A DNA stretch of 36,858 nt from Ectothiorhodospiraceae bacterium (GTDB lineage: Bacteria; Pseudomonadota; Gammaproteobacteria; Nitrococcales; Aquisalimonadaceae), in assembly GCA_007134055.1 (NCBI GenBank), contig SLLM01000337.1, positions 1-36,858 on the forward strand, given 5' to 3'. The notes under the pieces were generated by a model. It did not search any database. It saw only the letters and a list, made by a program, of their open reading frames with translations, and was not told where the DNA came from. The position numbers and the translations under genes are program-made. Positions 1-36,858 of the stretch are shown here, one piece after another (position 1 is the stretch's first letter; each line of letters opens with the position of its first letter).

Positions 1-372
1 CAACGGCTCGCCGACGCGATCAATCAGCATGATGTGATAGCCGCCTGGAGCGAGAGCGGTCGTCTCGCCAGCCGGGAGTGGCAGCTGGTCGAGGTGGATC
101 ATGCGCATGACCCCGTCATCGCTCTCGCGACTCTCGTGCAGTTCGACACGCTCGAATCGGTCGCTGTCGGCGGCGACCAGCGCCCGATCCGTGTTGCCGG
201 TGTTGTCGATGCGAAGGTACCCGGCGGAACGCTCCGACACCGGCGGGACCTCCCGTATCCATGGGTCGTGCACCGTGAGGTCACGGACCTTCTCGGCGTG
301 CATGGCTCCGGAAACGGCCATCAGAAGGGAAGCAAGCAGCGTCGTGAGTCGTGTTTTCGTTCCTGCGTTCAT
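1..372 (-). CDS. PCu(A)C-type periplasmic copper chaperone (3' part outside window)
   Basis: Small periplasmic Cu(I) carrier of the PCu(A)C (DUF461) family, which delivers copper to the CuA site of cytochrome c oxidase or takes part in periplasmic copper handling. The visible 124 residues begin with a signal peptide (MNAGTKTRLTTL..., hydrophobic to about residue 25), then DPWIRE and SAGYLRIDN, the family's N-terminal beta-strand motifs. The copper ligand pattern is present: His in VELHES, Met in GVMRM, and His/Met in GGYHIML. The C-terminus runs off the left edge. The ATG at 370-372 follows AGGAA about 8 nt upstream. The next minus-strand gene upstream is a DUF2946-like protein, also often found near copper genes. 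The family assignment is firm; the exact copper partner is inferred. Confidence 0.88.
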   Translation of the reverse strand, partial: MNAGTKTRLTTLLASLLMAVSGAMHAEKVRDLTVHDPWIREVPPVSERSAGYLRIDNTGNTDRALVAADSDRFERVELHESRESDDGVMRMIHLDQLPLPAGETTALAPGGYHIMLIDRVGEPL

Positions 373-473
373 GGTGAATATTCCTGTTTCCACGATGCGG
401 TAGGTTCCGTGGCGCTGTTGTCCGGTCGCCACGGAGCATCGGCCCCGTCCACGGCGACGGAGCCGGGTCACGC

Positions 474-842
474 TCAGGTGTTGGGAAAGAGCCCTGGTGG
501 CGCGCGGGGCTGCGGCAGGTGCCCCCTGCGTTGCTCGCCTGCCCGGGCTGGTGTGCGAGGCACGCCGATAGCCCGTGGCGCGGGCAGAGGAACCATGGCC
601 ATGCGGACGACCGCCGAGGCGTCTGTGGCGGCACCGCACCAGGGGCAGCGGGAATCGTACCCGTCGTGGTGTGTGTGGTCGTCGCCAGGATCGACGACGA
701 CAGTCACGGTGGTCTCGCCCTCGGCAGTGCACAGGGTCCGTTCGACCAGCACGGGGCCGCTCATGGACTGTGCGCACGCGAGTGGAAACAGGCCGAGCAC
801 GGCGATCAGCAGTACATGGATGGTGCGGCGATGAGAATGCAT
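474..842 (-). CDS. DUF2946-like small exported protein
   Basis: A 122-residue protein with an N-terminal hydrophobic segment (HVLLIAVLGLFPLACAQ) that could be a signal or lipoprotein-like sequence, although Cys20 is not in a clean lipobox. It then has LCTAEGE, a His/Asp stretch (GDDHTHHDGYD) and CPWC. The LCTA...CPxC layout with histidines between is that of DUF2946 proteins, which have no established biochemical role but often sit next to copper transport and TonB-receptor genes. Here the truncated copper chaperone gene lies 101 bp downstream on the same strand. The start at 840-842 was chosen because the hydrophobic segment follows directly; an upstream start at 911 would add a charged, non-conserved extension. 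The proline/arginine-rich C-terminal 40 residues are not typical of the family. Confidence 0.6.
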   Translation of the reverse strand: MHSHRRTIHVLLIAVLGLFPLACAQSMSGPVLVERTLCTAEGETTVTVVVDPGDDHTHHDGYDSRCPWCGAATDASAVVRMAMVPLPAPRAIGVPRTPARAGEQRRGHLPQPRAPPGLFPNT

Positions 843-879
843 TGGTGGATATGGTTGTCTGTCGCCCGTGGGATCGCCG

Positions 880-910
880 TTGACGCGCCCTGTCGGGCGC
901 AAAGTATACA
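880..910 (+). promoter_or_regulatory. Promoter-like site with 19-bp spacer and internal dyad (MerR-type architecture)
   Basis: TTGACG (880-885) and TATACA (905-910) are separated by 19 bp, and the spacer carries the perfect dyad GCGCCC-TGTC-GGGCGC (885-900). An over-long spacer with a dyad between -35 and -10 is the architecture of promoters activated by MerR-family metal sensors such as CueR. The orientation would drive rightward transcription toward the gene at 1216, with a leader of about 300 nt. GTATAC is itself palindromic, so a leftward -10 for the DUF2946-like gene is also possible. No MerR-family gene is visible in the window. Confidence 0.4.
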
Positions 911-1215
911 ACAGCAGGTACCGGCGACGGGATCGGATGCATGGCTGGCGTGCATTGTGCGAGCCGGGCGGGCATGGTCGGGTGCTTCTGCCTTGCGGCG
1001 GTTCGTCACGAACCTTTCAGGAAGCATGGTTCGGTTGGCGAGACATGTCCTGCATCATCAGGTGCTGGGTTCGAGACATCCATCCCACCGCCCGGCAAGT
1101 CACCCCCCCAATCAGGAACCGCCCTCCCGGTTCCCATACTTATGGATAAGTCTTTTCGGAGCTGAATCGTTGATAATTGGACGACGAATCATGAGTGAAA
1201 CATGGAGGAGTCCTC
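911..1215. other. Intergenic stretch with no recognised gene
   Basis: About 300 bp between the promoter-like site and the substrate-binding protein gene. Short open frames here (for example 941-1165 on the plus strand) have no ribosome binding site, no family signature and an irregular composition. A weak -10-like GATAAT lies near 1172 without a convincing -35. Nothing else was recognised. Confidence 0.5.
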
Positions 1216-2445
1216 ATGTCCCGGCTGCTGCAGGTCATTGGCCGCCTCTGTGCCGTTCTCGCGCTTTTCCATGCTCCAGCCCCGTTTGCTGGAACGGCGG
1301 TGAATGACGGGGTGGTGCGCGTGCTCGTGATTACGGATCTGTCGGGGGTGTTCCGGGATATCGCGGGTCCCGGCAGCGCAACGGCAGCGCGCATGGCGGC
1401 AGCGGACTTTGGCGGCCGCACCAGGGCGGGCGGCGTCGAGGTCGTGGTGCATGACTCGTTGCTTGATCCGGAGCACGCTGCGAGCGTGGCGGAACGTGTG
1501 CATGACGAGACGCCGGTTGATGTCATTGTGGGTCACGTCTCCTCCGGAGTTGCTCTCGGGTTGTTGCCGTTCGCCCGGGAGGCGGGGGTTCCGATCCTGC
1601 ACGCCGGGCCCGCATCCGACAGCCTGACCAACCGTGCCTGTACCGAGCTGGGGGCACAATGGGGCTTTGACACCTATGCCCTGGGTCACGCCGTGGTGCA
1701 GGCGCGGAATGCCGAGGGGGGCGAGGAGAGCTGGTTCGTCATCACCGCGGATTATGCCTTCGGGCACGACCTCGAAGCGCGAGTGGCGGATGCGCTTGGC
1801 AGGTATGGAGGCGAATTGCTGGGCCGTGCCAGGGTCGCCTTTCCGGCCCGGGACGCAAGCGACTTCTCCCCGGCCCTGCAGGAAGCGATGGCTTCCGGAG
1901 CCGACGTGATTGCCCTGGCGATGGCCGGTGGCGATTTTCAGCTTGCCGTCCGGCAGGCATACGAGGAGGGCATCCGGGAAGCCGGAGCCGATCTGGTTGG
2001 GTTGGATGTCTTTATCACCGATGTTCACCAGCTCGGCCTGTATCCCACCGCAGGCCTTAGTTACGCGACGAGCTTCTACTGGGACGCGAACGCCGAAAGC
2101 CGTCGTTTTGCGGAACGGTTCCGGCGCAAGGAAGGTGTCTATCCCACGGTTCCCCAGGCGGCTACCTATTCCGCCGTCCGGCATTATCTGGCATCGGTGG
2201 ATCACGTTGGTACCGATGCGCCGGAGAGGGTGATGGCGCGCATGCGGGCGACACCCGTTGACGATTTCTTCGGCAAGGGTGGGTATATCCGTGCGGATGG
2301 TCGCATGGTGCACGACATGTTTCAGGTTCGGGTCAAGCGGCCCTCCCGGACCCGCCATGCCTGGGGCTATCTGGCGATCGAACGAACCATCCCGGGGGAG
2401 CAGGCATTCCGTCCCATTGCCGATTCGGAATGTCCATTGCTGTGA
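1216..2445 (+). CDS. Periplasmic substrate-binding protein, branched-chain amino acid (Peripla_BP_6) type
   Basis: A 409-residue type-I periplasmic binding protein related to the LivK/amide-binding family. A signal peptide (MSRLLQVIGRLCAVLALF..., cleavage near residue 26) is followed by a first lobe (VRVLVITDLSGVFRDIAGPG...), VIVGHVSSGVALGL and VPILHAGPAS in the ligand cleft, then GAQWGFDTYALG and ADYAFGHDLEARV of the second lobe. The C-terminal IPGEQAFRPIADSECPLL resembles binding proteins encoded near PQQ-dependent alcohol dehydrogenase genes, but no such enzyme or permease is in the window, so the substrate is unknown. The start at 1216 is preferred over the GTG at 1195 because GGAGGA lies 6 nt upstream and the signal peptide begins there. 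It is an orphan: no transporter subunits are adjacent. Confidence 0.82.
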   Translation: MSRLLQVIGRLCAVLALFHAPAPFAGTAVNDGVVRVLVITDLSGVFRDIAGPGSATAARMAAADFGGRTRAGGVEVVVHDSLLDPEHAASVAERVHDETPVDVIVGHVSSGVALGLLPFAREAGVPILHAGPASDSLTNRACTELGAQWGFDTYALGHAVVQARNAEGGEESWFVITADYAFGHDLEARVADALGRYGGELLGRARVAFPARDASDFSPALQEAMASGADVIALAMAGGDFQLAVRQAYEEGIREAGADLVGLDVFITDVHQLGLYPTAGLSYATSFYWDANAESRRFAERFRRKEGVYPTVPQAATYSAVRHYLASVDHVGTDAPERVMARMRATPVDDFFGKGGYIRADGRMVHDMFQVRVKRPSRTRHAWGYLAIERTIPGEQAFRPIADSECPLL

Positions 2446-2854
2446 CCGCTCGCTGCAGGAGGCGCTGTGCCGTGCAGGGCCGACGCTGCCCGGTGGCATG
2501 CAGAGCTACACCGGCCACGCATAAGTGCCTCTGCATGACCGGTCCGAACGGTGTGCCGCCGGGATCAGCAGTGATGCAGAGATCCGGCGCCTGCTCGCCG
2601 ACGGCCAGCGCATCCCTGAAGCCACGGTGCGGCCCTTCACCTATATATACAGGGGTATCTCAACCCCGGGGGCTTCGAGGTCTACTTGCCGACGCGTGTC
2701 GGTGACGATGCCGAGACCTGCTGACAATCCCGACCCTGTATCGCGCCCTCGGCGGCGGCTGGGATTCCGATGCCGTGGTGGCCGGGCGGGGCGACTCGGA
2801 CTAGCCCGGGCGCGGCGCGTTGATCGGTGCTGGTGTGGTATCCTCCCGGCTGTC
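2446..2854. other. Intergenic region, degenerate sequence
   Basis: About 400 bp between the substrate-binding protein and the tRNA-Leu promoter. No intact gene was found: frames are short and lack ribosome binding sites. The only recognisable fragment is the efflux-OMP-like tail listed at 2721-2804. The AT-rich run CTATATATACAGG near 2641 stands out from the GC-rich surroundings but has no partner -35. Confidence 0.45.
2721..2804 (+). pseudogene. Possible C-terminal remnant of a NodT/TolC-like efflux outer membrane protein
   Basis: The frame reads LTIPTLYRALGGGWDSD...GDSD and then stops at TAG. The string L-x-LY(R/K)ALGGGW is the characteristic end of NodT-family RND efflux outer membrane factors. 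Upstream, the same frame shows no helical-barrel sequence of the family, and other frames are also broken. I therefore read it as a decayed gene end. The match is only about 15 residues, so chance resemblance remains possible. Confidence 0.4.
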
Positions 2855-2884
2855 TTGCGTTTTACCCGTTGCGGGCTGGATAAT
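2855..2884 (+). promoter_or_regulatory. Sigma-70-type promoter for tRNA-Leu (and probably tig)
   Basis: TTGCGT (2855-2860) and GATAAT (2879-2884) with an 18-bp spacer, about 60 bp upstream of the mature tRNA 5' end. The -10 matches consensus at 5 of 6 positions. No terminator is visible between the tRNA and tig, so readthrough into tig is likely. Confidence 0.5.
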
Positions 2885-2945
2885 CGCGCCCCTGAAGCGC
2901 AGCGGGCGGGCAGGTTGTCATAGCCGCTGGGGCGCGGAATTCGAT

Positions 2946-3030
2946 GCGAGTGTGGCGGAATTGGTAGACGCGGCGGCTTTAGGTGCCGTTGGGGCAACCC
3001 GTGCAGGTTCAAGTCCTGCCACTCGCACCA
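2946..3030 (+). tRNA. tRNA-Leu (anticodon UAG)
   Basis: An 85-nt class II tRNA. The acceptor stem GCGAGTG pairs with CACTCGC, the D-arm carries TTGGTAGA, the anticodon loop is TTTAGGT with anticodon TAG at 2980-2982, a long variable arm follows, and the T-arm reads GCAGGTTCAAGTCCTGC. The 3' CCA is encoded (3028-3030). It lies directly upstream of tig, as in pseudomonads and many other gammaproteobacteria. Confidence 0.97.
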
Positions 3031-3108
3031 TTCGCCGCGTCGCCGCCAAGCGTTGCGGGGACGCAGTATTGCGGGCATTTGCCACAGGCACCGATTGAGA
3101 GGATGCAG

Positions 3109-4515
3109 ATGGAAGTTTCAGTGGAGACCACCGCCGGTCTGGAGCGGAAGATGACGGTTCAGGTTCCCGCCGAGCGTGTCGACAATGAGGTTGAGTCCCG
3201 TCTGCGGAACCTGGCGAAGCAGGTGCGGCTGGATGGATTCCGTCCGGGCAAGGTGCCGTTCAAGGTTGTCCGCAAGCGCTATGGGGCGCAGGTGCGCCAG
3301 GAAGTGCTGAACGAGGTTCTGCAAAAGAGCTATGGCGAGGCGCTGCAGCAGGAGGAACTCACGCCCGCAGGTGCCCCCGAGGTTGATCTCAAGCAGGGCC
3401 TCGAGGGAGGTGACCTCCAGTTCGAGGCCACCTTTGAGGTGATGCCCGAGTTCGAGGTGCAGGGCACGGATTCGATTTCCCTCGAGCGACCGGCCGCGGA
3501 AGTGACCGATGCCGATGTGGACAAGGTTCTCGGGGAGCTGCGCCAGCAGCAGGCCCGCTATTCCACCGTCGAGCGTCCCGCGCAGGAAGGCGATCGCGTG
3601 GTGGTGGATTTCAAGGGAACCGTCGATGGAGAGGATTTCCCGGGGAACGTAGGTGAAGATCAGCCGGTTACAATCGGCTCGCGCACCATGCCGCCGGAGT
3701 TCGAGCAGGCGTTGATCGGGCTCGGCGCCGGTGATGAGAAGGAAATCGAGTACACCTTCGCGGAGGATTTTCCCACGGAGGCGATTCGTGGCAGGACCGC
3801 CGTGTTCAGGACCATCGTCAAGGCCGTCGAGGAGGCGGAATTGCCGGAACTCGACGATGATCTCGCGCGGGCGGTTGGTATCGAGGACGGCGGGCTCGAG
3901 GAGCTGCGCAAGCTCATCCGCAAGAACCTGCAGAACGAGGCGCTGCGGGCCACCCATGCCAGGCTCAAGGAGCAGGTCACCGAGCAGCTCGCGAAGGCCA
4001 ACGCCGAAGTCTCCGTTCCCAGGGCGATGGTGGACGGAGAAATCAGCGCCCTGCAGCAGCAGATGAAGCAGCGCATTCAGCAGCAGACCGGTCAGAACGA
4101 CGAGGAGCTGGATCTCCCCGGATCGGTCTTCGAGGAACAGGCGCGGCGGCGGGTGCTCCTGGGGCTGGTGATGAACAAGCTGATCCGCCAGAACGAGATC
4201 AAGCTTGACCAGGAGAAGGCCCGGTCCCGGCTGCAGGAAGTTGCGGCAAACTATCCCAATCCCCAGGAAGTCATACAGTACTACAGCCAGAATCGTGAAC
4301 TGATGCAAAGCCTCGAGATCAGCGTGCTGGAGGATCAGGTGATCGACTGGCTGATTGACCGGTCGCAGATCACGGACAAGCCCCTGAGCCTGGATGAACT
4401 GCTCCGGCCCCAGCAGCAGGGCGACACCGAGCCCACGCCGCAGGACGAAGCGGGCGATGGAGGCGAAGGAGATGGGGCCGAGGAATCCACCGGGAAGCAG
4501 AAATCTGGAGAGTAA
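3109..4515 (+). CDS. tig: Trigger factor (ribosome-associated chaperone / peptidyl-prolyl isomerase)
   Basis: Trigger factor binds ribosomal protein uL23 at the tunnel exit and shields nascent chains. The 468-residue protein has an N-terminal ribosome-binding domain with the signature GFRPGKVP at about residues 43-50, an FKBP-like isomerase domain (about 155-245, [17 protein letters not shown]) and the long helical C-terminal chaperone domain. It is somewhat longer than E. coli Tig (432) because of an acidic, glycine-rich tail ([19 protein letters not shown]). The start at 3109 has GAGAGG 6 nt upstream; the ATG at 3103, two codons earlier, directly abuts that element and is less likely. clpP follows after 4 nt, so the two are probably co-transcribed. 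Confidence 0.97.
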
Positions 4516-4519
4516 GCGA

Positions 4520-5164
4520 ATGCGCTTGGCATCGGACCACGCAACACAGATGGCTGAACAGGCCAACCTCGTCCCCATGGTGGTCGAGCAGACGTCCCGC
4601 GGTGAACGGGCCTACGACATATTCTCGCGCCTGCTCAAGGATCGGGTCGTGTTCCTGGTGGGGCCCGTGGAAGACCACATGGCCAATCTGCTGGTGGCCC
4701 AGTTGCTCTTTCTGGAGTCCGAGAACCCCGACAAGGACGTGCATCTCTACATCAATTCCCCGGGTGGGGCGGTGACGGCCGGGATGGCGATCTACGATAC
4801 CATTCAGTTCATCAAGCCGGACGTGAGCACGGTTTGTCTGGGACAGGCCGCCAGCATGGGGGCGCTCCTGCTGGCCGGCGGGGCTTCCGGAAAGCGTTAC
4901 TGCCTGCCGAACTCCCGGGTGATGATCCACCAGCCACTGGGTGGCTACCAGGGTCAGGCGACCGACATCGATATCCATGCCCGGGAGATCCTGAGCATCC
5001 GCGATCGTCTGAACCAGATTCTTGCCCATCATACCGGACAGCCGCTGGAGAAGGTCCAGCAGGACACCGACAGGGACAACTTCCTGTCCCCGGAGGCGGC
5101 GGTGGAGTACGGGATGGTGGATTCCGTCATCCGGGACCGCGGTTCCATCATGCCTTCCGACTAG
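4520..5164 (+). CDS. clpP: ATP-dependent Clp protease proteolytic subunit ClpP
   Basis: Serine peptidase that forms two stacked heptameric rings and degrades substrates unfolded by ClpX or ClpA in the cytoplasm. It is 214 residues, the normal length including a short propeptide. The catalytic triad is complete: Ser112 in QAASMGALL, His137 in MIHQPLGG and Asp186 in DTDRDNF, equivalent to E. coli Ser111/His136/Asp185 in precursor numbering. The ATG at 4520 follows GGAGAG by about 7 nt; the internal ATG at 4550 (MAEQ) would remove most of the propeptide. Its ATPase partner clpX lies 417 bp downstream. Confidence 0.98.
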
Positions 5165-5581
5165 CGTCCCCTGGCAGGAGTTCGCACGAGTCAGCGCCAG
5201 TGTCATCCCATGCGTGCCGACCTCTGCCTGGCCACCAGGGCGGTTGCCACTGTCCCGCGTCGATCTCGGCATGCGCTCGACAGATCCGGGTATCCGGCAA
5301 GCGCCTGATTTCCTTTCGCGCCTTTGCCGGGTATCAGGCCCCGGGGCAATCCCGCACCCTGCCGCCATCCCGCCGGAGCTCCGGTTTGCGATTCCGCGCA
5401 CTGAAGGGGATTGACGAAGGTGCCATACTCTTATCGGAAGAACATGGTACGGAACACGGTGTCCAAATGGCTGGCGGGTGCACCGGAAACGCAGCGATAG
5501 TGCGGTCTTCCCGCCTTGCGCAGGTTCGGAAAAGCAGGCAAGGTTATACGTGAACCTCTACAGGTCATTCGAGGATCGATC
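5165..5581. other. clpP-clpX intergenic region
   Basis: An unusually long gap of 417 bp between two genes that are normally close. It holds the perfect 12-bp palindrome CCGGAGCTCCGG (5373-5384), two copies of CCGGGTATC near 5285 and 5326, and a weak TTATAC -10-like element near 5543 upstream of clpX. No small gene with a ribosome binding site, and no good sigma-32 promoter, was seen. Confidence 0.5.
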
Positions 5582-6865
5582 ATGAGCGACAGAGACAAGA
5601 GCAGAGGTGATGACGGTGGGAAACTTCTCTACTGTTCATTCTGTGGCAAGAGCCAGCATGAGGTCCGCAAGCTGATCGCCGGGCCTTCTGTCTTTGTCTG
5701 CGATGAGTGTGTTGAACTGTGCAATGACATCATCCGCGAGGAGATGCAGGAGAAGGGCTCCGGAGGTGATTCCCGGCTGCTGAATCCGCACGAGATCAAG
5801 AAGGTTCTCGATGAATATGTGATCGGTCAGGATCACGCCAAGAAGATACTTTCGGTTGCTGTCTACAATCATTACAAGCGCCTGGAGGCTTCCCAGGCCA
5901 AGGGCAAGGACGAGGTCGAGCTTGCCAAGAGCAATATCCTCCTGATCGGCCCGACAGGGTCCGGTAAGACGCTGCTGGCGGAGACCCTGGCCAGACTGCT
6001 GGATGTTCCCTTTACCATTGCCGACGCGACCACGCTGACGGAAGCGGGTTACGTCGGCGAGGATGTCGAGAACATCATCCAGAAGCTGTTGCAGAAGTGC
6101 GACTACGATGTCGAGAAGGCCCAGACGGGGATCGTCTACATCGACGAGATCGACAAGATCTCGCGGAAATCGGATAACCCATCGATCACCCGCGACGTCA
6201 GCGGCGAAGGTGTACAGCAGGCATTGTTGAAACTGATCGAGGGAACGGTGGCGTCCGTACCGCCGCAGGGCGGACGCAAGCATCCGCAACAGGAATTCCT
6301 CCAGGTGAACACCGGGGGGATCCTGTTCATCGTGGGCGGCGCGTTCGCCGGGCTGGACAAGGTTATCCAGGACCGCTCCCAGAAGGGTGGCATCGGGTTT
6401 TCCGCCGAAGTCAAGAGCAAGGACGAGCGCAAGAGCGTCGGTGAGACGCTGCAGGAAGTGGAGCCCGAGGATCTGATCAAGTACGGTCTCATTCCGGAGT
6501 TTGTCGGTCGCCTGCCGGTGGTGGCAACCCTGAGCGAGTTGGATGAGGATGCCCTGGTGGAGATCCTCACGATGCCCAAGAACGCCGTCACCAAGCAGTA
6601 CGGCAAACTGTTCGACATGGAAGGCGTCGAACTCGAGTTCCGTGACGACGCGCTGCGGGCGGTCGCTCACAAGGCCATGGAACGCAAGACCGGGGCCCGT
6701 GGGCTACGCACGATCATCGAGACCGTGTTGCTGGATACCATGTATGAGATTCCCGCCATGGAGGGCGTCAGCAAGGTGGTTATCGACGACGCGGTCATTC
6801 GCGGCGAGGCCAAGCCGTACCTCATCTATGATGGAACCGAGCAGTCAAAGGCTGCGTCCGACTGA
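5582..6865 (+). CDS. clpX: ATP-dependent Clp protease ATP-binding subunit ClpX
   Basis: AAA+ unfoldase that recognises tagged substrates (for example ssrA) and threads them into ClpP. It has 427 residues. The N-terminal zinc-binding domain has CSFC and CDEC (four cysteines, about residues 19-45). Walker A is GPTGSGKT (about residue 120), the GYVGEDV pore loop follows, Walker B is IVYIDEIDK, and the sensor-2 region contains GARGLR. The ATG at 5582 has GAGGA 6 nt upstream. A frame running further upstream to 5516 lacks conservation and was not used. Confidence 0.98.
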
Positions 6866-6914
6866 AGGTGCGCCCTGGCTTCGGTTGCCCGTCCGCGGCT
6901 GATGGTCGCGGGCA

Positions 6915-6931
6915 GGGTCATGCCGTGACCC
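6915..6931. repeat. Inverted repeat downstream of clpX
   Basis: GGGTCA-TGCCG-TGACCC is a perfect 6-bp stem with a 5-nt loop, 50 bp after the clpX stop. There is no T-tract after it, so it is not a standard intrinsic terminator. It could be a protein-binding dyad or an RNA-stabilising hairpin. Confidence 0.4.
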
Positions 6932-6996
6932 CTGGCACCAACAGGTCACGACTCACTCCCCCAGCTTTCCGGCAACCGGTCACACCATGCAGCGCA

Positions 6997-7024
6997 TTGA
7001 AAGTCTGCTCCGGTGACCACATAT
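6997..7024 (+). promoter_or_regulatory. Heat-shock (sigma-32-like) promoter of lon
   Basis: TTGAAA (6997-7002), a 14-bp spacer and CCACATAT (7017-7024) match the sigma-32 pattern (TTGAAA, CCCCATnT) closely, about 60 bp upstream of the lon start. The same -35 with CATATT (7020-7025, 17-bp spacer) would also serve sigma-70. lon is a heat-shock gene in E. coli, which fits. Confidence 0.6.
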
Positions 7025-7084
7025 TCCGATCATGCGAACGGGCCGTGGGCCCGACAGCCACATCCACAGCGAGGATTATCTTCC

Positions 7085-9532
7085 ATGGCTGGTAGCGACC
7101 AGACGTCAGACATCGTTCAGGAGACCATCAGCGACGCCCCCGTTCTTCCCTTGCGGGATGTCGTGGTCTATCCGCATATGGTCATTCCGCTGTTCGTCGG
7201 CAGGGACAAGTCCATCAAGGCGCTGGAAGCTGCCATGGAGGCGGACAAGAGGATTCTCCTCGTTGCCCAGAGAAGCGCTGACGTGGATGATCCGGCGGAC
7301 CAGGATCTCTACGAACACGGTACCGTGGCGACCATACTGCAGATGCTGAAGCTGCCCGATGGCACGGTGAAGGTGCTGGTCGAGGGCCTGCAACGAGCAC
7401 GCGTGGTGCATCTTGAGGCCGGGCCGGAGTTCTTCACGGCACGGGTGATCGTTCCCCGGCAGGCCGAGCTCGGGGATGATCGGGAGATCGAGGTGCTGGC
7501 GCGTTCGGTGCTGAACCAGTTCGATCAGTACGTGAAGCTCAACAAGAAGGTGCCTCCGGAGATCCTGTCATCCCTTGCCGGAATCGACGAACCAAGCCGG
7601 CTTGCCGATACGGTGGCGGCGCACATGGCGCTCAAGATCGAAGGCAAGCAGGCGGTGCTGGAGATCGAGGACGTTCGCGAGCGCCTCGAGCACCTGCTGG
7701 GCCTGATCGAGGGCGAGATAGACATTCTCCAGATCGAGAAGCGCATCCGCGGCCGCGTCAAGCAGCAGATGGAGAAAAGCCAGCGGGAGTACTACCTCAA
7801 CGAACAGGCGAAAGCGATCCAGAAGGAGCTTGGCGAACTGGAGGACGTGCCCAACGAGACCGAGGACCTGGAACAGAAGATCGAACGGGCCGGAATGCCC
7901 AAGACCGTGAAGAGCAAGGCGAAGACGGAGTTGAACAAGCTACGCATGATGCAGCCCATGTCCGCCGAAGCCACGGTCGTGCGCAACTACATCGATTGGC
8001 TGGTCAGCGTGCCCTGGCGCAAACGCACCCGGGTCCGGCATGATCTTGACAAGGCGCAGCAGGTGCTGGACGCCGATCATTACGGCCTGGAGAAGGTCAA
8101 GGAGCGCATACTCGAGTACCTGGCGGTACAGAAGCGCGTGAAGAAGCTCAAGGGACCGATTCTGTGCCTCGTCGGGCCGCCTGGGGTGGGCAAGACTTCG
8201 CTGGGGCAGTCCATCGCCCGTGCAACCAACCGGAAGTTCGTGCGCATGTCGCTGGGTGGAGTCCGGGACGAAGCGGAGATCCGCGGCCACCGGCGTACCT
8301 ACATCGGCTCACTTCCCGGCAAAATCGTGCAGAATATCTCCAAGGCCGAGGCTCGCAATCCGCTGTTCTTGCTGGACGAAATCGACAAGATGGCAATGGA
8401 TTTCCGCGGCGACCCGGCGTCGGCGCTGCTCGAGGTGCTTGACCCCGAGCAGAACAGCACATTCAACGACCACTACCTTGAAGTGGATATCGACCTTTCC
8501 GAGGTGCTGTTCGTCTGCACGGCAAACACGCTCAATATTCCGCCGGCGTTGCTGGATCGCATGGAGGTCATACGACTGCCCGGCTACACGGAAGAAGAGA
8601 AGATCAACATTGCCAAGCGCTACCTGTTGCCGAAACAGCTGAAGGCGAACGGCCTCAAGGAAGGGGAGGTCGAGATTACGGAGACTGCGCTCCGGGGCAT
8701 GGTGCGGCACTACACCCGCGAGGCGGGCGTGCGGAACATGGAGCGCGAGATCGCGAAGGTCTGCCGTAAGGTCGTCAAGGAACTGGTGCAGAAGCCCAGG
8801 AAGGGCAAACTGGTCGTGAATGCCAGGAACGTCGACAAGTTCCTTGGTGTGCGCAAGTATCGGTACGGTATCGCGGAAGAAAAGGACCAGATCGGTCACG
8901 TGACCGGGTTGGCCTGGACCGAGGTGGGCGGTGAACTGCTCAATATCGAATCCGCGGTGGTCCCTGGCAAAGGCCGGTTGACCCAGACGGGACAGCTCGG
9001 GGATGTCATGAAGGAGTCCATCCAGGCGGCGATGACCGTGGTTCGCAGTCGCTCGCGGGTGCTGGGGATCGACTCCGACTTTCACCAGAACAACGACGTC
9101 CACATCCATGTGCCCGAGGGGGCGATTCCCAAGGATGGCCCCAGCGCCGGCATTGGCATGTGCACGGCACTGGTATCGGCCCTGACGGGGATACCGGCAA
9201 AGGCGAATGTCGCCATGACCGGAGAGATCACCCTGCGCGGCGAGGTGCTCCCTATCGGCGGGCTGAAGGAGAAGCTACTCGCCGCCCAGAGGGGCGGGAT
9301 CAGCACCGTGATCATTCCGGAGGAGAACCGGAAGGACCTGGTGGAGATCCCCAAGACGATCCTGGGCAAGATCGATGTGCGACCCGTGCGCTGGATTGAC
9401 CAGGTGCTGGAAATCGCGCTGCTGCGGGCACCAACGGCCCTGCCCGAGAAGGAAGAGGATGCGGCTCCCGTGGAGGCCGAGGGCAAGAAGAGCAAGCGTG
9501 GCCGGAAACAAGGGGGTGTGCGGGCGCATTGA
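7085..9532 (+). CDS. lon: ATP-dependent protease Lon
   Basis: Homo-oligomeric AAA+ serine protease that degrades misfolded and regulatory proteins in the cytoplasm. It has 815 residues. An N-terminal LAN substrate-binding domain ([20 protein letters not shown]) and coiled coil (about 195-290, including [17 protein letters not shown]) lead into Walker [11 protein letters not shown] (about residue 363), Walker [10 protein letters not shown], and the peptidase domain with the catalytic Ser of [11 protein letters not shown] (about residue 687) and the Lys of [10 protein letters not shown]. The C-terminus ends in a short acidic then basic tail. The ATG at 7085 has GAGGA 9 nt upstream. A sigma-32-like promoter precedes it. 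Confidence 0.98.
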
Positions 9533-9678
9533 CACTCCGAAAGGTGCCTTGCTATAACCGTCGGCGGAGTTCGCCGGCGCGCCGCATGTGTATCCGGAGG
9601 CGTTGGACGGTGTTCGACACGCCCTTCGCGGCTTTTTCTTGTTCGGTGATGCGACCCGCACCTGAGGCTGTGTAAGGC

Positions 9679-9707
9679 TTTCCGTGCCTCGGGAAAGTCT
9701 GTACAGT
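9679..9707 (+). promoter_or_regulatory. Candidate promoter for hupB
   Basis: TTTCCG (9679-9684) and TACAGT (9702-9707) with a 17-bp spacer, 64 bp upstream of the HU start codon. The -35 is poor and the -10 fair (4 of 6). It is the best candidate in the 240-bp gap between lon and hupB. Confidence 0.35.
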
Positions 9708-9771
9708 AGGGCGCACGGTGCCTACCAGAGCCGGGTTGTGCACTCAGAACAACATCAAGGGGATTATCAGG

Positions 9772-10044
9772 ATGAATAAATCGGAACTCATCGACGCGGT
9801 TGCCCAGTCCGCTGATCTGTCGAAGGCGTCAGCGACGCGCGCTGTGGATGCCGTTGTGGAAGCTGTAACCAATGCGCTCAAGGAAGACGATACCGTCAGT
9901 CTTGTCGGTTTCGGTACCTTCAGCGTGCGTGAGCGCGCCGCACGATCCGGACGTAATCCGCGTACCGGTGAAACGATCCGGATCGGAGCTTCGAAAGTTC
10001 CGAGCTTCAAGGCTGGCAAAGCCCTCAAGGATGCCGTAAACTAG
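9772..10044 (+). CDS. hupB: DNA-binding protein HU-beta
   Basis: A 90-residue nucleoid-associated protein that dimerises and bends DNA. The sequence [19 protein letters not shown]... is the HU N-terminus, and [12 protein letters not shown] is the DNA-intercalating beta-arm with its conserved RNP. AAGGGGA lies about 9 nt before the ATG. The position after lon and before ppiD is the standard gammaproteobacterial order. Only 15 nt separate its stop from tRNA-Val, with no terminator, so mRNA and tRNAs are probably made as one transcript ending at 10267. Confidence 0.97.
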
Positions 10045-10059
10045 CGCCTCTTTTTTCCA

Positions 10060-10135
10060 GGGTGGTTAGCTCAGCTGGTAGAGCGTCGCCCTTACAAGGC
10101 GAATGTCGGGGGTTCGATCCCCTCACCACCCACCA
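10060..10135 (+). tRNA. tRNA-Val (anticodon UAC)
   Basis: A 76-nt tRNA. The acceptor stem GGGTGGT pairs with ACCACCC, the D-arm is AGCTCAGCTGGTAGAGC, the anticodon loop CTTACAA has anticodon TAC at 10093-10095, and the T-arm is GGGGGTTCGATCCCCT. CCA is encoded. Confidence 0.97.
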
Positions 10136-10149
10136 GAGGTGAAGAATCC

Positions 10150-10226
10150 GGAGCGGTAGTTCAGTTGGTTAGAATACCGGCCTGTCACGCCGGGGGTCGC
10201 GGGTTCGAGTCCCGTCCGCTCCGCCA
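10150..10226 (+). tRNA. tRNA-Asp (anticodon GUC)
   Basis: A 77-nt tRNA. The acceptor stem GGAGCGG pairs with CCGCTCC, the anticodon loop CTGTCAC has anticodon GTC at 10184-10186, the T-arm is GCGGGTTCGAGTCCCGT, the discriminator is G and CCA is encoded. It lies 14 nt after tRNA-Val, so the pair is probably processed from one precursor. Confidence 0.97.
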
Positions 10227-10236
10227 GTCAGGAACG

Positions 10237-10267
10237 AAAGGCGCCGCTCGGGCGCCTTTTGTTTTTT
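10237..10267 (+). terminator. Rho-independent terminator after hupB-tRNA-Val-tRNA-Asp
   Basis: Stem GGCGCC (10240-10245), loop GCTCG, stem GGCGCC (10251-10256), flanked by AAA upstream and TTTTGTTTTTT downstream. This is a textbook intrinsic terminator, 10 nt after the tRNA CCA. Confidence 0.93.
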
Positions 10268-10393
10268 CCGGCGGGCACAAATAGAATGTGGCGTCCTGCC
10301 GACCGGATTGGTCGGTGGATGTCGTGAACGGTGGCCGGCCCTTGCGGGTCTGTTCACTCGCGTGGCAAAACTGCCGGAGGAAACCGCCTCGCC

Positions 10394-12316
10394 ATGCTGC
10401 TTGCAATCCGAGAAAAGGCCCGGGGCTGGGTCGCCTGGGTAGTGATCATCCTGATCGGTGCAGCATTTGCACTGTTCGGTCTGTCCAGCTACATGTCGCC
10501 GACCGGCCAGGGACAGGTCTCCGCCAGCGTCAATGGCAATGAGATCCCCCGCCAGCAACTCGATCGGGAGTTCAGCAACCTGCGCGTGGAGATTGAACGC
10601 GGCCGCGGATCCAGTCTCACCCCGGACGAGGAGCTTGTCGTCCGCCGTCAGGCGCTCGACCGGATGATCAACCGGATGGTGGTCATGGAGTACGTGGAAA
10701 ACCGCGGCATGCGGATTACCGATCGGGACCTGGCGGGCGTGCTGCGTTCCTTTGAGGAATTTCAGACCAACGGCCGTTTCGACCGGCAGTTGTACGAGGC
10801 CTTCGCACGCCGGCAGGGGACGACTCCGGCCGGGCTGGAGCAGCAGCTGCGCCGGGATGTCCTGCTGCAGACCCTGATCGACGGCGTTGGGGACACGGTG
10901 CTGGTGACGGATCAGGAGATCGACGCGCTGATCGCTCTCGAACGCCAGCAGCGGCAATTGCGCTATCTCCTTGTCGAGGCTGAAGCCTTCCTGGATACGG
11001 TGTCCGTATCCGAGGACGAGGTCGAGGCGTACTACGATGACAACCGCCAGGAGTTCGTCTCCACCGAAAGGGTGCGACTGGACTATGTGCTGCTTGATCG
11101 TGATGCTGTGCGCGATCAGGTGGAGGTGACGGAAGATGATATCCGCTCGCGCTTCGAGCAGGTGCGCGACCGCTATACGACGGAAGAGACACGGGTGGCG
11201 GGACACATTCTGGTTGCCATACGAGAAGATGCTGACGATGACGCGGTAGCGGACGCGGAGCAGCGCATCGCCGACGCCCGCGATCGCCTGGACGACGGCG
11301 AGGATTTTGCTGCAGTCGCCGAGGACATCTCCGACGATGCATCCAGCGCCCGTCGCGGTGGCATGCTCGGTGAAGTGGAACGGGGCATCTACGGGGATGC
11401 CTTTGATGACGTTCTGTTTTCCATGGAAACGGAGGGATCGGTTTCCGAACCGGTACGTACCGAGTTCGGATATCACCTCATCTACCTGGACGAGATCCGG
11501 GACGGTGATGCCCCTGAACTCGAGGAGGTCGAAGACGAGATTCGCGCCGAGCTGGTGGAAGAGCGAATCGGCGGCATACTCTTCGACGAGCAGACGCGAC
11601 TGGACAACCTGGCCTACGACCTGCCGGAATCCCTGGATGGGGTCGCCGAGGAAATGGGCCTCGAGGTTTCCTCCACCGACTGGGTTTCCCGCGACGGTGC
11701 CGAGGAGGGGATCGCGGCGGAGTCGCAGGTGCTGGAGGCGGCGTTCAGCTCCCGGGTACTTCAGGAAGGGGAGAACAGCGACATCATCAATCTCGGTGAT
11801 GATCAGTACGTTGTGGTCCGGGTCGCGGAGCATCGGGAACCGGAGCAGCTCGCACTGGAAGAGGTACGTGACGACATCGAGGCCGGACTCCGACGAGAAA
11901 AGGCGGCCGAGGCTGCGCGGGAGATGGCCGAATCCCTGCGGGAGCGTGCCGGGGATGGCGATGACCTGGCCGACCTGGCCGCGGAGCAGGAGGAAGTCGA
12001 GTTGCGCGATCCGGGTCTGGTGGCTCGGGTCGGCGTGGAATCGCCCCTGCTGCTGCGGGAGGCGTTCCGCCTGCCACGCCCGGAGGAGGGAGAGGCCAGC
12101 CTCGGCGTGGCGTCCATCGGGCGGGACCGCTATGCCGTACTGGAGATTACGGAAGTCATGGACGGCGATCCGTCGGATGTCGACGACGAGACGCGCGAAC
12201 AGCTGCGGGCACAGTTGCGCCAGCAGGCGGCGTCGGAGACCATCAACGCGTTCGTGCGGGATCTGCGTGCCCGCGCCGATGTGGAAATCCGCGAAGAGCG
12301 TCTGCGCAATCTCTAG
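10394..12316 (+). CDS. ppiD: Periplasmic folding chaperone PpiD (SurA-like, parvulin domain)
   Basis: Inner-membrane-anchored periplasmic chaperone that works near the SecYEG exit on outer-membrane and secreted proteins. It has 640 residues. A single N-terminal membrane anchor (about residues 12-30, GWVAWVVIILIGAAFALFG) is followed by a SurA-like N domain (SVNGNEIPRQQLDREF), a parvulin/rotamase domain at about 265-365 (AGHILVAIRED...GYHLIYLDEI) and a C-terminal helical domain. It is strongly acidic throughout. The ATG at 10394 begins MLLAIREKA just before the anchor; GGAGGA is 12 nt upstream, a little far. The location after hupB is conserved in gammaproteobacteria. Confidence 0.93.
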   Translation: MLLAIREKARGWVAWVVIILIGAAFALFGLSSYMSPTGQGQVSASVNGNEIPRQQLDREFSNLRVEIERGRGSSLTPDEELVVRRQALDRMINRMVVMEYVENRGMRITDRDLAGVLRSFEEFQTNGRFDRQLYEAFARRQGTTPAGLEQQLRRDVLLQTLIDGVGDTVLVTDQEIDALIALERQQRQLRYLLVEAEAFLDTVSVSEDEVEAYYDDNRQEFVSTERVRLDYVLLDRDAVRDQVEVTEDDIRSRFEQVRDRYTTEETRVAGHILVAIREDADDDAVADAEQRIADARDRLDDGEDFAAVAEDISDDASSARRGGMLGEVERGIYGDAFDDVLFSMETEGSVSEPVRTEFGYHLIYLDEIRDGDAPELEEVEDEIRAELVEERIGGILFDEQTRLDNLAYDLPESLDGVAEEMGLEVSSTDWVSRDGAEEGIAAESQVLEAAFSSRVLQEGENSDIINLGDDQYVVVRVAEHREPEQLALEEVRDDIEAGLRREKAAEAAREMAESLRERAGDGDDLADLAAEQEEVELRDPGLVARVGVESPLLLREAFRLPRPEEGEASLGVASIGRDRYAVLEITEVMDGDPSDVDDETREQLRAQLRQQAASETINAFVRDLRARADVEIREERLRNL

Positions 12317-12484
12317 GGAAATGCCGAAGGATTCACGTCGCCGTGTTATGCATGGATTCTTCCCGATGCCAGGCGTCGTGCACAGCGTCGTGGTGGTTCC
12401 ACGGCAAGGGCCGCAACGACGCAGCGCGTAAAACCTGTGCATACCTCCCTGGAACGCGGCCGATTTTCGCCCGCGGCGGCGTCA

Positions 12485-12524
12485 CGGGCCACGACCGGTC
12501 GTAATCCGGATCGGCCGTGGCCCG
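12485..12524 (-). repeat. Long inverted repeat in the ppiD-fabI convergent gap (probable 3' end hairpin)
   Basis: CGGGCCACG (12485-12493) and CGTGGCCCG (12516-12524) form a perfect 9-bp stem, with a further CCGG/CCGG pairing inside. It starts 3 nt beyond the fabI stop codon. There is no T-tract on either side, so it is a transcript-end hairpin at best and not a canonical intrinsic terminator. Confidence 0.5.
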
Positions 12525-12527
12525 CCG

Positions 12528-13322
12528 TCACTCCTCGATGGCGTCGAGGCCCGGCAGGCCCACGATGTGGAAACCGCTGTCGACGTGCACGACCTCCCCG
12601 GTGATGCCGCGGGCCAGATCGGAGCACAGAAAGGCGGCCACATTGCCCACTTCCTCGGTGGTTACGTTCCGTTGCAGCGGGGCGGAGCGGGCGTTGTAGT
12701 CCAGCATTCGCCGGAAGCTGCCGATCCCCGCGGCGGCCAGGGTCTTGATCGGTCCTGCGGAGACAGCGTTCACGCGGATTCCCTGTGGTCCCAGATCGTA
12801 CGCCATGTACCGGACGCTGGATTCCAGGGCCGCCTTCGCCGGACCCATTACATTGTAGCTTGGCAACGCACGCTCCGAGCCGAGATAGGTCATGGTCACC
12901 AGTGCCGCCTCTTCCCGGAGCAGCGGACGCAGTGCGCGTGCCAGGGCAACGAAGCTGAAGGCGCTGATGTCCTGGGACAATCGAAACCCGTCGCGGGTGG
13001 TGTTGTCCACGTAGGATCCCTTGAGTTCTTCCTGAGGCGCAAAGGCAATGGAGTGGACGACGATATCCACGTTCTGCCAGTGTTCGCGCAGGCGTCCCGG
13101 CAACTGCTCGAAGTCGTCATCACTGCCGACGTCAAGAGGCAGCAGCAGCGAGCTGTCCAGCTCAGCCGCGAGCTTCTCCACTCGTGGCCGCAGCTTGTCG
13201 CTGGGATAGGTAAAGGCGAGGTCCGCGCCCTCGCGATGCATCGCCTGGGCAACACCCCAGGCGATCGAGCGGTTGCTGGCCACGCCGGTGATCAGTGCCT
13301 TCTTGTTTGCCAGAAAACCCAT
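12528..13322 (-). CDS. fabI: Enoyl-[acyl-carrier-protein] reductase (NADH) FabI
   Basis: Short-chain dehydrogenase that reduces trans-2-enoyl-ACP in the last step of each fatty-acid elongation cycle. It has 264 residues. The atypical Rossmann motif GVASNRSIAWG, Tyr146 in MTYLG, and the catalytic Tyr156 and Lys163 in SYNVMGPAK fall at exactly the E. coli FabI positions. The start at 13320-13322 has GGAGA 7 nt upstream. Position 93 (SIAFAP) is Ala where E. coli has Gly; in E. coli, substitutions at Gly93 reduce diazaborine and triclosan binding. It is a single-gene unit, convergent with ppiD. Confidence 0.97.
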   Translation of the reverse strand: MGFLANKKALITGVASNRSIAWGVAQAMHREGADLAFTYPSDKLRPRVEKLAAELDSSLLLPLDVGSDDDFEQLPGRLREHWQNVDIVVHSIAFAPQEELKGSYVDNTTRDGFRLSQDISAFSFVALARALRPLLREEAALVTMTYLGSERALPSYNVMGPAKAALESSVRYMAYDLGPQGIRVNAVSAGPIKTLAAAGIGSFRRMLDYNARSAPLQRNVTTEEVGNVAAFLCSDLARGITGEVVHVDSGFHIVGLPGLDAIEE

Positions 13323-13420
13323 CGGATCGTCTCCGTTCGCCAGATCTGCCGAGTCCCGACACCCGCCTCCTCCGGAGCGTAGCCCCATGTGCGGGCGTGC
13401 GGAGATTGCCATCGCCGCGG

Positions 13421-13449
13421 ACTATAACGTATTCGTGCAGATTTTTCCG
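13421..13449 (-). promoter_or_regulatory. Candidate promoter of fabI
   Basis: On the minus strand, TATAGT (complement of 13421-13426) lies 17 bp from CGGAAA (complement of 13444-13449), about 100 bp upstream of the fabI start. The -10 is good (5 of 6); the -35 is poor. Confidence 0.33.
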
Positions 13450-13696
13450 GTGGCACGGCGTGATCAATGGACAATCATCGTGTCCGTGCCTCCGGCGCCG
13501 ACCGGTCGCACCGGGCCCGGCCGAGGGTCCCGAAAGCGTGTCCGCAACCGGTAGTGGCGCGGAAGATGGAGTGCCATGCGGCGAGGGCGCTGGATCCCGC
13601 CCCCGGGGTGGCTCCTGTGTGTTTACCACCGGCGTCACGTTTCCCGGCCCCGGAACCGCGCTGCCGGCGGTGCGGTGCGATCAGCTTGAGAACACA

Positions 13697-13727
13697 TTGC
13701 GTCCAGAACGGTCAGGAATTGTAGTAT
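13697..13727 (+). promoter_or_regulatory. Candidate promoter of the yejABEF operon
   Basis: TTGCGT (13697-13702) and TAGTAT (13722-13727) are 19 bp apart, 95 bp upstream of the yejA start. The long spacer makes it weak; TGTAGT at 13720-13725 (17 bp) is an alternative. Confidence 0.3.
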
Positions 13728-13821
13728 CGTGCCTCAGGCGCGAATGGACGTGGGGACATCTGCGGTTGTGTTACGTGTCGTTCCCGGCAAGGCGTCAGCA
13801 TTCAGGGGAGGTTCCGTATCC

Positions 13822-15636
13822 ATGCATGATCGAGTTCCAGGCTGGTTGATGACGCTGCTTCTGTGCACGATCGCAGCGCCGGCGGCTGCCGATGGCCACG
13901 GACTGTCGCTGTACGACGAGCCCCGCTATCCGGCGGAGTTCGAGCATTTCGACTACGTGAATCCCGATGCGCCCAAGGGCGGGGAGATTCGACTTGCGAC
14001 AGTCGGCACTTTTGACAGCCTGAATCAGTTCATCATGCGGGGGAATCCCGCCACCGGGCTTGCCCGGGTGTACGATACCCTGACCGTGGGTTCCGACGAC
14101 GAACCCTTCAGCATCTACGGTTTGCTGGCCGGGCGCATGGAACTGGCGGAGGACCGCTCCTGGATACGCTTCCACCTGCGGGAGGAAGCGCGCTTCCATG
14201 ACGGCGAGCCGGTCACCGCGGAGGACGTGGTGTTCAGTTTCGAAACCCTCCGGACCGAGGGACACCCGAGCTTCCGCCTGTACTATGCGGACGTCGACCG
14301 TGTCGAAGCCGAGGACAAGCATCAGGTCACCTTTCACCTGGGTGGTGGCGACAATCGGGAGCTCGCCCTGATCGTGGGGCAGTTGCCGGTGCTGCCGAAA
14401 CACTACTGGGAGGAGCGGGAGTTCAATCGCACGACGCTGGATCCGCCGCTCGGTTCCGGACCGTACAGGATCACGCGGGTGGACCAGGGACGCCAGATCA
14501 CCTACGAACGGGTGGAGGATTACTGGGCCCGTGATCTGCCGGTGAACCGCGGGCGTTTCAACCTCGACCGCATGCGGTTCGACTACTACCGGGACATGGA
14601 CGTGGCGGTGGAGGCGATTACCGCTGGAGCCTATGACCTGCGCTACGAGAACGTTGCCCGCAACTGGGCGACGGCCTATGACACGCCGGCGGTCCGCGAT
14701 GGCCGTATGCGCAAGGTCGAGATTCCCCACGAACGGCCCACGGGGATGCAGGCCTTTGTGCTCAATACCCGGCTGGAGAAGTTTTCTGATCCGCGGGTGA
14801 GGAAGGCACTGGACTACGCATTCGATTTCGAGAACACCAACGAGGCGATCTTCTACGGCGAGTACACGCGTACGGAGAGCTACTTTTCCAACTCGGAGCT
14901 GGCGTCATCCGGCCCCCCGACGGAGAGGGAACTCGAGATTCTGAAGCCGTATCGCGAGGATCTGCCCGAGTGGGTGTTTGAGCGGGGATACCAGGCACCC
15001 CGCACGGACGGGGACCGGTCCCTGCGCGATAATCTACGGCGAGCTCTGGAACTGCTTCGCGAAGCGGGTTGGGAAGTGCAGGACGGCACTCTGGTGAACC
15101 GGGAAACCGGGGAACCGATGCGCTTCACGTTTCTCATGCGCGATCAGACGTTCAACCGGGTGATCGAGCGCTACCGTCCGAACCTGGAACGCCTTGGGAT
15201 CGAGAGCCGCGTCCGTGTGGTGGATGATTCCCAGTATCAGAATCGCATGAACGAGTTCGATTTCGATGTCACCGTTCTGGTTCTGCCGCAGTCCCGCTCT
15301 CCGGGCAACGAGCAACGCATGTACTGGACCTGCGAGGCGGCGGAGACGCCCGGCAGCCGTAATTACTCCGGTATCTGCGATCCGGTGGTGGATGAACTGG
15401 TCGAGCAGGTTATCCGGGCGGGAGATCGGGAGACGCTGGAGCACGCCAGCCGGGCGCTGGATCGGGCGCTGCTGGCAGGGCATTACGTGATCCCCCACTG
15501 GCACACGCGCATCGACCGCGTAATCTACTGGGACCGTTATGGTTACCCGGACACGCCCTCCGGCTCGGGCTTCGACATCGACCTGTGGTGGCAGATCCCG
15601 GGCGCGGCCGTTGAACCGGTCAATGGCGACGGCTGA
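13822..15636 (+). CDS. yejA: Extracellular solute-binding protein of a peptide ABC importer (YejA type)
   Basis: Periplasmic binding protein of family 5 (SBP_bac_5), the capture subunit for the permease and ATPase encoded downstream. It has 604 residues with a signal peptide MHDRVPGWLMTLLLCTIAAP, cleavage near APAAA-DG at residue 24. The mature start (LSLYDEPRYPAEFEHFDYVNPDAPKGG) and FDSLNQFI(M)RG are typical of YejA and related oligopeptide binding proteins. E. coli YejABEF imports peptides such as microcin C; the ligand here is inferred from the family. GGGGAGG lies 10 nt upstream of the ATG. It is first in a four-gene operon. Confidence 0.9.
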   Translation: MHDRVPGWLMTLLLCTIAAPAAADGHGLSLYDEPRYPAEFEHFDYVNPDAPKGGEIRLATVGTFDSLNQFIMRGNPATGLARVYDTLTVGSDDEPFSIYGLLAGRMELAEDRSWIRFHLREEARFHDGEPVTAEDVVFSFETLRTEGHPSFRLYYADVDRVEAEDKHQVTFHLGGGDNRELALIVGQLPVLPKHYWEEREFNRTTLDPPLGSGPYRITRVDQGRQITYERVEDYWARDLPVNRGRFNLDRMRFDYYRDMDVAVEAITAGAYDLRYENVARNWATAYDTPAVRDGRMRKVEIPHERPTGMQAFVLNTRLEKFSDPRVRKALDYAFDFENTNEAIFYGEYTRTESYFSNSELASSGPPTERELEILKPYREDLPEWVFERGYQAPRTDGDRSLRDNLRRALELLREAGWEVQDGTLVNRETGEPMRFTFLMRDQTFNRVIERYRPNLERLGIESRVRVVDDSQYQNRMNEFDFDVTVLVLPQSRSPGNEQRMYWTCEAAETPGSRNYSGICDPVVDELVEQVIRAGDRETLEHASRALDRALLAGHYVIPHWHTRIDRVIYWDRYGYPDTPSGSGFDIDLWWQIPGAAVEPVNGDG

Positions 15637-15651
15637 TTTTCCGGTCCTCTC

Positions 15652-16746
15652 ATGACCAGCTATGTCATCCGTCGCCTGGTGCTCATGGTGCCCACGTTAC
15701 TGGGCATCATGCTGATCAATTTCGTCATTGTTCAGGTGGCGCCAGGTGGGCCGGTGGAGCGCGCCATCGCCCAGATCCAGGGGCATGCGGGGGATGCCAC
15801 GGATCGTTTCGCCGGGACCGTGGGCAGTGAGGTCGCGGGGCGGCACCTGGACGATTCCCGGGGCGAATATCGCGGGGCGCAGGGTCTGCCGCCGGAGCTG
15901 ATCGATGAGCTGGAACGCATGTACGGCTTCGACCGCCCGGCGCACGAGCGTTTCGGCATGATGCTGTGGAACTACATGCGGCTGGATTTCGGTGACAGCT
16001 TCTATCAGGACCGTTCGGTGCTGCGGCTGATCGGCGACAAGATGCCGGTGTCCATTTCCCTGGGCCTGTGGACCACGCTGCTCGTCTACACCATTTCGAT
16101 CCCGCTTGGCATCCACAAGGCGGTCCGTGACGGCACCCGATTCGATTTCTGGACCTCGGCGGTGGTTTTCGTCGGCTACGCCATCCCGAGCTTTCTCTTC
16201 GCCATATTGCTGATCGTGCTGTTCGCCGGCGGTAGCTTCCTGGACTGGTTCCCGCTCCGGGGGATGACTTCGGAAAACTGGGCGGAACTGTCCTGGCCCA
16301 TGCGTATCGTCGATTACTTCTGGCACATGGCGCTGCCGGTAGTGGCCATGGTCATCGGCGGGTTCGCCGGGCTTACCATGCTGACCAAGAACTCCTTCCT
16401 GGAGGAGATCAACAAGCAGTACGTGATCACGGCGCGCTCCAAGGGAGTGAGCGAGCGCCGGGTCCTGTACGGCCACGTATTCCGCAACGCCATGCTGGTC
16501 GTGATCGCCGGATTCCCGGCGGCCTTCATGAGCATCCTGTTCACCGGCGCCCTTCTGATCGAGGTGATCTTTTCACTGGATGGTCTGGGGCTGCTCGGCT
16601 TCGAGGCGGTCATCAACCGGGACTATCCCGTCGTGTTCGGCACGCTGTTCATCTTCACCGTGCTGGGACTGTTCCTGAACCTCATCGGGGACCTGATGTA
16701 CGTGGCCATCGATCCGCGAATCGATTTCGAGAAGCGGGAAGGCTAG
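15652..16746 (+). CDS. yejB: Peptide ABC transporter permease YejB
   Basis: Inner-membrane permease (BPD_transp_1), one half of the translocation pore. It has 364 residues with the family's N-terminal helix ([21 protein letters not shown]) and QVAPGGPVE, a long periplasmic insert typical of YejB (about residues 35-95), then five more membrane helices. The EAA-like cytoplasmic loop contacting the ATPase is [19 protein letters not shown]. It lies 15 nt downstream of yejA. Confidence 0.93.
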
Positions 16747-16781
16747 GCCATGCGCATGCGTTCGCCGGGGGATACTGACCC

Positions 16782-17825
16782 ATGCCGTTGACGATGAGCC
16801 CGATCAACCAGCGGCGCCTGCGGCAGTTCCGGGCCAATCGGCGCGGGTGGTGGTCGCTGTGGATTTTTCTGGTGCTGTTTATCGCCACACTGGGTGCCGA
16901 GCTGATCGCCAACGACCGGCCGATCGTGGTGCACTTCGATGGCGGCTGGTACTTCCCGATTGTCCAGAACTACCCGGAAACCACCTTCGGCGGTGACTTC
17001 CCGACCGCTACGGACTATCGGGACCGGTATGTCCAGGGACTGATCGAGGCCGACGGCTGGATGATCTGGCCGTTGATCCCGTACTCCTATCGCACTATCA
17101 ACCGGGAGCTGGACCGCCCGGCGCCCTCGCCACCGTCGGCGGAGAACTGGCTTGGAACCGATGACCACGGGCGGGACGTGCTCGCGCGGCTCATCTATGG
17201 ATTCCGCATTTCGGTGCTTTTCGGCCTGGCGCTGACCTTCGCCAGCTCCCTGATCGGTATTGTTGCCGGGGCGGTACAGGGGTACTTCGGTGGTTGGCTG
17301 GACCTGCTGTTCCAGCGCTTCATCGAGATCTGGAACGGACTGCCTGTACTCTACCTGCTGATCATCATGGCCAGTTTCGTGGAACCGAGTTTCTGGTGGC
17401 TGTTGCTGATCATGCTGCTCTTCGCCTGGACGCAGCTGGTGGCCGTGGTCAGGGCCGAATTCCTGAAGGTGCGCAATTTCGATTATGTCCGTGCCGCCCG
17501 GGCGCTCGGGGTTCCGGACCGGACCATCATATTCCGGCATGTGTTGCCCAACGCCATGGTGGCAACGCTGACCTTCACACCCTTCATCCTGAGCGGTTCG
17601 ATTACCACGCTGACAGCACTCGATTTCCTGGGTTTCGGATTACCCCCGGGGTCGCCGTCCCTAGGCGAGTTGCTGGCCCAGGCCAAGGCCAACCTGCATG
17701 CGCCCTGGCTGGGACTGACCGCATTCCTCGTGCTGGCCATCATGCTCACGCTGCTGATCTTCATCGGCGAGGCGGTACGTGACGCCTTCGATCCACGCAA
17801 GACGCTGGGTGAGGTCAAGGCATGA
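16782..17825 (+). CDS. yejE: Peptide ABC transporter permease YejE
   Basis: Second inner-membrane permease, 347 residues, partner of YejB. The N-terminal region SPINQRRLRQFRANRRGWWSLW followed by a membrane helix is typical of DppC/YejE proteins. The periplasmic loop contains NWLGTDDHGRDVLARLIYG, the family signature, and the EAA loop is YVRAARALGVPDRTIIFRHV. Start 16782 has GGGGGA about 9 nt upstream; the ATG at 16794 is an alternative four codons in. Its end overlaps yejF by 4 nt (ATGA), indicating translational coupling. Confidence 0.93.
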   Translation: MPLTMSPINQRRLRQFRANRRGWWSLWIFLVLFIATLGAELIANDRPIVVHFDGGWYFPIVQNYPETTFGGDFPTATDYRDRYVQGLIEADGWMIWPLIPYSYRTINRELDRPAPSPPSAENWLGTDDHGRDVLARLIYGFRISVLFGLALTFASSLIGIVAGAVQGYFGGWLDLLFQRFIEIWNGLPVLYLLIIMASFVEPSFWWLLLIMLLFAWTQLVAVVRAEFLKVRNFDYVRAARALGVPDRTIIFRHVLPNAMVATLTFTPFILSGSITTLTALDFLGFGLPPGSPSLGELLAQAKANLHAPWLGLTAFLVLAIMLTLLIFIGEAVRDAFDPRKTLGEVKA

Positions 17826-19435
17826 GCGACATGCTGCTCGATGTGCGCGACCTCCACGTCCACTTCCGCACCGAGGAGGGTGTACTCGAGGCGGTCAGGG
17901 GCGTGTCCTGGAGCCTGAAGGAGGGGGAGACCCTGGCACTGGTGGGGGAGAGCGGATCCGGGAAATCGGTCTCCGCCATGTCCGTGCTGCAACTGCTCCC
18001 CTATCCACGGGCCTGGCATCCCGGTGGCAGTATCCGCTTCCGTGGGCAGGAGCTGCTGGGTGCGCCGGAGGCGTTGCTCAGGGAGTTTCGCGGCGGCCGT
18101 ATCGGTACGATCTTCCAGGAACCGATGAGTTCGCTGAACCCACTGCATACGGTGGAAAAGCAGATCGGCGAAACGCTGCGCATCCACAAGGGACTGAACC
18201 CGGAGCGGGCCCGCGAACGGATACTCGAGTTGCTGGATCTTGTGCGGCTGCCGGAGCCGGAACGGCGCCTGCGTTCCTTCCCCCATGAGCTCTCCGGCGG
18301 ACAGCGGCAGCGGATCATGATCGCCATGGCGTTGGCGAACGAGCCGCAGCTGTTGATTGCCGATGAGCCGACCACTGCGCTGGATGTTACCGTGCAGGCA
18401 CAGATTCTTGAACTCATACGCACCGTGCAGCAACGCTTTCGGATGGGGCTGCTGCTGATCAGTCATGATCTGAACGTGGTCCGCCACATGGCGGACCGGG
18501 TATGCGTGATGCGCTACGGGGAAGTGGTGGAGGACGCGCCGTCGGAGCAGCTCTTCCGGCAGCCGTCCCACCCCTATACCCGGGTGCTGATCGACGCCGA
18601 GCCGTCCGGGCGTCCGCACCCGGCACCGGCCGGTTCTGCTCCGGTTCTGGATGCCATGGATATCAAGGTGCATTTTCCGATACGCGGGGGGCTGTTCCGC
18701 CGCGTGCGGGATTATGTTCGCGCCGTGGATGGCGTCTCGCTGCGGGTGACGCCGGGACACACACTGGGGATCGTGGGGGAGAGCGGTTCCGGCAAGACCA
18801 CCCTGGTGCTGGCCTTGTTGCGACTGCAGCACGCCATGGGTCGGATCGTCTTCCTTGGACGGGATATCAGCGCGACCCGGCCTGCCCTGCTGCGCCCCCT
18901 GCGCAAGCAGATGCAGGTGGTCTTCCAGGATCCGTTCGGCAGCCTCAGCCCAAGAATGTCGGTGGAACAGATCGTCGCCGAAGGTCTGGAAGTGCACCAG
19001 CGGGCTCTGGATGCTGCCGCGCGGCGCCGGCTGATCGTTGAGGCGCTCGAGGAGGTCGGCCTGGACGCCGGGCTCGGGCAACGTTTCCCCCACGAACTCT
19101 CGGGCGGTCAGAGACAGCGCGTCGCAGTGGCCCGTGCGCTGGTGCTCAAGCCAGCACTGATCGTACTGGATGAACCCACATCGGCGCTGGATCGCTCGGT
19201 ACAGGCACAGCTGGTCAATCTCCTGCGGGATCTGCAGAAACGCTACCAGCTTGCCTACCTGTTCGTCAGTCACGACCTCAAGGTGGTACGGGCACTGTCC
19301 CACGAGATTATCGTCATGAAGGATGGTGTGGTGGTGGAGCAGGGCACGGCGGATGAAGTATTCCGCAGCCCCCGGCACGGCTACACACGGGATCTGCTGC
19401 AGGCAGCCCTGCGCCCGGTACGGGATGCGCCCTGA
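17822..19435 (+). CDS. yejF: Peptide ABC transporter ATP-binding protein YejF (two nucleotide-binding domains)
   Basis: Fused ATPase that powers the YejB/YejE permease. It has 537 residues with two complete ABC cassettes. The first has Walker A GESGSGKS (about residue 42), signature ELSGGQRQR, Walker B LLIADEPTTALD and SHDLNVV. The second starts near residue 280 with Walker A GESGSGKTT, ELSGGQRQR, LIVLDEPTSALD and SHDLKVV. The oligopeptide-type C-terminal extension after the first cassette (SHPYTRVLIDAEP) is present. It overlaps yejE by 4 nt and ends the operon; der begins 72 nt later. Confidence 0.95.
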   Translation: MSDMLLDVRDLHVHFRTEEGVLEAVRGVSWSLKEGETLALVGESGSGKSVSAMSVLQLLPYPRAWHPGGSIRFRGQELLGAPEALLREFRGGRIGTIFQEPMSSLNPLHTVEKQIGETLRIHKGLNPERARERILELLDLVRLPEPERRLRSFPHELSGGQRQRIMIAMALANEPQLLIADEPTTALDVTVQAQILELIRTVQQRFRMGLLLISHDLNVVRHMADRVCVMRYGEVVEDAPSEQLFRQPSHPYTRVLIDAEPSGRPHPAPAGSAPVLDAMDIKVHFPIRGGLFRRVRDYVRAVDGVSLRVTPGHTLGIVGESGSGKTTLVLALLRLQHAMGRIVFLGRDISATRPALLRPLRKQMQVVFQDPFGSLSPRMSVEQIVAEGLEVHQRALDAAARRRLIVEALEEVGLDAGLGQRFPHELSGGQRQRVAVARALVLKPALIVLDEPTSALDRSVQAQLVNLLRDLQKRYQLAYLFVSHDLKVVRALSHEIIVMKDGVVVEQGTADEVFRSPRHGYTRDLLQAALRPVRDAP

Positions 19436-19507
19436 GGGCTCGATGTCCATCCCGGAGCGCCCGGGATCTGCTATCCTCCCGCCACTGCACACACTCGAGC
19501 GGATCGC

Positions 19508-20920
19508 ATGCATCCCGTCATTGCCCTGGTCGGCCGGCCCAATGTGGGCAAGTCGACATTGTTCAATCATCTCACCCGGAGCCGGGATGCCCTGGTCGCC
19601 GATTATCCCGGATTGACGCGGGACAGGCGCTACGGTCGTGGCAAGGTCGGCAAACGCGCCTACATGGTGGTCGATACCGGAGGTCTGGGGGATGATCCGG
19701 AAGGTGTCGAGCTCGGCATGCAGCAGCAGGCGCTGGCGGCTGTGGGGGAATCGGATCTGGTCGCATTCCTCGTGGACGGACGCAGCGGTGTCACCGCGAC
19801 GGATCACGAGATCGCCGTCCAGCTGCGTCGCCTGGGCAAGCCGATCATCCTCTTGGTCAACAAGGTGGACGGCCTCGATGCGGATGTGGCGACTGCGGAT
19901 TTTCACGTCCTCGGGTTGGGTGTGCCCCACCCCGTGGCGGCCACGCGGGGTCAGGGTGTCAGCGCAATGCTGGAGCATGCCTTCGCCATGCTTCCCGATC
20001 GCACCCCCGGCACCGGGGAAGCAGGGCAGAGTGCCGGAGAGGATGCCGACAGCACGCGGGTTGCCGTCGTGGGACGGCCCAACGTGGGCAAGTCTACCCT
20101 GATCAATCGTCTGCTGGGCGAAGAGCGGGTGGTGGTGTACGACATGCCGGGCACCACCCGCGATAGCGTGTTCATCCCCTTCGAGAAGGACGGACGGCGC
20201 TACACGCTGATCGATACGGCTGGTGTGCGGCGCCGGGCGCGCGTCAGTGAAGCCGTGGAAAAGTTCAGCGTCATCAGAACCATGCAGGCTATCGAAGCAG
20301 CTCAGGTGGTGGTTCTGGTGGTCGACGCCCGGGAAGGGGTTTCCGACCAGGATGCCCATCTGCTCGGGCATATTCTGGATGCCGGGCGTGGGCTGGTGGT
20401 AGCGGTCAACAAGTGGGACGGTCTGGAAGTTGACCAGCGGGAGCAGGTTCGGCGGCTGCTCGCGGTAAAGCTGGGTTTTGTCGATTTCGCCGAGGTGCAC
20501 TACGTATCCGCTTTGCACGGAAGCGGTGTGGGTCTGCTCTACGATTCCATCCACGCCGCGCACCGATCGGCGTTGCTGGATCTTCCCACCACCCGTCTGA
20601 CCCGGATCCTCGAGGACGCGGTGCAAAACCATCCGCCACCCCTGGTGCGCGGGCGGCGCATCAAGCTGCGCTATGCACACCAGGGGGGAAAGAACCCGCC
20701 CCTGATCGTCATCCACGGCAATCAGGCCGAACGGGTACCGAAAAACTACCGGCGCTACCTGGTCAATGCCTTCCGCCGCGCCTTGCGCCTGGAAGGTACC
20801 CCGGTCCGCCTGGAGTTCCGTACCACCGACAACCCCTATGCGGGCCGCAGGAATGTGCTGTCACCGCGACAACAGGAGCGGCGTCGTCGTTTGCTGCGCC
20901 ACGTCAAGGGAAAACGGTGA
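19508..20920 (+). CDS. der: Ribosome-assembly GTPase Der (EngA)
   Basis: Double GTPase required for 50S subunit maturation. It has 470 residues. The first G domain starts [12 protein letters not shown] with DTGG and NKVD; the second starts [13 protein letters not shown] (about residue 193) with [11 protein letters not shown] and NKWD. A KH-like domain follows ([18 protein letters not shown]...PPLIVIHGN) and a basic tail. The ATG at 19508 has only a weak GAGCGG upstream. der commonly sits after bamB and hisS in gammaproteobacteria; here it follows yejF, so the context differs. Confidence 0.97.
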
Positions 20921-20949
20921 GCGGCACGGACCGGCTCCCTGGGAACGGA

Positions 20950-21306
20950 TCAGGTGCGCCAGGTGACCGGATGCTGCCGGGCCAGGGCCTTGATGTGCTC
21001 CGACAGGCCCACGGCCCGGGCGACGTCCAGCTCGATCGCGATGCCGGTGTCCAGCGTCTCGTCCAGTCTGCCTGCCCGGCACACGGCATCCAGCACTTCG
21101 GCGGCGCGGGGAACCTCTACCAGGAACAGCAGGATCTCCCGGGGTGAGAGAACCTCCAGCCCGAAGATGCCGAATTGCCTTTCGCTGCCCTGGCCCTGGG
21201 CGTTGGGGATGATTGTTGCGCCACTGGCACCCGCCGCCCGGGCTGCGGTCAGGACGCCGTCCGACTTCTCGTCGTCGACGAACGCGAGTATGAGCTTGTA
21301 GTCCAT
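20950..21306 (-). CDS. PII-like signalling protein (non-canonical, short T-loop)
   Basis: A 118-residue protein with the ferredoxin-like PII fold signature: MDYKLILAFVDDEKSDGVLTAARAAG (beta1-alpha1), SGATIIPNAQGQG, FGLEVLSPREILLFLVEVP (beta3) and AAEVLDAVCRAGRLDETLDTGIAIELDV. In a classic GlnB/GlnK the T-loop carries the uridylylated Tyr51; here the loop is short, lacks that tyrosine and reads GQGSERQFGIFG, so uridylylation-based nitrogen signalling is unlikely. Related PII-like proteins bind nucleotides or small effectors. GGAGG lies 5 nt upstream of the ATG at 21304-21306. The only gene nearby on the same strand is glucokinase, 313 bp upstream. Confidence 0.72.
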   Translation of the reverse strand: MDYKLILAFVDDEKSDGVLTAARAAGASGATIIPNAQGQGSERQFGIFGLEVLSPREILLFLVEVPRAAEVLDAVCRAGRLDETLDTGIAIELDVARAVGLSEHIKALARQHPVTWRT

Positions 21307-21430
21307 GACCGCCTCCGGCATCCACCTCGCCGACAGGACCACGCCATCCGGCCGCGTCGTGTCGGCAGATTCCGACCCTTCCGGCCTACATGGTTCCCAT
21401 GGGATTCTGGCAGCGGGTCGTCCCGGCAAG

Positions 21431-21459
21431 AATACATGGCGATAATATCGAACGTCCAA
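21431..21459 (-). promoter_or_regulatory. Candidate promoter of the PII-like gene
   Basis: On the minus strand, TTGGAC (complement of 21454-21459) and TGTATT (complement of 21431-21436) are 17 bp apart, about 125 bp before the start codon. The remainder of the 313-bp gap down to the glucokinase stop holds no further recognised feature and no FNR-type dyad. Confidence 0.42.
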
Positions 21460-21619
21460 GCAAGTGATGCCGGAAAGCGCGAACGTTGCCGACGGGCGGC
21501 CGTGGTGCCCGGACCCGTTCTCGCGCACATTGCAACCCAGCATGGGGGATACATGCACCGGAACCGCTGCAACACAGCCGGGCTCATCCAGTCCGTGGCC
21601 GGCGTGCGGCCCGCTGACC

Positions 21620-22627
21620 TCAAGATGTCTTCCGATTCCGGAGGCCCTGACCAGATGGATTGGTTGCCAACCGGGATATCCCATCAAGCCCGGCCTGATG
21701 GTCCGTGATCAAACTCACCGGAATGCTCTCCAGTAGCAGACGCATCCTCCCCTTGTCGGCAAACGCCTTGGTGAATGGGCCGCAGAGAATATAGGGGTGC
21801 AGCTGGATGGCCACCCCGCCGGCGAGATACACGCCTCCGGTGGCGGCCCAGTGGAGAGCGGCATTACCCGCGAAGGAGCCCAGCAGCTCCGAGAACAATT
21901 CAACGGCCGTGAGCGCCTCCGGATCCCGATGTTCCGCGAGTTCCAGAATGCGTGCGGGTGACACATCGGAAGGTTCCGGGTGAATGGTCGCACGGCCCGT
22001 CGCCTGGCCAGTGGCAAACGCGTATAGTGTGACCAGGCCCGGGCCGGAGAGCACGCGCTCGTAGCTCACATGCGCGAGATCCCGGCGCAGGTGGTGCAGG
22101 AGCGCCGCCTGGCGCTCCGTGACCGGAGCAAGGTCGGCATGCCCGCCTTCAGACGGCAGGACGTGGATGTCCGCGCCGGAACCGTGCCAGCCGGCCACGC
22201 CCAGCCCGGTTCCCGATGCGATGACCAGACGGCAACCCTTGCCGGCGTTTCCGTGCTGGACGGGCAGCAACTGCTCCGGTTGCAACTGCGGGACCGCGTG
22301 CGTCAGAGCCTCCAGGTCGTTGACCAGGTAAACACGGGGCAAACCGAACTGGCTGCGCAGGGATTCCGCATCGCTCTGCCACGGCAGGTTGGTGAAACGG
22401 ACCGCACCGTCGCGCACCGGTCCGGCAACGGCAAGCCAGGCGCTGTCGATCGGGGCCCGCTCCGTCCTGGACAGTTGGGCCAGGTAACAGCGGATGGCTT
22501 CCGCCAGGGATTGAAAATCCTGGCTGGGCCAAATGGTTTCATGACGGATCCACCACTGGCGACCATCGCCTTCCAGCAGTCGGAAGCGTGCCCGCGTTCC
22601 ACCGATATCCGCTACCAGCCTGTGCAT
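21620..22627 (-). CDS. glk: Glucokinase (Glk family)
   Basis: ATP-dependent phosphorylation of glucose to glucose 6-phosphate. It has 335 residues. The phosphate-binding motif ADIGGTRARF is at the N-terminus, VNDLEA (Asp104) is the catalytic-base region, IASGTGLGVA is the second nucleotide motif, EGGHADLAP and YERVLSGPGL are Glk signatures, and GGVYLAGGVA is the adenosine motif. The start at 22625-22627 is 12 nt after the stop of the CBS gene and has no strong ribosome binding site, so it is probably translated by coupling. With the glucan phosphorylase at 31547 it would feed free glucose into the same hexose-phosphate pool. Confidence 0.92.
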   Translation of the reverse strand: MHRLVADIGGTRARFRLLEGDGRQWWIRHETIWPSQDFQSLAEAIRCYLAQLSRTERAPIDSAWLAVAGPVRDGAVRFTNLPWQSDAESLRSQFGLPRVYLVNDLEALTHAVPQLQPEQLLPVQHGNAGKGCRLVIASGTGLGVAGWHGSGADIHVLPSEGGHADLAPVTERQAALLHHLRRDLAHVSYERVLSGPGLVTLYAFATGQATGRATIHPEPSDVSPARILELAEHRDPEALTAVELFSELLGSFAGNAALHWAATGGVYLAGGVAIQLHPYILCGPFTKAFADKGRMRLLLESIPVSLITDHQAGLDGISRLATNPSGQGLRNRKTS

Positions 22628-22639
22628 GAGGGCATCCGG

Positions 22640-23095
22640 TCACTGCAGGCGTCGTTTGGCTTCCAGTTCCGCCTGGCGTCTGATCAGTCTGACGATGTTC
22701 GACAGTTGTTCCGATAGAACCCGAAGGATATCGTCCATGGCAATCAGGCCCACCAGGTGGCCGTTGCGGTCCACCACCGGAACCCGGCGGATACCGTGCA
22801 GCCACATGCTGTCGATGGTTGACTCCAGCTCTTCGTCCACCGATGCGGTGATCAGATCGGTGGCGCAGAACAGATCCCCGACGGTGACCGTGTCCGGGTC
22901 CAGGTCCGTCGCCAGCACCTCGAGCACCAGATCCCGGTCGGTGATGATGGCGGTGGGTATGCGGTGGTCGCCTTCCTGCCTGACGATCACCAGGTCCCCC
23001 ACATGGGCTTCCCGCATCCGTCGTGCGGCGTCCCCCACCGATGCGCTGCCATCGATGGCGATCACATGACGGTTGCACGCCTCACCTGTCTTCAT
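22640..23095 (-). CDS. CBS-domain pair protein
   Basis: A 151-residue protein made of two tandem CBS domains (about 5-62, VGDAARRMREAHVGDLVIV...IITDRDLV; and about 72-130, SMWLHGIRRVPVVDRNGHLVGLIAMDDIL) plus a short basic helix. Stand-alone CBS pairs bind adenosine nucleotides (AMP, ATP, SAM, NAD) and act as energy sensors; the partner here is unknown. GGGAGGAA is 7 nt upstream of the ATG. It lies between the 71-residue cysteine protein (18 nt gap) and glucokinase (12 nt gap), indicating one operon. Such proteins are frequent in low-oxygen regulons. Confidence 0.82.
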   Translation of the reverse strand: MKTGEACNRHVIAIDGSASVGDAARRMREAHVGDLVIVRQEGDHRIPTAIITDRDLVLEVLATDLDPDTVTVGDLFCATDLITASVDEELESTIDSMWLHGIRRVPVVDRNGHLVGLIAMDDILRVLSEQLSNIVRLIRRQAELEAKRRLQ

Positions 23096-23113
23096 GGGCA
23101 GATTCCTCCCGGG

Positions 23114-23329
23114 TCAGAGCAGATGACGGGCACGCAGGGTCAGGCATTCGCTTCTGACCGGGCAGTCGTATCGCTGGCACAGATAACGGGCGTCGGTGCC
23201 GAAGCAGGGCTCCTGCTGCTGGTGGATCTGCATCCGCAGAATCCGCCAGCGTTGCCGGCTGTTGGACGCATTGCGGCTGCCGCTTTGATGAGGCTGCCCG
23301 GTCCCCGGAGGGTGTCGGAATGAATCCAT
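23114..23329 (-). CDS. Small four-cysteine protein, function unknown
   Basis: A 71-residue protein with an unordered, polar N-terminal half and a C-terminal half carrying four cysteines as C-X8-C-X4-C-X5-C (Cys42, 51, 56, 62): PCFGTDARYLCQ...DCPVRSECLTLRARHLL. From memory I associate the pattern CxGTD...C...DCP...EC..LRA with short uncharacterised proteobacterial proteins; the cysteines could hold zinc or an iron-sulfur cluster. The start at 23327-23329 is chosen because GGGAG lies 8 nt upstream; an upstream ATG at 23344 lacks one. It is first in a likely operon with the CBS and glucokinase genes, 73 bp downstream of an FNR-type dyad. Confidence 0.62.
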   Translation of the reverse strand: MDSFRHPPGTGQPHQSGSRNASNSRQRWRILRMQIHQQQEPCFGTDARYLCQRYDCPVRSECLTLRARHLL

Positions 23330-23401
23330 GTTGACTGCTCCCATGATGAGTCGGTCAGAACACGATGGGAACAGGGTCTCCCGGACGCGGGCGACCGGGC
23401 A

Positions 23402-23415
23402 TTGACCGGGGTCAT
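23402..23415 (-). promoter_or_regulatory. FNR/FixK-type dyad upstream of the cysteine protein-CBS-glk genes
   Basis: TTGAC-CGGG-GTCAT matches the FNR/FixK/ANR pattern (TTGAY-N4-RTCAA) except the last base. It lies 73 bp upstream of the start at 23329 on the minus strand. No good -10 is seen at the class II spacing (AGACCC at 32 bp), so this site is the weakest of the four. Confidence 0.5.
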
Positions 23416-23482
23416 CGATTCGCACTGTCACCTGGCCGGCAACCACGGCCTGCGAAGCCCGGAACGTCAGGCTGTTTCCGGG

Positions 23483-23716
23483 TTAGCTGTGATCCACCAA
23501 GCCGGCGACGCCGGATGCGCGGGCGCAGTGGGCCGAACAGTAGATGTCGTCACCGCTTTCCAGCCCGTGGCCGATGACACGGCAGCGACAATGCCGGCAG
23601 ATCGGAGCCAGCGCCTGGATGGCGCATTCGAAGGAATCGAACGGGTGCTCCTTGCCGTCCATGACGACGACAAAGCTCTTCGCGTAATCGTTACCGCAGA
23701 CTTCACATGTGGCCAT
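23483..23716 (-). CDS. Metallothionein-like cysteine-rich zinc-binding protein
   Basis: A 77-residue protein with eight cysteines (4, 7, 31, 40, 43, 45, 60, 64) and several histidines: MATCEVCGNDY, FDSFECAIQALAP, CRHCRCRVIGHG and YCSAHCAR. The arrangement suggests two treble-clef or zinc-ribbon-like sites; similar proteins are sometimes annotated as prokaryotic metallothioneins. The ATG at 23714-23716 has AGGAGCAGGAACC upstream, and the frame before it is not conserved. It is the last gene of the DUF3775-archease-rtcB run, 60 nt after rtcB. It could buffer zinc or manganese for RtcB, but that is speculation. Confidence 0.7.
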   Translation of the reverse strand: MATCEVCGNDYAKSFVVVMDGKEHPFDSFECAIQALAPICRHCRCRVIGHGLESGDDIYCSAHCARASGVAGLVDHS

Positions 23717-23776
23717 GGTTCCTGCTCCTCTGTGGCGTGGACAGGTAGTCGCCTTCCAGGCCGATCCGGCGTTCAC

Positions 23777-25207
23777 CTATCCCTTGATACAGACCAGCGG
23801 CGACAGGCGGGCCACGCGTCGGGCGAGCCCGGCATGGTGCGCCGCGTCCACCACCCGGTCCACGTCCTTGTACGCGCCGGGTGCCTCCTCCGCCACGCCC
23901 CGGCTGGTGGGGCTGCGGATCAGGATTCCGCGTTCGGCGAGTTGATCCACCAGTTCCCGCCCGTGCCATCGCTTGTAGGCCTGGCGACGGCTCATGGCGC
24001 GGCCGGCCCCGTGGCAGGCCGAGGAAAAGGCGAGGGTCTCCGATTCCACCGTTCCCACCAGCACATGACTGGCGGTGCCCATGGAACCCCCGATCAGGAC
24101 CGGCTGTCCCCAGGGACGCAGCGGAAGAGGCAACAGCGGGTTGCCCGGACCCAAGGCCCGGGTGGCTCCCTTGCGATGGACGAACAACCGGCGCTGGCCC
24201 CCGTCAATCGTGTGCGTTTCCTCCTTGCACGTGTTGTGGGAGACATCGTAGAGCAGGTCCAGGGAGACATCGGGAAACAGGTGGCGGAACACGCGACGCG
24301 TCAGATGGGTGATGATCTCCCGGTTGGCGAGGGCGCAGTTGGTGGCAGCACGCATGGCGCCCAGATAATCCTCTCCGGTCCGTGACTGCAGCGGCGCGCA
24401 GGCCAGTTCCCGGTCAGGCAGGTGAATACCATGGGATGGCGCCTCGGCCGCCATGCGTTTGAGGAACTCGGAGCCGATCTGGTGACCGAGCCCGCGGGAA
24501 CCGCAGTGAATGCTGATCACGATCTCGCCCTGACGCAGGCCGAAGCCGGCGGCGGTCTCGGAATCGAAAATATCGCTGACTTCCTGCACCTCCAGGTAGT
24601 GGTTGCCGGAGCCCAGGGTGCCCATCTCGTTGCGTTGCCGGTGCCGGGCCTGGTAGGACACGCACTCCGGGCGGGCCCCTTCCATGCAGCCATGCTCCTC
24701 GATGCGCTCCAGATCGGCGGCGTCGCCCCATCCCTGTTCCACCGCCCAGCGCGCGCCGCCCTGGAGCATGGCGATCAGCCCGGGATCGTCCAGGTGAATG
24801 CTGCCGCGGCTGCCCAGGCCGGCGGGTATGGACGCATCCAGTGCATCCGCCAGTACCCGCTTGTGGGGCTCCAGTTCCGCGCGTTGCATGCCGGTGGTCA
24901 GCGTGCGAACGCCGCAGGAAATGTCGAAACCCACGCCGCCGGCAGAGATAACGCCGCCCTGGTCAGGGTCGAACGCGGCCACGCCTCCGATGGGAAAACC
25001 ATAGCCCCAGTGGGCATCGGGCATGGCATAGGAGGCGCTGACAATTCCCGGCAGGCGGGCGACATTGCTTACCTGCTCGAAGACCTTGTGATCCATGTCC
25101 CGGATCAGGGTTTCATCCGCGTAGATGATGCCCGGTACGTGCATTCCATCCCCGGGGGGAATGGTCCAGATCCAGTCCGAATCCCGTTGCAGCAGATTGA
25201 TGTCCAT
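23777..25207 (-). CDS. rtcB: RNA-splicing ligase RtcB (3'-phosphate/5'-OH RNA ligase)
   Basis: Mn2+/GTP-dependent ligase that joins RNA 2',3'-cyclic phosphate or 3'-phosphate ends to 5'-OH ends, used in RNA repair. It has 476 residues, the length of the archaeal/metazoan-type enzyme. The metal and guanylation residues are intact: Asp95 and Cys98 in GFDISCGVR, His203 in GSGNHYLE, His234 in SIHCGSRG, His324 in DVSHNT, and the guanylated His399 in ACHGAGR. These correspond to Pyrococcus horikoshii D95, C98, H203, H234, H329 and H404. GAGGT precedes the ATG at 25205-25207 by 6 nt. Archease ends 7 nt upstream, so the ligase and its activator are one unit. Confidence 0.96.
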   Translation of the reverse strand: MDINLLQRDSDWIWTIPPGDGMHVPGIIYADETLIRDMDHKVFEQVSNVARLPGIVSASYAMPDAHWGYGFPIGGVAAFDPDQGGVISAGGVGFDISCGVRTLTTGMQRAELEPHKRVLADALDASIPAGLGSRGSIHLDDPGLIAMLQGGARWAVEQGWGDAADLERIEEHGCMEGARPECVSYQARHRQRNEMGTLGSGNHYLEVQEVSDIFDSETAAGFGLRQGEIVISIHCGSRGLGHQIGSEFLKRMAAEAPSHGIHLPDRELACAPLQSRTGEDYLGAMRAATNCALANREIITHLTRRVFRHLFPDVSLDLLYDVSHNTCKEETHTIDGGQRRLFVHRKGATRALGPGNPLLPLPLRPWGQPVLIGGSMGTASHVLVGTVESETLAFSSACHGAGRAMSRRQAYKRWHGRELVDQLAERGILIRSPTSRGVAEEAPGAYKDVDRVVDAAHHAGLARRVARLSPLVCIKG

Positions 25208-25214
25208 GGCGACC

Positions 25215-25673
25215 TCACACATCCACCACGCACTGCGCGCGCCACTGCCCGTTGTGGCGATGCGTTACCGCCAGCTCGGTAAGCGTGGCGCCCTTGACCT
25301 CGACGGCGGGCTGATGGTGTTCCCGGTCAATGGATTCGCCGTAGAGTTTGGCGGTCAGGCGGTTGCCGGCGATGCGGACCTCGAAGTGGGAAAACAGCAT
25401 CTGCCGGGTGGTGACCTGGTAGACCACCGCATCGATCCAGTCCACGAACAGCAGTTCCGGATCCGGGTTCTCGCAGCTCACCTCGATGACCTGGCGGGGA
25501 CGGACCGTATCGGGATCGCATATCACGGCCGTGAGCCCCAGGGCGGCCTGCTCGAAGGCTTCCTCCATGCTGCGGCCCATGCCACGGATGCCGATGTCGG
25601 AACCGTGGTTGAAATGCCGCCAGCGCGGCTGGAGGGTGGTACCGGTCCCCGGTTCTCGGTTCATGCCGCTCAT
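25215..25673 (-). CDS. Archease (RtcB activator)
   Basis: A 152-residue protein of the archease family, which speeds guanylation and turnover of RtcB. Conserved features seen: FNHGSDIGIRGMG (His23, Asp26; metal-binding region), a central LLFVDWIDAVVYQ helix, and VEVKGATLTELAV near the C-terminus, ending in a terminal Asp. The start at 25671-25673 overlaps the upstream DUF3775 stop by 4 nt (ATGA); an alternative ATG at 25664 has GGATGAG before it. Placement directly before rtcB supports the call. Confidence 0.9.
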   Translation of the reverse strand: MSGMNREPGTGTTLQPRWRHFNHGSDIGIRGMGRSMEEAFEQAALGLTAVICDPDTVRPRQVIEVSCENPDPELLFVDWIDAVVYQVTTRQMLFSHFEVRIAGNRLTAKLYGESIDREHHQPAVEVKGATLTELAVTHRHNGQWRAQCVVDV

Positions 25674-26059
25674 CCGCAGCGATAGCCCAGCAGCTCCAGT
25701 CCGTCCGTGAGATAGGTAGGGAGCAGCGGGTGGGCGATGAGATAGTCCGCCGTATAGGGCGTCCAGGCGTCATTCACGTCCCGCAGCAGTGATTGCCATT
25801 CCTCCACCTCGTAATCACCGCGCCCCAGCCAGAGCAGCGCCACCACCTGCTCCTGCTGTCCCCGGTCCAGATCGTTGATGATGGAACGGAACTCGTCCAG
25901 CGTGGAATCGCCCGCGTGGCTGGCAAGCATCTGCATCGGCCAGTCCTCCGTCGCGCTGCTGGGCTCGTCTTCGATCGCCACCGCCTCCTGGGCGTGGAAC
26001 TCCTCGGCCAGTTGGATCAGCCGGCAGACATTGTCCGGATTCACCTCAAGGCTTGGCAT
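25670..26059 (-). CDS. DUF3775 family protein
   Basis: A 129-residue, acidic, helical cytoplasmic protein. Features typical of DUF3775 are VNPDNVCRLIQLAEEFHAQEA at the N-terminus, the central DEFRSIINDLDRGQQEQVVALLWLGRGDY, and the C-terminal YTADYLIAHPLLPTYLTDGLELLG. The family has no established function. The ATG at 26057-26059 has AAGGAGG just upstream with a short spacing of 4 nt; the ATG at 26074 is less likely because that element falls inside it. It is first in an operon with archease (4-nt overlap), rtcB and the metallothionein-like gene, so a role linked to RNA repair is a reasonable guess. Confidence 0.8.
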   Translation of the reverse strand: MPSLEVNPDNVCRLIQLAEEFHAQEAVAIEDEPSSATEDWPMQMLASHAGDSTLDEFRSIINDLDRGQQEQVVALLWLGRGDYEVEEWQSLLRDVNDAWTPYTADYLIAHPLLPTYLTDGLELLGYRCG

Positions 26060-26132
26060 CCAACCTCCTTCCATCGTGGTCTGGACGGGTAATTGGGCAC
26101 TCCCTCCCTCTGATGCTCCGGAGTCCCTCGGT

Positions 26133-26174
26133 AGCATAGGCCCGGGGTAGGGTTCGGGCGTTGATTGGCGTCAA
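26133..26174 (-). promoter_or_regulatory. Class II FNR/FixK-type promoter of the DUF3775-archease-rtcB operon
   Basis: The dyad TTGAT-TGGC-GTCAA (26161-26174) matches the FNR/FixK pattern at 9 of 10 positions. On the minus strand a -10-like TATGCT (complement of 26133-26138) is centred 32 bp from the dyad centre. That is the spacing expected when the activator is centred at -41.5. The DUF3775 start is about 75 bp further on. Confidence 0.62.
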
Positions 26175-26202
26175 TCCTCGGTCTTACCGTGCTCCCGCGT
26201 GT

Positions 26203-26907
26203 TCACTGCGGGTGGGTGCCCGGCTGTCCGCGGCCTGGCGGGGAGCCGGCGATCTGCAGGAGCTCGGCGGCGTCGCGGATGGTGATGTGATTATGGTCCA
26301 CGGTCAGCCAACCCCGATCCCGGAATCGGCTCAGCACCCGCGAGATGGTTTCCGTCGCCATCCCCAGGTAGCGGGCAAGATCGTATCGCGCCATGGGCAA
26401 AACGAAGTTCCGCTGGCTGCAGCCCCGCTCCGCCTGGACTTCCCCGTAATCCAGCAGGAAGCGGGCCACTCGGCCCTCGGTGCTGCCCCGGTCCATCTGC
26501 AGCAGATGGACCAGACGCAGAATCTCCCGGTACATCTCGGTCATGAGGTTGGGGCCGTGGGGCACTTCGGGCTCCGCTGGTTCCTTTCGGTGCTGCAGGG
26601 CAAGCACTTTGGTGGTATCCAGGGCGACGACCCCGCAGAAGGTCTGCTGTCCGATCAGGGCCTCGAATCCGACAACGTCGCCCGGCATGTGAAAACCGAT
26701 CACGCACTCCTGACCGTGTTCATCGGTGACATAGCTCTTGAGAACACCCGCAATGATCAAATGCGGGTATTGGATGGTTTCCCCGGCATGGAACAGATGT
26801 TCCCCGCGTTGCAGGATTCCCCGCTCCCTGGCCCCGGCTTGACTCGGCCCGGGCCGGGCTCGACCCAGAGGGTCCGGTTGTTCGAAAGGCAGTACCTGGG
26901 CTGTCAT
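26203..26907 (-). CDS. Crp/Fnr family regulator, FixK-like (no Fe-S cysteines)
   Basis: Transcription activator of 234 residues. The cyclic-nucleotide-binding-like beta-roll (RGEHLFHAGETIQY...GFHMPGDVVGFEALIG), dimer helix (about 115-140) and C-terminal winged HTH (MARYDLARYLGMATETISRVLSRFRDRGWL) are clear. The recognition helix has Glu186, Ser189 and Arg190, the E--SR set that in FNR reads TTGAT/TTGAC half-sites. The N-terminal CX2CX5C cluster and the central cysteine of FNR are missing; only Cys68, 91 and 163 remain. That suggests control of its expression and not direct oxygen sensing, as for FixK. GAGGT lies 7 nt before the ATG. Four matching dyads lie in this window. Confidence 0.9.
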   Translation of the reverse strand: MTAQVLPFEQPDPLGRARPGPSQAGARERGILQRGEHLFHAGETIQYPHLIIAGVLKSYVTDEHGQECVIGFHMPGDVVGFEALIGQQTFCGVVALDTTKVLALQHRKEPAEPEVPHGPNLMTEMYREILRLVHLLQMDRGSTEGRVARFLLDYGEVQAERGCSQRNFVLPMARYDLARYLGMATETISRVLSRFRDRGWLTVDHNHITIRDAAELLQIAGSPPGRGQPGTHPQ

Positions 26908-27026
26908 CTGTGGCACCTCGATTCGGATTGTGAGACTGGCTGTCCGGGCGGGACGGTTATCCAGAAACATAGTCCGGGAGGCGCAAGGCGGTAGTGAGGG
27001 GATCCCCGTATACCGGCGCAGCTCGC

Positions 27027-27431
27027 TCAGTCGGGGCGGGGCAGGAGTTGGTGGATTGTTGTCAACAGCGCCGTGCCGTCGATGGGTTTCGGCATGATTT
27101 CTGTAACGCCCGCGGCCCGGGCGCGGGCTGCCTGCGGCCCATGGGGCTGACCGGTCATCAGGATGGTGGGGATTTCCAGGCCCTTCGCCCGAAGACGTTC
27201 CTGCAGCTCGGCCCCGTTCAGGCCCGGCAGATGCAGGTCTAGCAACAGGCAACCGGCGACCGTCGTGCCGGCATCCGCCCGGATCGCGGCCAGCAGATCC
27301 GAACCGGAAGCGAAGGCGGCAGCGCAGAAGCCGTTTACTTCGAGCAGTAGTTTCAGTCCGTTCCGGACTGCCTCATTGTCATCGACGACATAGATGACGG
27401 CGTGTGCTCGCTCTGACCAGGGTCCTGACAT
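27027..27431 (-). CDS. Single-domain response regulator (receiver only)
   Basis: A 134-residue CheY-like receiver without an output domain. The acidic pair is in YVVDDNE (Asp17-Asp18), the phosphoacceptor is Asp65 in CLLLDLHLPG, the conserved Thr is in ILMTGQP and the Lys in IMPKPI. It resembles FixJ-type receivers and may act as a phosphate sink or relay for the kinase at 28143-30053, like FixT-type or single-domain modulators in other systems; this is inference. The start at 27429-27431 has no good ribosome binding site. It sits between fixJ (86-bp gap) and the Crp/Fnr gene (119-bp gap), all on the minus strand. Confidence 0.88.
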   Translation of the reverse strand: MSGPWSERAHAVIYVVDDNEAVRNGLKLLLEVNGFCAAAFASGSDLLAAIRADAGTTVAGCLLLDLHLPGLNGAELQERLRAKGLEIPTILMTGQPHGPQAARARAAGVTEIMPKPIDGTALLTTIHQLLPRPD

Positions 27432-27463
27432 GGCGGCACTTATGCGGCTGGTTGGAGCAGAGA

Positions 27464-27508
27464 TTGGAACACATAGTCCAACCCTGTGTCGTGACGGTGA
27501 TCACGTCA
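27464..27508 (-). promoter_or_regulatory. Two dyads in the gap upstream of the receiver gene
   Basis: TTGGA-N8-TCCAA (27464-27481) and TGACG-N7-CGTCA (27492-27508, with TGATCA inside) lie 12 bp apart in the 86-bp gap between fixJ and the single-domain receiver. They are plausible operator sites for one of the local regulators. No matching -10 was identified. Confidence 0.35.
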
Positions 27509-27517
27509 GCGGAAAAC

Positions 27518-28153
27518 TCAGCGCTGCTGCTGAGCGGGCAAGCTCATCAGATGGTCGGCGAGCCGGGCCAACTCGGCAGCGGAGGCCAGTTCCAGTTTTC
27601 TCATTGCGCGCCCCCGGTGCACCTCCACCGTGCGTTCACTGATGCCCAGCTCCAGGGCGATCACCTTGTTGGCCTTGCCCTGGGCCGCCAGCCGCGCGAC
27701 TTCGGTCTCCCGTCGGGTGAGGCGCCGGATCCTGACGACTATCGCGTCGTCCATGAGCCGCTGCGCCATGAGCCCGCGGTGCCGGTCGATCATTTCACCG
27801 ACAAGGGGGAGCAGGCGGGAGCCCTGCAGTGCGGGCTTCTCGATAAAATCCGCGGCGCCGTGCTTCATCGCCCGCACCGCCGCGGGAACGCTGGCATTCC
27901 CGGTAAGAAAGGCCACTGGAACATCCGAACCGGTCTCCCGGAGGCGCTCCTGGATCTCCAGCCCGTTCATGTCCGGCATCTGCAAGTCCAGAAGGATGCA
28001 GGTGGGGTGATCCGCCAGCTCCGCCTGCAGGAATTCCTTGCCCGTGGCGAAGGCCCGGGTGGCGTAGCCGGAAGCGGCCAGAAGCAGGCCCAGGGCTTCC
28101 CGGACGCCGGAGTCATCATCAACGATGATGACCATGCTCTGTTCAGGCTGCAT
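27518..28153 (-). CDS. FixJ-type two-component response regulator (receiver + LuxR-type HTH)
   Basis: A 211-residue NarL/FixJ family activator. The receiver has VDDDSG, the phosphoacceptor Asp56 in CILLDLQMP, Thr in FLTGNASV and Lys in IEKPA. The GerE/LuxR-type HTH spans about 138-195 (RRLTRRETEVARLAAQGKANKVIALELG, SERTVEVHRGRAMRKL). The linker and the hallmark GNASVPAAVRAMKHGAADFIEKP match FixJ and TodT/StyR-type regulators. The start overlaps the upstream kinase gene by 11 nt, so the two are translationally coupled. In rhizobia, FixJ activates fixK; the Crp/Fnr gene at 26203-26907 is the natural local target. Confidence 0.93.
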   Translation of the reverse strand: MQPEQSMVIIVDDDSGVREALGLLLAASGYATRAFATGKEFLQAELADHPTCILLDLQMPDMNGLEIQERLRETGSDVPVAFLTGNASVPAAVRAMKHGAADFIEKPALQGSRLLPLVGEMIDRHRGLMAQRLMDDAIVVRIRRLTRRETEVARLAAQGKANKVIALELGISERTVEVHRGRAMRKLELASAAELARLADHLMSLPAQQQR

Positions 28154-30053
28154 GACCTGCGTCCCCGCTCGAGGGAAGCCGAATCATGAACTCCGCCCCG
28201 CCGTCCGCGCCGTTGTCCACGGTGAGCTGCCCGCCATGGGCTTCGATAATGGATTTGCAGATGGACAGCCCCTGGCCCAGGCCGTGTTCCTTTGTGGTAA
28301 AGAAGGGGTCGAACAGCCTGTCCCGATCCGCTTTCCGGATGCCGGAGCCTGAATCCGTTACCGTGATGGTGCAGGCGCCGGCCTCCGGCTGTCTGCGGGT
28401 GACAATGCGCAGGATGCGCTCGCCCTCCATTTCCCGCATCGCGTCGATGGCGTTCCGCACCAGGTTGAAGACAACCTGCTCGATCTGGACCTTGTTGATC
28501 AGGCACCGGCAGGTGATCCTTTCCAGATCGAGTCTGACAGTGACTCCGGTACTTTCCAACTCATGGTCCAGCAGGTCCAGCACGTCCTGGATGACCTGGC
28601 CGATGTTCTCGGGGGCGACATCCTGAGGCTGGTCCTTTCGTACAAAGGTATGCAACTGCCGGATCACCCGGTTGGCCCGCTGGCTCTGGCGGTGGATCTG
28701 TTCCAGCGCTTCCTTGAGGGTGTCCTGCACGGTGTGGCTTGCACGGATGAGGCTGAGCGCGGCCTCGGCGGCCGCGTTGATGGCGGTGAGCGGCTGGGAT
28801 ACTTCGTGAGCCAGCCCCGCGCTGAACTCGCTGACCGCGTCCAGCCGGGTCAGGTGCGCCAGCCGGGTCAGGTGCTCCCGAGCTTCGCGCTCCGCCTGCC
28901 TGCGCGCGCTGAGGTCATGCACGAAGCCCACGAAGCGTCGTTCACCGTCCTCGAAAAACTCGGAGATGGCCAGCTGCACATCGATGTGGTGTCCATCCTT
29001 GTGCCGTCCGGTGACTTCACGGCCCAGCCCGATGACGTGGGGCCGGGATGTCGCCAGGTAACGGCGAATGTAGTCGTCATGGTGGCTCTGGTCGGGTTCC
29101 GCCATGAGCATACGGATATTCCGGCCCACCACTTCCGTATACCGGTAGCCGAACAGCTTCTGGGCCGCCGGATTGAGGTCGAGAACGATACCTTGAGCGT
29201 TGATGGTGATGATGCCGTCAATCGCATTATCCAGGATCATGCGGCTGCGCTGCGTCTCTGCCGCCAGGCGTTTGCGCAGCTGCTGCTGCCGGGAGAGATC
29301 CACCGCCAGTATGTACAGACCCGTCACCATTCCCTGATCGTCCAGGCGCGGGGTATAGGTGCCATGAATGAAGCGGGATCCGCCACGGGCGTAGGGCACT
29401 TCCCCATGGTAGTTGGCGGTGCTGCCGGCCAGCGCCTGGGCGAACTGGGGGCGCAGGACGGCAAAGGCCTTGCGTCCGATCACATCGCGTATGTGCTTTC
29501 CCAGTTGCGCTGCGGGATCGAGCCCGAACCACTCGTGGTAGCCCTTATTCGCGAACCGGACGCGGTAGTCCCGATCCAGCTCGGCGGCCAGCATCGGCAG
29601 CCCGTTCACCAGGCGGTGCAGCGGGGTTTCATCATGCAGGGGCACCGTCCGCCGTGACGGGGCCATGGCGTCCGGTGTGCCGGTTGCAATGATGCGCCGC
29701 ACGCGGCTCTGGTCATCAGCAAGCGTGCTGTATTGCCAACGAATCTGCCTGGCATCACCGTGCCGGCTCATCCACCAGCCGGTTTGTTCCACCACCGTCG
29801 CACCGGTGCTCAGGTGCGCCACCAGCTCCCGTAGCGTCTCCCGGTGTTCGGGCAGCGCGGCCACGTCCCAGATGGGCAGGCCTTGCACCGCGCCAGCCTG
29901 CTGGCCGGTGAGCCGCTCGCACTCACGGTTGAACAGTTCGATCCGACCGTGGGGGTCGGTGGCGACCACCAGCAGGCCTGGCACCTGGAGCAGACAGCGG
30001 AGTACGCCGGTATCCCGGTCGGGATGTGGGTTGGCGGCAGTGAACCCCTCCAT
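28143..30053 (-). CDS. FixL-type sensor histidine kinase with three PAS domains, third likely heme-binding
   Basis: A 636-residue cytoplasmic kinase with no membrane segment. PAS1 is about 18-125, PAS2 about 145-255 and PAS3 about 265-385. PAS3 (ILDNAIDGIITINAQG...) has SHHDDYIRRYL and IGLGREVTGRHKDG: His325 aligns with the proximal heme ligand of rhizobial FixL (His200 in Bradyrhizobium) and Arg345 with the oxygen-contacting Arg220. HisKA carries His416 in GLAHEVSQPL. The ATPase domain has Asn534 in NLVRNAIDAM, DSGSGI, FDPFFTTK and GLGQGLSI. fixJ overlaps its 3' end. Heme binding is predicted from alignment by eye. The start at 30051-30053 lies just before PAS1; the upstream 211 bp hold no clear promoter. 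Confidence 0.92.
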   Translation of the reverse strand: MEGFTAANPHPDRDTGVLRCLLQVPGLLVVATDPHGRIELFNRECERLTGQQAGAVQGLPIWDVAALPEHRETLRELVAHLSTGATVVEQTGWWMSRHGDARQIRWQYSTLADDQSRVRRIIATGTPDAMAPSRRTVPLHDETPLHRLVNGLPMLAAELDRDYRVRFANKGYHEWFGLDPAAQLGKHIRDVIGRKAFAVLRPQFAQALAGSTANYHGEVPYARGGSRFIHGTYTPRLDDQGMVTGLYILAVDLSRQQQLRKRLAAETQRSRMILDNAIDGIITINAQGIVLDLNPAAQKLFGYRYTEVVGRNIRMLMAEPDQSHHDDYIRRYLATSRPHVIGLGREVTGRHKDGHHIDVQLAISEFFEDGERRFVGFVHDLSARRQAEREAREHLTRLAHLTRLDAVSEFSAGLAHEVSQPLTAINAAAEAALSLIRASHTVQDTLKEALEQIHRQSQRANRVIRQLHTFVRKDQPQDVAPENIGQVIQDVLDLLDHELESTGVTVRLDLERITCRCLINKVQIEQVVFNLVRNAIDAMREMEGERILRIVTRRQPEAGACTITVTDSGSGIRKADRDRLFDPFFTTKEHGLGQGLSICKSIIEAHGGQLTVDNGADGGAEFMIRLPSSGDAGHAA

Positions 30054-30264
30054 TCCCGGCAGCTTCCCATACTGGTGATCACAGTCTCCAGGAGACGTGG
30101 ATTGCGCCCCCCACCGTACACGCAGCCCCCAAGCCAGCGTTTGGCTGCAGGATTCAGTCTAGTACAAATCAGGGGGAGCGGATCAGGGCGCACCTGCCCA
30201 AGCCCCATCCCGTGGGGGGCTGGCATGCAGGCCCGGCCGCGACGTGGCCGGAGGGTGTTGCGGA

Positions 30265-31398
30265 TCAGCGCATTTCCGTTCGTCGCGGTTCCTTGGGCAC
30301 CTCCCGCACCTTGAAATGCTGATCCAGGTCGTCCAACAATGCGGTGATGCCCGTGTACTCCAGCTCATCCATGGGCAGCATGGCGGCGCCGAAGAATCCC
30401 TGTCGCCGCATGGTGATCGCCTTGTCGGTCACCTGACGCCGAACCCCTTTCCAGAAAGGGTGGGCGAAGACATCCAGCGGCTCGGTAAGCTTGCCTTCAT
30501 GGACACAAAAAGCAGCACCCGTGATGATGGGCGGGCCATCGAAGTAGCTGATTCCGGATCCCAGCGGGACCGGCATCAGCGGCATATTGTGGGAGCCGCG
30601 CATGCCGCCACCCACGTAGTGACCGGTTGCAAACGGGGCCAGGATTTCCCCGGTGGCAGGGAAATCCTTTTGTACGCGCACCAGCATGACCGGGTCGTCC
30701 TTGCCCGTGTATTTGCCGGCGATGTTGTGGAGTCGTGAGGTTGACGCCGCAACAGCCTGTTCGCCGGATTTCCGTGACGACACCGATTCCACCACGTAAC
30801 GCTCCGGATCCCGGAGCAGGGCGGCGATCCGGTAAAGATCCTCCGGCGCGTTCAGCTCGATGATGCGGTCTCCCTCGGTGTGCGCCACGTCCATGATCAC
30901 GAAGGTGAACCCCTCGGTCAGTGCGGGGGATAGCAGCAGACCAGGAGTGTTCATGGGATCGGCGAAGGCGGCGTAAAGTGGGAAATTGAAGGCACCCGGA
31001 TCGGTCTTGTCCGCGGCGAAGAACACAAAAGGCTCGGCTTCCCGCTCGGTGATGGTCATCTCCGCGACCCCCGGACCCATGCCTTTGACGTTGCCGGAGA
31101 AGGCGTCCGTCAGTAGGTCCTGACCCGCGCCGTAAAGGCCCTGGCGGCGGGCCGTGTCGGTGCCCGCCTGGAAGGCGTTCCAGGCAAGCTCGTGTACGTC
31201 CGGGTGGCCGCTGCCGTGGACATGGGTCATGAGCAGTGCGATATCGTCACCGGTGGAACTCACGTGACTGTCCAGGAGCAGACCGGCGCCCTGGCGGGCG
31301 AGGACTTCCCGTACGCGCGCGAGCAGCGCCTCGGAAGGCGCGATATGACCGCCGATGGAGCCGATGTCTGCCTTGAGGACGCTGAGCGTGATGTCCAT
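30265..31398 (-). CDS. Class V fructose-1,6-bisphosphate aldolase/phosphatase (archaeal type)
   Basis: Bifunctional gluconeogenic enzyme that condenses triose phosphates to FBP and dephosphorylates it to fructose 6-phosphate. It has 377 residues. Family signatures in order: KADIGSIGGH at the N-terminus, STGDDIALLMTH (metal ligands), GAGQDLLTDAFSGNVKGMGPG, EPFVFFAADKTDPGAFNFPLY, and IAGKYTGKDDPVMLVR with the Schiff-base Lys of GKDDP. Such enzymes are typical of archaea and deep-branching bacteria and scattered in proteobacteria. Start 31398 has GGAGGG 6 nt upstream; the ATG at 31404 abuts that element. It is divergent from the glucan phosphorylase gene, with a shared FNR-type dyad between them. 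Confidence 0.93.
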   Translation of the reverse strand: MDITLSVLKADIGSIGGHIAPSEALLARVREVLARQGAGLLLDSHVSSTGDDIALLMTHVHGSGHPDVHELAWNAFQAGTDTARRQGLYGAGQDLLTDAFSGNVKGMGPGVAEMTITEREAEPFVFFAADKTDPGAFNFPLYAAFADPMNTPGLLLSPALTEGFTFVIMDVAHTEGDRIIELNAPEDLYRIAALLRDPERYVVESVSSRKSGEQAVAASTSRLHNIAGKYTGKDDPVMLVRVQKDFPATGEILAPFATGHYVGGGMRGSHNMPLMPVPLGSGISYFDGPPIITGAAFCVHEGKLTEPLDVFAHPFWKGVRRQVTDKAITMRRQGFFGAAMLPMDELEYTGITALLDDLDQHFKVREVPKEPRRTEMR

Positions 31399-31467
31399 GG
31401 CCATCCCTCCCGATTCATGGTGTTTCCGTCATGCCGTGGATGCTCCGCGGTCGGGTTTCGCCACGCA

Positions 31468-31481
31468 TTGACCGCGGTCAA
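31468..31481. promoter_or_regulatory. FNR/FixK-type dyad between the divergent FBPase and glgP genes
   Basis: TTGAC-CGCG-GTCAA is a perfect 5-bp inverted repeat. It is almost centred between the start codons, about 76 bp from the FBPase start and 72 bp from the glgP start. Rightward, TAGGAT (31505-31510) is centred 33 bp away, near the class II activation spacing. Leftward no convincing -10 is seen at that distance. Confidence 0.65.
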
Positions 31482-31496
31482 CGCCGAATGGAATGC

Positions 31497-31524
31497 TCCG
31501 ATCCTAGGATCGGAAAGATTTCCG
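31497..31524 (+). repeat. Two overlapping dyads in the glgP 5' leader
   Basis: TCCGATCCTAGGATCGGA (31497-31514) is a perfect 18-nt palindrome. It shares its right arm with a second dyad, CGGAAA-GA-TTTCCG (31511-31524). They overlap the predicted -10 and transcription start and end 22 nt before the glgP ATG. Because CGGA is common to both, the two structures are mutually exclusive. They may be an operator or an RNA switch; function unknown. Confidence 0.5.
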
Positions 31525-31546
31525 GAGCCCCCCAAAGGAGAAGCGC

Positions 31547-34102
31547 ATGCGCGGGAAAGACTATCCGCTGGAAGTGCGTCCTCAACTGCCTGCGGCACTC
31601 TCCCGGTTGAATCAGCTTGCGGACAACCTCTTCTATAGCTGGGATCGCCGCGTCCGCGGGCTGTTCTTCCGTATGGATCCGGCGCTCTGGAAACGCTGCG
31701 GCCACAATCCCACAGTGTTTCTGCGACGGGTCTCCCAGGCGCGGCTGGATCAGTTGGCCGCAGACCGGGACTTCCTGCTTCAGTACCAGGACGCGCTTGC
31801 TGCCTTCGACGCTTATCTGGAGCCGGGACCGGATCGTCCGGGGAACGTGATTCCCGGCCTGGACCCCGGCCGCGATCTGATTGCCTATTTCTGTATGGAG
31901 TACGGGTTGCATGAGAGCCTGCAGCTCTACTCCGGGGGGCTTGGCATTCTCGCGGGTGATCACTGCAAGGCTGCCAGTGACCTGGATTTGCCCTTCGTCG
32001 CCGTGGGGCTGATGTACCGGCAGGGCTATTTTGTCCAGACCATCGATCGTGATGGCGCGCAGCAGATGCATTTCCGCCCGGTTAATCTGGATGATCTGGC
32101 GGTTCACCCCGTTCACGATGCCGGGGGCGCCCGGCTCCGCATCAGCGTGGACTTCCCCGAGCGCCAGGTGTTTGCCGCCATCTGGAAGGCTGACGTCGGG
32201 CGCGTGCGCCTGTACCTGCTGGACACGGAGCTGCCGGAGAACCGGCCGGAAGACCGGGGAATCACGTACCAGCTCTACGGCGGCGACCGATCCGTACGTA
32301 TTGCCCAGGAGATCATCCTCGGGATTGGCGGCGTTCGCGCCCTACGTGCGCTGGGCTTGAACCCCACGGTCTGGCACATCAACGAGGGGCACGCGGCGTT
32401 CCTCATCCTGGAGCGCTGTCGCGAACTGGTGGCCGGGGGGCTGCGATTCGATGCAGCGCTGGAGGCAGTGGCCTCGCCGACGGTTTTCACCACCCATACC
32501 GCGGTTCCGGCTGGTCACGATCTGTTTTCCCACGCGCTGGCGACACATTGTCTGGGGCCGTTGGCGGCGGAGCTGGGCATCAGCGAGGGGCGACTGCTGG
32601 CGCTGGGAGCCTCACCCCAGGGGGCGGATATGTTCAATATGACGGCCCTGGCACTGCGGGGTTCCCGCCAGCAGAACGCGGTGAGCGCGGTACATCGTCA
32701 TGTGGCGGCGGAAATGGAAGCCCACGTCTGGCCGGACGTTTCGCCGGCGGAGAGCCCACTGCGTTCGGTTTCCAACGGAGTCCACTTGCCCACGTTTCTT
32801 GCCCGGGAATGGGTGGCCATGTTCGACGGCCGGTGCCCCGACTGGCGTCAGCACCTGAATGACGACGGTTTCTGGCGGGAGGCCATCGAGGCGATTCCCA
32901 ACCACCGCTACTGGAGTCTGGTGCAATCGCTGAAGAGCGAAATGCTGGATGACCTCGCCCCGTACCTGCTGACCCAGTACGAGCGGAATCACTTCAGCCG
33001 GGCACGGATCAATGCCATTCGGGAAACATTCTCGTCGGAAAATACCCGGCCGCTGATTCTGGGATTCGCCCGGCGCTTTGCAACCTACAAGCGGGCCCTG
33101 CTGATATTCCAGGACTTGCAGCGCCTGGCGCGGTTGCTTCAGGATCCGGAACGCCCGGTCATCATGCTGTTCGCCGGCAAGGCTCATCCCCAGGATATGC
33201 CTGGCCAGACCCTGATCCGGCGGGTGCATGAATTCGCTTCCCGAGAACCGTTCCTAAACCGGGTTTTTCTCATCGAGGGTCATGACATCGCCCTGTCCAG
33301 GAAGCTGGTGACCGGTGTCGACGTCTGGCTGAACACCCCGGAATTCCCCATGGAGGCGAGCGGCACGTCGGGACAGAAGGCGGCCATCAACGGCGGCGTG
33401 AACCTGAGCATTCTTGACGGCTGGTGGAGGGAGGGGTTCGACGGGAGCAATGGCTGGGGCATCGAACCCCACGGTACCGACCTCCCGCCGGAGGAAAGGG
33501 ACCGGGTGGAGGCGCAGGAACTGCTGGATCTGCTGGAGTACGAGATCATTCCGGAATATTTCGACGTGGGGCCGGGGGGGTATCCGCCGGCCTGGGTCGC
33601 GCGCTGCAAGCGGTCCATGTGGACGGTCCTGCCACGGTTCAATGCCGAGCGTATGGTGATGGATTACGCGGAGCGGATGTACGTCCCGGCGGCCCGTCAG
33701 GGCCGGCTTCTTACCGCCGGGGAGGGCAAGGGGGCGGAGGAGCTGGCGCAGTGGAAAGCCCGGGTGAGTGACGCGTGGTCCGGAGTCGCCCTCGGCTGGA
33801 GCGAGCCGCCCCCTTCCGTGGTGTCAGGCGGTCGTCAGGTATGCTTGCGTGTGGCGGCCCGGCTCAATGGGCTGACACCGGACGATGTGGTGGTTGAATG
33901 CCTGCTGGAGGAGGACGGAACCGATCCGGGCTTCTTGCACCGGCACCGTTTCAGTTGCACGGGCGGGGAGGACGGGGCGCATCAGTTCGGGCTGGACCTT
34001 CCCCCTCCGGACAGCGGCCTGTTCCGTATGCGGGTCCGCATGTACCCCTTCCATACCCAACTGCTACACCGGTTCGAGATGGGCCGGATGACCTGGCTCT
34101 AA
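31547..34102 (+). CDS. glgP: Alpha-glucan phosphorylase (GT35, DUF3417-containing GlgP)
   Basis: Pyridoxal-phosphate enzyme that releases glucose 1-phosphate from glycogen or maltodextrins. It has 851 residues, the length of the alpha-glucan phosphorylase subfamily that begins with DUF3417 (LSRLNQLADNLFYSWD...RGLFFRMDPALW), distinct from E. coli GlgP/MalP. YFCMEYGLHESLQLYSGGLGILAGDH is the active-site N-terminal motif region, with WHINEGHAAF and FARRFATYKRA further on. Lys611 in EASGTSGQKAAING binds PLP; most relatives have Met where Gln610 stands. AAAGGAG lies 6 nt before the ATG. An FNR-type dyad is 65 bp upstream. Confidence 0.94.
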   Translation: MRGKDYPLEVRPQLPAALSRLNQLADNLFYSWDRRVRGLFFRMDPALWKRCGHNPTVFLRRVSQARLDQLAADRDFLLQYQDALAAFDAYLEPGPDRPGNVIPGLDPGRDLIAYFCMEYGLHESLQLYSGGLGILAGDHCKAASDLDLPFVAVGLMYRQGYFVQTIDRDGAQQMHFRPVNLDDLAVHPVHDAGGARLRISVDFPERQVFAAIWKADVGRVRLYLLDTELPENRPEDRGITYQLYGGDRSVRIAQEIILGIGGVRALRALGLNPTVWHINEGHAAFLILERCRELVAGGLRFDAALEAVASPTVFTTHTAVPAGHDLFSHALATHCLGPLAAELGISEGRLLALGASPQGADMFNMTALALRGSRQQNAVSAVHRHVAAEMEAHVWPDVSPAESPLRSVSNGVHLPTFLAREWVAMFDGRCPDWRQHLNDDGFWREAIEAIPNHRYWSLVQSLKSEMLDDLAPYLLTQYERNHFSRARINAIRETFSSENTRPLILGFARRFATYKRALLIFQDLQRLARLLQDPERPVIMLFAGKAHPQDMPGQTLIRRVHEFASREPFLNRVFLIEGHDIALSRKLVTGVDVWLNTPEFPMEASGTSGQKAAINGGVNLSILDGWWREGFDGSNGWGIEPHGTDLPPEERDRVEAQELLDLLEYEIIPEYFDVGPGGYPPAWVARCKRSMWTVLPRFNAERMVMDYAERMYVPAARQGRLLTAGEGKGAEELAQWKARVSDAWSGVALGWSEPPPSVVSGGRQVCLRVAARLNGLTPDDVVVECLLEEDGTDPGFLHRHRFSCTGGEDGAHQFGLDLPPPDSGLFRMRVRMYPFHTQLLHRFEMGRMTWL

Positions 34103-34135
34103 GGAAGCGCTGAACGATTTCCTAACGACCATCCG

Positions 34136-34177
34136 TTGACGGCGGTCAACCCGCCAGCGCCGGTGGTGCGTTAGGGT
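34136..34177 (+). promoter_or_regulatory. FNR/FixK-type promoter of the GAPDH gene
   Basis: The dyad TTGAC-GGCG-GTCAA (34136-34149) is a perfect inverted repeat. TAGGGT (34172-34177), a weak -10, is centred exactly 32 bp downstream, the class II spacing. The GAPDH start codon is 46 bp further on. It is nearly identical to the 31468 site. Confidence 0.62.
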
Positions 34178-34223
34178 GGCTGGGTGTCAATCGTTCAGTG
34201 CCGGAATCAGGGGGAGAAGACGT

Positions 34224-35219
34224 ATGCCGGTCCCAGTTGCGATCAATGGTCTTGGGCGTGTTGGCCGCGCCGTGCTGAAGATCCTGCAGGAACATGAAGA
34301 ATTCGAACTGGTCGCGGTCAATGATGTGGCCAGCCCGGAGGATCTTGCTTATCTGCTGCACTATGACTCCTTCTACGGTCGCTATCACAAGCCCGTGCGC
34401 CATGAAGGCGATGCGTTGATCATCGGTGAGACCCGGTGCAGGGTCCTGGGTGAGGCGGATCCTGCCCGCCTGCCCTGGTCGCAACTGGGTGTGGCACTGG
34501 TACTCGACTGCACCGGCAAGTTCACCCGGCGGGAGGAGCTGCAGAAACACCTGGATGCCGGTGCGCAACGAGTGCTGCTGTCGGCTCCGGCCAAGGGGGA
34601 GGATGTGCCCTTCGTGGTCTACGGCGTCAACGAGGTGGAGGCAGATGCGCAGATCATCTCCTGTGCAAGCTGCACCACCAACTGCATCGCGCCGGTGATC
34701 GAAGTGATGGGCCGGCGGATCGGCGTGCGCAAGGCCATCATGACCACCATCCACTCCTACACCGTGTCCCAGCCGCTGGTGGACGTACCCGCGAAGAAGC
34801 GCCGCCGGGGCCGGGCCGGAGCGATCAATTTCGTGCCCACAAGCACCGGTGCAGCCCAGGCAACCACGCGGGCGCTTCCCCAGTACGAGGGGCGATTCGA
34901 CGGCGTGGCGGTGAGGGCTCCCGTACCAGTGGGATCCATGGCGGACATCACCCTGGTCACGGAAAAGCCCACCAGTGCGGAGGAGGTCAACGCCATCTTC
35001 GAAGAAGAGGCGGCCACCCCGCGTTACCAGGGGGTTCTCGGTGTGACGCGGGATGCCATTGTCTCCTCCGACATAATCCAGGACCCGCGGGCTTCCATCG
35101 TTGATTTATCGCTCACGCAGGTGGTGGACGGTGATCTGGTGAAGATCATGAGCTGGTACGACAACGAATGGGGCTATGCCGCACAGATGGTCCGGCAGGC
35201 CCTGCGGCTGGTCGGCTGA
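34224..35219 (+). CDS. gap: Glyceraldehyde-3-phosphate dehydrogenase, type I
   Basis: Oxidises glyceraldehyde 3-phosphate to 1,3-bisphosphoglycerate with NAD(P)+. It has 331 residues. The Rossmann motif INGLGRVGR is at the N-terminus, the catalytic Cys150 is in SCASCTTNCIAP, His177 is in TIHSYT, and C-terminal SWYDNEWGYA is the family signature. The S-loop reads VSQPLVDVPAKKRRRGRAGAINFVPTSTGAA by segments; the (S/A)QxxVDxPxKKxRRGRA form resembles haloarchaeal and some other non-enterobacterial GAPDHs more than E. coli GapA (NDQ...LDLPHKDLRRARA). Start 34224 has GGGGGAG 7 nt upstream. It is likely a dedicated low-oxygen isozyme. Confidence 0.95.
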   Translation: MPVPVAINGLGRVGRAVLKILQEHEEFELVAVNDVASPEDLAYLLHYDSFYGRYHKPVRHEGDALIIGETRCRVLGEADPARLPWSQLGVALVLDCTGKFTRREELQKHLDAGAQRVLLSAPAKGEDVPFVVYGVNEVEADAQIISCASCTTNCIAPVIEVMGRRIGVRKAIMTTIHSYTVSQPLVDVPAKKRRRGRAGAINFVPTSTGAAQATTRALPQYEGRFDGVAVRAPVPVGSMADITLVTEKPTSAEEVNAIFEEEAATPRYQGVLGVTRDAIVSSDIIQDPRASIVDLSLTQVVDGDLVKIMSWYDNEWGYAAQMVRQALRLVG

Positions 35220-35267
35220 GCAGCGGCCGCGGACGCCGTCATGGCCCGGGGAACGAGGCGGGGATTC

Positions 35268-36836
35268 ATGCCCGCTGCCGTCCTGTTCGACATGGACGGG
35301 GTAGTGACCGATACCGCAGCGGCTCATGCTGCGGCCTGGAAGCGCCTGTTCGACGAATATCTTCAGCGCCGGGCGGAACGGGAGGGAAAACCGTTTCTCC
35401 CGTTCGACAGCAGAGCGGATTACACCCGATACGTGGACGGAAAGCCGCGCAACGAGGGGGTCGTCAGCTTTCTGCGATCCCGGGGTATCGAGCTTCCTTG
35501 TGGGGCACCGGATGAAGGGGCGGATTGCGAGACGGTGTGGGGTCTCAGCAATCGCAAGGATCGCTATTTCCACGCCTGGCTTGAGACACACCGGGTGCGC
35601 GCATTCCCGGGAACCTTGCGGTTGATCGGAGAGTTGCAGGCGGCCGGTATCCCCATCGCCGTATTCTCGGCCAGTCTCAATGCGGAGGTCGTCCTGCGCA
35701 GCGCGGGAGTTCTGGAGCTGTTCGATGCACGATTGGACGGTGCAGAGTTGTCACGGCTGGGGCTTTCCGGAAAACCCGCGCCGGACATGCTGCTGGAAGC
35801 GGCGCGGCGGCTGAACGCCCCGCCGGCGGAGACCGTGATCGTGGAGGACGCCATAGCCGGTGTTCAGGCGGGCCGCACTGGCGGTTTCGGTCTGGTGGTG
35901 GGGGTGGACCGGGGGGCCGGGCATGACGCCTTGAACACCGCCGGTGCGCACCTGGTGGTGGATGATTCCGGCGAACTGCGCTGCGTCCCCGGCCGGGGGC
36001 TGGAGTGCCGCCGGCTGGCCGACTTGCCCTCTGCGCTGGATCGGGAGGACGGGGTTCGCCGGCGTCTGGCCGGACGGCGGGCGACGGTTTTTCTCGACTA
36101 CGACGGTACGCTGACCCCCATCGTCCAGGACCACACCCGGGCCTGCCTTCCCGCGCCCATGCGGGCGGCGGTGGTACGGCTCGCCCGCTGCTGCCCGGTC
36201 ACCATCATCAGCGGTCGGGATCTGGCTCGCCTGCATGAGTTGGTGGCGCTGGAGTCGGTCACGCTGGCGGGCAGCCATGGATTTCAGATCACCTTGCCCG
36301 AGGGCAGGGGGGGCGGCCTTGAGAAGGGATCCGAGTTCCTGCCGCTGCTGGATCAGGCGGAACGGACGCTGCGCCGGCGGCTGGCGGACATCCCCGGTCA
36401 CGATGTGGAGCGTAAGCGGTTCAGCATCGCCGTTCACTACCGGCAGGTAGCCGACGGTGACGTGGCCGCCCTGCGTGCGGTAGTTGATGAAGTTCTCAAG
36501 ATGCATTCGCAGTTGCGGCTTGGCCATGGCAAGAAGGTGTTCGAGATCCGCCCCGACGTTTCCTGGGGCAAGGGGCATGCCGTCCAGTGGATCCTGCGTG
36601 AGCAGGGCCTCGACCACGCCGGGGCCGTTCCCCTGTACATCGGCGACGATCTCACGGATGAGGATGCCTTTCGCGTTCTGGCGGGCTGGGGCATCTGCAT
36701 CGCCGTGCGTCACCGGGAGGATCGTCGGACGGCTGCCGACTTTACGCTGGCGGACGTTTCCGAGGTCCGGAAGCTGCTGGAACTGCTGCCCGCGGTGATC
36801 CGGGGGCGGAGCTCCCGGGGAGGAGAGACGCCGTAA
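35268..36836 (+). CDS. Beta-phosphoglucomutase-like HAD / trehalose-6-phosphate phosphatase fusion
   Basis: A 522-residue two-domain protein. The N-terminal half (about 1-245) is a HAD-IA hydrolase of the beta-phosphoglucomutase type: nucleophile Asp8 and acid/base Asp10 in LFDMDGVVTDTA, then VDGKPRNEGVVSFLRSRG and VEDAIAGVQAG. The C-terminal half (about 265-505) is OtsB-like: Asp277/Asp279 in FLDYDGTLTPIV, IISGRD, HGKKVFEIRP and YIGDDLTDEDAF. It would convert beta-glucose 1-phosphate to glucose 6-phosphate and remove phosphate from trehalose 6-phosphate. Start 35268 (GGCGGGG upstream, just before the HAD motif) is preferred to 35241. Its stop overlaps the next start (TAATG). Confidence 0.88.
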   Translation: MPAAVLFDMDGVVTDTAAAHAAAWKRLFDEYLQRRAEREGKPFLPFDSRADYTRYVDGKPRNEGVVSFLRSRGIELPCGAPDEGADCETVWGLSNRKDRYFHAWLETHRVRAFPGTLRLIGELQAAGIPIAVFSASLNAEVVLRSAGVLELFDARLDGAELSRLGLSGKPAPDMLLEAARRLNAPPAETVIVEDAIAGVQAGRTGGFGLVVGVDRGAGHDALNTAGAHLVVDDSGELRCVPGRGLECRRLADLPSALDREDGVRRRLAGRRATVFLDYDGTLTPIVQDHTRACLPAPMRAAVVRLARCCPVTIISGRDLARLHELVALESVTLAGSHGFQITLPEGRGGGLEKGSEFLPLLDQAERTLRRRLADIPGHDVERKRFSIAVHYRQVADGDVAALRAVVDEVLKMHSQLRLGHGKKVFEIRPDVSWGKGHAVQWILREQGLDHAGAVPLYIGDDLTDEDAFRVLAGWGICIAVRHREDRRTAADFTLADVSEVRKLLELLPAVIRGRSSRGGETP

Positions 36837-36858
36837 TGTCCCACGGAAGTGACAGCGA
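36836..36858 (+). CDS. Start of a further gene, truncated by the window edge
   Basis: An ATG at 36836-36838 overlaps the preceding stop (TAATG) and follows GGAGGAGAG at about 9 nt. Only MSHGSDS is visible, so the product cannot be named. Genes next to beta-PGM/OtsB fusions commonly encode GH65 disaccharide phosphorylases or other trehalose enzymes; that is a guess from context. Confidence 0.6.

Follow-up and report, generated by a model that had tools for sequence, protein, structure and literature searches.

Most of what is known of the FixLJ-FixK cascade comes from rhizobia, Caulobacter and their relatives, in which nitrogen fixation, denitrification and the cbb3 oxidase are under its control. 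The FixL of Bradyrhizobium diazoefficiens has two PAS domains and is encoded in a fixLJ-bll2758-fixK2 locus. The genes there follow the order fixJ-bll2758-fixK2 (PMC9104804); in the heme PAS domain of B. japonicum FixL (BjFixL), His200 is the iron ligand and Arg220 hydrogen-bonds the bound ligand (PMC10765370). The FixL of Sinorhizobium meliloti is anchored in the membrane and lacks additional PAS domains. The FixJ site of this species is TAAGTAATTTCCCTTA (PMC4999443). In Caulobacter, a FixLJ-FixT-FixK cascade operates outside nitrogen fixation and includes a single-domain receiver in its circuit.

The window, that is, the whole stretch of DNA analyzed here (36,858 nucleotides from an Ectothiorhodospiraceae bacterium), contains at 28143-30053 an open reading frame whose product probably represents a deep gammaproteobacterial FixL lineage, within a FixLJ-FixK cascade that would tie storage-carbon metabolism to low oxygen. 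The kinase resembles B. diazoefficiens FixL in the HRHR residues of its heme PAS domain, in a 91-residue spacing and in being soluble, with N-terminal PAS domains, but it possesses three PAS domains, reaches low NCBIfam scores and falls in a separate clade. The two loci share the fixL-fixJ-receiver-fixK order and boxes of the TTGA-N6-TCAA type, whereas the predicted cluster targets here are glycogen and trehalose genes, and no nifH above cut-off was found in the host metagenome-assembled genome (MAG), which is 88% complete. With S. meliloti FixL the kinase has in common the equivalents of H194 and R214 as well as the linker length, and unlike that protein it is soluble. The likeness to Caulobacter lies in a cascade outside nitrogen fixation with a lone receiver in the circuit, but the targets differ, and the four-cysteine motif of FixT is absent from the receiver found here.

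The fixL-fixJ-receiver-fixK cassette

The cassette consists of four genes, with a candidate FixJ operator in the gap between the receiver gene and fixK:

28143..30053, minus strand: fixL, soluble histidine kinase (636-aa ORF; Pfam and PDB alignment)
27518..28153, minus strand: fixJ-type response regulator, receiver plus LuxR/GerE HTH, overlapping fixL by 11 bp
27027..27431, minus strand: lone receiver, a single-domain response regulator that retains its acceptor Asp and Lys
26995..27010, minus strand: candidate FixJ operator with the palindrome TACGGGGATCCCCTCA, 87 bp ahead of the fixK start
26203..26907, minus strand: fixK, Crp/FNR-type regulator, ETISR recognition helix, N-terminal FNR cysteine cluster absent

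The coordinates, strand and residue numbers that the original prediction gave for fixL proved exact, and the soluble nature it proposed for the kinase, without any membrane helix, agrees with a top 19-residue hydropathy mean of 1.31. Comparison of the full protein with the genome contigs yielded a single weak relative, and the sole conserved stretch on the 5' side of fixL is the ACTAGACT block. The best family match of the kinase is the rhizobial FixL model of NCBIfam, NF041777, at 307 bits; since this lies under the cut-off of 850 and the model is rhizobial, the protein is filed as FixL, not as rhizobial FixL. NCBIfam FixJ is the best match of the fixJ product, at 175 bits, also under its cut-off (255), while the fixK product, which displays the Crp/FNR fold and the E-SR recognition helix expected of FixK together with the lack of an N-terminal cysteine cluster, scores 60 bits with the Caulobacter FixK equivalog NF050806 and does not reach the cut-off of 300. 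Being devoid of this cluster, the cassette FixK should not sense oxygen alone.

The order fixL-fixJ-receiver also occurs in the related genomes G003, G009, G012, G010 and G011, and is followed by fixK in G003, G009 and G012. A receiver gene is likewise located 3' of fixJ in many alphaproteobacterial fixLJ loci, including the Bj-like L177, L180, L182 and L188; with fixJ-bll2758-fixK2 of B. diazoefficiens as a further example, the gene order is thus a known one. In G413, a genome from another family, the same four genes stand beside a divergent fructose-1,6-bisphosphatase (FBPase) gene, with a box in between. In G011 (L132, G011:C136:2738-5543), fixK adjoins genes for a phasin and a phaB-like SDR reductase, ahead of a fixL start, which possibly links that cassette to PHB storage. 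Assignment of the lone receiver as a FixT was rejected on account of the missing four-cysteine motif, a single conserved Cys being present in seven orthologues; it is possible that the receiver works like FixT, and it probably tunes FixL or FixJ.

A FixJ-like palindrome is located ahead of fixK in seven genomes (that of the window, G003, G009, G012, G005, G011 and G013), and G413 has a different palindrome. The version present in G012 and G011 is a perfect palindrome, TAAGGGGATCCCCTTA, that matches the S. meliloti FixJ site at 11 of 16 positions. Since the window copy matches at 9 of 16, no better than shuffles, which equal this value, the likeness to a FixJ site rests on the G012/G011 form. 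The core GGGGATCCCCT was detected in 20 of 196 loci, every one of which holds such a fixK or a fixK upstream region, and it lies upstream of fixK also where this gene is separate from fixLJ. An additional GGGGATCCCCT site in G005 (L056:10364-10374) precedes a gene that by eye is cyclopropane-fatty-acid synthase-like, and constitutes a possible further FixJ target.

PAS domains of the kinase

The domains of FixL extend as follows, in residues of the protein, with window positions for the second and third PAS domains:

aa ~16-130: PAS1
aa ~143-256: PAS2 (window 29268-29633)
aa ~265-385: heme-type PAS3, listed with H325, R331, H339 and R345 at FixL heme positions as 28878..29270, minus strand (aa 262-392)
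thereafter: HisKA, with H416, and HATPase

Pfam places PAS3 at 271-380 (E 2e-33), PAS2 at 150-256, HisKA at 407-475 and HATPase at 521-628, with a weaker PAS1 at about 41-124, so that both of the additional N-terminal PAS domains first noticed by reading the sequence were recovered, PAS2 clearly and PAS1 weakly. Among PDB sequences, PAS3 finds B. japonicum FixL at the top (E 1.9e-30), followed by S. meliloti FixL (E 1.4e-26) and then by E. coli DosP (7e-16). The alignment of PAS3 with the crystallized BjFixL heme domain is gap-free over 120 residues, 53 of which are identical, and it pairs H325, located in SHHDDYIRRYL, with H200, and R345, located in GLGREVTGRHKDG, with R220, in agreement with the roles of proximal heme His and distal Arg originally assigned to them by eye. 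In the same alignment R331 corresponds to R206 and H339 to H214, and the hydrophobic distal residues I215, I216, L236 and I238 of BjFixL become V340, I341, L361 and I363, the pocket being the same except for one Ile-to-Val replacement. H325 and R345 are invariant in 7 of 7 orthologues of the same family, among which R331 and H339 are variable. In related genomes, both His and Arg are present in 41 of 42 heme-type PAS domains (score over 60 in the fetched loci), as opposed to 0 of 18 distant PAS matches from the same loci, several of which are partial alignments, and the pair is therefore more than chance.

The distance between the heme His and the phospho-accepting His of FixL is 91 residues (325 to 416), the value that published numbering also gives for BjFixL (200 to 291) and SmFixL (194 to 285); in a phylum-wide scan this spacing was found in nearly all FixL-type kinases, other heme-PAS kinases displaying mostly 75, 89 or 98. 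A tree built from 61 cores unites the cassette FixLs of gammaproteobacteria in a single clade (SH-aLRT 100). Its neighbor is an alphaproteobacterial FixL clade (support 95) to which the Bj/Sm-like proteins belong, among them some that share 92-94% identity with the heme domain of BjFixL, and the branch that joins the two clades has a weak support of 72. The prediction that PAS3 is a heme sensor of the FixL type is strongly supported by the gap-free alignment, the pocket residues, the 91-residue spacing and the adjoining FixJ. That PAS3 is instead a heme-free PAS domain, in which the motif was retained by descent alone, is highly improbable: the AlphaFold2 model obtained from single-sequence input (pLDDT 54, TM about 0.36 to FixL, rmsd over 12 A) has FixL at the top of the list in a structure comparison but is too poor to place H325 or to count as evidence, and the proximal His is gone in one relative, yet His, Arg and pocket residues are retained in orthologues at 50-70% identity. 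The relative in question is G413, whose FixL (L164:2287-3774) has no PAS1 and carries a Tyr at the proximal position, with the distal Arg and the remaining pocket retained; its heme would be either altered or lost.

PAS1 and PAS2 were rejected as heme domains, the His/Arg pair being absent from both in the alignment, and comparison of PAS2 with the PDB gave no significant match (best E 0.02). PAS2 is the most conserved of the PAS domains, with identities of 81, 79 and 64% in three three-PAS relatives versus 72, 69 and 56% for PAS3, which makes a second input plausible; PAS1 and PAS2 may add such an input to FixL. This higher conservation, together with the fact that G413 keeps PAS2 while its PAS3 has lost the heme His, also speaks for a kinase with a heme-bound PAS3 that reports redox, NO or CO, or in which the main sensing falls to PAS2, PAS3 being secondary. 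We regard this as quite unlikely, considering that the features on the ligand side of FixL, R345 and the hydrophobic distal residues, are retained throughout, as is the FixL linker length, and that the FixL of G005 has retained PAS3 and lost PAS2.

Boxes at storage-carbon genes and their reader

Genes of glycogen and trehalose metabolism border the cassette, and three FixK/FNR boxes lie in the window:

30265..31404, minus strand: class V FBPase, also a neighbor of the fixL cassette of G003, of G009 and of G413 (other family)
31547..34102, plus strand: alpha-glucan phosphorylase, glgP, DUF3417 type
34224..35219, plus strand: glyceraldehyde-3-phosphate dehydrogenase (GAPDH)
35268..36836, plus strand: fused beta-phosphoglucomutase-like HAD and trehalose-6-phosphate phosphatase
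26161..26174, unstranded: box TTGATTGGCGTCAA, before DUF3775-archease-rtcB, -10 TATGCT 22 nt on
31468..31481, unstranded: box TTGACCGCGGTCAA, FBPase-glgP gap, -10-like hexamer 22-23 nt off on both sides
34136..34149, unstranded: box TTGACGGCGGTCAA, ahead of GAPDH, -10 TAGGGT 22 nt on

The DUF3417-type glgP is confined to those three genomes whose cassettes are closest. The cassettes of G003 and G009 stand beside a cluster that comprises FBPase, glgP, GAPDH, trehalose phosphatase, GH65, treT-like, treZ, treY, malQ, GH57 and glgC, its middle part having been read in G003; G009 adds glgB and glgA. These clusters carry the same boxes as the window, and both TTGACCGCGGTCAA and TTGACGGCGGTCAA are conserved in the two genomes. 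On the other side, rtcB, archease and the DUF3775 gene (window 23777-26137) form a conserved group that adjoins the cassette and is preceded by a FixK/FNR box.

Genome-wide, 30 TTGAYNNNNRTCAA boxes were counted, versus 4 for the reversed control; 3 of the 30, all intergenic, are in the 37-kb window, where 0.29 would be expected by length (Poisson P about 0.003). Further boxes precede ccoN, nirK, narX/narK and glgB, as well as hsp20 and universal stress protein genes, these two being identified by eye. Common to the carbohydrate-gene boxes is TTGACNGCNGTCAA, a TTGAC..GC..GTCAA sub-motif that occurs 3 times in the genome (control 0), always in the glycogen cluster, with glgB on another contig. 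It is found 5 times in G003, 5 times in G009 and 0-1 times in 11 family genomes without the cluster, the reversed control giving one match over 14 genomes.

In class-II promoters the box is centered near -41.5, and the distance of 22-23 nt between box and -10 corresponds to this spacing. Over 18 box-promoter pairs, a number that overstates the sample because orthologous promoters are not independent events, the mean best score of the -10 is 5.98 at 22-23 nt and about 3 at most other offsets; the ccoN, nirK and narX boxes have the same class-II spacing. The glgB/glgC box of G009 resembles the FBPase/glgP box in having a -10 on both sides, which suggests that one palindrome can be enough for a pair of divergent promoters. 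A symmetric box, TTGATCCGGATCAA, also occupies the gap that separates narX from a divergent nitrate-transporter-like gene (L061, G000:C176:22667-22680), and exact copies of it recur in relatives.

The same genome encodes a canonical FNR (contig C275), full-length and above the curated cut-off, which resembles the cassette FixK in its Crp/FNR fold and similar DNA boxes and differs from it in the N-terminal cysteine cluster, absent from FixK. This FNR could read some or all of the boxes. The kinase might then still be a FixL, with FNR reading the boxes of the glycogen cluster and the cassette a mere neighbor with few targets, an arrangement that fits the very similar sites recognized by FixK and FNR (PMC4999443) and the presence of FNR-box-like sites in 14 of 14 family genomes, with or without the cassette. 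It is nevertheless considered unlikely, as TTGAC..GC..GTCAA occurs once or never in the 11 relatives without the cluster despite their FNR-type regulators, and cassette and FBPase box are found together in another family too (G413). Cluster and TTGACNGCNGTCAA box coincide in their distribution, over three genomes, and the specificity of the box is for this reason inseparable from the presence of the cluster.

A predicted FixLJ-FixK regulon on storage-carbon genes is well supported in silico. In such a cascade, PAS3 would bind heme through H325, with R345 on the distal side, and would sense O2, whose departure from the heme would activate the kinase, as in rhizobial FixL. FixL would phosphorylate the adjacent FixJ; FixJ~P, as the conserved site suggests, would bind the GGGGATCCCC palindrome and turn on fixK, and FixK would in turn bind the TTGACNGCNGTCAA boxes in the class-II promoters that drive FBPase, glgP, GAPDH and glgB. 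TTGAT-type boxes at ccoN, nirK and narX may be bound by it as well. Glycogen/trehalose metabolism and low-O2 respiration would consequently rise together under micro-oxia. In its most specific form, which is put forward tentatively and with some doubt, the heme sensor would control both synthesis and breakdown of glycogen and trehalose via the dedicated TTGACNGCNGTCAA box, including the divergent-promoter boxes, with PAS2 integrating a second signal.

The host and the reach of the cascade

The host MAG carries bchX, pufL, ccoN and nirK, the first two of which, at L165 (G000:C288), are above the NCBIfam cut-off; the genes between them include some that by eye resemble bchY, bchZ and a light-harvesting gene. 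Judged by these genes, the host combines anoxygenic phototrophy with respiration at low O2. Nitrogen fixation was considered as a role and rejected, the only strong nifH-like match being BchX; because nitrogenase was not found, it is not an evident role of the system.

A search of the available literature found no report of FixLJ-FixK acting on glycogen genes, which is no proof of absence. The cassette and the promoter boxes are more interesting than the heme motif of PAS3. If the proposed regulon is true, it would provide a set of promoters by which to tell FixK from FNR specificity within one genome, and it would extend the FixLJ-FixK cascade to the control of storage carbon in a deep gammaproteobacterial lineage.
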